Below are positions 1-35,725 of a stretch of 35,725 nucleotides of DNA, piece by piece; position 1 is the stretch's first letter, and each line of letters starts with the position of its first letter. The notes beneath the pieces were generated by a model that had not been told where the DNA came from, did not search any database, and saw only the letters and a list, made by a program, of their open reading frames with translations. The stretch is taken from the IMG/VR virus record IMGVR_UViG_3300044993_000228, positions 1 to 35,725 of that record; one strand, written 5' to 3'. This DNA is from a virus. Both the position numbers and the translations under genes were made by a program.

Positions 1-815
1 CGGATGGATTCGGCCCATTCGCGCGAGGAGCCCGAGCGGTACATCAGGTAGGCAGCCCACGCCGGGTTGCCGGTCGTCGCGCGTTCGATCACGCGCTCGG
101 CCCACTCGCGCGAGGAGCCGCAATCACAGTGCATGAGGTGAGCGGAGCCAGCGGGGTTGCCGGTCGTCGCGCGTTCGATCACGCGCTCGGCCCACTCGCG
201 CGAGGAGCCGCAATCACGACACATGAGGTAGGCAGCCCACGCCGGGTCGCCGGTCGTCGCGCGCTCGATCACGCGCTCGGCCCACTCGCGCGAGGAGCCG
301 CAATCACGACACATGAGGTAGGCGGCGTGGGCGGGGTTGCCGGTCGTCGCGCGTTCGATCACGCGCTCGGCCCACTCGCGCGAGGAGCCGCAATCACAGT
401 GCATGAGGTGAGCGGAGCCAGCGGGGTTGCCGGTCGTCGCGCGCTCGATCACGCGCTCGGCCCACTCGCGCGAGGAGCCGCAATCACAGTGCATGAGGTG
501 AGCGGAGCCAGCGGGGTTGCCGGTCGTCGCGCGTTCGATCACGCGCTCGGCCCACTCGCGCGAGGAGCCCAAGCGGTACATCAGGTAGGCATCCCACGCC
601 GGGTCGCCGGTCGTCGCGCGCTCGATCACGCGCTCGGCCCACTCGCGCGAGGAGCCGCAATCACGACACATGAGGTAGGCGGCGTGGGCGGGGTTGCCGG
701 TCGTCGCGCGTTCGATCACGCGCTCGGCCCACTCGCGCGAGGAGCCGCAATCACGACACATGAGGTAGGCAGCCCACGCCGGGTTGCCGGTCGTCGCGCG
801 CTCGATCACGCGCTC
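1..815. repeat. Tandem array of about ten 90-bp coding repeats
   Basis: The core GCCGGTCGTC recurs at 69, 159, 249, 339, 429, 519, 606, 696 and 786, i.e. at 90-bp steps with a single 87-bp step. Copies are nearly identical in DNA, with a few alternating variants (for example CAATCACGACACATGAGGTA versus CAATCACAGTGCATGAGGTG in the linker). Near identity at DNA level implies recent expansion or gene conversion. Such arrays also collapse easily during short-read assembly, so the copy number may be wrong. Confidence 0.95.
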
Positions 816-977
816 GACCAGTTCGCGCCGACCAGTGACCTGGGCCTCCCAGCACCCGTCGCGCTCTTCGACGCCAAGAGCGTGGGCGAGTCGGCGAGCG
901 TAGTTCTGATCCGGCACGTCGGGCCACGGGTCCGCGGCCAGCGCGGCGTCGATCTGAGCGTCGGTGATGGTGTTCAT
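1..977 (-). CDS. 30-residue tandem-repeat protein, 3' end outside window
   Basis: Open minus-strand frame from ATG at 977 (good AGGGAGG ribosome site six bases upstream) to the left edge without a stop, so it is partial. After about 50 unique residues starting MNTITDAQID it consists of roughly ten copies of a 30-residue unit with the pattern TTGNPAWAAYLM.RDCG, then SSREWAERVIERA. Each unit looks like two amphipathic helices, suggesting an alpha-solenoid binding surface; no catalytic motif is seen. One unit is one residue shorter, giving an 87-bp instead of 90-bp period, and the frame stays open throughout, which argues for selection on the protein. The start overlaps the stop of the upstream gene (ATGA, 974-977), so the two are probably translationally coupled. 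The last unit in the window ends EWAESI, like the end of the paralogue at 1458-1964, so the true stop is probably close. Function unknown. Confidence 0.85.
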   Translation of the reverse strand, partial: MNTITDAQIDAALAADPWPDVPDQNYARRLAHALGVEERDGCWEAQVTGRRELVERVIERATTGNPAWAAYLMCRDCGSSREWAERVIERATTGNPAHAAYLMCRDCGSSREWAERVIERATTGDPAWDAYLMYRLGSSREWAERVIERATTGNPAGSAHLMHCDCGSSREWAERVIERATTGNPAGSAHLMHCDCGSSREWAERVIERATTGNPAHAAYLMCRDCGSSREWAERVIERATTGDPAWAAYLMCRDCGSSREWAERVIERATTGNPAGSAHLMHCDCGSSREWAERVIERATTGNPAWAAYLMYRSGSSREWAESI

Positions 978-1426
978 CGGTCCTCCCTCTTACGGGCCGC
1001 CCGCTCGATCACCTGCTCGGCCCACTCGCGCGATGCCCATTCACGCGCTGCGACCTCGGCCTCGCGGTAGGCCTGGTCGATCACGGCATCAACGGCGGCC
1101 CGCACGTCGGCGGGCACGGTGTCGGCGTCGGCGGCGCGCCACGGGCCGGGCTCGCCGTCCTCGTCGATGTCGGCCACGGCGTAGCGGGCCTCGATTAGGG
1201 ACTTGAGGGGGCCGCCGTTGTAGGCGCAGAAGTTGCGCTCGCGGTGGTAATCGAGGCCGGCGCACACGACGGCGGCGGCGCGAACGGCAGCGTCGGCGGC
1301 GTCGTTCATGGCGGGGTCGAGGCCGAGGCCGAGGCGGTCGCGCACGGTCTCGGTGTTGGCGCAGACTATGAGGCATGCCCCGTAGGCGTGCGCGGTGTCG
1401 GTGTGGACGGTCACGTACGGCAGCAT
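974..1426 (-). CDS. Hypothetical protein sharing the repeat-helix C-terminus
   Basis: 150 residues from ATG 1426, with AGGAG six bases upstream. The first 120 residues are unlike the neighbours (motifs NTETVRDRLGLGLDP and RERNFCAYNGGP are visible) and are not recognised. The last 25 residues read AAREWASREWAEQVIERA, the same helix that forms the repeats of the downstream gene at 1-977 and the end of the upstream gene at 1458-1964. The DNA for this helix (995-1046) is a 52-bp near-exact copy of 1548-1599. It overlaps the next gene by ATGA. A (TG)9 tract sits directly against its ribosome site, so expression could vary by slippage; this is inference. No known domain identified. Confidence 0.75.
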   Translation of the reverse strand: MLPYVTVHTDTAHAYGACLIVCANTETVRDRLGLGLDPAMNDAADAAVRAAAVVCAGLDYHRERNFCAYNGGPLKSLIEARYAVADIDEDGEPGPWRAADADTVPADVRAAVDAVIDQAYREAEVAAREWASREWAEQVIERAARKREDR

Positions 1427-1436
1427 GGTGGACTCC

Positions 1437-1454
1437 TGTGTGTGTGTGTGTGTG
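1437..1454. repeat. (TG)9 dinucleotide tract next to a ribosome-binding site
   Basis: Nine TG units on the plus strand, (CA)9 on the coding strand, running straight into the GGAG ribosome-binding site of the gene starting at 1426. Dinucleotide runs of this length are prone to replication slippage, and here slippage would change sequence upstream of a ribosome site without breaking a frame. Confidence 0.9.
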
Positions 1455-1457
1455 GGA

Positions 1458-1964
1458 TCAGTGGATGGACTCGGCCCACCTGGGGTCCGAGCCGCATCGC
1501 TCGGCCATGCGGTAGGCGGCGTCGCGCGGGTCGCCGATCCCCCGATCGGCCGCCCGCTCGATCACCTGCTCGGCTCACTCGCGCGATGCCCATTCACGCC
1601 CGGCCGCGACGGCGTCGGCGACGGCGGCCGCGACGGCGGCCGACCAATCCTCGTAGGTAGACGGTTGGGTGGTCGCGGCGGCCGCGGCGGCCCGCCGCAG
1701 CATGGCGGGAGTCGAGCGCGGGCACGCCACGATTGCATCCCGCGTGGCGAACCAGCGGTACCACCTCTTGGCCGGCACGCGCCGGCCGCCTCGGTCGGTG
1801 GTATCAAGCGACCGGTAAACGGTTCCGGACTGCATGAGGCATGCCTGTCTGTACTGGAGGCGGACCAGTGATCTGGTTGTGTCATTTGATGGGTCGTAGT
1901 TCGGCGGGAGTTCGGTCACAGAATCGTGACCGAGCGGCATGTCGCGCCCAATATACTTCGGCAT
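1458..1964 (-). pseudogene. Repeat-family gene interrupted by one in-frame TGA
   Basis: Starts at ATG 1964 with AGGAG nine bases upstream and reads 129 residues to a TGA at 1577-1575. The same frame then stays open for a further 38 codons to TGA 1460-1458, reading AEQVIERAADRGIGDPRD then AAYRMAERCGSDPRWAESIH, clearly the repeat-family C-terminus. At the interrupting codon both paralogues have TGG (Trp in REWAE); here one base (plus-strand T at 1575 instead of C) gives TGA. The 52-bp duplicate at 995-1046 is otherwise identical. N-terminal part begins MPKYIGRDMP and contains an Ala-rich stretch; no domain recognised. It is the first gene after the leftward promoter at 2048-2075. The truncated 129-residue product may still be made; a sequencing error or readthrough are alternatives. 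Confidence 0.7.
1548..1599. repeat. 52-bp direct repeat, second copy of 995-1046
   Basis: Matches 995-1046 at 51 of 52 positions by inspection (offset 553). The only mismatch, T at 1575 versus C at 1022, converts TGG to TGA on the coding strand and truncates the gene at 1458-1964. The copies encode the same helix in two adjacent genes and are substrates for recombination or gene conversion. Confidence 0.9.
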
Positions 1965-2047
1965 GGTGGTGGCTCCTGCGGCCTGGCCCGTGTTCCGACC
2001 TGCCCTCCGGTCGGCCGAGTTTCCCGCCCCGCCTCCATCTATCGATC

Positions 2048-2075
2048 ATGATACCACGCCGTCTAAAGTTGTCAC
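2048..2075 (-). promoter_or_regulatory. Leftward early promoter (sigma-70-like)
   Basis: On the minus strand GTGACA (2075-2070), a 16-base spacer and TATCAT (2053-2048). Each box matches the sigma-70 consensus at five of six positions. It would start transcription near 2041, about 75 bases before the gene at 1964, the head of the leftward repeat-gene operon. It faces away from the plus-strand HTH gene. Confidence 0.6.
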
Positions 2076-2110
2076 GCAAAATCCGGAAAGATTTTTTGCT
2101 ACGCCGTCTA
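2056..2110. promoter_or_regulatory. Candidate operator pair: ACGCCGTCTA direct repeats
   Basis: The decamer ACGCCGTCTA occurs at 2056-2065 and again at 2101-2110. The first copy lies in the spacer of the leftward promoter and the second in the spacer of the rightward one. This is the expected arrangement for a regulator controlling both divergent promoters; the HTH protein encoded at 2132 is the obvious candidate. Inference from position only. Confidence 0.4.
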
Positions 2111-2124
2111 CGCCGGGGTATGCT
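2096..2124 (+). promoter_or_regulatory. Possible rightward promoter giving a leaderless transcript
   Basis: TTGCTA (2096-2101), 17-base spacer, TATGCT (2119-2124), each four of six to consensus. Initiation would fall at or very near the ATG at 2132, giving an mRNA with little or no leader. No clear ribosome-binding site precedes 2132, which fits a leaderless message such as that of lambda cI from PRM. Weak boxes, so moderate confidence at best. Confidence 0.35.
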
Positions 2125-2131
2125 CTGGTCC

Positions 2132-2350
2132 ATGAGGGGCATCACCACCAAAGAACTGGCCGCCGCGCTGGGCTATTCCGGCCCTGCCGCCGTGCGTTAC
2201 CGGGCCGCACGCGAGGGCGTCCGGCCACTGATTCAGGGGACCAACCACCGTGAGGCCGTCTGGCCGCGACGCCTGCTCAGGGACTGGGCATCTACCGCCG
2301 GGCGGGGCCGTCCCCGCAAAGAAATCGCTAATGGACAAACTGCTCAATGA
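2132..2350 (+). CDS. Small helix-turn-helix DNA-binding protein
   Basis: 72 residues. Residues 5-27 (TTKELAAALGYSGPAAV and following RYRAARE) have the spacing of a helix-turn-helix: helix, G-Y turn, recognition helix. The C-terminus is basic (GRGRPRKE). It is the first gene of the plus-strand operon and sits beside divergent promoters, so a Cro- or repressor-like role is likely, though an excisionase/AlpA-type winged helix is also possible. Start chosen at 2132 rather than the in-frame ATG at 2120 because the HTH begins immediately after it and the -10 box would overlap 2120; both are possible. Overlaps the next gene by 20 bases. Confidence 0.7.
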   Translation: MRGITTKELAAALGYSGPAAVRYRAAREGVRPLIQGTNHREAVWPRRLLRDWASTAGRGRPRKEIANGQTAQ

Positions 2351-2561
2351 CCTCATGCACGCGGCCGCGCTGGGCGCGCACACCGTGCTGGTCAGCGGCT
2401 GCAAGTGCGGCGCAGACTGTCGCCCCTCAGCCAGTCGATGCATTGATTGCATTGATCGCGAACTGCTCGCGGCCGGAGTGGACGCGGCGGTCCAGTGGCC
2501 GCACTTGTTCGCGCGCGTGAACGGGCACATCACCAGGCGAAAGGAGACTCACAACGGATGA
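2331..2561 (+). CDS. Small cysteine-containing hypothetical protein
   Basis: 76 residues from ATG 2331, inside the end of the HTH gene. Residues about 23-39 contain SGCKCGADC then SRCIDCID: five cysteines in two clusters, suggestive of a small metal-binding knuckle. The remainder (AAVQWPHLFARVNGHITRR) is basic. No family recognised. It continues the tightly overlapping plus-strand operon and ends in ATGA with the 31-residue ORF at 2558. Confidence 0.55.
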   Translation: MDKLLNDLMHAAALGAHTVLVSGCKCGADCRPSASRCIDCIDRELLAAGVDAAVQWPHLFARVNGHITRRKETHNG

Positions 2562-2653
2562 TCGAGCGAACCGCCGACCCACACTGTCTCGCCGTCTACC
2601 ACGCCCCGCGCGAGTTCGCCCGTCCCCTCGAATCGTTGCCGTGTCTGTCATGA
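2558..2653 (+). CDS. 31-residue mini-protein chained by ATGA overlaps
   Basis: ATG at 2558 overlaps the previous stop (2558-2561, ATGA), and its own stop overlaps the ATG of the RusA gene (2650-2653, ATGA). AAGGAG at 2541-2546 is a good ribosome site about twelve bases upstream. The product begins MIERTADPHC and ends ESLPCLS. No homology recognised. The double ATGA chaining without gaps is the main evidence that it is translated; it may serve mainly to pass ribosomes on to the resolvase gene. Confidence 0.5.
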   Translation: MIERTADPHCLAVYHAPREFARPLESLPCLS

Positions 2654-3087
2654 CCAAGGCGCACGAAACAACGCTCACGCTCCCGTGGCCCCCGACCTTG
2701 AACACCTACTGGCGGCACGTCGGCTCGCGCACGCTCATCAGCCGCGAGGGCCGCGCCTACCGCGACCGCGTGATGCTCGAAGTCCTGCGCAATCGCACCC
2801 CGCGAATCGACGGTCGGCTCGCCGTGGACATCCTCGCCTACCCGCCGGACCGGCGCGTCCGCGACCTCGACAATCTGCCCAAGGCGATTCTCGACGCGCT
2901 CAGGCACGCGAGGGTATACGACGATGACGGGCAAATCGACGACCTGCTGATCCGACGCGGCAACGTCGAAAAGGGCGGGATGGTGCGAGTATGGATCAGA
3001 ACGATCGGATTGGAGACCGAACCATACTCTACGTACTCGCCTACCTACTCGCTGGCGCGGCCGTCGGCGGCGCGTTCCGGCTCATGA
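2650..3087 (+). CDS. rusA: RusA-like Holliday-junction resolvase
   Basis: 145 residues from ATG 2650 (a GTG at 2641 is possible). RusA-family features are clear: LPWPPTLNTYWR near residues 11-22, the metal-binding core RDLDNLPKAILDAL at 71-84 with the characteristic aspartates, and DDDGQIDDL at 91-99. RusA dimers cut four-way DNA junctions, resolving recombination and replication intermediates before packaging. The family is usually about 120 residues, and the last 25 or so residues here (after VRVWIRTIG) are low-complexity and lie over the start of the next gene, so they may not matter functionally. Fits with the Sak4/Cas4-like recombination genes at the other end of the window. Confidence 0.88.
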   Translation: MTKAHETTLTLPWPPTLNTYWRHVGSRTLISREGRAYRDRVMLEVLRNRTPRIDGRLAVDILAYPPDRRVRDLDNLPKAILDALRHARVYDDDGQIDDLLIRRGNVEKGGMVRVWIRTIGLETEPYSTYSPTYSLARPSAARSGS

Positions 3088-3182
3088 CCGGCGCATGGGA
3101 CTGGCGCGTGTGCGTGATGTGGCCGTTCCTTGTGGTTTATGTCGCGCTCGTCATGCTCGGCCGCGCGATGGGCGATCGGTAG
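2991..3182 (+). CDS. Small two-helix membrane protein overlapping rusA
   Basis: 63 residues. Two hydrophobic segments (about residues 12-30, ILYVLAYLLAGAAVGGAF; and 39-57, VCVMWPFLVVYVALVMLG) separated by a short loop containing DW. Starts 97 bases inside the rusA frame in a different frame. A superinfection-exclusion or holin-like role is possible but unsupported. It ends the plus-strand operon and converges on the tail genes. Confidence 0.5.
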   Translation: MDQNDRIGDRTILYVLAYLLAGAAVGGAFRLMTGAWDWRVCVMWPFLVVYVALVMLGRAMGDR

Positions 3183-3222
3183 GTACTGACATAGTTTGAC
3201 ATATCGATCCATATCGATCCGA
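3183..3222. other. Convergent intergenic gap with 10-bp tandem repeat
   Basis: Forty bases between two convergent genes. ATATCGATCC is repeated exactly at 3201-3210 and 3211-3220. No hairpin with a U-tract is seen on either strand, so the expected bidirectional terminator is not obvious. Confidence 0.6.
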
Positions 3223-4578
3223 TCATCCAATCCAACCATCCCCGCACCCGGCGCAGCCGCCGCCGCGCGCCTGCTGCGCGAGGATCGCGGCCACCATCGG
3301 ATCGATGGGCCGCGAACCACCGCCGCGCACGGTGATCGTCCCGCCGTCGCTCCCTGTCGCGGGCTGCGGACCTCCGATCGGAATCTCGGGCGGCGCGCCG
3401 GTGATCGGCGGCCTGATCGGCACGAACGAACTGAAGCAGTCGCTGTTCGTACACGGCGGCGAATCGGGGATGAAGAGGCGAACCTCACCGCGGTTGCTCC
3501 GCAACTCGGAAGGCGAACCCGGCGGTCGGTAGACCTGTGCGAAACTCCACCGGTTGTGCGCGCGGAACTCGGTGCAGGACTCCAGCCCGCCGTCGTTGTT
3601 CGGGAAGATCGTGAAGATGTTGTTCCCGCCGATGGTCGGCTCGCGAGCGGGGCACAGGCACTCGGCCGTACCGATCGGAAACTCGATGTCGTAGAGCAGC
3701 ACGCCGCCGAACCAGAATCGCTCCTGCTGGCGCACGGGCACGGCCAGCGCTGGACCGAACCCTCGCAACCGCTGGTAGAGCCTCTGGCCGCCGCCGAACT
3801 GCTGGTCAATCTCGTAGTCAATCCGTGCGAACGACTCGGCCATGCTCGACGGGCAGCACCCGTTGGGCCACGGCCCCGCGCTCAGACACGCGATTGGTTG
3901 CAAGAGCGGAGGAATGGGCGTGCAGTGACACCAGCAGCACGAACCCCAGTTGAACGGCGGCGTGTCCCACGGGTAGTCGGGCGGGAACACAAGGCCCGTC
4001 TGACCCGGCGGAAGTTCCACCTCCGGCGCGGACAACTTGAACACCCAGCACCCGCCCGGGCCGACCACGTCCGTCACCACGCAAGGCCGCAGCAGGCTGC
4101 CCTTGCAGAAGTACACCGACCCGCCGCTGTTTGCCGGGTCGCACGGGTACGCCCGCGCCCAGCCGCTTCGACTTCCGCAATCAGCGTTTTCGCACCCGCC
4201 CGTGCGGCATGGAAAGAGCAGGTCGCCGACGATCGGCTCGTCGGGCGGGATCGTCGCCGCGTCGTTCGTCTGCGCGCCGTCGCTGATGTAGCACCGCCCA
4301 CCAATGAGCACAACGAGATTCGGTCTGCCGATGATGCTCTCAGGTATGCCGTTGCTCTGGTTGAGGTCGTTGCACCGCGCTGTGCCGCACAGCCACACGC
4401 GCGGCGCGGAAACAGGCGTCTTCTCGCCAAGACAATCAAACGTACCGCACGGTCTGAAGCGAACCCAGAACGGGCAGCCGGTCCCGCAGCACGCCGGATC
4501 GCCTGGCGTCGCCAGCCGCGTGCCGTCAGGACACAGCAGCAGCCTCGACCGATCGGGCGTGGCGAGAACCTTTGCCAT
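3223..4578 (-). CDS. Cysteine-rich distal tail or host-recognition protein
   Basis: 451 residues with about 30 cysteines, many in pairs or CxC patterns (PACCGTGC, CCWCHC, NGCCPSS, GGGCAGCGDG). It is also rich in Pro, Gly and aromatic residues. No signal peptide or membrane segment. It is the last gene of the late leftward operon, downstream of tape measure and distal tail genes, where siphovirus tip or receptor-binding proteins normally lie. The cysteine content suggests either many disulphides (unusual, as assembly happens in the cytoplasm) or bound metal. The C-terminus (residues about 400-451) is Gly-rich, ending in a CxxC-like cluster. Function is inferred from position; no family recognised. 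Confidence 0.7.
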   Translation of the reverse strand: MAKVLATPDRSRLLLCPDGTRLATPGDPACCGTGCPFWVRFRPCGTFDCLGEKTPVSAPRVWLCGTARCNDLNQSNGIPESIIGRPNLVVLIGGRCYISDGAQTNDAATIPPDEPIVGDLLFPCRTGGCENADCGSRSGWARAYPCDPANSGGSVYFCKGSLLRPCVVTDVVGPGGCWVFKLSAPEVELPPGQTGLVFPPDYPWDTPPFNWGSCCWCHCTPIPPLLQPIACLSAGPWPNGCCPSSMAESFARIDYEIDQQFGGGQRLYQRLRGFGPALAVPVRQQERFWFGGVLLYDIEFPIGTAECLCPAREPTIGGNNIFTIFPNNDGGLESCTEFRAHNRWSFAQVYRPPGSPSELRSNRGEVRLFIPDSPPCTNSDCFSSFVPIRPPITGAPPEIPIGGPQPATGSDGGTITVRGGGSRPIDPMVAAILAQQARGGGCAGCGDGWIG

Positions 4579-4589
4579 TGCTCACGACA

Positions 4590-5477
4590 TCAAACCAAAA
4601 CGTCGCCGCCGACCTCCGAGACCTTCTTGCCGTACGCCGCGATCGCTGTAACGGTGATCGTCGCGCCGAACCTCGATACGTTCGACGAACCCGTGCGGAG
4701 GCCAGTCCTAAAGATCGCCTGCGCGTCGCCGCGGATCAACGGGAATGTCACGCTCTCGTACATGTCCTGCCATCCGAACGTGGACGTCGGATCGGTGAGT
4801 TCGATCGCGTCGATCACGCCGCCCTGCCAGTTGACCGACGAACCGGCTCCGACCGTGAGCAGGCCCGATCCGCCCGTGATGCTGATGCCGCTGGACGCGA
4901 CGGTCTGCGAACGCGCGAACAGCACGGACGCGCCGCCCGTGACAAGACACTGCGAGTTGGACGCGAAGCCGCGCCGCACGGTCGCCCGGCAACCCGTGAA
5001 TCTGCCCGAAGACAGACCGGTCGCGTTGTACTCAATCCAGAAGTTCCCGCCCATGACGCGAGCGTTGGTCACGATCGTCGATCCGCTCATGACCAGTTCG
5101 CCGCTTGTCTGCTCGCAGTTGGTGACGTTGCCTCCGCCCGCGTCGATCACGCGGCACGTGCCGGTGTGACGAAGCGTTGCGATCGTGTTCGCAGTAGACG
5201 AACCGGCCGTTGTGTTCGCCGCGCGAAACTGAACCACGGCCGGCGACTTCGCGTCGATGTGCAGTTCGCCGGTAACGCCACACTGCAGAACCGACTTGAA
5301 CACGCCGCCGAACCTGCGGCTGATCTTGATGTTCGCCTGCTGGCCGACACCGGAAAGGTCAGTGCCGTTGGTGATTTCAAATCCGTTCGGCCACTCGGCG
5401 AAGAACAGGTCGTTGGCCTGACCGGACGGATTCTGCGACGTGATGTCCGCCGCCGGAGTGTAGATGACCGTTGCCAT
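4590..5477 (-). CDS. Putative beta-solenoid tail surface protein
   Basis: 295 residues, starting MATVIYTPAADI. Short beta-strand-like repeats alternate with Gly/Ser/Thr/Asn turns along the length (GELHIDAKSPAVVQF, GELVMSGSTIVTNARV, GASVLFARSQTVASSG, GSGLLTVGAGSSVNW), the pattern of a right-handed parallel beta-helix used in phage tail spikes and fibres. No catalytic residues identified. Ten bases from its upstream neighbour and eleven from the cysteine-rich gene downstream, in the distal tail block. Assignment is from sequence texture and position only. Confidence 0.6.
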   Translation of the reverse strand: MATVIYTPAADITSQNPSGQANDLFFAEWPNGFEITNGTDLSGVGQQANIKISRRFGGVFKSVLQCGVTGELHIDAKSPAVVQFRAANTTAGSSTANTIATLRHTGTCRVIDAGGGNVTNCEQTSGELVMSGSTIVTNARVMGGNFWIEYNATGLSSGRFTGCRATVRRGFASNSQCLVTGGASVLFARSQTVASSGISITGGSGLLTVGAGSSVNWQGGVIDAIELTDPTSTFGWQDMYESVTFPLIRGDAQAIFRTGLRTGSSNVSRFGATITVTAIAAYGKKVSEVGGDVLV

Positions 5478-5486
5478 TGGCTGCTC

Positions 5487-5858
5487 CTATCTGCTCAGAC
5501 GACAATAGACGCGGACCGGATCTGCCGCGCCCTCGGCGGACGTGACCGCCACAATCACGGAATCCGCGAACCACACCTCGAACGGACGCGGCGTGTACGG
5601 CACCGACGGCGTGAGCCGCACGTCAGGAACGAACGGAACCTTCGGCGAACCGGCGATCGTCCAGAACGCGCGCAGGCCCGCGACGGTCCACGCATTCCCG
5701 GATTCATCGATCGCGTACAGCACCGCGGCACGGAACCCGCGCGTGTCGAACGCCGCGGACGCTCCGACGATATTCGTGTTGACATCCTGCGCGTACGTGA
5801 CCGTATCGTCCGTGCGCGAGATTTCCATCGGAGCGGAGTTGACCGGGAACACGCTCAC
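5487..5858 (-). CDS. Small tail-associated hypothetical protein
   Basis: 123 residues; all-beta appearance with short hydrophobic strands (AAVLYAIDESGNAWTV, FEVWFADSVIVAVTSA, RVYCRLSR). Overlaps the upstream gene by four bases (ATGA at 5855-5858). No family recognised. Its place between tape-measure-proximal and distal tail genes suggests a structural or assembly part of the tail tip. Confidence 0.6.
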   Translation of the reverse strand: MSVFPVNSAPMEISRTDDTVTYAQDVNTNIVGASAAFDTRGFRAAVLYAIDESGNAWTVAGLRAFWTIAGSPKVPFVPDVRLTPSVPYTPRPFEVWFADSVIVAVTSAEGAADPVRVYCRLSR

Positions 5859-6268
5859 CTCCTCACCTCCTCGGCCGCACCGAGCAGACGCTGCGCGATT
5901 ATCGACCGCACCTCCGGCGACGCGCGCTCAAGTTCAACGATCAACCGTTCGAGCACGCTGCGCCCGCCCACGCCCGGATCATCACACGCGCCCATCACAG
6001 GCGATTCGATGTACTGCGGACGGAACCACCCCTCGCCGCTGATTGTCACAGGAACGCCGCAGCCGATCGGGAGCGGGTGAACCTCGAACGACGGATAGTC
6101 GCGCCAGAACTCCTGCATCGGACGACCAAGTTCGACGTCGTACAGAACGCCGTTCGGAGTGTGCACGTTCGCGCGGTACTGGTGCGTTCCCCACGGCGCT
6201 GGCGATCCGGAGTTCCGATCGACCACTACGGCGAGCGACGGCGTCATGCTGGCGCGGTTCGTACTCAT
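5855..6268 (-). CDS. Tail-region hypothetical protein
   Basis: 137 residues. N-terminal part ends in a mixed strand region (VLYDVELGRP, FWRDYPSFEVHPLPIGCGVPVTI); C-terminal 35 residues form a charged helix (RSVLERLIVELERASPEVR). Overlaps both neighbours by four bases. The VELGRP phrase is of the sort seen in small phage tail proteins, but I cannot name a family. Confidence 0.6.
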   Translation of the reverse strand: MSTNRASMTPSLAVVVDRNSGSPAPWGTHQYRANVHTPNGVLYDVELGRPMQEFWRDYPSFEVHPLPIGCGVPVTISGEGWFRPQYIESPVMGACDDPGVGGRSVLERLIVELERASPEVRSIIAQRLLGAAEEVRR

Positions 6269-7140
6269 AGCGGCGGTAATCCCACGAGTTGAGCGTACCC
6301 GTTTGGTTCGATCGGGTACCTGAGGCGCGGCCGGAACGCGGGCGGAAGTTCCGGCGAGTCCGGATCAGGGATCGCGTCGATCGAATAGAACGGCGGGGCG
6401 ACATAGATTTGGCCCGCGCCCGGGTCGGTGAGCAGGCCGTCAATGCGGGGCGGGAACACCACGTTCGCATCGCTGGTGAGCGAATCGTTCCAGAGAATGC
6501 CCGATTCGCCGATCCAGTTGTAGTTCACGATCCACACGCCCGGCTTGGCCTCAAAGTATTCACCGGCCTCGAACCGGTACGCTCCGCCGTTGATGACGTG
6601 CACGCGGTTGTTCTGCGCGCGCATCGCCTGCACGGCCGCGCCGATCGCGCCGCCGATGTTCACCTGCATCGTGATGCGCTGGACCGTGTGCAGCACGTCC
6701 ACGGTCTCGATCGCCCACAGGTCCTGATCCACGGGCACGAACGACACGTTCGCGCCCGTGTACGACGGAACTGTGTGCCTGACGCGCCGCGCGTACGGCA
6801 TCGGCGTCGCCTCGGTCTGGAACGAACCAGACCGCGCGAACCACTCTCGATCAAAGATCGCCGTTGACGACCCGTACACAACCGAATAGACCACGTTGTT
6901 GTTCACGCGCTGCGCCGAGCACGTGAGCAGGCGGAGCGACGGAAAGTTCGGGTGCGCGGAACCCGGGACCGGCAACGGCTCGACCTCACCGGCCATGCCG
7001 CCCTGATAGAGGCTTGGCGCGGCGACAACGGCGGACGGTTCGGCCGGTCCAAACACCACGTACCGCTCGGTGACCGACGTGACGCCGAGGCCGTTGGCCT
7101 CCGCGCTGAGCGAGTCGCCGTCTTTCAGCCAATCGCTCAT
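6265..7140 (-). CDS. Tail protein downstream of tape measure
   Basis: 291 residues, first gene after the tape measure in transcription order, where a distal tail or hub protein is expected. Contains predominantly beta sequence with aromatic-rich turns (WIVNYNWIGESGILWND) and a Pro-rich C-terminus (ELPPAFRPRLRYPIEPNG). A short Ala-rich helix (GAIGAAVQAMRAQ) lies near residue 180. No enzyme motif. Overlaps neighbours by four bases at each end. Role inferred from position. Confidence 0.6.
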   Translation of the reverse strand: MSDWLKDGDSLSAEANGLGVTSVTERYVVFGPAEPSAVVAAPSLYQGGMAGEVEPLPVPGSAHPNFPSLRLLTCSAQRVNNNVVYSVVYGSSTAIFDREWFARSGSFQTEATPMPYARRVRHTVPSYTGANVSFVPVDQDLWAIETVDVLHTVQRITMQVNIGGAIGAAVQAMRAQNNRVHVINGGAYRFEAGEYFEAKPGVWIVNYNWIGESGILWNDSLTSDANVVFPPRIDGLLTDPGAGQIYVAPPFYSIDAIPDPDSPELPPAFRPRLRYPIEPNGYAQLVGLPPL

Positions 7141-8279
7141 CTCCGCCCACCCCCGATCGCAAGTCTGGTCTCGACGATGCCCCTGATGAGCGTCACGTCC
7201 GAAGCGGTCTCGGTGAGCCGCCGCGCCGCGTCGGACATGGCGCGGGCCGCGCTCTCGATCGAAGACGCGATCTGCTCCTGCCGCCTCGCCGCGTCGGCCG
7301 CCAGCGACTGCTCGAAACGGGCGCGCTCTTCTGCGGCGCGGCGTTCGGCGTCCGCCCTCTGCCTGGCCTCGCGCTCGGCGTCCTCGCGCCGACGCCTGCT
7401 CGATTCCTCGTCGATGGACATGATCCTCCGGTTGAACTCGTCCGCGACCGCACCGTAGAGCGAGAGCAGCGCGTCGCGCTCGCGCTTCGTCCTCGCCGAG
7501 TTCAACTGCGCCTGCAGTTCGTCGAGGCGACGGACCGTCTCGATTTCCAGACGCTCACGCTCCGACAGGCCGCGCTCGCGGATCGCTCGCGCCTCGGACT
7601 CGATGCGCTCCACGTTGCGGGTGCGGAGTTCGAGTTCCTGCTGCGCGGCCTGCTCCTGCAATCGCCTGATCGCCTCCGCCTCCTGTTTCCTGATCGATTC
7701 GACGCGCGCCGCGGCGACGGCCGCCTGACGCTCGAACGCCTCGTTCGCGCCGGTAACGGCCTTCTGCACGTCGCCGAAAAAATCGAACAGGCCGCCGCCC
7801 GCGCCCTTGAACGCGAGCATCTCGCGGAGTTTCTCGGCCTCCTGCTGGATCGCCGCGACCTCTTTCGCCGTGGCCGCTCTGATGGAAGCGATGGTCTTCT
7901 CGACTTCGTCGCCCTGGTCGGACCCGATCTTCCGCAGCCGCTCGAAACTCTCCGAACCCACGCGCTGGATCGCCGCGCCGGCCTCCTCGGCCGTCTGCTG
8001 GACGCGGAGGAACGAATCCGCGAGCGACTGCACAGTACCGATCAGGCCGAGCAGCCCGAACCCACCGAGCGCGGCGCGCGCGAACCGCGTCATCGATTGC
8101 AACGCACGCGCCGACGACTGCTCAACGCGGTCCTGCGCGGCGGACATCTGCTCGCCCGAGCGAGAAACCGCCTGCGCCGTCTGCTGAACCTCCACGCGGA
8201 CGCGGCGCGACTCCTCCACGACCTGCTGACCGGTCGCGGTAAACGTGATCGAAATACCCGGTCCGCTGATCTGACTCAA
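7137..8279 (-). CDS. Putative tape measure protein (short)
   Basis: 380 residues, overwhelmingly helical and coiled-coil. A single hydrophobic segment near residues 70-88 (AALGGFGLLGLIGTVQSLA) is typical of tape measures. Long charged heptad stretches follow (RREDAEREARQRADAERR, EAIRRLQEQAAQQELELR). It lies between the tail tube gene and distal tail genes, the canonical place. It is short for the family: at about 1.5 angstroms per residue it would set a tail near 57 nm. No overlapping chaperone pair with a slippery site is seen upstream. A different coiled-coil tail protein remains possible. Confidence 0.7.
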   Translation of the reverse strand: MSQISGPGISITFTATGQQVVEESRRVRVEVQQTAQAVSRSGEQMSAAQDRVEQSSARALQSMTRFARAALGGFGLLGLIGTVQSLADSFLRVQQTAEEAGAAIQRVGSESFERLRKIGSDQGDEVEKTIASIRAATAKEVAAIQQEAEKLREMLAFKGAGGGLFDFFGDVQKAVTGANEAFERQAAVAAARVESIRKQEAEAIRRLQEQAAQQELELRTRNVERIESEARAIRERGLSERERLEIETVRRLDELQAQLNSARTKRERDALLSLYGAVADEFNRRIMSIDEESSRRRREDAEREARQRADAERRAAEERARFEQSLAADAARRQEQIASSIESAARAMSDAARRLTETASDVTLIRGIVETRLAIGGGRR

Positions 8280-8291
8280 GCCGCCCTCCGC

Positions 8292-9185
8292 TCAGAACCA
8301 CGTGACCGACGCCGGGTCAACAACCGCGCCCTTCGTGAATCCGCCCGTCAGCCGTCCGTGACTCGACCAGTCAAACGAAAGGTCAACGCCGATCACGTTC
8401 GGGTTCTCGATCTGAACATCGGCCGGTGTGTTGCGCGGCAACATATACGTCGCCTGCCAGTAGGCCGACGCAGACGTGTAGAGCCGCAGCGCGCCGACCG
8501 ATCCGACGGTCAGCCCGGCGTCGGCCAGCACGTCGGGATCGGCCTCGTGCACGCTCACCGACGCCGACGCCGAATACAGACCGGCGATGCGCTTGATCAC
8601 GCCGCCGGTGCCGGAGTTCGAGAACGCGGTCGGTGTGTTCGTCAACGTCAACGACCACCGCCGCACGCTCGGGATATCCGAGTACGAACCGAGCGCGCCG
8701 CCGGTAACGACGGCCCACGCGGCCTTGCATCCGATCGACGAAAACACGTTCGGCGTTCCCGTGTTGGTCAAACTGGTCGGCGTGTCCGAATACGTCAGCG
8801 CGTTGTTGTCGGCCGTCAGCGTGGCGGTGGAAGAACCGATCGACGCGAACTCCGACGAACCACCGATGATCCCGCCGTTCTCGATGTCAACCTCGATCGT
8901 CGTGGACGTGACGATCACGCCGCCGCGGTACTCGCCGCTCGGGTTCTGCCCGTAGAAAACGTACGTGTTCCCCGGCCGCGCAAAGCCGAGCGGAGAGACG
9001 TTGTAATACTGGAACCGGCCCGTGAAGTCGCGCACGCCAGGGATCACGAACGTCCCGCCAGAACTGTCCGATGCCGCGCCGGAGACGTTCGCCGTTGACG
9101 GGTCGATCTGCCAGTTGCGAATCGTCGCCGCGGCGGACGTGCCGTTGAAACTCAAGAGCCCGCTCAAGCCTGATCGCCATGCCAT
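8292..9185 (-). CDS. Major tail tube protein candidate
   Basis: 297 residues starting MAWRSGLSGLLSFNG, an opening of the kind seen in phage tail tube and related proteins. Two internally similar halves are visible: IRNWQIDPSTANVSGAAS followed by FTGRFQYYNV, and VRRWSLTLTNTPTAF followed by LYSASASVSV, each a W-containing strand, a Ser/Thr loop and a further strand. Tandem tube-like domains occur in tube proteins of some siphoviruses. It precedes the tape measure gene in transcription. No enzymatic motif. Alternative: a tail protein with added immunoglobulin-like domains. Confidence 0.6.
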   Translation of the reverse strand: MAWRSGLSGLLSFNGTSAAATIRNWQIDPSTANVSGAASDSSGGTFVIPGVRDFTGRFQYYNVSPLGFARPGNTYVFYGQNPSGEYRGGVIVTSTTIEVDIENGGIIGGSSEFASIGSSTATLTADNNALTYSDTPTSLTNTGTPNVFSSIGCKAAWAVVTGGALGSYSDIPSVRRWSLTLTNTPTAFSNSGTGGVIKRIAGLYSASASVSVHEADPDVLADAGLTVGSVGALRLYTSASAYWQATYMLPRNTPADVQIENPNVIGVDLSFDWSSHGRLTGGFTKGAVVDPASVTWF

Positions 9186-9194
9186 GACTCGCTC

Positions 9195-9668
9195 CTATAC
9201 CCGCACGCCGATCGCCGCGACGCGCACCGACGCCGCAACCGACGCGCTGAGATTCGTGATCTGAAGAATGCTGTTCGGAACACTCGTATCCCAACCGTCG
9301 GCCGTCGGGTTGACGAACACGACCGCGCCGCGCGGCGGCAGCGCGGTCTGGCAACCCGCGATAACGGAGAACGATCCGCCGATCTGCACCGACGCGCCGC
9401 CGACCTGCGAATCGTTGCGGACATAGAGACCTTTGACCGACAGGAACTCCGACGGAGGCGTCGCGTCCATCCAGTCGTTGAAGTCGATGTTCTTTGTGCC
9501 GGACGCGGCGATCGTGTACGCGCCGATGCACGACCAATCGGCCTGCGCATCGCCAACGCCGAAATAGAACTCGCACAGAGACTGCTCGTCAACGAGGTAT
9601 GAAGCCGCGCCTTCACGCAGCACGGACGAAAAAGTCAGTACCAGCCGCGCGGTCAGTTGCACGCTCAT
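9195..9668 (-). CDS. Tail or neck structural hypothetical protein
   Basis: 157 residues from ATG 9668, which overlaps the upstream stop (ATGA, 9665-9668). Longer upstream starts would read back through the neighbouring gene and are rejected. All-beta, Gly/Ser-rich sequence (LCEFYFGVGDAQADW, LYVRNDSQVGGASVQIGG, ILQITNLSASVAASV) ending in a strand. It lies between the tail-completion gene and the tail tube gene, so a second tube-associated or decoration protein is likely. Not recognised. Confidence 0.65.
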   Translation of the reverse strand: MSVQLTARLVLTFSSVLREGAASYLVDEQSLCEFYFGVGDAQADWSCIGAYTIAASGTKNIDFNDWMDATPPSEFLSVKGLYVRNDSQVGGASVQIGGSFSVIAGCQTALPPRGAVVFVNPTADGWDTSVPNSILQITNLSASVAASVRVAAIGVRV

Positions 9669-10165
9669 ACCGGCACCTCCCAGTCTGCGAGCGTGAACCG
9701 CACCTGCACGGTCGCGCGCATGATCCAGCCCGCGTGCCGCGCGCCGCCGTCGTCGTCGTTCCACGGACCTTCATCGATCGACGGGCACACAACATCGACC
9801 ACGCGACCGGGCAGTTGCAGATTCGACCTCTTGGCCATCTGCACGGCTCGCAGGAGCCCCTCCTTGACGCGGTTGTGCCACTCCGACGTGCGCTTGTCGC
9901 CGCTGACTACCACCACGGAGTACGACTGCACCCACACCGTAGCGTCGCTCAAATGCGATTGGCGGGCGAGTCCGGCCGGCGCGAGCCGGAGTTCCGGCAG
10001 GTCCGACGTTGCGGCCGAATCGCGGACCGGTTCGATCAACGGCTGCGTGTAGTCCACCCAGTTGTTCTCGGCGACGGCGGCGGTCAGGCCGAACGACCGC
10101 CGCAGGGCCGCGTGCAGACCGCGCTCGATCGCGGTGAAGATGCCGTCGTTGCCGGAAATCGACAT
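9665..10165 (-). CDS. Tail completion / tail terminator protein candidate
   Basis: 166 residues. N-terminal helix (GIFTAIERGLHAALRRSFG), then alternating strands with VWVQSYSVVVVSGDK and MRATVQVRFTLADW. Size, alpha-beta pattern and position after the gpG-like gene and before the tube genes match the tail terminator family (lambda gpU / HK97 gp10-like folds), which cap the tail tube. The match is by context rather than motif. Confidence 0.55.
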   Translation of the reverse strand: MSISGNDGIFTAIERGLHAALRRSFGLTAAVAENNWVDYTQPLIEPVRDSAATSDLPELRLAPAGLARQSHLSDATVWVQSYSVVVVSGDKRTSEWHNRVKEGLLRAVQMAKRSNLQLPGRVVDVVCPSIDEGPWNDDDGGARHAGWIMRATVQVRFTLADWEVPV

Positions 10166-10774
10166 CTACACGCTCCTCCCGATTTCATCGACAATCTTCC
10201 GCGCAGCGAGCGCGGAATCCGAAGCCATGTTTCGGACCACGCCCGCGCTCGGCTGAACCAGAATCCTCCGCTGCGGCAGTTTTTCCGCTCCCTTATCGTG
10301 CCATCTGGCGATCTGGCCGAGCGTGACGCCCTTGCCCGTCGCGCCGCCCTCGATCCCAAACGTGACCGTGCCAGGCCCGCGGCGTGTCAGGTTGCCGCGC
10401 GCGCCGATCGTCAACGCGCCGAACAACGACCCTGTGTCACGCAGAATCGCGTACGCCGCAGGACTCGCCACAAGCATCCCGCGCCGCGTGTCACGCGCGA
10501 CAAACAAACGGCGCGACCACTGACCACGATCATTCGTAAACACGGAGCCGCGCTTGCCGCGCCGACGCCGCTGCACCGTTGACAGGGCGAGCGGGGCCCA
10601 GTCGCCGCCGCCGCGGCTGTACTGGTTGAATCGCCTGCGCACGAACGCCGAGTATCGATCGGCCCATTGCGTGAACATATCCTCGATCGCGGGATGGCTC
10701 GGGACGCGAACGATCGACGAAAAATCGCCCTCGACCTTGAGCAGCGGTCTGACGTTGACCTCGACGCTCACCAT
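10166..10774 (-). CDS. Mu gpG-like virion morphogenesis / HK97 gp10-like protein
   Basis: 202 residues, strongly basic. Features of the gpG-like class: an early WADRYSAFVRRRFNQYS helix, GGGDWAPLALSTVQRRRRG ('GW.PL...T...R' motif), a later SPAAYAILRDTGSLFGALT segment and a C-terminal GQIARWHDKGA stretch where related proteins have 'ia.~H..G' followed by PQRRILVQPS. These proteins act at the head-tail joint. Overlaps the DUF1320-like gene upstream by seven bases and abuts the completion protein gene. Confidence 0.75.
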   Translation of the reverse strand: MVSVEVNVRPLLKVEGDFSSIVRVPSHPAIEDMFTQWADRYSAFVRRRFNQYSRGGGDWAPLALSTVQRRRRGKRGSVFTNDRGQWSRRLFVARDTRRGMLVASPAAYAILRDTGSLFGALTIGARGNLTRRGPGTVTFGIEGGATGKGVTLGQIARWHDKGAEKLPQRRILVQPSAGVVRNMASDSALAARKIVDEIGRSV

Positions 10775-11199
10775 TGCGGCACCGCCACCGGCCGCGTCGG
10801 CCGACGCTCGTTGTCCTCAAGACCGAGTTCGCGCGTGCCAGCGAGGTGCAGATCCATCTCACGCAGCGCGGCCTGCTCCATGCCGACATACCTGTTCGCC
10901 TCCGCCGTGTCCGAACCGGCCGCCACGCCGCGCGAACGGTACAGCCACACACCAGCCAGAGTCGCCGACCAGTTCACCACAGCGCGCGGGACCGGCGACA
11001 TCGGCAGCGAATAGCGGAAGCCGCGGAAACGGTCGTCGATCACCGAATCTGCGTACGCGATCGCGCGCGCGATCCGCGCCGTGTCCGCCGCGGGCACGCC
11101 CGTTGACGCGCGGCTCGCCGATTCGTTGAGTTGCGACCACACCGCAACGTTCGTCACGCCGAAGACGTCTTCGATGTCGGTCTGAGTCGAGTACGCCAT
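10768..11199 (-). CDS. Mu gp36-like (DUF1320) head-tail connector protein
   Basis: 143 residues from ATG 11199, preceded by AGGAG with good spacing; the longer frame from 11223 lacks a ribosome site and would start inside the capsid-gene terminator. The N-terminus MAYSTQTDIEDVFG matches the typical 'Y.t..di...fG' opening of the gp36-like family, followed by two helical segments (TARIARAIAYADSVIDDRF; PRAVVNWSATLAGVWLY). Family members lie between the major capsid gene and the gpG-like gene, as here, and form part of the connector. Confidence 0.75.
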   Translation of the reverse strand: MAYSTQTDIEDVFGVTNVAVWSQLNESASRASTGVPAADTARIARAIAYADSVIDDRFRGFRYSLPMSPVPRAVVNWSATLAGVWLYRSRGVAAGSDTAEANRYVGMEQAALREMDLHLAGTRELGLEDNERRPTRPVAVPQW

Positions 11200-11211
11200 C
11201 GGTCGCTCCTG

Positions 11212-11247
11212 AAAACAGGCCACGGCCCGTCAACGAGCCGGGGCCTG
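11212..11247 (-). terminator. Rho-independent terminator after the capsid gene
   Basis: On the minus strand CAGGCC (11247-11242), one mismatch, CGGC, a ten-base loop, GCCG, mismatch, GGCCTG (to 11216), then four T residues (11215-11212). It is the only clear hairpin plus T-tract in the structural operon, immediately after the major capsid gene and only 13 bases before the next start codon. Partial termination would raise capsid mRNA relative to connector genes. Confidence 0.75.
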
Positions 11248-11285
11248 CGCAAGAAAAGGGAGGTGCATCTCGCTGTCAAGCCGGA

Positions 11286-12374
11286 TCAGGGCACAACGTC
11301 CGCGATGAACACGACCTCGGGGATGTGAATCGCGGGCACGAAGTTGTCGCCGAAGATCATCGTCGCGCCGTAGGGGTTCATGGTCTGGTACGCGTAAGCA
11401 AACATGCCGTTGGCGATGATCGGGTTGATGTCGTTGAGGTCAGAGTACGCGGCGAACTCGCGGGGAAGAGCCTGCACGCCCTCCTGCAACTCGTACCACG
11501 AGGAATCCACGGCCGGGAACAGCGTGAGCGTGTCGTCGGCGAACGGCGTGACCGTCGTGCCGCTCGCGTTGTCGTAAAAGCCGAAGTAGCCGGGCCACCA
11601 GTTGCGAATGCCGGCGAACCCGTTAGGAATCACGCCCTGCGCGAACGCGGACATGTACACCGGGTTGTTGCGGATCATTGCCTGCGCCTGCGTGTTGTTG
11701 TAGATGTAGTTGAAAATGGTTGCGCTGTAGATCGCATTCTCAATCGGACCGGTGCGGCCCTTGCTGTTGACAAGGGCCTGCTTCTGAATGTTCATCAGGT
11801 TGGTCACGATCGGCGTTGACGCGTTCGCCCACGAGGCCGTGATCAGGCCGTTCAACTGGTTGCGGTTGTTGGCCGGAATGCCAGGATCGATCGTGATCAC
11901 CGCGCCCGACGAGGACGAGAGCGGGTTCCCGTCCGCGTCGTACCAGGCCGCGCCGAGCCCGAAGATCGACGTGATGCACTGCGTGCGAAGGTTCATGCTC
12001 ACCTTCGTCGCTTCGTTCACCTGCCGCGCGACCTCGGCCCTGGCGAACGTCTGCATCGCACCGTTCGACGGGTTGACGAGGTTCATCAACGTATCGGCCT
12101 TGATGTCGAACGAGTTGCTCGAATGCAACAACACGTTCGGACGCCGGTTCATGCCCGACAGCTTGTACGGCCGCGCCGCCGAGCCGCGGTGCGCCGCCCG
12201 CGCCGTCGCGTTCGTGCCCTGACCGACCAGCACGTACCCCGTGTTGGAGCCGACCGGCGTGCCGCGGAGCAGTTCAGGCGGCATGTGCCGCGTCGGCAGC
12301 GCGGCGGCCGCCGTTCCGGTTGCGCCGAGCAACACCTCGGTGCCGAGTACCTCTTGAATCGTGGTTGATGGCAT
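11286..12374 (-). CDS. Major capsid protein
   Basis: 362 residues starting MPSTTIQEVL. Size, position (after protease/scaffold and decoration genes, before connector genes) and sequence character fit a HK97-fold capsid of the gpE-like class; GYFGFYDNASGTTVTPFADD with a following LTLFP resembles the conserved 'Y.g.y.d..g...pfi......p' region of that family near residues 265-290. A helix rich in Ala/Arg at about 105-130 (MQTFARAEVARQVNEATK) could be the spine helix. The gene is followed by a strong terminator and preceded by a well-spaced start. No other gene in the window is a better candidate. Confidence 0.8.
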   Translation of the reverse strand: MPSTTIQEVLGTEVLLGATGTAAAALPTRHMPPELLRGTPVGSNTGYVLVGQGTNATARAAHRGSAARPYKLSGMNRRPNVLLHSSNSFDIKADTLMNLVNPSNGAMQTFARAEVARQVNEATKVSMNLRTQCITSIFGLGAAWYDADGNPLSSSSGAVITIDPGIPANNRNQLNGLITASWANASTPIVTNLMNIQKQALVNSKGRTGPIENAIYSATIFNYIYNNTQAQAMIRNNPVYMSAFAQGVIPNGFAGIRNWWPGYFGFYDNASGTTVTPFADDTLTLFPAVDSSWYELQEGVQALPREFAAYSDLNDINPIIANGMFAYAYQTMNPYGATMIFGDNFVPAIHIPEVVFIADVVP

Positions 12375-12398
12375 GGTCTGCTACTCCGTGTGTGCGCC

Positions 12399-13112
12399 TC
12401 AGAACGGCGAGGTGAACGTGAACCCGTACCCGCCGACACCGCTGTTGAGCAGGCCCTTGAGGTACGCGACCGTCGATGAATCGGCGGGCCAGTCGATGAT
12501 CTTGCTCGGGTCCACCGCGCCGCCGATCAGCGGCCGTGCGAGCGGAACATTGATGTTGTTCCCGTTCTCGTCGGTGACCTTGGTGTAGTCATCATCGTCG
12601 ATCAGGCAGAACGAACCGGCGGTGCGGCCACCGGCGGGAATCGCGATCAACGAATCCGTGACCTTGTTGAGGTTCAGGTCACCGCACGTAATCGTCGTCG
12701 CCGACGCGACGCCGGTGACCGTGATCGCGGTTTCGGCGACCGTGCCTCCGGCCGTCGGAGGACCGATGAACGCCAGCGACAGCGAGCCGCCGGTCACGGC
12801 GATCAAACGACCGATTTCCGTGGCGGTCGCCGCACTCACCGTGATCACGGTGTCGTTGTCCGTGTAGGCGGCGGTGCTCTTGCCGATGATGAACGGACGA
12901 TAGAGGCCGCCGCTGGCCTCCTTGACCATGATCTTGCCCGGCTGCAGCACGTCGGTATAGCCGGTGTTCGTCGCGTCGCGCGACACCGAGCCCTTCACCG
13001 TGACACCGCCGTCGAGGTAGTAGGGAGGCTGGTTGCCGCGCCTGATCTTCCGCGGACCCCAGACCACGTTTCCGCTCGGGTAACCAGGCAGACCTGTGAT
13101 TGAGTTCGACAT
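12399..13112 (-). CDS. Head decoration protein candidate
   Basis: 237 residues, starting MSNSITGLPGYPSG. Beta-rich with repeated Val/Thr strands (TAAYTDNDTVITVSAATATEIGR, split here by a turn; AETAITVTGVASATTITCG) and a 'GTDD'-like acidic loop (CLIDDDDYTKV). It sits between protease/scaffold and major capsid genes, where lambda gpD-type stabilisation proteins lie. The central ITVSAATATEIG region resembles Ig-like or trimeric decoration folds. Role inferred from location and size, which is larger than gpD (about 110 residues). Confidence 0.6.
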   Translation of the reverse strand: MSNSITGLPGYPSGNVVWGPRKIRRGNQPPYYLDGGVTVKGSVSRDATNTGYTDVLQPGKIMVKEASGGLYRPFIIGKSTAAYTDNDTVITVSAATATEIGRLIAVTGGSLSLAFIGPPTAGGTVAETAITVTGVASATTITCGDLNLNKVTDSLIAIPAGGRTAGSFCLIDDDDYTKVTDENGNNINVPLARPLIGGAVDPSKIIDWPADSSTVAYLKGLLNSGVGGYGFTFTSPF

Positions 13113-13130
13113 TGTGCTTTCTCCTGTGGT

Positions 13131-13664
13131 TCAGGCCTGAGCCTTGATCCCGATGGTGGCCATGAGGTCGCGCCCGGCCTTGACCGGGTCGAAGTTGTCA
13201 GGCGTCGCGCGCGACAACGCGACGCCCTGAACACCGGCGCGGCCGCCGAGTTTCGCGGTCTCGTTCAAGCGCAGCGCGTCCAGCACGCCGTTGAAGATTC
13301 CGTCGCCGGTCTGGTCGAGCGAGAGTTTCAGACCGGAGTTGTCCGCGCCGACGAACACGTCGATCAGTTTGTCCTTGACCGCCGCGCTGATGCGCCCGTC
13401 GCGCACCAACTGGTCGAGTTCGAGGCGGCGGTTCTTCGCCGCCAGCGACAGCAGCATCGGGTCCGGCTCCGGCTTGGGCTTGGCGAGCGACGCCTTGATC
13501 CTGACCAGTTCGGACTTCAGCGAGGCCGCGTCGGCGGACGCGGTCTTGCTCATGTTCTTCATCGCCTCGATCGCCTTGACGATCGCGTCAACAAGGGCCG
13601 CTTCGTCCAGCGATTCGACGCCCTCGACCCCGAGCATCGCCGCGATCTTCGTGAGACTTTCCAT
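13131..13664 (-). CDS. Internally initiated scaffold protein (nested in protease)
   Basis: In-frame ATG at 13664 inside the protease gene, with GGAG six bases upstream (13674-13671). The 177-residue product, starting MESLTKIAAMLGVEG, contains exactly the helical, Lys/Glu-rich scaffold domain and no protease motif. Mu (I/Z) and lambda (C/Nu3) both make their scaffold this way from a nested start. Supported by a good ribosome site at the domain boundary; expression not proven. Confidence 0.55.
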   Translation of the reverse strand: MESLTKIAAMLGVEGVESLDEAALVDAIVKAIEAMKNMSKTASADAASLKSELVRIKASLAKPKPEPDPMLLSLAAKNRRLELDQLVRDGRISAAVKDKLIDVFVGADNSGLKLSLDQTGDGIFNGVLDALRLNETAKLGGRAGVQGVALSRATPDNFDPVKAGRDLMATIGIKAQA

Positions 13665-14291
13665 GCTGTTCTCCGTGTTTGCAAGGCTGAGCACCAGCGC
13701 GCGCGACGCCGCGCCGCGCGACGCCGCAAGCGGGACAAAGCCGTTCTGATCGGGCACGACAGGCTCGTTCGTCAGCGCAACGTGCGTGATCACGTGCGAA
13801 TAGACGTTGCCCATGCCGTCCGCGTAGTTTGTGTCAGTACCGATGCTGACCTTCGAGCGCGCGGCCGTGGCGATGCCGTCTTCGCCGATCATCTCGATCA
13901 CGCCGTACAGCGTGTCGCCCTCGCGGAACAGTTCACGCAGATACCCGCGGTTCGCCGTCGCCGATTTCGTGTGCCCGTCGGGAACCGGCACGTCGTTCCC
14001 GGCCTCGATGAACGCCGTGGTGTTCTTCACCAGTTCGTCGATATCCGCGACCGACAACAACACTTCGCGCCCCTGCGCGACGTACCTTCCGGCCCGGATG
14101 AGGTCCTTCACGTACTTCCGACGCGGCGTTTCATCGGCCACGATGCGGGCCGCGACGGCGCGGGCCGGTTCGCCAGCAAACTGCCACGCGAGCGGCGAGC
14201 GCGCATGAGAAACCCCGCCGCGCGCACCCGTGGAGCACGGCGGGGTGTTGGGGGTTGTGAGCCCCGGCAAGGTTGTGGCAGTCCGCTTCAC
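13131..14291 (-). CDS. Mu gpI-like prohead protease fused to scaffold
   Basis: Up to 386 residues. The N-terminal half resembles gpI-like proteases: VADIDELVKNTTAFIEAG, then VPVPDGHT, LYGVIEMIGEDG, the ARSKVSIGTD segment with a candidate nucleophile Ser, and HVALTNEPVVP. The C-terminal half is a coiled, charged scaffold with AAKNRRLELDQLVRDGRIS. This protease-scaffold fusion matures the prohead. Start chosen at GTG 14291 because purine-rich AAGGGAAGGG precedes it; a GTG at 14345 or a later GTG inside VAARIVADE are alternatives. The region before residue 50 is low-complexity and contains two strong hairpins, so the true start may be downstream. Confidence 0.75.
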   Translation of the reverse strand: MKRTATTLPGLTTPNTPPCSTGARGGVSHARSPLAWQFAGEPARAVAARIVADETPRRKYVKDLIRAGRYVAQGREVLLSVADIDELVKNTTAFIEAGNDVPVPDGHTKSATANRGYLRELFREGDTLYGVIEMIGEDGIATAARSKVSIGTDTNYADGMGNVYSHVITHVALTNEPVVPDQNGFVPLAASRGAASRALVLSLANTENSMESLTKIAAMLGVEGVESLDEAALVDAIVKAIEAMKNMSKTASADAASLKSELVRIKASLAKPKPEPDPMLLSLAAKNRRLELDQLVRDGRISAAVKDKLIDVFVGADNSGLKLSLDQTGDGIFNGVLDALRLNETAKLGGRAGVQGVALSRATPDNFDPVKAGRDLMATIGIKAQA

Positions 14292-14317
14292 GCGGTCGGT
14301 CCCTTCCCTTGCCGGGG
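14213..14317 (-). promoter_or_regulatory. Two hairpins around the protease start
   Basis: In mRNA order: CCCCGGCAAGG (14317-14307) pairs with CCTTGCCGGGG (14272-14262), a perfect 11-bp stem whose 34-base loop holds the GTG at 14291. Its ribosome site lies in the 5' arm and loop. Ten to twenty bases on, CCCCGCCG (14245-14238) pairs with CGGCGGGG (14220-14213), loop 17, followed by TTTCTC, which looks like an attenuator. This could limit protease and scaffold expression. Confidence 0.45.
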
Positions 14318-14384
14318 ACCACTGCCAACATCGGAAGTATACCACCGCAGGCTACGTCAAGTAGCCAAAGGTACAAAATGTGAA

Positions 14385-15278
14385 TCAGGCGAACGACGCG
14401 ACCAGCGGAACGTTGGCGAACAGATCGCCGAAGTTCGCCTGAAAGCCCTCTTGCGGCAGCGGCAGAACCGGCACCGCCGTCGCCGCCGCCTCGTCGTCGC
14501 CGAAAAAAATCTCGATGATCTGCGAGCGGCAGTTCCAGTGATTCGGGGGCGCGTAGCGCGACCAGAAGACATCGCCCTTCGGCCGTCTCACCCCGTCCGC
14601 ATCGGCGCACAGTTCCGTCGTGCGATCGTCAAGCGTCGCGGCGTACTCGTAGCCCCAAAGAATCTCCTGGGTCGCCGGGTTCTGGTTCGCCTGCCACCGC
14701 GCCGCCGCGTAGGACTCCTGCAGAGACGTGCGGTACAGCGTCTCGGCGAGGTACGGGTTCGTCGTCGTCACACCGGCCGCGTCCATCGCGTCGCGGATCA
14801 GCGACGCGCCGGACCGCACGCTCAAGCCGGATTGAACCGCATTGGCCGCCGCATCGGCCACCTTCGATCTGAACATCTGCCCGGCGTCCACCACGCGCGA
14901 CGTAGCCTGCTGCGAGAAATACTCGGCCAGTTGCCGCACCGCTGACTCGGACAGTCCGAGACGATCGCCGAAGTCGTCCATCGCAGACCCGATCGTCTGC
15001 GCCATGTTGAGGCCCCGCTCGGCTCGCCGCGCCGTCGCGCGGGCGCGCAGCCTCCCCTGCAGGTACGCCGCCGCCATCGCGTCGGCGAGCACCGCAGACG
15101 TGCGGCGAATCCAGCCGTCGAGCGGGGCGTACAGGTCGCCGCCGCGCAGCCACGCGCGGAGAACCTCGGCGCGCAGCCGCGCGGCAGCGGCGTTGCCCGA
15201 GCGGATACCGGCGCGCTCGATCCTGCGAATCTCGGCGTCCATCAGCCGCGCGGCGCGCGCGGCGGTCTCGCTGGCCAT
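14385..15278 (-). CDS. MuF-like phage head morphogenesis / minor head protein
   Basis: 297 residues from ATG 15278, with GGAG upstream and a two-base gap after the previous stop; longer upstream frames read through the portal gene and are rejected. The C-terminal MuF domain is clear: AETLYRTSLQESYAAARW, then EYAATLDDRTTELCADADG, and PPNHWNCRSQIIEI with the conserved 'PP.H..CR' signature. The N-terminal half is helical and Arg-rich. MuF proteins associate with the portal and are injected or needed for head assembly (SPP1 gp7, Mu gp30). It follows the portal gene as usual. Confidence 0.85.
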   Translation of the reverse strand: MASETAARAARLMDAEIRRIERAGIRSGNAAAARLRAEVLRAWLRGGDLYAPLDGWIRRTSAVLADAMAAAYLQGRLRARATARRAERGLNMAQTIGSAMDDFGDRLGLSESAVRQLAEYFSQQATSRVVDAGQMFRSKVADAAANAVQSGLSVRSGASLIRDAMDAAGVTTTNPYLAETLYRTSLQESYAAARWQANQNPATQEILWGYEYAATLDDRTTELCADADGVRRPKGDVFWSRYAPPNHWNCRSQIIEIFFGDDEAAATAVPVLPLPQEGFQANFGDLFANVPLVASFA

Positions 15279-15280
15279 CG

Positions 15281-15526
15281 TCAATGCTCCGCGAGTTTCA
15301 CCTTCGTCGCCCCGCCCTCCTCGGCGACGACCGCGTACATCGCCTGCGCGATCGAGTGCCACAGGCCCTGCGTCGTCTGGTCCAGTTCGGAGAACCGCGG
15401 AAACTTCAACGGAGACGCCGTGCTGTACTCGGCTCCGACCGCGTAGCCCTCGACCGCCATGCGCCAGATCAGTTCGCGGCTCGGCGGAGGGATCATCGCA
15501 CGGTTGTGATCGATTCTGTACGCCAT
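15281..15526 (-). CDS. Small hypothetical protein between portal and MuF genes
   Basis: 81 residues from ATG 15526, which shares one base with the portal stop (TGATG). Mixed sequence with MIPPPSRELIWRMAVEGY and ELDQTTQGLWHSIAQAMYAV. The 'W..IA~AM..VV' helix recalls small proteins lying beside Mu-like portal genes, but no function is known to me. Operonic placement suggests a role in head assembly. Confidence 0.65.
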   Translation of the reverse strand: MAYRIDHNRAMIPPPSRELIWRMAVEGYAVGAEYSTASPLKFPRFSELDQTTQGLWHSIAQAMYAVVAEEGGATKVKLAEH

Positions 15527-16899
15527 CACACGATCCCGAGTTGTCGGAAGGCGCGAATCTCACGCGCCAGCGCGGCCATGCCCGGCGTCGGCGCGGTCTG
15601 CGGCTGCTGCTGCCGCGCACGGTCCACGTCCACCACCTCGGCGGACTTCGGAATGTTCGCCGCGTCGAGCATCGCGTCAAAGTCCGCGACCGCGAACAAC
15701 AGGTCGGGGTTGGCCGTGAGCACCGCGCTGAGCAGACCGCGAAGAAACTCGCGGTCGTCGTCACGGATCGGCGCGGGCACGATGTACACGCTCCCGCGCG
15801 CGTCCGGCCCGAAGTTCAGAGCCAGCAACGGGTCAACAAACAGGCGGTTGATGCGGTCGATAACCCACTCCAGCCGGTCGATCGCCATCGTCAACGCAAG
15901 ATCAGCGTGCGAACCGGCGTCGGCGCGCGTGCCGCTCTGACCCTCAAGGATTGCACGCTCCGGCTGCAGCATACCGCGAACGATCAGTTTCTCGTAGTGC
16001 CGCATCGCCTCGATAATCTCGTTGCCGACCCCGCTCCGCGTCTCAAGGAACGACACGCGCCACGCCGCCAACTGGTCAACATTCGCGCCGCGCACCAGCA
16101 GGTCCTCGTAGCCCTTGCTGATCATGTTCGGGATCGTCACACCGGCCCCGCTCGCCAGCGCGCGGAGCAGCAACGCCGCGCCCTCGCTGTTGTCCGCCGT
16201 GGACCCGCTCTCGAAGTCCACGCTCGTGCCCATCGGGTAGTGCACGATCGGGATCACGCCCGCGCCCTTGGTCATGTACTGCGCGAGTTTGCGGCTCGCG
16301 TCCACCCACGGCCACCACGCGGAAACGCGGATGTTCTCGTAGATCGAACGGCCGTACGGATCGTCGCCCTCGCCGTCGTAGGTCACGACCGCGGCCTCGG
16401 CCAGCGAAAGCGTCACGCCGTCGTTGCGCACGCCGAGCAGTTGGCCGGTGCGCTCGTCAACGACCGCTTCGGTCTTGTCGGGCAACAACGCCTTGATCCG
16501 CGCGTAGCCGATCCGGCCGTTCGCGAAGTTGTACACGCGCTCGAACGGCTGCCAGCCGTACTCGATCGAACGGAGCACGTCGTCGAGCAGCCGCTGCCTG
16601 AGTTTGCTCATCTGGTCCTGCACGAACTTCACGCGCTCGTCCGGCACGCCGTCCATCGCCTCGTACGACCACGCCGACGCCTTGATCGGCGCGAACATCG
16701 CGGCGCGCGCGACGGCGACGGTCGGGTTGCACCGCATCGATCGGTATGTCTGGTAGTTGCCGGACGGCGCGCTGCTGATCCCGTGCACGTTCGCGTGCGC
16801 GGCGGAAACGCCGCGCGCGATGCTGCCGATTGAAGATACGACGGAAAGCGTTCCGTTCTGAACCTGTGCGCGTGTTCGCGTTCCGATGCGCTTGGCCAT
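15526..16899 (-). CDS. Portal protein, Mu gp29-like (DUF935)
   Basis: 457 residues. The gp29-like hallmarks are present: an N-terminal helical clip region with RSMRCNPTVAVARAAMFAPI, the DDVLRSIEYGWQPFERVY segment (gp29-like 'l....~G~s..E~~w') and DDPYGRSIYENIRVSAWW near residues 195-212 ('~p~G~gllr~~~~~~~~k'). C-terminal part ends in a helical tail. Twelve portal subunits form the DNA channel at the head vertex and bind terminase. Lies two bases after the large terminase stop, the expected order. Confidence 0.85.
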   Translation of the reverse strand: MAKRIGTRTRAQVQNGTLSVVSSIGSIARGVSAAHANVHGISSAPSGNYQTYRSMRCNPTVAVARAAMFAPIKASAWSYEAMDGVPDERVKFVQDQMSKLRQRLLDDVLRSIEYGWQPFERVYNFANGRIGYARIKALLPDKTEAVVDERTGQLLGVRNDGVTLSLAEAAVVTYDGEGDDPYGRSIYENIRVSAWWPWVDASRKLAQYMTKGAGVIPIVHYPMGTSVDFESGSTADNSEGAALLLRALASGAGVTIPNMISKGYEDLLVRGANVDQLAAWRVSFLETRSGVGNEIIEAMRHYEKLIVRGMLQPERAILEGQSGTRADAGSHADLALTMAIDRLEWVIDRINRLFVDPLLALNFGPDARGSVYIVPAPIRDDDREFLRGLLSAVLTANPDLLFAVADFDAMLDAANIPKSAEVVDVDRARQQQPQTAPTPGMAALAREIRAFRQLGIV

Positions 16900-16901
16900 G
16901 C

Positions 16902-18389
16902 CTACACCCCTCGCGTCGTTGCGAACAGCCGCCGCGCGTCCACGCGGACCGGCCGCGCAGGTTGCGGTGTTCCGACCGGGCGCAGGTAGTGTACCCAGTA
17001 CCCCAGCGCGTCACCCGCGTGCCCGATCACGCTGTCAGACTTGTCGAGCCTGCCGTCCCTGTCCGTGCGCTGCTCCATCATGTCCGCGATCAGTCGTTCG
17101 CATCGGATGTGAATCAACAGGCGGCGCGTGCCGCCCGCGTCCCGCAGAACGTCGTTTACGGCGTTCACACGCTCGACGTGGCGCGGGTTCGACGCCGGTG
17201 TCCGCACGCGCGGCCGTATGCCGGTCGCGGCCTCGAACCGATCACGGATCACGATGAACTCGGAAACGCCGGACTGCATGGACGCGGTGCCGCCGCTCGC
17301 GTCGCCGAACAACTGCACCTCGGGCCTGCGGCCGCGCCAGTCAAGAGCGGAAAACCACTCGGCCATCTCGGCCGCAAGATCGATCGTCGTCCTGCTCTCC
17401 GTCAGTTCGTCGATCACGGTGAAACAATCCGCCGCGTGGTCGTACTGACACGCCAGCGCGTGCATGTGCGGCGTGCGGTTGAAGTCCACGGCGAAACACA
17501 GCGGCAGATCGAACCTGAACCCGACCGAGGCCGACACGTTCGCGGTGTTGAACTGGTGGTACGCCGCGCCAGCGCCGACGTGCAGCGGGTTCTGCTGGTG
17601 CATCGATTCCCAGATCGCGCGGTTGCGCGTCGAGCGCATCATGCGCTCCAGTTTGTGTTTCGGGAACCGCTCCGGACAGATCGCCTCGCCCGGCGCGCGG
17701 CCGAGCGGGTCGTTCTCGACCGCCAGCGACGGGAGCGATACGTGCTCCCACTCTCCGCCGCCCCTGAGCAGATAGTCCGTCAGGTCGTTGGGGTGCATCC
17801 GGTGATGCAGCACAATCACCGATGCGCCCGGCTCAAGGCGCGTCGAAACCACAGCCTCGAACCACTCCTCGACCTCGCGTCGATACGTCGGACTCCACGC
17901 GCGCGCCCAGTTCGGGTACGGATCGTCGATCACAAACAGGTGCGCTCCGTACCCCATGATCGCCTTGCCGACGCCCGCGCATTTCATCCCGCCGCCGGAG
18001 ACGGTTGACCATTCGTCCTTGGCGGTGTTGTCGTCGCTCACCTTTGTAGTGCACGCTACATTCGTCTGGAGTTCGTCGCGCACGTACCGACCGTACCGCT
18101 TGGCCAGCGAGTCCGTATGCGTGCCGAGGATCACGTGGCGATCAGGAAACAGGTTGAGATACCACACCGGCAGCCACTTGCTGATGAGCAGAGACTTGCC
18201 CGTGCGCGGCCCCATGTTCACGATCAACCGCGAGCCGGGCGTCAACGCCGCGCGCGTCAGCGCGTGACCAACGTACACAAGATGTCGGTACGCGAGCCAT
18301 CGACCGCCGCTGGCCCACTCGGCGAACGCGTGCACAGAACGAAGCGGACTGACCGCCCACGCCGCGAGTTCATCCGGGCTCGGCGGCAT
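16902..18389 (-). CDS. terL: Large terminase subunit (TerL)
   Basis: 495 residues. ATPase domain: Walker A NMGPRTGKSLLIS (GPRTGKS at 60-66), Walker B HLFVIDDPYP (FVIDD at 152-156), coupling region VIVLHHRMHPNDL near 191-203. Nuclease domain: FAVDFNRTPHMH with Asp 302 and VQLFGDASGGT with Asp 363, the RNase H-like metal ligands. It packages the genome into proheads and cuts concatemers. Overlaps the small-subunit gene by 20 bases. By inspection all key residues are intact. Confidence 0.93.
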   Translation of the reverse strand: MPPSPDELAAWAVSPLRSVHAFAEWASGGRWLAYRHLVYVGHALTRAALTPGSRLIVNMGPRTGKSLLISKWLPVWYLNLFPDRHVILGTHTDSLAKRYGRYVRDELQTNVACTTKVSDDNTAKDEWSTVSGGGMKCAGVGKAIMGYGAHLFVIDDPYPNWARAWSPTYRREVEEWFEAVVSTRLEPGASVIVLHHRMHPNDLTDYLLRGGGEWEHVSLPSLAVENDPLGRAPGEAICPERFPKHKLERMMRSTRNRAIWESMHQQNPLHVGAGAAYHQFNTANVSASVGFRFDLPLCFAVDFNRTPHMHALACQYDHAADCFTVIDELTESRTTIDLAAEMAEWFSALDWRGRRPEVQLFGDASGGTASMQSGVSEFIVIRDRFEAATGIRPRVRTPASNPRHVERVNAVNDVLRDAGGTRRLLIHIRCERLIADMMEQRTDRDGRLDKSDSVIGHAGDALGYWVHYLRPVGTPQPARPVRVDARRLFATTRGV

Positions 18390-18879
18390 CGCGCGACCTC
18401 ACGGACTCGGACAGCCGCACGAACTCGGCGTACGCGCGCGGATCGGACGCGACGCGCTGCAACGCCTCAACATTCACCGTTGCGGCGTTGATGGTGACGC
18501 CCGACGACCGACCGTCGCCGGATTCGATCTGCGCCTCCCTGTGCTCGTCGGCCTGGTTCATCGTCTCCATCGCAAACTCGGTCTTGACCGCGCTGGTGAT
18601 CACGTTCGCCGCGTCGAGGCGCGTCTCCCACCTGCCGCCGTCGCCGACCGGGTAGAACTCGCCGCCCTTCTCCATCGTTTTGCGCGCCGCGTCGCGGACC
18701 ATCGCAAGATCGTCGAGCCAACCCTGCTTGCGCTCCTCGTCGATGCCCTTCACGCGCTTGGGCCAGCGTCGGCAGGCGTTGCGGATCGTCGCGCGATCCT
18801 TCTCGCTGGTCACGTCGATCGCCGAGTCGTGCTTGCGGCGTTCAACCCCTCCCGGCGCAATGTTCTCGTTGTTTTCCAT
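18370..18879 (-). CDS. Small terminase subunit candidate (TerS)
   Basis: 169 residues from ATG 18879 with AAGGGG eight bases upstream; GTG 18888 is an alternative. Highly charged and helical. An N-terminal segment (TSEKDRATIRNACRRWPKR) could be the DNA-binding helix region, followed by a central helix (LDDLAMVRDAARKTMEKG) and a C-terminal helix (NVEALQRVASDPRAYAEFVR). TerS proteins are poorly conserved; the assignment rests on its position directly before terL, with which it overlaps, and on size. Confidence 0.65.
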   Translation of the reverse strand: MENNENIAPGGVERRKHDSAIDVTSEKDRATIRNACRRWPKRVKGIDEERKQGWLDDLAMVRDAARKTMEKGGEFYPVGDGGRWETRLDAANVITSAVKTEFAMETMNQADEHREAQIESGDGRSSGVTINAATVNVEALQRVASDPRAYAEFVRLSESVRSRDAAEPG

Positions 18880-18880
18880 T

Positions 18881-19069
18881 TCACGCACCCCTTGTGGTGA
18901 TGGTACGCTGCAGCCCTGTTAGCGGGATGAGCAGCACGAACAGGCCGACCGCCAGCGCGGCCGCGTCGCGCCAGTGCAGCAGCGCGACGGCGTGATGCGC
19001 GGCGACCGCGGCACAGGCCCACGCGGCGAACCAGACGGCCGTACGAATGATGAGCAGGCACGTTTTCAT
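18881..19069 (-). CDS. Small two-helix membrane protein (holin-like?)
   Basis: 62 residues with two hydrophobic helices: about residues 4-26 (CLLIIRTAVWFAAWACAAVA) and 36-54 (AAALAVGLFVLLIPLTGL), separated by a His/Arg-containing loop. Size and topology match class II holins, but the position beside terminase is not a usual lysis site and another holin candidate exists at 24468. No strong ribosome site before ATG 19069. Confidence 0.5.
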   Translation of the reverse strand: MKTCLLIIRTAVWFAAWACAAVAAHHAVALLHWRDAAALAVGLFVLLIPLTGLQRTITTRGA

Positions 19070-19081
19070 GCGTGGTTCCCG

Positions 19082-19687
19082 TCAAGCCGTGAGTGTGTAC
19101 ACGGCGTTCGCGCTCGCGGCGGTGCCGATGTCGAACTCAAGCACGAAACCATGAATGTTCGGACCGAAGTTGGGAATGATCAGCGTGGCTGGCGCGTCGC
19201 TGGCCGGTGAGTAGGCTGCCGATTCGCCGAGCGCGTAGACGGCTTCGTTGACTGTTCCGAGCGCGGTTGTCGCCCAGTCGGCGATGGTGTCTGCCACGAA
19301 CGACGTGGCGGGCACAACATCGCCGGTCGCGCCGTTGATATTTCCAAGTGTGATCACGCCTGTTGCGCCGTACTGGTTGAGGTCGATGGCCGAAGGCAAG
19401 TTGATCACTGTCGGTGATCCTTCACCCGACGAATCGGCGAACGTCGCTGTCCAGACCTTGACGGCGGTGATGGTTTCGTTGTTGGCGTCTGTTCCGATGA
19501 ACTGGATCGCCGCGCCGCGCGCGCCGTTGAGCGGGACGATGCGGTGCACGGTGGAAGTGCCGACGTAGAGGCGTCCGTTGGAGTTGGTCACGGTTTTTCG
19601 TCCGGCCGTGAGCGTGAACGAGTCCTGCGTGCTGTCGGTCGGCAGGTAGAGCGATTGCGGGAACAGCGGGTAGAGGCGGATGCTCAT
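19082..19687 (-). CDS. Virion surface or tail-fibre-type hypothetical protein
   Basis: 201 residues starting MSIRLYPLFPQSLYLPTDST. All-beta texture with many Thr/Gly/Ala strands (GAAIQFIGTDANNETITA, ATLIIPNFGPNIHGF and others). No enzyme motif. It belongs with the two following genes of similar composition between the hydrolase region and terminase, perhaps a fibre or capsid-fibre set. Identity not recognised. Confidence 0.55.
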   Translation of the reverse strand: MSIRLYPLFPQSLYLPTDSTQDSFTLTAGRKTVTNSNGRLYVGTSTVHRIVPLNGARGAAIQFIGTDANNETITAVKVWTATFADSSGEGSPTVINLPSAIDLNQYGATGVITLGNINGATGDVVPATSFVADTIADWATTALGTVNEAVYALGESAAYSPASDAPATLIIPNFGPNIHGFVLEFDIGTAASANAVYTLTA

Positions 19688-19706
19688 GAGTATCTCCTGT
19701 GTGATG

Positions 19707-20246
19707 CTATGGGAGCACGATGCCGAGCGGAAGTCCCTTGATCACAGGTCCGGCGAGCGGTCCGCTTCCTCCACTGCCTCCGTTGATGTACGAGACGCGG
19801 ATGCCGACCGCGTCCACGGAGAACGTGGCCGGGACCGAGCCGGATTGTGCGACGATGAGGCCGCCGGTCAGCCCGGCCTCGATCGCGTCTTTGGCTTCGG
19901 ACCTGATCCCGATCGCCGTCTGCGCGTAGGTGGTGAGCGTCGCCGTCGGCTCGATCGGAGGGAACCCGATGGCGAGCGAGCCAAACCCACCGCTGATGCT
20001 CATCACGTCGAGCGCGGAGGGGTCGCTAATCGACGCGCGGAGGAGGACTTCGATGTTGGTGATGACTCCGCCGATCGGCGTAGCCGGGTAATCGAGAACG
20101 AGTCCGGACGAGAGTTGGTCGGCGTCGAGCGCGACGGTGGTGACCGATCCGTTCGGCGCGCCGGTCGCGTTGGAGGGCGTGCTCCATTCGGCGTCGCCGG
20201 TGCCTTTTGATGATGCGAATGATGCCCAGATGGTGAGTTGCGGCAT
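19707..20246 (-). CDS. Beta-rich hypothetical protein, possible carbohydrate-binding
   Basis: 179 residues. N-terminal half (GDAEWSTPSNATGAPNGS, then LVLDYPATPIGGVITNIEV) resembles discoidin/lectin-like sandwich proteins found in phage surface structures, with a later strand-rich half (SVPATFSVDAVGIRVSY) and a Gly/Ser-rich tail. Only texture-level similarity; no motif can be proven. Next to two other beta-rich putative surface proteins. Confidence 0.5.
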   Translation of the reverse strand: MPQLTIWASFASSKGTGDAEWSTPSNATGAPNGSVTTVALDADQLSSGLVLDYPATPIGGVITNIEVLLRASISDPSALDVMSISGGFGSLAIGFPPIEPTATLTTYAQTAIGIRSEAKDAIEAGLTGGLIVAQSGSVPATFSVDAVGIRVSYINGGSGGSGPLAGPVIKGLPLGIVLP

Positions 20247-20249
20247 GGT

Positions 20250-20981
20250 TTACTCCGGGTACCGTTGCTGGGCGGTGATGCACATGGCGATACGGATATT
20301 CTTTGCGGCGTTTGCGAGCGTTTCGATCGCGATGCCCCACGCGAGCGGTGTGGATTGGTTGACGTGTTCGCACGGCGCAACGGCGACGATGGCGCGGTTC
20401 ACGACGAAGACCGCCTGTGTGCGGTCGCGGATGTCGATGTGGAGTTCGTACGTCGTGTCGGCCGTCCACGGCACGCCGGTATCGTGGATGGTTTGGGTTG
20501 TTCCGTCGCTGACAACGGCTTTCCACGTGGTATCGGACGACATGGACGATGCGCGGAAGATGACGGCGAGCGCACCGGCTTTGGACAGGTTGTCTGTTCC
20601 GAAACTGAACGGAGTGAGAGACGCGAAACCGGCCCAGTTGATCTGGTCCGTGACATTTGCGCCGGTCTGTATCACCGCGTGGTACTGGAGCGCGTGCCGG
20701 AGTTGATATGACAGGACGCCGGACTGCTCCCACCCGGCGTAGTCACCGGCTGAGGCGGCTGTCGCGTAGTTCACCCAGTCGCCGTGGTCATTGACGACCG
20801 CGGTTGCTGTTCCTGCTGAAGACGGACCTGAACCGCCGTAACTTACAAGTCCGGTGGTGTTGAGATCCGGATTCTTCTGGGTGACGCTGACCACGCGCCC
20901 GGGCTGGTACATTGCGCCGACAAGGTCAAATGATCCCTGAAGGCGTGCGTACGGATCAACGCTGGGGCTGAGGTTCGGCAT
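20250..20981 (-). CDS. Beta-sandwich hypothetical surface protein
   Basis: 243 residues beginning MPNLSPSVDPYARLQG. Phrases such as TTYELHIDIRDRTQAVFVVN and KAVVSDGTTQTIHDTG with PLAWGIAIETLANAAKNI are typical of concanavalin-like jelly-roll domains that bind glycans. Role is suggested by fold texture only. The start lacks a clear ribosome site; a TATCAT hexamer lies seven bases upstream, so a leaderless transcript is conceivable. Confidence 0.55.
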   Translation of the reverse strand: MPNLSPSVDPYARLQGSFDLVGAMYQPGRVVSVTQKNPDLNTTGLVSYGGSGPSSAGTATAVVNDHGDWVNYATAASAGDYAGWEQSGVLSYQLRHALQYHAVIQTGANVTDQINWAGFASLTPFSFGTDNLSKAGALAVIFRASSMSSDTTWKAVVSDGTTQTIHDTGVPWTADTTYELHIDIRDRTQAVFVVNRAIVAVAPCEHVNQSTPLAWGIAIETLANAAKNIRIAMCITAQQRYPE

Positions 20982-21040
20982 CGTCGAATGATACCGACCG
21001 GACCGCGCGACCGGGTTTCTTGATCAGAGTGACGATCAGA

Positions 21041-21361
21041 CTACCAGACCATGATGTATTCGGTCGGCGAGTTGCCGTTGAGCATCGGCACGAAGCGGAA
21101 GCCGACGCGCTCGAGGTCGATGATTGTCTGCGCGATGAGTTCCGGGGTTGGCTGTTCGCCGGTCTGTTGTTCGATCACTGCGAGCGGTTCGCGGAGGTGG
21201 CGGAGCCCGCGTGCGGCGTTGCGGGCTACGGCGTCCTTGACGGCGCGTGAGGCCGTCTGCACGTCGATTGTCGGCGTTTCCGACCTGCGCGACGCCTCGG
21301 CGAGCGTGGCGGCGTCGGCGGCCGTGTCGATGATCGGAGTCGGCCTGTTGCTCTTGGCCAT
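21041..21361 (-). CDS. Small helical hypothetical protein
   Basis: 106 residues from ATG 21361, one base after the stop of the hydrolase-like gene; the longer upstream frame overlaps that gene in another register and is rejected. Ala/Arg-rich helices (AADAATLAEASRRSET, ASRAVKDAVARNAARGL) followed by a mixed C-terminus (LERVGFRFVPMLNGNSP). Not recognised. Between fibre-like genes and the hydrolase-like gene, perhaps an assembly helper. Confidence 0.55.
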   Translation of the reverse strand: MAKSNRPTPIIDTAADAATLAEASRRSETPTIDVQTASRAVKDAVARNAARGLRHLREPLAVIEQQTGEQPTPELIAQTIIDLERVGFRFVPMLNGNSPTEYIMVW

Positions 21362-21362
21362 G

Positions 21363-22166
21363 TCAGATCCTCCACACGCCCGCGACGCCGATGTCGCCGC
21401 CGGTCCAGTTGCCGACCTGCACGAACGCCTGCTCCAGCGCGGCCTTGCGCTCGGGGAGTTTGGCGGGTTCGCGGTGGTCGGCAAACAGCACGGCGCGGTT
21501 CGCGCCGAGCAACTGGCAGATGTTGAGCGCGGTCTTCCAGTTTGTCTCGTCGCCGACGACGGGCTCGGTGATCCAGGGGATGACCTCGCGCGGGTGGCCG
21601 CGCAGCCACTTGGCCACATGGTCGAGGCTGTAGGTGCGGTGGTCGGTTGCGTACAGGCCGGGCATGGCCGCGTGCCCAGGCGCGTAGACGTGCGGCGACT
21701 CGGGGTCCGAGAGCGCGAAGTAGTTGCAGAACTGGAACGGGTAAGCCGCCTCGTACGCGGTGTCGATCCACCGGCCCAGCGGGTGATGCTCGCTCTGGCC
21801 GATGATGAGCGTGTCGCGGGGCGCGCGGGACACCAGCGCGCCCGCCAGGTACTCGATGGCGCGATCCCAGCCCGCGTACCAGTCGAGCGAGCCGACGGGC
21901 GGCGGGTCGTTCTTCCATGACGATGTGTCGGCGTGCAGGCCGGTCAGCACGACCGCGCGTGCGCCCGGCGGCGCGGCCCGGACGTGTTCGATCGCGATTC
22001 GCAGGCGAATCTCGTCGTGGGTGAAGAAGTCGTCGATGCGTTTCCAGTCGAGCATGTGCGCGTCGGCGGGCCAGCGCGGTCCGAGCACGGCGCACGGGTG
22101 GATGTCCGACCCCTGCGGGGGCGCGTAGCCGGGGATGTCGGGGCGTAGCGGGACGATGAGTTTCAC
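21363..22166 (-). CDS. Putative TIM-barrel glycoside hydrolase or lysis enzyme
   Basis: 267 residues from GTG 22166, overlapping the preceding stop (GTGA, 22163-22166). Alternating strands and helices (GARAVVLTGLHADTSSW; DRAIEYLAGALVSRAPRD; LIIGQSEHHPLG; EVIPWITEPVVGDETNW; NRAVLFADHRE) have the rhythm of a (beta/alpha)8 barrel, and Asp/Glu residues fall at strand ends (TGLHAD, WITEPVV) where catalytic acids are found. If the host wall is unusual, this is a possible endolysin or depolymerase, as no standard endolysin is evident elsewhere. Family not named; function unproven. Confidence 0.45.
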   Translation of the reverse strand: MKLIVPLRPDIPGYAPPQGSDIHPCAVLGPRWPADAHMLDWKRIDDFFTHDEIRLRIAIEHVRAAPPGARAVVLTGLHADTSSWKNDPPPVGSLDWYAGWDRAIEYLAGALVSRAPRDTLIIGQSEHHPLGRWIDTAYEAAYPFQFCNYFALSDPESPHVYAPGHAAMPGLYATDHRTYSLDHVAKWLRGHPREVIPWITEPVVGDETNWKTALNICQLLGANRAVLFADHREPAKLPERKAALEQAFVQVGNWTGGDIGVAGVWRI

Positions 22167-23356
22167 GGTGCCATCCAGTCGCACAGGAAGGCGGTGATGT
22201 CCGCCACGCCCGCGCACCCGTCGCGGTCGCAGTCGGACCACCAGCGGCAGTTGAACCAGTCGCCGAGGAACGCGAACAGCGCGGCGGAGTCGCCGCGCGC
22301 GCCCCACAGCCGCCACGTCCGCAGCCGGTAGTCGGCGATCATCAGGTTGTGCACGCTCGACCACCGAATCCGCAGATCGTCGATCACTTCGACGTACCAG
22401 CCGTGCGCGTAGTCGGGTACGACGCCGTGCTGGGTCACCAGCGGCGCGTCGGAATACGCGATCGTCTGCATGAGGGCCGCGGCCATCGGCGGCGTGCCCG
22501 TGGCCGTGCGGGCCTGCGCGACCGTTCCCGCGTTGAGCACGCGCCCGTCGTCGGGCACGCCCAGCGCGTCCCACCGATGCCCCCACCAGTCCTGCATGTT
22601 GCTTGTGCTCCACCTGCCGACGAACCAGTCGGTGCGCGTGGGGTCGTAGCCGGGCTGGCCGCACGTGCCGCACGGGTCGTTCGGGTAGACACACGGCGCG
22701 GCGCAGATGCCGTACCGTGAGCAGTCGGGGTTCAGGCACGCGCCCGCGCCGCCGTAGGCCGGCGCGCACGGCGTGCCGTGGTCGCGGTCGTGGCGGATGC
22801 CGACGGCGCGGCCCTGCGGTCCGGAGAACTTGATGAAGATGCTGTGTGCGCTGTAGGGCGGTTGCTGGCCGGGCGCGAACCCGCGCGTGGTCAGGTACGG
22901 CTCGCCCTCGTAGCGCTCCCGCAGGAACGTCGGAGATGCGCCGCCGTTGGGCGCGACGAACGCCTTCACGCAGTCGGTGCGCCCGTCGCTCTCGAAGTAG
23001 CCGCGGTACGGTGGTGGGTTGTTGCGGCGCTGGGAACGGCCCAGGGCCCAGATCGCGCCGTTGAACTCGCCGCCGTCACCGACGATCGGAGAACTCGGTG
23101 AGTGCTCGCGGTGTCGCGGCTTGGTCGTGATGATCTGCATGACCACCTCGGTCGGGGCCGGGGTGGTCGGGCGTTGCCACGACCGAATCCAACGGTTGTT
23201 CGCTGGGCTCCACGTCAAGACCTGCACAGGCGCGTAAAAGACGCGCTGCTCGTAGACCGGCTCGCCGGGCGGCGCGCCGAACGGGTCGGACTGGCAGTAC
23301 GCGGGTGCAGAGAGGCCGGTCACCAGCAGCAGGGCGGGCCAGAGCAGGGGTTTCAT
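22163..23356 (-). CDS. Secreted protein with dockerin-like acidic C-terminus
   Basis: 397 residues with an N-terminal signal peptide (LLWPALLLVTGLSAPAYCQS, probable cleavage near residue 21). The middle is rich in Pro, Trp and Cys (CAAPCVYPNDPCGTCGQ). The last 35 residues, DWFNCRWWSDCDRDGCAG followed by VADITAFLCDWMAP, resemble the EF-hand/dockerin-like C-termini (DCDxDG..ADI.AFL.DW) seen on exported planctomycete proteins. Such a host-type secreted protein in a phage points to acquisition from the host. Two neighbours are lysis- or fibre-like. It overlaps the hydrolase-like gene by GTGA and the methylase gene by ATGA, so the three are co-translated. Function unknown. Confidence 0.7.
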   Translation of the reverse strand: MKPLLWPALLLVTGLSAPAYCQSDPFGAPPGEPVYEQRVFYAPVQVLTWSPANNRWIRSWQRPTTPAPTEVVMQIITTKPRHREHSPSSPIVGDGGEFNGAIWALGRSQRRNNPPPYRGYFESDGRTDCVKAFVAPNGGASPTFLRERYEGEPYLTTRGFAPGQQPPYSAHSIFIKFSGPQGRAVGIRHDRDHGTPCAPAYGGAGACLNPDCSRYGICAAPCVYPNDPCGTCGQPGYDPTRTDWFVGRWSTSNMQDWWGHRWDALGVPDDGRVLNAGTVAQARTATGTPPMAAALMQTIAYSDAPLVTQHGVVPDYAHGWYVEVIDDLRIRWSSVHNLMIADYRLRTWRLWGARGDSAALFAFLGDWFNCRWWSDCDRDGCAGVADITAFLCDWMAP

Positions 23357-24471
23357 GGGACGGCTCCTGACGGTTCGGTCGGGTGCAGGCAGTGCGGACT
23401 GAGCCAGAGGCGTTCGCGGTGACGGTTGGCCTTGCCCTGGTTGTTGCCGATGTTAGCCATGCCGCCGTTGGCTTTCCATTTTATGACCCGCCAGTCGGGC
23501 GGCATGTGGTGTTCGCCGTCGTAACCGGCGAGGACGATGCGCATGCGAGGGTCGGACCCGCGCTCGATGGCCCACTCGCGTACGTCGTGCGCGACTTTCA
23601 GGGAATCGACGGCGTAGAGTCTTGGGTCGCGCCCGGCGGTGTTGGCGTAGGGCGGATCGAGGAAGACGCCGGTGGTGCCGTGTTTGACGGTGATGGCGTC
23701 GCTGGCGACGACGCGGTACCAGTCGCCGCAGCACACGCGGACGCGGGCCATGCGGTCTCGGAAGGTGCGCATCCAGGCCGTGAGGTAGTCAAGGTGATCG
23801 TCGAAGCCGGGCGGTGTCAGCAGACGGACACCAGTTCCTCTGTCGCTTAGGTGTGGAAGTTGGCGACAGACGCCCTGGCCCTTGCCGCTCAGATGAGGGC
23901 GCTGGCGGCAAACGCCACAGCCTTTGTTGGACAGGTGAGGACGTTTGCGGTGAATGCCGTGGCCGGTGGGGGCGTCGGATCGGGTGAAGACGCCGTCGAT
24001 GGATACCCAGGGGCCTTCGCCGGTGCACCAGCCACTGCCGATCCAGCAGGACTGGCCCCAGACCCACCAGCCGGCGATCTTGGGGTCGTGGTAGTCGGGG
24101 TCGCCCATGAGGCGTTCGGTCAGGCGTTCGCGCTGGCCGATCAGCCACAGATGACGGGCGTGCAGGTCGGCCTCGTTGACGGGCCAGTCGGCGTATCTGG
24201 CCACGGCGTCGGGGTTGTGCTGGATCGAGCGCCAGACGTTGGCCACGAAGCCGTCGGCGTCGTTGATGGTTTCGATGCCGGTGGGGACGCCGCCGGGCCG
24301 CAACCAGTGGACTGCACCCGAGCCGTAGAACGGTTCGATGTAGTTGCGAACGTCGGAGCCGATTGCTAACCAGACGACGCGGGCGATCTTGGCCTTGCCG
24401 CCGAAGTACGAGTACAGGGGCTTGTAGCCGTCGGGCAGTGCGGGGAGTGACGGCAAGATCGCGGAGGTCAC
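23353..24471 (-). CDS. D12-class DNA adenine methyltransferase with repeat insertion
   Basis: 372 residues. D12/Dam-family motifs: SYFGGKAKIA (FGGK at 23-26), EPFYGSGAV (46-54, AdoMet-binding motif I) and the catalytic DPPYAN (DPPY at 272-275). It transfers a methyl group to adenine N6, probably protecting phage DNA or marking it. Unusually, residues 177-218 hold three 14-residue tandem repeats (RPHLSNKGCGVCRQ and two variants) inside the target-recognition region. No accompanying endonuclease is present, so it is an orphan enzyme. It overlaps both neighbours by ATGA. Confidence 0.85.
   Translation of the reverse strand: MTSAILPSLPALPDGYKPLYSYFGGKAKIARVVWLAIGSDVRNYIEPFYGSGAVHWLRPGGVPTGIETINDADGFVANVWRSIQHNPDAVARYADWPVNEADLHARHLWLIGQRERLTERLMGDPDYHDPKIAGWWVWGQSCWIGSGWCTGEGPWVSIDGVFTRSDAPTGHGIHRKRPHLSNKGCGVCRQRPHLSGKGQGVCRQLPHLSDRGTGVRLLTPPGFDDHLDYLTAWMRTFRDRMARVRVCCGDWYRVVASDAITVKHGTTGVFLDPPYANTAGRDPRLYAVDSLKVAHDVREWAIERGSDPRMRIVLAGYDGEHHMPPDWRVIKWKANGGMANIGNNQGKANRHRERLWLSPHCLHPTEPSGAVP
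23818..23943. repeat. Three 42-bp tandem repeats within the methylase gene
   Basis: Encodes the three copies of a 14-residue unit with consensus RPHLS.KG.GVCRQ. In-frame 42-bp units in the target-recognition region suggest that the loop can expand or contract without frameshift. DNA identity is lower than in the 90-bp array, so it is older or under different constraints. Confidence 0.8.
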
Positions 24472-24758
24472 GGGTTGCTCCGAAGGACGAGGGCCACCAG
24501 CGCGCCGATGACGCCCAGCAGCACGACCGACACGATACCGTAGGCGATGGCGCGGACCGGCCCGAACTCGTCGCGTGTGACGTAGTTGTCGCCGTGCGTG
24601 GCGAGTTTGGCGTCCACGTCCTTGGTCAGCGAGTCCATGCGCGACGACAGGTCGGCCTGACCGCGCTTCACGTCGTCGAGTTGGTTACTCATGGCCCGCG
24701 TCCGTTCGTCGATGCGGGCCAGCAGCACGGCGTCTGACTGCGCTGGGGGTTGATTCAT
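24468..24758 (-). CDS. Coiled-coil and C-terminal membrane protein, holin-like
   Basis: 96 residues from ATG 24758 (TTG 24770 also possible). A charged helix (LLARIDERTRAMSNQLDD, with DLSSRMDSLTKDVD) precedes a hydrophobic C-terminal helix, IAYGIVSVVLLGVIGALVALVL, followed by a short basic end. This architecture (coiled coil plus one C-terminal TM) is shared with XhlA-like proteins and putative phage holins or holin partners. Overlaps the methylase start by ATGA; the lipoprotein gene lies upstream. Together they form a likely lysis block. Confidence 0.6.
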   Translation of the reverse strand: MNQPPAQSDAVLLARIDERTRAMSNQLDDVKRGQADLSSRMDSLTKDVDAKLATHGDNYVTRDEFGPVRAIAYGIVSVVLLGVIGALVALVLRSNP

Positions 24759-24806
24759 TGCTGATCCCAATCTAGTCGGCGCAGCCGCGCTGCGTGTGAG
24801 TGACTT

Positions 24807-25517
24807 TCACGGATTTTTTGCTTCGAGCAGGTCGAGGCCGTCCGCCCGCTTGATCTCGTCGATCACGGCGCGGTCCCGATCGTCGGCCTGCTCGGCCACG
24901 TGCCGCTTCACCGTTTCACGCACCGGCTCGGGGCTGGCCGACACGCCCGCGATCACCGCACGCGCCGCCTCGCGGTTGGCTCGCGCGTCGCGCTCGGAGA
25001 GGTACCACGCGACCGCGACGGCCGCGCCCGCGACGGCCAGCACGTACCACGGCAGGAACGCCAGCGCGACCAGCGACAGACCGAACCCGCCCGCGACAAT
25101 CGCCGCACGAACGTTGCGGCGGTAGAGCGAGTAGGCGGCGAACGCGATGCCGGCGATCCCGCTCAGAATCAGCCAGACTCGCCATGAGCCGCCCGTGCTG
25201 ACGATGCCGGTGGCCGTGCCGCCGCCGACCGCGTTGTAGCCGTTGACGGCCTGGCGGGCCGTGGTGTCGAGTTTCAGTTCGCCCTTGTCGCCGGTGGCGA
25301 CGCCGGACGCGCCGCGGCTCCGGGCCTCGATGGTTTCGCGGACCACCGGCGGCTTGTCGCCGGGTGCAGGCACGGTCTCGGTGACGCGACGGTAGGTCGA
25401 TTCCGCGCCGTGGATTCGGGTCGAGGCCGAGCAGCCGAGCGCGGCGATCAGCAGCAGGGCCAGCGCGATGAGGACGATGCCGGAAACGACGGCGGTGATC
25501 CACTTGCGACGGGGCAT
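24807..25517 (-). CDS. Lipoprotein-like membrane protein, possible spanin
   Basis: 236 residues from ATG 25517 with a strong AGGAGG ribosome site. N-terminal basic residues and a hydrophobic stretch end in LLLIAALGC, a lipobox with Cys near residue 29. Further hydrophobic helices near 112-132 and 137-172 (GGFGLSLVALAFLPWYVLAV), then a charged C-terminus. A lipobox followed by multi-helix membrane spans is unusual for a spanin, so this is an inference from location beside the holin-like gene. No enzyme motif. Confidence 0.5.
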   Translation of the reverse strand: MPRRKWITAVVSGIVLIALALLLIAALGCSASTRIHGAESTYRRVTETVPAPGDKPPVVRETIEARSRGASGVATGDKGELKLDTTARQAVNGYNAVGGGTATGIVSTGGSWRVWLILSGIAGIAFAAYSLYRRNVRAAIVAGGFGLSLVALAFLPWYVLAVAGAAVAVAWYLSERDARANREAARAVIAGVSASPEPVRETVKRHVAEQADDRDRAVIDEIKRADGLDLLEAKNP

Positions 25518-25542
25518 GGGGCCTCCTGTTCCGCAAGTCTAG

Positions 25543-25680
25543 TCATTGACAACAAAGTTTGGAGCGGATGTGATCACCGCCGACCCGTCGGCGGTAGACG
25601 TACAGCGCGTCGTCGCGCGATGCGACCAGATCAGGTAGAACGATCAATGTGGTACATTCGGCGAACGGCAACACAGTCAT
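25543..25680 (-). CDS. Possible 45-residue small protein
   Basis: 45 residues from ATG 25680, starting MTVLPFAECT and ending SKLCCQ. The codons read sensibly (RDDALYVYRRRVGG) and the frame occupies an otherwise empty stretch of about 180 bases. A perfect 8-bp hairpin (25576-25583 with 25588-25595) lies inside it. Ribosome site weak, so it may instead be untranslated leader. Confidence 0.35.
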   Translation of the reverse strand: MTVLPFAECTTLIVLPDLVASRDDALYVYRRRVGGDHIRSKLCCQ

Positions 25681-25697
25681 CCCCGCCCCGCTCGAAG

Positions 25698-26237
25698 TCA
25701 CGACAGACTGTCGCGGCGCGACCACAGGCCGCACGCGGTGTCGATGAGTCGGGCGACCGCGGCGGCTCGTTTGCCGACCAGATCGGCGCGGGCGGCGATC
25801 ATGAGCATGGCGGGTTCGGCCGTTTCATCGGCCATCCATGTCGGGCGACGGTTACCCGGTACGACACATCTGCGTACGTCCCTGTGCAGCGCTTGAACGA
25901 CGGAGTAGGCCCGTTCGACCGAGGCGGCCATGTCTCGCACGAACCGATCGACCAGATGCCCGGGCACGAACCGATCGGTCGCGAGCCGGGCCTCAATCTC
26001 GCGCCACGCGGCGGAGCGGCGCGGGTCGCCGCCGTCGATCGCTGCGCAGTCCCACAGCATCTGCTCGTGCGCGGCGTCATCGCAGCGCGCGACGACCTCG
26101 ACCTCGTGCAGAGCGGCGATGCTGAGCGGCCAGCCCGCACAGTAGACGAAAGGGGCGCACACCGCGGCGACCAGCCAGGTCTCTCCGCTCGGCACGTGCC
26201 GCACGGTGTCGCCCGCGCGGATGTTCTGCGTGTTCAT
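25698..26237 (-). CDS. Hypothetical protein of the early region
   Basis: 179 residues from ATG 26237, seven bases from AAGGAG; ATG 26243 lies too close to that site. N-terminal part, RAGDTVRHVPSGETWLVAA then FVYCAGWPLSIAA, resembles small SH3-like barrel domains of phage early proteins ('GD.V.h.PsGe.W.va'), and is followed by a helical region with EVVARCDDAAHEQMLWDCA and a helical C-terminus. Function unknown. Confidence 0.6.
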   Translation of the reverse strand: MNTQNIRAGDTVRHVPSGETWLVAAVCAPFVYCAGWPLSIAALHEVEVVARCDDAAHEQMLWDCAAIDGGDPRRSAAWREIEARLATDRFVPGHLVDRFVRDMAASVERAYSVVQALHRDVRRCVVPGNRRPTWMADETAEPAMLMIAARADLVGKRAAAVARLIDTACGLWSRRDSLS

Positions 26238-26258
26238 GTTCATGCTCCTTGCGAATGC

Positions 26259-26534
26259 TTATTGATTTGATTGACGTATCGCCTCCACCGCCAGCCGCAC
26301 GGCCTCGTCCAGCGTGCTCGCGGGTTGCTCGTGCTGGAAGATCATGCGGCCCGTGCGGTCCTGATCGTCGAGCCGCACGCAGTACACCGTGTCGCCGCAC
26401 CCGTTGTCGATGTCGATGATCGCGGTGCGGCCGTGCTTGGCCAGCGTCCACCGCTCGATCGCGGCCAGCGCGTCGATCACACGGGCGCGCCCGCCGGCGT
26501 GGTCGGACCAGAGGGGTGACGGGGGTGTGTTCAC
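26259..26534 (-). CDS. Small hypothetical protein of the early region
   Basis: 91 residues from GTG 26534 with GAGGAG about ten bases upstream. Sequence around GRTAIIDIDNGCGDTVYCV suggests a small alpha/beta domain; DEAVRLAVEAIRQS is a C-terminal helix. Unrecognised. Separated by 24 bases from the neighbours, so in the same operon. Confidence 0.6.
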   Translation of the reverse strand: MNTPPSPLWSDHAGGRARVIDALAAIERWTLAKHGRTAIIDIDNGCGDTVYCVRLDDQDRTGRMIFQHEQPASTLDEAVRLAVEAIRQSNQ

Positions 26535-26561
26535 GGGCAGATACTCCTCAACTGCGTATGT

Positions 26562-26903
26562 TCACCGCTTCCTTTCCATTGCCTTGATGCGGCGCAGGAA
26601 CGCCGCAGCGGCGGCGCAGATCGCCTTGTCGGACAGCGACGCCGCGTCGGATGTCGCGTTGTGACGTACGCTGGTCCGGTGGTGCGCTCCGTCCAACACG
26701 CACGAGAAGATCGCGATGCCGTTGTTGTGGTACTCGACCGTTACGGTCGTACCGGACGGCAGTTGGACCATCGCTATGTGCATCCATTGCGGTTCGTCCG
26801 CCCACTCCCACTTGTCCGTGCGCTTGTCCACGATTGCGGCGCGCTGCGGGCGTGACGTGATTTCGCCGGTTTTGGCCAGTCGTGTGAGTGTCGTGCGTTT
26901 CAT
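26562..26903 (-). CDS. Hypothetical protein of the early region
   Basis: 113 residues from ATG 26903, overlapping the previous gene by ATGA (26900-26903); longer readings run through that gene and are rejected. Contains two beta-hairpin-like parts (EPQWMHIAMVQLPSGTTVTV and EYHNNGIAIFSCVLDGA) and a C-terminal helix with basic residues. Not recognised. Confidence 0.6.
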   Translation of the reverse strand: MKRTTLTRLAKTGEITSRPQRAAIVDKRTDKWEWADEPQWMHIAMVQLPSGTTVTVEYHNNGIAIFSCVLDGAHHRTSVRHNATSDAASLSDKAICAAAAAFLRRIKAMERKR

Positions 26904-27091
26904 CGGTCCCTCCGTTTCATGTTCTCCGCCATCATCCGTTTGTGCTCGGCGCGGGCCTGCCGCAGGCAGCGCGCCGCCGCAGCGAGCAGTTCTGCGGCTT
27001 CGGGCGTGCCGGGTCGAACGTACATCGCGATCATGCACTCGCGGAGCGGCATCCACCGCACCAAGGCCCCTTCAATCGCGCTACGACTCAT
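26900..27091 (-). CDS. Small hypothetical helical protein
   Basis: 63 residues from ATG 27091 with an excellent AGGAGGTGA ribosome site. Helical and basic: EAAELLAAAARCLRQARA followed by EHKRMMAENMKRRDR. The helix and basic tail could bind nucleic acid, but no family is recognised. Overlaps the next gene by ATGA. Confidence 0.55.
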   Translation of the reverse strand: MSRSAIEGALVRWMPLRECMIAMYVRPGTPEAAELLAAAARCLRQARAEHKRMMAENMKRRDR

Positions 27092-27104
27092 CGGTCACCT
27101 CCTG

Positions 27105-27389
27105 TCATCCGATCCGTCGCCACCCGTTCCGCGCGAAAGTCTGCTCGTCCCACCCGATCATCGCTCGATCGCTCCTCCCGCTCGGCCACACCTCATACAG
27201 CACCAGCGGCGGCACGCGCCGCGATTCAGGCGGGACCGGCACGCGCACCAGTTCGCCGCCTGACCATGCGTACGAATCAGGGTTGATCCAGTCCGGATCG
27301 TCGCGCAGCACGTAGTACCGCAACGTGTCCGCGCGCACCCAGCGCGTGCCCGCGCGTGGAAGATTTGACGTTGTTGTGTGCTTCGTCAT
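27105..27389 (-). CDS. Small hypothetical protein downstream of primase
   Basis: 94 residues from ATG 27389, overlapping the primase stop by ATGA. Sequence includes GTRWVRADTLRYYVLRDD, then WSGGELVRVPVPPES and RAMIGWDEQTFARNGWRRI, an alpha/beta mix with several Trp. Uncharacterised. It rides in the replication operon. Confidence 0.6.
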   Translation of the reverse strand: MTKHTTTSNLPRAGTRWVRADTLRYYVLRDDPDWINPDSYAWSGGELVRVPVPPESRRVPPLVLYEVWPSGRSDRAMIGWDEQTFARNGWRRIG

Positions 27390-28282
27390 GCTCTGCCTCC
27401 TGTCCAGATCGCACGGCTTCGGGCCACAAACTCCACCGCGTCGCGCGTCGCGCCCGACGCGATCCATTCGCGCACGTCCTTGAAGCCCGGCGGCGGCGCG
27501 ATCATGCGCACCCGCCGCCCGTCCGTCGTCAGTTCGTCGCACAGCACCGCCGCGCCGCGACGGCCCGGCAGGTCCGCGTCCGAAACCACGACGATCGAGG
27601 TCGAGCGCGGCACGCAGCGGACGAACGCACGCACCAGGTCGCGCCCGCCGGTGCACGACGGACGACCGACGGCCCAGAGTCCGAGTCCGACCAGCGCAGC
27701 GGTGTCGGTCATGCCCTCGGGCAGGTACAGCGCGTCGCGCACCTCCACGGGTCCGTTGAGTCCGAACAGGCCGTTGCGGCTTCCGCTCATCGCCCACTTG
27801 CGCCCGTCGTCGGCGCGGAGCCGCACGCCGATCGGTTCCGGCGACGATCCGTACATCGGCGCGGCCAGCGCAGAGATGCCGATGGCCCAGACCACGCCGA
27901 TGCGCCGCAGGCTTCCGGCGGGCAACCCCAGCGCGTGCTCGCGCGCCTCGACCTCGTGCGGACGGTCCGACTTGACCAGCGCGCGCCAGTTCGGCGCGAT
28001 GTATTCGGACGGGACGCGCGGCGGCGGCGGTCCGTGCCCGGCGGACGCGGCCCGCGCCTCGACGCCCAGCGCGGCGCGCACGGCGTCGAACGGGCAACCG
28101 GCGTGACAGTACAGCAGCAGTCTGCCGTTGTCGCCGATCGACGCCGAAAGCGACGGCGTGCTGTCGTCGTGCGCCGGGCACCGCGCCTGCCAGCCCTTCC
28201 CTGCGCGACGCGGGCGCAGGTTCAGCCGCGCGAGCACCGCGTACAGGTCTGCGTCGGTCAACGTCGCGCGCGTGTTCGTCAT
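27386..28282 (-). CDS. DNA primase (CHC2 zinc finger plus TOPRIM)
   Basis: 298 residues. N-terminal zinc-binding domain with C35, H38, C59 and C63 in ARCPAHDDSTPSLS and LLLYCHAGC, as in DnaG/phage primases. C-terminal TOPRIM with LPEGMTDTAAL (Glu 189) and IVVVSDADLPG (Asp 235, Asp 237). It makes RNA primers for replication. Short for the family and without a fused helicase; the separate helicase is the next gene upstream in transcription. It overlaps the helicase by ATGA at 28279-28282. Confidence 0.88.
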   Translation of the reverse strand: MTNTRATLTDADLYAVLARLNLRPRRAGKGWQARCPAHDDSTPSLSASIGDNGRLLLYCHAGCPFDAVRAALGVEARAASAGHGPPPPRVPSEYIAPNWRALVKSDRPHEVEAREHALGLPAGSLRRIGVVWAIGISALAAPMYGSSPEPIGVRLRADDGRKWAMSGSRNGLFGLNGPVEVRDALYLPEGMTDTAALVGLGLWAVGRPSCTGGRDLVRAFVRCVPRSTSIVVVSDADLPGRRGAAVLCDELTTDGRRVRMIAPPPGFKDVREWIASGATRDAVEFVARSRAIWTGGRA

Positions 28283-30006
28283 CGCCGTCCTCCGAGTCTT
28301 GCGTCGAGGATCGCGCGCGCATGTTCAAACGTGCAGTTCCGCGCGTTCCTGTAGCCGAACCGTTCGAGCATGCGCGCCTGTTTGAGCGTGCACAGACCGG
28401 CCATGCGGCGCGTGATGATGCCGCCGATCAGTCGCGAGCACTCGGCGCGGCTCATCTGTTCAACGTCGGCGCGGCCGAACCCGGCGCGCTCGAGCGTCTC
28501 GACCTGCGCCGGGGTCGGGGCCTTGCCGGTCGCCCAGCCGCGCTCGCGGCCCGGCATTGCCGCCGCGCCGTCAAAGAGGTCCTCCTCGGCCAGCGCGTAG
28601 CGCGCCAGCGCGACCACGCGCGCCCTGGCTGCGCGGAGTTCGTCGGCCCGCCGCGCCGGTTCGGACTCGCGCTCCATGCGGGCCCGTCGCGCCCGCGCCA
28701 GCGCGTCCGCCACGTCGCACTCGCCGCTCTGCATCGCCGCCGACGCGGCGTCGATGTCGGCGTCCTCGTAGTCCCCGCCGAGCACGTCGGCGGGCGTGAC
28801 CAGCCTGTGACGGCCGCAGTTGCCCGTGAAATCGAGCACCGTGAGGTGCGGCTTCGCGCTGGCCGCGATGGCGGCGCGCCGCGTGGCGGAGTCGGGCAGG
28901 CCGTCAACGCCGCCCGCGAGCGGGCGCGTGCCGCGCCCGATGCACTGAGCGAACAGCGCGCGGCTCTTGGTCGGCCGCGCCATGACGATCATCGAGCAAC
29001 CGGGATCGTCGTAGCCCTCGGTGAGCACGCCGACGTTGCACACGTAGCGGTAGCGGCCAGCGCGGTGCTCGGCGAGGTCGAACGCGCGGCGGTCGTCCGG
29101 CGTCTCGCCGCACACGTACCTCGCCGAATCGGGCTCATAGTCGTTGAGGATTTCGGCCAGCCGCGCCGCCTGCCGCACGCTCACAGTGAAGATGATCGCG
29201 CGGCGTCCCCGCGCCTCGCGCGTCACAGACGCCGCGACCTCGTGCAGGACGCGCTCCGCCTCCATCTGTTCGGCGAGTTCGCCCTGGTTCAAGTCACCGC
29301 CGGTCGTCTTCACCTCGGCCAGTTGCAGGTCCTTCACGTACACCGTGTGCGCGCGCACGGGCACCAGCCATCCGTCGTTGATCGCGTCGGCGATTTCGTA
29401 GGTCATCGCGACCGACGCGAACACGCGCCCGAGCGCGGCCTCGTCGAGACGATCGGGCGTGGCCGTCACGCCGAGGTGCGGCACGCCGCTGAAGTGCTCG
29501 TAGACGCGACCGTACGAACCGGCGACGGCGTGGTGCGCTTCGTCGGTGACGATCAGGCCGAACTCCGACGGATTGAACCGCACGATCCGTTTTGCGTGGA
29601 GCGAGTCCTTGGACGCGACGATCACTCGGGGTCTGTGCAGGCCTGGCAGGTCGGAGTGGCGGTCGGCCATCTCGATCCCGCACGGCTCGCCGAGTACGGA
29701 CTCGATCGTGCGTGCGTTCTGCGCGATCAGTTCCTGCCGGTGCGCGAGCACCAGCGCGCGCTTGGCGCAGTGCGCGCGGATCGCGTGCGCAATCACCACG
29801 GTCTTGCCGGTTCCGGTCGGCATGACCAGCAGCGTCGAAGGGTTGTCGCGCAGGCATGCGCCGATGTTGTCCACGGCGCGCCGCTGGTAGTCGCGCAGGC
29901 CGAACGCGCCGTTGGTCGGCGCGTGTGCGGACGACGACGCCGGACGCGGCGGACAGGCGCGGACCGGGGTACGAACGGGTACGTCCATGTGCGCGAACAG
30001 GCTCAT
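28279..30006 (-). CDS. Superfamily 2 DNA helicase (DEAH box)
   Basis: 575 residues from ATG 30006, overlapping the ParB-like gene by ATGA; the longer frame overlaps it in another register. Motif I MPTGTGKTVV (62-71), Q-like motif LRDYQRRAVDN (37-47), motif II VTDEAHHA (DEAH at 155-158), motif III VTATPDRLDEA (180-190), later LTEGYDDPGCS and QCIGRGTRP (motifs V and VI). A helicase of the restriction-type/UvrB-like SF2 class, presumably opening DNA at replication initiation or in recombination. The C-terminal 150 residues are helical and basic and may bind DNA. Confidence 0.9.
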   Translation of the reverse strand: MSLFAHMDVPVRTPVRACPPRPASSSAHAPTNGAFGLRDYQRRAVDNIGACLRDNPSTLLVMPTGTGKTVVIAHAIRAHCAKRALVLAHRQELIAQNARTIESVLGEPCGIEMADRHSDLPGLHRPRVIVASKDSLHAKRIVRFNPSEFGLIVTDEAHHAVAGSYGRVYEHFSGVPHLGVTATPDRLDEAALGRVFASVAMTYEIADAINDGWLVPVRAHTVYVKDLQLAEVKTTGGDLNQGELAEQMEAERVLHEVAASVTREARGRRAIIFTVSVRQAARLAEILNDYEPDSARYVCGETPDDRRAFDLAEHRAGRYRYVCNVGVLTEGYDDPGCSMIVMARPTKSRALFAQCIGRGTRPLAGGVDGLPDSATRRAAIAASAKPHLTVLDFTGNCGRHRLVTPADVLGGDYEDADIDAASAAMQSGECDVADALARARRARMERESEPARRADELRAARARVVALARYALAEEDLFDGAAAMPGRERGWATGKAPTPAQVETLERAGFGRADVEQMSRAECSRLIGGIITRRMAGLCTLKQARMLERFGYRNARNCTFEHARAILDARLGGRR

Positions 30007-30932
30007 GCACCAGCCCCCTTGAGTTCGCGCGGTACATTCTCCCATTGGCTTTCGGTGATCCACTGGCTGCCGCGACAGAGTCTGCAATCGGCATCGCACG
30101 GGTCACCGAGCGGGCAGGCGGTATAGGGCGCGGCGTAGCGGAGCGCGCGCATCACGTTGTCCAGGTCCGTTTCCACGGCCTGCCAGTTCACCATGCGACC
30201 GATCGGTTCGCCGCAGATCGCCTTGATTGCTCGTTTGACCGCCTGCAACTCCCGAACAAGGCCCTGAAACTTCTCACGTCCGTCGATCAGTGCTCCGGAC
30301 AGGCCATCTGGAATGGCCCTTCCGGTCGCGTCAAGCCTTTCTGACGCATTCTGAGCCTCAGGGGGTACCGCGAGAGCCTTCGCAACACGCAACGCCGCTC
30401 CGAGGCTTTGGCGGCCTTCCTTGACCTGCTGCACGACCTCCGGCGGCGCGATGCGGCGCAGTTCTCGGGCCTGTACCACCACGCGCGGCGAGACCGCGTG
30501 CTGGGCCGCGACGCGCTCGATTCTCTTTTCGGTCCGAACGTCGCCCGAACATTTCGCGGCGCATTTGTGCGCACCAAATGTTTGGGCTTTGTACGATTTT
30601 GGCCGCTCGGCAGGCAGGAACCGCACCAGGTCATCGACGATCAGCGCGCGCTGGCCTGGGGTCAGGTGCCGCCGATGTAGATTCTCGCGCAGACTGAACT
30701 CCGCCGCGTCCTCGATCGTGCCCTCGAACTCGCGGAACGTCGGCTCCACGCGCGCCACCTGCGCCGCGCGGTACCGATTCCGTCCGTCGAGAATCTTGCC
30801 CTCGAACAGCACGATCGGGTGCAGCGCGTCGTAACCGCGCGTGCGCATCGATTCCACCAGATCGTTGAAGGTGTCCGCGTCAATGTCGGGGAACACCAGC
30901 GCGATCGGGTGCGGCAGCAGCGACCTGCTCAT
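30003..30932 (-). CDS. ParB/Srx-domain nuclease-like protein
   Basis: 309 residues. N-terminal ParB-like domain: HPIVLFEGKILDGRNRYRAA (DGRNR at 49-53), the nucleotide-binding signature of ParB/sulfiredoxin folds; an ENLHRRHLTPGQRALIVDD segment follows, matching the 'EN..R..L...e.a' part. Central helix region and a C-terminal cysteine cluster, CPLGDPCDADCRLCRG, which may bind zinc. Many phages carry such ParB-like proteins as DNA-binding or nucleotide-binding replication regulators. It is the first gene of its operon, downstream of a promoter at 31046-31073, so it may be autoregulated. Confidence 0.8.
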   Translation of the reverse strand: MSRSLLPHPIALVFPDIDADTFNDLVESMRTRGYDALHPIVLFEGKILDGRNRYRAAQVARVEPTFREFEGTIEDAAEFSLRENLHRRHLTPGQRALIVDDLVRFLPAERPKSYKAQTFGAHKCAAKCSGDVRTEKRIERVAAQHAVSPRVVVQARELRRIAPPEVVQQVKEGRQSLGAALRVAKALAVPPEAQNASERLDATGRAIPDGLSGALIDGREKFQGLVRELQAVKRAIKAICGEPIGRMVNWQAVETDLDNVMRALRYAAPYTACPLGDPCDADCRLCRGSQWITESQWENVPRELKGAGA

Positions 30933-30954
30933 TTCAACGTTCTCCGCGCGCAGC

Positions 30955-31040
30955 GACCGGCCCCGGCGCGCTGTGCCTGCAACAGCGTGCGCGCTCGGGG
31001 CCGGTCAGAGTCGATGATGTATCGGTGCGTTGCAGGCACA
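30955..31040 (-). promoter_or_regulatory. Structured 5' leader: two interlocked inverted repeats
   Basis: Perfect 11-bp inverted repeat at 30955-30965 and 30996-31006 (GACCGGCCCCG/CGGGGCCGGTC) interlocks with a perfect 12-bp inverted repeat at 30972-30983 and 31029-31040 (TGTGCCTGCAAC/GTTGCAGGCACA). Arms alternate A-B-A'-B', so the transcript could form a pseudoknot or two mutually exclusive hairpins. The predicted transcript starts almost exactly at the outermost arm and ends ten bases before the ParB-like gene's ribosome site. Confidence 0.55.
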
Positions 31041-31045
31041 CAATG

Positions 31046-31073
31046 ATCCTAACCGCGGTCGGCGGTCCGTCAA
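31046..31073 (-). promoter_or_regulatory. Promoter for the ParB-helicase-primase operon
   Basis: Minus-strand TTGACG (31073-31068), 16-base spacer, TAGGAT (31051-31046). Start predicted near 31039, about 107 bases before the first gene. The near-identical promoter at 33736-33763 strengthens the call. Confidence 0.6.
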
Positions 31074-31099
31074 CCGCCGCCGCGAGATTGCACATCACA

Positions 31100-31801
31100 T
31101 CAGAACGGCGGGCACGCCGCCACCACGTCGCTCCAGTCCTTCGAGGTCATCTGCTCAACCGGCCTGCTGCCGCGCACCTTGTCCACCGCGGACCAGAACG
31201 ATTCGGCATCGCACTTGTCGCCGAGTTCCGCGACCCACGCCGCCCACGCCGAATCCTGATCGTGCTGCACCGTGAGCGCGCCGTTGTTCGACGGCGCGGG
31301 CCTCGGCAGCACGGGCGCGACGCGCGCCGACGGGCGCGGCGGCGCGGGCGGCGGCGCGGGCGGCGGCGCGGGCGCGGACCGACCGCCCAGGGCCTTGCAG
31401 CGCGCGGCGAACCGCGCCATGAACGACTCATCAGCGGGCCTGGCCTCGTACGTGCTGATGTCCCACCGCTCGCGCGTGCGCCCCTTGTACATCTCGTGTT
31501 TCATGTACAACGCGACGCCGCGACCGTTCGCGAACTCCATGTTCAGAGGGTCGTAGTTCCACCCGAGTTTGTCGAGTTTGTCCTTGACGAACGTCTCGGT
31601 GCGGTCCGTCAGGTAGAGCGTCACGTCCTTCTCCGCGCCGTTGACCTCGAACCACAACCTGATGTAGTTCGTGCCGCTCATCGCCGTCGCGCCGCACTCG
31701 TGGCGCAACAGATTGCCCGTGTAGTTGCCCGGCGGCCACAGTTCGGAATCCGCGCCGCCGCCGTCGATGCTGTCCGGTGCCCATGAATTGTGGTACGTCA
31801 T
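31100..31801 (-). CDS. SSB-like single-stranded DNA-binding protein candidate
   Basis: 233 residues from ATG 31801, chained to the upstream ATPase gene by ATGA. N-terminal 130 residues are beta-rich with GNYTGNLLRHECG, IRLWFEVNGAEKDVTL and LTDRTETF, consistent with a small OB-fold-like or DUF669-type domain. A Pro/Ala linker (APPPAPPPAPPRPS) follows, and the C-terminus ends CPPF, reminiscent of SSB tails. Phages encoding Sak4-type ATPases usually carry such an SSB-like partner. The family name is uncertain. Confidence 0.6.
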   Translation of the reverse strand: MTYHNSWAPDSIDGGGADSELWPPGNYTGNLLRHECGATAMSGTNYIRLWFEVNGAEKDVTLYLTDRTETFVKDKLDKLGWNYDPLNMEFANGRGVALYMKHEMYKGRTRERWDISTYEARPADESFMARFAARCKALGGRSAPAPPPAPPPAPPRPSARVAPVLPRPAPSNNGALTVQHDQDSAWAAWVAELGDKCDAESFWSAVDKVRGSRPVEQMTSKDWSDVVAACPPF

Positions 31802-32691
31802 CGCTTCGTCTCCTTCTTGTCCTCTCCGAGCACCAATGACCAGAACGCCGCCGCGCACGCGCGCGGCTCGTCCGGCAATCTGTACTCCGGTTCCAACCCG
31901 TACTGGTTCTTCGCGTCCGCGACCGCGCTGTACTCGCAGCGCAGAATCCGCTCGTGCGCGATCGCCTTGCCGTGCGCCCGCGCGATGTTCAAGTCGGCAC
32001 GGTTCTGCTCCACGATCGGGCGGAACGTGCCGAACAGCACCGCCTCGCCCCACGCCTTCGTGCGCGCCCACACGTCCTCGGTGCCGCAGTTGCATTCGTA
32101 GCGGTCGTAGTCCGGACCGTCTGGCGCGTTGAAACGCCGCACCCGCGCGTGCCCGAGCAGCAGCACGTTGACGCCGCGATCCGACAGCGCACTCAAACGC
32201 GCGAGCAGTTGCGGCCACTCGCGCGACACCACGCGCGCGCCGCGCCCGAACGCGGCGAAGCCGCGCTCGCCCCAGTCGCCGCCGAAGTTCGTTTGACAGA
32301 CCCACGCGGCGCACAGCGATTCGAGCCCGACCATCGCGTCGAGCACGACGGTCCTGTATTCCGACGGCGCGCCGATGACGGCCTCGATGCCCGCGAGCAG
32401 TTGCGGCCAGGTGCGAGGCTGCATCATCGGCACATCAGGCACCAACCCGCGCGAGTGCAGCGTCAGATAGCCGTTCTCCTCGGGGGCCATGATCATCAGC
32501 GGATCGGGCGCGAGCGCGCCGATGGTCGTCTTGCCGAACCCCTCGACGGCGACGTAGACCACGCGCGCGCCGCGCGGCGTCTTGACGGGTCGGCGAATCT
32601 CCGGCGCGGCGGACCGCGGCGCGGATAGCGGCGTTGGTTCACCGGTTCGAGGCGGAGGCCTGGTCGGTGTTGTCGTTGTAGATGTTGTCAC
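31798..32691 (-). CDS. Sak4-like RecA-fold ATPase (recombination)
   Basis: 297 residues from GTG 32691 with AGGAG eight bases upstream. RecA/AAA core: VAVEGFGKTTIGA (P-loop near 48-56), YRTVVLDAMVGL with Asp 118 as Walker B, and NVLLLGHARVRRF. The N-terminus is a Thr/Pro-rich unstructured stretch. Sak4 proteins (PF13479-like) anneal single-stranded DNA with help from SSB and are found in phage recombination operons; the SSB-like and nuclease genes on either side fit. Overlaps the nuclease gene by 53 bases and the SSB gene by ATGA. Confidence 0.75.
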   Translation of the reverse strand: MTTSTTTTPTRPPPRTGEPTPLSAPRSAAPEIRRPVKTPRGARVVYVAVEGFGKTTIGALAPDPLMIMAPEENGYLTLHSRGLVPDVPMMQPRTWPQLLAGIEAVIGAPSEYRTVVLDAMVGLESLCAAWVCQTNFGGDWGERGFAAFGRGARVVSREWPQLLARLSALSDRGVNVLLLGHARVRRFNAPDGPDYDRYECNCGTEDVWARTKAWGEAVLFGTFRPIVEQNRADLNIARAHGKAIAHERILRCEYSAVADAKNQYGLEPEYRLPDEPRACAAAFWSLVLGEDKKETKR

Positions 32692-33715
32692 TCGGCGACT
32701 CCTGTGCAAGTTCGGCGTGAACGTCGGCCACCACGCGGTAGCCGCTCGGCACGCCCTGTGTCATCGGATCGAAGCCATCAGCGCACGGACCGAAGTAGGG
32801 ACAACGGCCCCAGCGCATACAAGCGTCCGCGTTGCGCGGCCATTGACCGTCGCGCTGGAATCCGCGCAGCACGCGGAACCACTGCGCCATCTCCTCGCGC
32901 GCGGCGGCGAGGTCGGAATCGAGGCGCGGAATCTCGTGCCGCGCGTAGTACCAGTCCGGCCGCGCCGCGATGTCGGCCATCACGCGCTCGGCGTACTGCT
33001 CCACGGACTCGCGCGCGCCGTCGCTGTCTTTCTTCCGGGAAAGCAGCCGCGGGCGCAGACCGGGCACGCGCGCGACGTCGTAGATTACCGTTGTCGCGGG
33101 ATAGCCGAGTTCGCGCGCGCCGAGGATGTACCAACTGATTTGCCGGTCGATGTTCAACCTGCGCCAGTAGTCCGAAACAGGCCCGATGTCCTCGCGTGTG
33201 GTCTTGTTCTCCACCACGGCGACGCGCCCGTCCGCCAGTTCGTAAATCGCGTCGATCTTGCCCGCCGCGACGAACGCACCGCGCCCGCGCCCGACGCGGA
33301 GTTGCCACGTCGTCTCGGTCGCCAGGCACTTGCCAAGCGGCGCATCGCGCCAACGCCATTCCCAGCCCGCGACCATGCACGCGGTCAGTTCGGCGTCGGC
33401 GGGATCAGCGAGTCCGGCACGCGCGGTCTCCACCGCTGCCTCAAGCGTGTCGCCGCGGCGCACGCGCTCGACCGCCGCGTGGAACGCAGAACCGATCGAC
33501 AGCGGCAAACTCGATTGATCGCGGCGGATGCCCAGCTCGTAGGCCCACCAGTGGCGGCGCGGGCACGCCGCGAGCGCGGAAACGCGCGAGTGCGTGATGA
33601 TGACTGGGAGCGAAATCGTCCGCGACCCGCCGCGGGGACTGCCGATGTCTGGTGAGTGAGGCCGATGCTCGGCGTCGCGCGCGCGGACGGGTCGGGACGT
33701 GCTGGATCTGCTCAT
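32639..33715 (-). CDS. Cas4/RecB-like PD-(D/E)XK nuclease with Fe-S cysteines
   Basis: 358 residues from ATG 33715, just after a promoter; the longer upstream frame would cross a terminator. Core: SIGSAFHAAVERV (His 79), AGKIDAIYEL (Asp 155), VAVVENKTTRED (Glu 169, Lys 171), the PD-(D/E)XK active site; IDRQISWYILGA is the Q motif. Cys 51 (LAACPRRHWW) plus the C-terminal CMRWGRCPYFGPC supply four cysteines spaced as in Cas4/AddB-type Fe-S nucleases. It probably resects DNA ends to give the substrate for the Sak4/SSB pair. No CRISPR array or cas genes are near. Confidence 0.85.
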   Translation of the reverse strand: MSRSSTSRPVRARDAEHRPHSPDIGSPRGGSRTISLPVIITHSRVSALAACPRRHWWAYELGIRRDQSSLPLSIGSAFHAAVERVRRGDTLEAAVETARAGLADPADAELTACMVAGWEWRWRDAPLGKCLATETTWQLRVGRGRGAFVAAGKIDAIYELADGRVAVVENKTTREDIGPVSDYWRRLNIDRQISWYILGARELGYPATTVIYDVARVPGLRPRLLSRKKDSDGARESVEQYAERVMADIAARPDWYYARHEIPRLDSDLAAAREEMAQWFRVLRGFQRDGQWPRNADACMRWGRCPYFGPCADGFDPMTQGVPSGYRVVADVHAELAQESPSDNIYNDNTDQASASNR

Positions 33716-33735
33716 TGTCGGCCTCACTCGCCGAA

Positions 33736-33763
33736 ATACTACGCACGCGATTCGCGGCGTCAA
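33736..33763 (-). promoter_or_regulatory. Promoter for the recombination operon
   Basis: Minus-strand TTGACG (33763-33758), 16-base spacer, TAGTAT (33741-33736). It differs from the promoter at 31046-31073 only in one base of the -10. It lies just downstream of a terminator and about 20 bases before the nuclease start. Confidence 0.6.
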
Positions 33764-33778
33764 CTGCCTCGATTTCGC

Positions 33779-33811
33779 AAACCCCCGCCGGACCTCTCGG
33801 CCCGGCGGGGG
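33779..33811 (-). terminator. GC-rich terminator before the nuclease gene
   Basis: Minus strand CCCCCGCCGG (33811-33802), ten-base loop, CCGGCGGGGG (33791-33782), TTT. A strong 10-bp stem with a short T-tract. It separates the small membrane-protein gene from the recombination operon, which then has its own promoter. Confidence 0.6.
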
Positions 33812-33884
33812 CGGAGCCTCTGCCGCTGTTATGCCCGCGACGTGGTGCGCGGCCACCGACCTGCGGCTGCGGTGGGCGTTGTGG

Positions 33885-34067
33885 TCAGTGCCGTATCTTT
33901 GCGGCATTCGCCGCGCTGTCGGCGGCCAGACCGTCCGCCAGCGCGGACAGGTCGCGGCCGAGGCCCGCGACCATGCCGCAGCCGCCCTGCGCCATCGCGA
34001 GCAACAGGAAAAACAGGACGATGCCGAGAACCAACAGATACCCAGTGGTGCGCTTCCGATCGTTCAT
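33885..34067 (-). CDS. Small membrane protein or lipoprotein
   Basis: 60 residues from ATG 34067 with GGGAGA upstream. One hydrophobic helix (TTGYLLVLGIVLFFLLLAMA, residues 7-26) ending in QGGCG, which could be a lipobox, then an Ala/Asp-rich helix (LSALADGLAADSAANAAK). Downstream of the first pentamer-repeat element. Role unknown. Confidence 0.55.
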   Translation of the reverse strand: MNDRKRTTGYLLVLGIVLFFLLLAMAQGGCGMVAGLGRDLSALADGLAADSAANAAKIRH

Positions 34068-34112
34068 GACGTCTCCCTTCGGCTGCGCGGCTCCGCCGCT
34101 GGTTGTTGAAGA

Positions 34113-34140
34113 CCCGCCGACCCGTCTCCGTGTCGGCGGG
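34113..34140. other. Hairpin abutting the first GCCNN array
   Basis: CCCGCCGAC (34113-34121) pairs perfectly with GTCGGCGGG (34132-34140), ten-base loop. One T (34141), then the array of pentamers begins. The arrangement is the same as for the hairpin at 35443-35472. Confidence 0.75.
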
Positions 34141-34141
34141 T

Positions 34142-34371
34142 GCCTTGCCAAGCCCTGCCACGTCCCGCCTCGCCAAGCCTTGCCGAGCCCAGCCGCGCCG
34201 CGCCTCGCCCGGCCTTGCCACACCTCGCCCGGCCTTGCCACGCCACGCCCTGCCTCGCCAAGCCTGGCCCCGCCACGCCTAGCCCTGCCTCGCCAAGCCT
34301 GGCCCCGCCACGCCTAGCCCTGCCGAGCCTTGTCTGGCCACGCCACGCCACGCCCCGCCCTGCCTGGCCAC
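34142..34371. repeat. Array of 46 GCCNN pentamers
   Basis: Read from 34142 in fives, 43 of 46 units start with GCC; the exceptions (GTCCC, ACCTC, GTCTG) each differ by one transition. The last two bases of each unit take at least twelve of the sixteen possible pairs. A 35-bp block (34252-34286) is exactly repeated at 34287-34321. It starts immediately after the stop of the gene at 34375 and is not a plausible protein. On the coding strand it is (NNGGC)n, with GG every five bases. Confidence 0.85.
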
Positions 34372-34374
34372 GGC

Positions 34375-34995
34375 TTATTCGAGCGCCTTCACGCCGCTGC
34401 GAACGACCTGAAACTTGCCGTAGGACGGGCGGAAGTCGCAGACGCCGACAAACATTCCGGCGTAGACGGCCAGATCGTGCATCAGTTCAGGACTGATGTA
34501 CTGCGGTTGCGTCACGCAGAACGTGAACGTCGCCTCCCAACCCTTGAGCATCGCGGGCCGACACCGCGTCACGCCGTTGCGCTGCACCTGCACGCGACAG
34601 CGGTGTTCGTAGTCCCACGTCGTCCTGCCCAGCGGCGCGTAGCGCTCATGGCAGGTGATCGCCGCGCTGGCGAGGTCGCGCAGGCTCTTGCGCGGCGAGC
34701 GCGGGTCCTGCCTGGACTTCGCCGCGCCGATCATGGCCTGCCGCATGTTCTCGCACGGGATCGCGAGCACGCCGTGCTCGTCGCGGTACACGTACGACTC
34801 GATGTTGTCGCCCTTCTTGGCCTTCGATCCCTTGGCCGCGGCGGCCTTCTCCGCGATCGCCTCGCAGTTCCAGCCGTGGAACAGCAGATCGGCGATGCCG
34901 CGCGCCGTGAACTCGAAGATGTAGGGGACGCCAGCCACGATGTCCGGCTCCGCTCCGTTGGTCACGTCCGGTCCGATCAACGTTGCGCTCTTCAT
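34375..34995 (-). CDS. Conserved-looking phage protein of unknown function
   Basis: 206 residues. Ends RPAMLKGWEATFTFCVTQ, then AVYAGMFVGVCDFRPSYG and KFQVV, an arrangement ('RP.F..W...f.v', 'AG...G.GD.RP..G.F.V') I have seen in uncharacterised phage proteins close to recombination genes. N-terminal part is a beta-rich domain (PYIFEFTARGIADLLFHG); a Lys/Ala-rich loop (EKAAAAKGSKAKKGD) splits it. A ribosome site AAAGGAG precedes the start. Assignment to a named family is not possible from the sequence alone. Confidence 0.65.
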   Translation of the reverse strand: MKSATLIGPDVTNGAEPDIVAGVPYIFEFTARGIADLLFHGWNCEAIAEKAAAAKGSKAKKGDNIESYVYRDEHGVLAIPCENMRQAMIGAAKSRQDPRSPRKSLRDLASAAITCHERYAPLGRTTWDYEHRCRVQVQRNGVTRCRPAMLKGWEATFTFCVTQPQYISPELMHDLAVYAGMFVGVCDFRPSYGKFQVVRSGVKALE

Positions 34996-35023
34996 TGATG
35001 CTCCTTTCGTTCTTGCTGCACAC

Positions 35024-35045
35024 CGTCAACTACAACGTCTGTAGT
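35024..35045 (-). promoter_or_regulatory. TTGACG box next to an ACTACA/TGTAGT palindrome
   Basis: Upstream of the gene starting at 34995: TTGACG (minus strand, 35029-35024), the same -35 hexamer as the two early promoters, touching the palindrome ACTACA...TGTAGT (35029-35045, five-base centre). No good -10 hexamer at 16-17 bases is seen (AAAGGA there is the ribosome site). Possible operator. Confidence 0.3.
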
Positions 35046-35115
35046 CGATCGGCACGCCCGGGCCGTCGCTCTACGCCGACGGCCGAGGGGTGCGGGCCGA
35101 CACAGCCCGACCTGA

Positions 35116-35421
35116 TTATCTCCTGTGCTGCTTTGACTCGTGATCAATCTCGACGTACCCACAGTGATCGCACGCCCACGCTGGCGGCGCGTACGGCGCG
35201 CCGCCCATCGGGCATTCCCACGTCGGCGGATCGCCGGGGTCGCCTTCGTCGTATGTCAACGGCTCGCCGCAGTGTGGGCACGCGCGAGCGTGACCGCCGA
35301 ATCTGTCGGCGTCGGCGCGCTCCATCACGGCCAGTACGTGCGCCGCGTAACGCGCTTGCGCCGACCTGATCTGTGCCATGTCTTGTTCCGTGATCGCACC
35401 TTCATATTTTTGGTCGGTCAC
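35116..35421 (-). CDS. Small zinc-ribbon protein
   Basis: 101 residues from GTG 35421 with AAAGGAG upstream. Helical N-terminus (EQDMAQIRSAQARYAAHVLA) followed by a four-cysteine ribbon: ACPHCGEPLTYDEG, WECPMGG and WACDHCGYVEI, giving CxxC...C...CxxC. Metal-binding adaptor or DNA-binding protein; not named. Downstream of the second repeat-hairpin element. Confidence 0.7.
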   Translation of the reverse strand: MTDQKYEGAITEQDMAQIRSAQARYAAHVLAVMERADADRFGGHARACPHCGEPLTYDEGDPGDPPTWECPMGGAPYAPPAWACDHCGYVEIDHESKQHRR

Positions 35422-35442
35422 AATGTGCTCCTTTCTTCAAAT

Positions 35443-35472
35443 CCCGATCGGTTCGTTTCCGAACCGATCGGG
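35443..35472. other. Perfect 13-bp hairpin abutting the second GCCNN array
   Basis: CCCGATCGGTTCG (35443-35455) pairs with CGAACCGATCGGG (35460-35472) around TTTC; in the coding-strand RNA the loop is GAAA, a GNRA tetraloop. One T (35473) then the array. It lies 22 bases before the start of the zinc-ribbon gene. Confidence 0.8.
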
Positions 35473-35473
35473 T

Positions 35474-35558
35474 GCCATGCCGTGCCGCGCCACGCCTCGC
35501 CAGGCCAAGCCCGGCCCCGCCAAGCCGAGCCCAGCCCGGCCCAGCCCAGCCAAGCCAC
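35474..35558. repeat. Array of 17 GCCNN pentamers
   Basis: Seventeen consecutive pentamers all starting with GCC; the final two bases take eleven different pairs, including AT, GT and AG, not seen in the first array. Same order as the first element: hairpin, T, array. Together the two arrays use fifteen of the sixteen possible NN pairs, only GG being absent. Confidence 0.85.
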
Positions 35559-35567
35559 GATGTCCGA

Positions 35568-35699
35568 TCATGCGCGCCCCAACTGCGCATCGAGCACGGC
35601 GGGATCGACGTGCCTCGGCGGTGCGATCGCGCGAAGCCACGATTCAACCGCTTCGCGCAGGGTCGCGGCGTGGACAAGTTGCACAGGTTGATTATCCAC
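35568..35699 (-). CDS. 43-residue protein or gene end at right edge
   Basis: Minus strand, from GTG 35699 to TGA 35570-35568: begins MDNQPVQLVH and continues AATLREAVESWLRAIAPP with a C-terminal RHVDPAVLDAQLGRA. The frame also stays open to the right edge (upstream codons read RYQVVGC), so it could be the end of a longer gene. If the window is circular, the repeat gene stop at 35694-35692 overlaps this GTG, favouring a 43-residue gene. Confidence 0.5.
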   Translation of the reverse strand: MDNQPVQLVHAATLREAVESWLRAIAPPRHVDPAVLDAQLGRA

Positions 35700-35725
35700 G
35701 CACCCAACCACCTGGTACCTGGTCA

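Follow-up and report, generated by a model that had tools for sequence, protein, structure and literature searches.

The described system closest to the locus reported here is VIPR (Viral Interference Programmable Repeat), in which, according to a preprint of April/June 2026 (PMC13142463), phages encode a RAMP protein, Vipr, together with vrRNAs. As set out there, a vrRNA ends in a 3′ tail preceded by 9–16 YNNGG repeats, whose GGY is constant and whose NN is hypervariable; the range of 9–16 refers to the clades of SUSP1 and P. fulva, and no rule is given that covers all seven types. The NN letters are reported to pair with double-stranded DNA, with one base skipped between pairs, and the Vipr-vrRNA complex to repress transcription of competing phages and satellites; arrays in a staggered arrangement, whose vrRNAs overlap, are also mentioned, as are types that include nucleases or helicases (PMC13142463). 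RAMP proteins of class 1 CRISPR systems (Cas7, Csm3; III-A and type VII) are alike in the fold predicted for the protein studied here and in the holding of a guide RNA by repeated subunits, which for Vipr we infer from PMC13142463. The Vipr guide differs from theirs in that a fixed GGC interrupts it every two bases and in its 5-nt versus 6-nt periodicity, and neither a CRISPR array nor further cas genes were seen among the neighbouring genes searched. A third point of comparison is TRAP (MtrB), which reads GAGNN, a fixed triplet with a free two-base spacer, in tandem RNA, and whose spacers carry no information; our locus shares the layout of triplet and two-base spacer with TRAP and differs from it in protein fold.

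We analysed a stretch of 35,725 nt (hereafter the window), which is positions 1–35,725 of the IMG/VR record IMGVR_UViG_3300044993_000228, a virus record with terminase, portal and head genes. Two arrays of GGC-NN units were found in it (Table 1), the second of which had escaped the earlier note. For array 1, our recount agrees with the 135 of 138 GCC positions previously reported as kept over 46 pentamers (on the + strand G 45/46, C 44/46 and C 46/46), with twelve of the sixteen dinucleotides in use at positions 4–5, while array 2 uses 11 dinucleotides at NN. GGY units make up 44/46 of array 1 and 17/17 of array 2. The perfect 35-bp internal duplication that had been described is real and spans 7 units; a further duplication of 20 bp likewise comprises whole units. 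The pattern (GCCNN)x5+GCC was matched 36 times in the window, against 0.00 times in 100 dinucleotide shuffles. On the − strand, the 5′ end of array 1 is located 3 nt past the vipr stop codon, and since both arrays lie between − strand genes, a transcript would read (GGC-NN)n.

Table 1 Features of the two-array locus and its neighbourhood in the window.
Feature	Position	Strand	Description
DNA helicase phrog_16	28279..30006	-	phrog_16 helicase follows arrays in L012, L031, L057 and L096
Sak4-like AAA recombinase family	31798..32562	-	also adjoins vipr in L009, L012, L057 and L096
PD-(D/E)XK exonuclease, phage recombination type	32639..33715	-	neighbour
60-aa ORF	33885..34067	-	downstream of array 1; resembles small lipoprotein; neighbour only
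Hairpin after array 1	34109..34141	-	GGC-AC-CCGCCGAC...GTCGGCGGGT; candidate 3′ tail of vrRNA 1
vrRNA array 1, candidate	34142..34371	-	46 in-register GGC-NN units (43 GGC, 1 GGT, 2 GAC)
vipr	34375..34995	-	206 aa, RAMP/Cas7-like protein, phrog_4652
101-aa protein	35116..35421	-	between array 2 and vipr; weak DZR match, E 4e-4, below Pfam cut-off
Hairpin after array 2	35443..35472	-	CCCGATCGGTTCG-GAAA-CGAACCGATCGGG; candidate 3′ tail of vrRNA 2
vrRNA array 2, candidate	35474..35558	-	17 perfect GGC-NN units; upstream of zinc-ribbon and vipr genes

On the coding strand, both arrays are followed immediately by a strong hairpin, also absent from the earlier note, with a predicted folding energy of −25.2 kcal/mol (z −5.1) after array 1 and −26.5 kcal/mol (z −5.9) after array 2. 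The two tails have a GGC-AC-CCG start and the hairpin form in common, and their sequences are otherwise unlike. Domain and family searches gave no match for the 60-aa ORF downstream of array 1, and no homologue of the 101-aa zinc-ribbon-like protein was found among the array contigs; the latter is a possible, unproven accessory gene. The window contains no family known to Rfam. A blastn comparison of the array with phages gave no match, and literature searches on such phage pentanucleotide repeats yielded nothing useful. Elsewhere in the window, nine tandem 90-bp copies (positions 10–816, TRF score 1154) occupy a − strand ORF (3–977) and encode 30-aa repeats, and positions 23353–24471 show a weak match to a D12-class N6-adenine DNA methyltransferase.

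The gene ending just before array 1 encodes a member of the Vipr family. All 71 aligned family members matched phrog_4652, a family of unknown function, and a profile of the family, with the window protein included, aligned to the PDB entry 36pp_D ('SUSP1 Vipr protein') with an E value of 4.3e-41, far above all other entries. On its own, the window protein matched SUSP1 Vipr weakly (E 0.065), so that its membership follows from the family profile and the fold. An AlphaFold2 model built on the 71-row alignment (pLDDT 90.1, pTM 0.83) found its best Foldseek matches in Cas7 of type VII CRISPR (E 2e-7) and in Csm3, for which VIA-align gave Z scores of 12.9 and 12.6; the newest entries of the fold library dated from April 2026 and SUSP1 Vipr (36pp) was not part of it. 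The predicted structure thus agrees with the RAMP fold (RRM core, G-rich loop) expected of a Vipr. The residues W153, G180, G184, R189 and G193, near the C-terminal glycine-rich stretch, are invariant.

A related-locus search with the window Vipr returned no relative, and relatives with 44–61% identity were present among the contigs of the pattern scan described below. The Vipr of phage DSL-LC04 (OR003939.1) is 52.6% identical to that of the window and also has a GGY-rich tract just 5′ of its gene, which differs in being GGT-rich and irregular. The OR003939.1 annotation (22429–23046) labels the DSL-LC04 protein a helix-turn-helix transcriptional regulator.

Viral contigs were scanned with an exact pattern of ten GCC at 5-base spacing, which matched at least 120 of them. 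NN entropy of the best array reached 2 bits or more in 114 of the 120 viral contigs among the matches listed. The reversed motif CCGNN, used as a control, was found in 27 contigs, each with 1–3 dinucleotides and therefore a low-diversity microsatellite, and a scan of cellular genomes with the same pattern gave mostly pure microsatellites. When all 64 triplets were combined with periods of 4–7 in the array-bearing contigs, NN-diverse arrays appeared for GCC/GGC at period 5 only. Across 3523 units read on the GGC strand, the first free base was purine-biased and the second flat; GGT accounted for 43 of 101 single broken units, which fits the GGY rule. As a positive control, the same regular expression recovered an 11-unit GGY array 110 bp upstream of vipr in phiSUSP1. 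Free variation of the GCC positions in relatives, which the earlier note had named as an outcome that would refute its claim, was not observed. Its other concern, an assembly artefact, is excluded because more than 100 independent contigs, as well as named phages (phiSUSP1), obey the rule with NN letters of their own.

An all-versus-all gene comparison of 129 array contigs brought out one outstanding family of ~200-aa proteins, present in 91 contigs and adjoining the array in 88; its genes are nearly always found on the GGC strand. By profile search of the ORFs in the stretches examined, this Vipr family was detected in 88 of the 114 viral loci and 6 of the 11 genome loci with degenerate arrays, and in none of 139 low-diversity GCCNN/CCGNN loci (0/108, 0/25 and 0/6); as a portion of the first (viral) set went into building the profile, the figure of 88 holds partly by construction and the zeros do not. 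The GGC strand was that of the nearest family member at a ratio of 147:1. In the remaining 26 of the 114 degenerate viral loci, no Vipr was found in the stretch examined, many of these stretches being partial. Five MAG or genome contigs (L138, L178, L210, L212 and L232) likewise carry degenerate arrays with no Vipr match in the stretch examined; one of them, L232, carries an accessory gene of the fam2 type. This is one of three families regularly seen beside vipr, namely fam1 (phrog_15946, e.g. L010:7081-7524), fam2 (phrog_5926, e.g. L077:4788-5261) and the ParB-like fam3 (phrog_1033, e.g. L042:2753-3451), all of which are candidate vap genes.

Array position was assessed in 167 diverse array clusters, with genes called by a self-trained gene caller. 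Of these clusters, 113 lay mostly between genes, and those called as coding mostly corresponded to weak ORFs, the repeat being nearly stop-free in every frame. Where a cluster was flanked by two co-directional genes, GGC was on the coding strand in 85 of 89 cases, and loci with several clusters kept a single array strand in 41 of 41. Contig G039, which is mainly +, carries arrays on both strands, with a GGC array on the − strand 4 nt past the stop codon that ends a vipr operon on that strand, and G015, which is mainly −, has its sole array within a + strand island, indicating that array polarity follows the local gene and not the replicon. Eight other contigs (L104, L017, L029, L040, L065, L072, L093 and L120) bear diverse arrays with GCC, not GGC, on the neighbours' strand, and with the exception of L040 no Vipr ORF was found within the stretch examined; these arrays are possibly stand-alone vrRNAs, or served by a Vipr encoded elsewhere. 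A contig of only 36% GC (L054/G032) bears GGC arrays close to either end, inverted relative to each other, of which the left lies inside a called ORF. A second level of structure was seen in L028, L013, L128, L070, L123, L113, L232 and L020, in which runs of 7–22 GGCNN units are followed by short linkers that are contig-specific and repeated within the cluster (CGCA; TCA[GCA]; TT[GA][TC]; CCTCA[GA]; a GGC-A-GGC register shift; GGAACG[AC]; a 35-nt spacer). These repeated linkers probably mark vrRNA boundaries or tails.

Taken against VIPR of SUSP1, the window is alike in being phage-borne, in encoding a ~200-aa Vipr of RAMP fold, in the GGY/NN tandem beside vipr and on its strand, and in the structured 3′ tail. 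It differs in that its units are almost only GGC (43/46), whereas those of SUSP1 are mostly GGT; in its 46 + 17 units, against a published 9–16 in the clades of SUSP1 and P. fulva; in tails that are simple hairpins and unlike between arrays 1 and 2; in having recombination genes instead of a known vap beside vipr; and in the placement of its Vipr in a clade apart from SUSP1. We consider it very likely that the array and its neighbours form a VIPR locus of a tailed phage, in which Vipr would recognise DNA as directed by the NN letters. The locus is then an element of a kind already described (2026), of which the window is a further member and perhaps a long-array variant. The earlier statement that no described element follows this rule was reasonable without a search, but vrRNAs with GGY and NN are described in the VIPR preprint (PMC13142463).

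Under the VIPR reading, the − strand would be transcribed into guide vrRNAs of 46 and 17 GGC-NN units, each ending in a hairpin tail. Vipr subunits would grip the GGC that the repeats have in common, lining up along the RNA and leaving the NN pairs free, and these pairs would jointly specify a DNA target with one base skipped between pairs (NNxNNx). GGC would accordingly be fixed because Vipr contacts it, and NN free because it is the guide; by analogy with the published system, the NN letters probably spell the recognised DNA. Binding would probably repress or block a competing phage, satellite or prophage. In this scheme vrRNA expression, Vipr-vrRNA complexes, the 1-nt skip and repression are carried over from PMC13142463, and by the same analogy the vrRNAs of the window would be made and processed and would have targets.

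Four gapped 9-unit patterns from arrays 1 and 2 were matched against the viral contigs and hit 1, 1, 2 and 4 stretches, none of which extends past the seed; such a small number of seed matches is compatible with chance. Over ~2.5 Mb of DNA examined, skips of 0, 1, 2 and 3 bases gave 39, 70, 59 and 39 exact 7-unit matches and 4, 6, 2 and 3 8-unit matches, respectively, counts that do not single out one skip length. One 9-unit match, to the final nine units of array 1, is common to three related contigs (L298, L299 and L300) and does not extend. Among other contigs, the guide at L098:9457 has an 8-unit match with 1-nt skip to L175:749, within a fam1 gene (319–816), and the sole 9-unit exact match with 1-nt skip links the guide at L027:2896 to L024:4964, on an array-bearing contig; either is possibly due to chance.

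In the phylogenetic tree, the window Vipr groups with those of six contigs (L009, L012, L031, L057, L096 and L118; support 100/99), apart from SUSP1. In-register tracts of at least 30 units made up 14 of 33 tracts in this clade, where they reached 98 units, versus 2 of 305 elsewhere (median 12). One member, L009, has ordinary tracts of 12–16 units with a repeated tail, so that long tracts may be derived within the clade, or may have been lost in L009. Most clade members share a gene order of Sak4-like AAA protein, DUF669 ssDNA-binding protein, vipr, array, RusA and helicase, and in the window, Sak4, a PD-(D/E)XK exonuclease and a helicase are encoded near vipr. None of fam1 (phrog_15946), fam2 (phrog_5926) and fam3 (phrog_1033) is present beside the window vipr, and no recognised vap adjoins it. 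The long-array clade may be new, or may already be among the seven types of the preprint. A stronger proposal, which we put forward tentatively and hold to be somewhat less probable than its negation, is that the window and the six contigs constitute a VIPR subtype of their own. Its Vipr would act on uninterrupted vrRNAs of 30–98 units, a single transcript serving as several overlapping guides or making up a long filament, and would be coupled to the Sak4/SSB/RusA/helicase recombination module instead of vap.

The same gene neighbourhood underlies the alternative that survives best, in which the locus is VIPR-derived and repurposed, with Vipr and a long array serving as a scaffold in phage recombination or replication and not in guided targeting. 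The placing of vipr among Sak4, ssDNA-binding, RusA and helicase genes in the clade, the arrays of 30–98 units and the failure to find an external target all speak for it, but NN is still diverse, as guides would be, L009 retains ordinary arrays of 12–16 units with repeated tails, and missing targets mean little in sparse data; we regard this alternative as unlikely.

Far less probable is regulation of mRNA in the manner of TRAP, whereby a ring protein would read triplets with 2-nt spacers in untranslated RNA and NN would be uninformative. The logic of triplet plus two-base spacer is the same, and arrays begin a few nucleotides past stop codons, beside one gene family. The partner, however, has the predicted fold of Cas7/Csm3, and TRAP gave no Pfam match, up to E 1, among the best 25 families listed for the 71 members. 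Nor is run length fixed near 11: run lengths peaked at 10 units because of the search threshold, with no ring size near 11 apparent. Moreover, the partner shares a family with SUSP1 Vipr, and DNA targeting by NN letters has been reported for the latter (PMC13142463).

A structural element, in which the GG strand would form two-tier G-quadruplexes or the DNA would rely on half-turn spacing, is similarly improbable. The earlier note had suggested that GG every five bases might either form such quadruplexes or bind a protein repeatedly, and had pointed out that five bases is half a helical turn. Repeated protein binding fits the link with the Vipr family; the quadruplex part of the suggestion and the half-turn spacing find no support, since neither needs the third base C nor explains why a RAMP-fold gene always adjoins the arrays on the same strand. 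While GG does recur every five bases on the transcribed strand, the C is kept at thousands of units, hairpin tails and an adjacent RAMP protein are not called for by such an element, and arrays track the vipr strand (147:1) and occur on both strands in G039.

A neutral microsatellite, that is, a functionless GCCNN tandem repeat grown by slippage and now decaying, can be dismissed almost outright, because although the 35-bp and 20-bp internal duplications do represent growth by whole units, decay would not spare three of five positions, NN-diverse arrays were found only for GCC/GGC, and Vipr linkage is restricted to NN-diverse arrays, with none of the low-diversity GCCNN/CCGNN loci (108 + 25 + 6) lying by a vipr ORF. 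The original argument that the 5-base period and GCC are preserved, and NN is not, is upheld, and we attribute this preservation to selection.

With the VIPR reading, the odd repeat becomes the guide store of a phage system of RNA-guided DNA recognition, one proposed to predate CRISPR. NN-diverse GGCNN tracts beside phrog_4652 are a signature by which VIPR loci can be found from raw DNA: one scan yielded more than 100 contigs, with many of the vipr genes annotated as unknown or as HTH regulators. The window contributes a divergent clade whose guide arrays are much longer and sit among recombination genes, natural material for studying the cutting of long vrRNAs, the loading of Vipr and the possible overlap of guides.

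Follow-up and report, generated by a model that had tools for sequence, protein, structure and literature searches.

A candidate VIPR guide RNA gene with a hairpin tail beside a Cas7-like protein gene in an uncultivated tailed phage

We found that the element at 35443–35558, a GCCNN pentamer array set one base from a hairpin, is very probably (we put the probability at about 0.93) a vrRNA (guide RNA) gene and, with a second one, belongs to a VIPR system carried by the phage, the Vipr protein of which is encoded at 34375–34995 (Table 1). VIPR (Viral Interference Programmable Repeat) was described in an April 2026 preprint as a proposed CRISPR forerunner, in which a phage-borne ancestral RAMP protein, Vipr, is accompanied by vrRNAs of GGY/NN pentamers with a structured 3′ tail, encoded in arrays flanking vipr, and in which competing phages are repressed through NN pairs that read double-stranded DNA while passing over one base (PMC13142463). 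Our assignment rests on architecture, protein family and fold, orientation, co-occurrence and the one-nucleotide-skip rule in sibling phages. The window, that is the whole stretch of 35,725 nucleotides analysed, is a tailed-phage genome fragment with terminase, Mu-like portal, capsid E, DEAD helicase and exonuclease genes on the − strand, and the neighbours of the arrays and vipr are a zinc-ribbon protein and a PD-(D/E)XK exonuclease. Elsewhere in the window, at 10–816, a 90-bp unit is repeated in tandem about nine times inside an ORF at 3–1070.

On the + strand, the element begins with a 13-bp hairpin, CCCGATCGGTTCG-TTTC-CGAACCGATCGGG, followed by a T (35473) and by 17 pentamers, all of them GCCNN; given the GCC frequency of the window, the chance of seventeen in-register GCCs is about 3e-23. 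The other copy is likewise a hairpin, a T (34141) and an array, here of 46 units, 43 with GCC and one with ACC (GGU on the RNA), which brings the fit to GGY to 44/46. Together, the two arrays use 15 of the 16 NN pairs, GG alone being absent. On the − strand, which carries the genes, both copies read (NNGGC)n, A, hairpin, with GAAA and GAGA loops that are both GNRA, the GAAA loop of the first being such on this strand only. RNA folding gave −26.5 kcal/mol for the first hairpin (z = −6.8, with 0 of 200 shuffles equally stable) and z = −5.0 for the second, whose sequence is unlike that of the first. The preliminary description of this DNA had reported 17 perfect GCC pentamers one base after a hairpin, a 13-bp stem with a GNRA loop, hairpins differing in sequence between the copies, fifteen NN pairs in use with GG lacking, and an mRNA order of array before hairpin, and all of these observations were borne out. 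Since GCCNN reads as NNGGC on the opposite strand and the hairpin corresponds to the tail, the element fits VIPR, with GGY/NN pentamers, hypervariable NN, the strand of vipr and a position flanking it. Rfam covariance models at gathering thresholds had no match in the window.

Table 1. Features of the predicted VIPR locus in the window.
Feature	Position	Strand	Details
vrRNA-2 guide tract	35474..35558	−	17 x NNGGC on RNA strand
vrRNA-2 3′ tail hairpin	35443..35472	−	13 bp, GAAA tetraloop, one A after guide tract
Ribosome-binding site of zinc-ribbon gene	35428..35434	−	AAAGGAG
Small zinc-ribbon protein, 101 aa, GTG start	35116..35421	−	between vrRNA-2 and vipr
vipr gene, RAMP (Cas7-like) protein, 206 aa, phrog_4652	34375..34995	−	
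vrRNA-1 guide tract	34142..34371	−	46 units, 44 GGY
vrRNA-1 3′ tail hairpin	34113..34140	−	9 bp + mismatch + 2 bp, GAGA tetraloop
Small ORF, 60 aa, hydrophobic N-terminus, after vrRNA-1	33885..34067	−	

The protein linked to these arrays was identified through its family. When the ORFs of 124 array contigs were clustered, a single family of ~200 aa dominated, present in 84 of the contigs and including the vipr gene of the window, with the runner-up family in 21. No family in Pfam or NCBIfam describes the protein; the profile of its own family matches PDB 36pp_D, 'SUSP1 Vipr protein' (E = 5e-41), and an AF2 model (pLDDT 88) has type VII Cas7 and Csm3 as its best PDB folds in Foldseek. Because the profile matches SUSP1 Vipr and the predicted fold is Cas7/Csm3-like, we consider array and protein together to be a VIPR system, the protein being, by profile and model, a compact single-domain RAMP homologous to SUSP1 Vipr. 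No other cas-like match was found among 10 window proteins scanned. The family was detected in 86 of 120 array contigs (among the matches listed), 1 of 39 control contigs carrying the motif CCGNN and 0 of 76 arbitrary viral contigs, and the sole positive control contig also carries an array. Arrays often lie no more than tens of bases from the gene, others within about 0.5–0.7 kb, and about 30% of array contigs have no detected vipr gene. A search of viral contigs with the single Vipr protein of the window returned no relatives; a search with a four-sequence alignment returned 159, of which 80 were kept, chosen by protein alone. Together with the window and phage DSL-LC04, these made 82 loci, 57 with diverse GGY arrays and 25 without a detected array, and in the relatives selected in this way 127 arrays lay on the gene strand vs 1 antisense. 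Both the array contigs without vipr and the loci without an array may be due to fragmentary contigs or to motifs that have diverged.

The arrays form a family of their own. Nine consecutive GCCNN units occurred in at least 120 viral contigs, with at least five distinct NN (of eight counted) in 111 of the 120 among the matches listed, vs 41 contigs in the whole viral collection for the composition-matched control CCGNN, none with more than four distinct NN of eight. Over 373 diverse arrays, NN entropy was 3.89 of 4 bits and neighbouring units were almost independent, so that slippage does not explain the arrays. Where the neighbouring genes agree in direction (84 contigs), GGC lies on the gene strand in 77 vs 7. 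That the arrays are a microsatellite or a recombination repeat and guide nothing, as a 7-unit duplication in the 46-unit array and the widely variable array lengths might suggest, is therefore extremely unlikely in the face of near-random NN pairs, of the strand and gene-linkage biases and of a reversed motif that gives low-diversity repeats only. The earlier view that the element is functional holds, and it is very probably a functional RNA. In bacterial genomes, GCCNN matches were mostly low-diversity repeats, and the 8 of 119 that were diverse lay on metagenome-derived contigs. Diverse arrays were present in L155, L160, L254, L264 and L255 (a Lokiarchaeota MAG contig), whose bins together comprise an archaeon, Fibrobacteres, Desulfobulbaceae, Verrucomicrobia and Bacteroidales; a Vipr-family gene was present in L155, L255 and L264 and was not found in L160 and L254. 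In L036, L048, L049 and L054, and in L032, L047, L050 and L052, constant linkers particular to each contig (GAAC, CTCCTT, GTACCTT, TGCGGT), or else a shift of phase by one base at GCCTGCC, divide the arrays into blocks of ~10 units, and these are perhaps tandem or staggered vrRNAs.

Structured 3′ tails, which both vrRNAs of the window carry, recur in its relatives. In the clade of the window, the density of GNRA hairpins at 10–30 nt 3′ of array ends was 38-fold that found elsewhere, and 17 different sequences occur among them; as the hairpins counted had been selected for pairing, it is their density and not their pairing fraction that constitutes the evidence. At locus L422, each of five arrays is followed by a GAAA hairpin, and the five hairpins differ in sequence. 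A hairpin of at least 10 bp starting within 12 nt followed 37% of clade arrays vs 17.5% in shuffles. The proposal that the architecture is conserved rather than the sequence thus stands for part of the clade, while the hairpin is not universal and array tails differ in other clades; arrays that lack hairpins at random, which had been named as grounds for abandoning the proposal, do in part occur across the whole family, against a clear enrichment of strong hairpins. In L033, L045, L053, L101 and L134, tails start with AAACACA and continue into a hairpin, with GGAAAC or GGCAAC loops in some.

TRAP reads triplets spaced 5 nt, and the preliminary description had placed the ribosome site of a small gene after the array and hairpin. 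As a cis-acting leader, array and hairpin would regulate or stabilise the mRNA of that gene (TRAP-like attenuator, terminator or stabiliser), in keeping with the 5-nt spacing of the triplets and a hairpin directly upstream of the ribosome site. However, vipr is the gene linked to the arrays, and no homologue of the downstream zinc-ribbon gene was seen among the sibling loci; the NN pairs are close to random and high in entropy; guides from sibling phages find matches in the DNA of other phages; and neither hairpin was listed by a terminator scan. A leader is thus very unlikely, and the element most likely serves the Cas7-like protein encoded next to it as a guide RNA. A TRAP-like regulator, the first idea raised by the spacing, was dropped, the linked protein being a Cas7-fold Vipr. 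The zinc-ribbon protein is a possible VIPR accessory (vap). That the array might itself fold into a functional duplex could be argued from the stability of the 119-nt element (−80.9 kcal/mol, z = −7.0 vs dinucleotide shuffles), but shuffles that keep GGC fixed and reorder NN give z = −0.1 for the 17-unit array and −0.7 for the 46-unit array, and other arrays scatter around 0. Since NN-only shuffles leave z near 0, the stability comes from the GGC frame, and a structured RNA of this kind has next to no likelihood. The informative part of the array is its NN dinucleotides, not GCC.

Consistently with a guide function, guides of sibling phages read with a 1-nt skip gave 60 nine-unit matches at ≥17/18, vs 6 with skip 0, 2 with skip 2, 4 with reversed order and 2 when shuffled, the 60 deriving from 9 guides and including related target loci, hence fewer than 60 independent events. 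Loci fetched with the window's own guides, for which the test would be circular, are left out of these counts. The skipped base was codon position 3 (wobble) in 55 of the 60. Skip-3 matches are probably residual unmasked array sequence. An earlier test of 391 arrays against 2.4 Mb gave no enrichment, the signal appearing only with the window's own clade and its sibling phages. No target was found for the window's own guides, IMG/VR matches to their 8-unit words not extending beyond chance. The targeted ORFs match helicase, DUF669 ssDNA-binding and vipr genes in size and position, the helicase cluster and the DUF669 gene of L348 being identified directly by family results and the other targets assigned by size and position. 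Predicted natural 1-nt-skip targets include L348:3652–3678 for the guide at L350:4629–4673, and several loci for guides of L358, L361, L367 and L370. By sequence, these guides match conserved genes of related phages, which lends support to possible warfare between related phages.

The locus resembles that of Escherichia phage SUSP1 (PMC13142463; PDB 36pp) in its phage-borne homologous RAMP protein, in vrRNAs that flank vipr, in GGY/NN pentamer RNAs followed by a structured 3′ tail and in 1-nt-skip targets, seen here in sibling phages. In SUSP1, a single vrRNA lies upstream of vipr and three more lie downstream, the repeats number 9–16, and the tail, for which a pseudoknot is predicted, does not vary; in the window, vipr has one vrRNA on either side, of 17 and 46 repeats, and each ends in a simple GNRA hairpin whose sequence is unlike that of the other copy. 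The similarity of the two Vipr proteins is remote (single-sequence E = 0.065). The preprint reports vrRNAs of 9–16 repeats and seven VIPR types with variable architectures (PMC13142463); both window arrays exceed that range, which is a reported one rather than a strict definition, and 40% of arrays in the clade have more than 16 units. The only Vipr relative in the annotated phage collection is phage DSL-LC04 (OR003939.1), which has a 51–53% identical Vipr and whose last GGY array leads, through one T and a CCCC...GGGG hairpin, to a ribosome site and then vipr. Unlike the window, it has three arrays (20, 11 and 10 units) rich in GGU and a T-run after the last hairpin. Its vipr (L346, 4995–5612) is annotated as a helix-turn-helix transcriptional regulator, with no annotated feature for the vrRNA arrays, and its 11-unit array (L346:4804–4885) is flanked by an inverted repeat, TTCTTAGTGGGG...CCCCACTAAGAA. 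Class 1 CRISPR-Cas effectors (Cas7, Csm3) share the fold (AF2, Foldseek) and are RNA-guided complexes of repeated RAMP subunits; in contrast, the locus has no repeat-spacer array, and its guide information would lie in pentamer NN with non-contiguous pairing. Membership of class 1 was set aside, GCCNN pentamers taking the place of repeat-spacer units.

In the mechanism that we propose, transcription of the − strand would yield (NNGGC)17-A-hairpin, which would be processed and bound by copies of the Cas7-like Vipr, one per pentamer, coating the vrRNA. GGY would be the scaffold held by Vipr, each exposed NN pair would read double-stranded DNA and pass over one base of the target, and the GNRA-capped hairpin would serve as the 3′ tail ending or capping the vrRNA. 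Judging from SUSP1, whose system has been tested, this binding would lead to the repression of genes in rival phages or satellites, among which the targets of this phage would be expected. VIPR became public only in 2026, and the window adds a new copy, recognised from sequence alone in an uncultivated phage clade; the tail and guide-length features of this clade are possibly new. The clade might, tentatively, be a distinct VIPR variant, in which each vrRNA has a sequence-divergent GNRA tail recognised by its shape and not its sequence, and tracts of up to at least 46 pentamers with no internal tails would give very long guides or be processed into several. With its simple, shape-conserved tail and unusually long guide tracts, the clade would probe guide length and tail recognition in VIPR.
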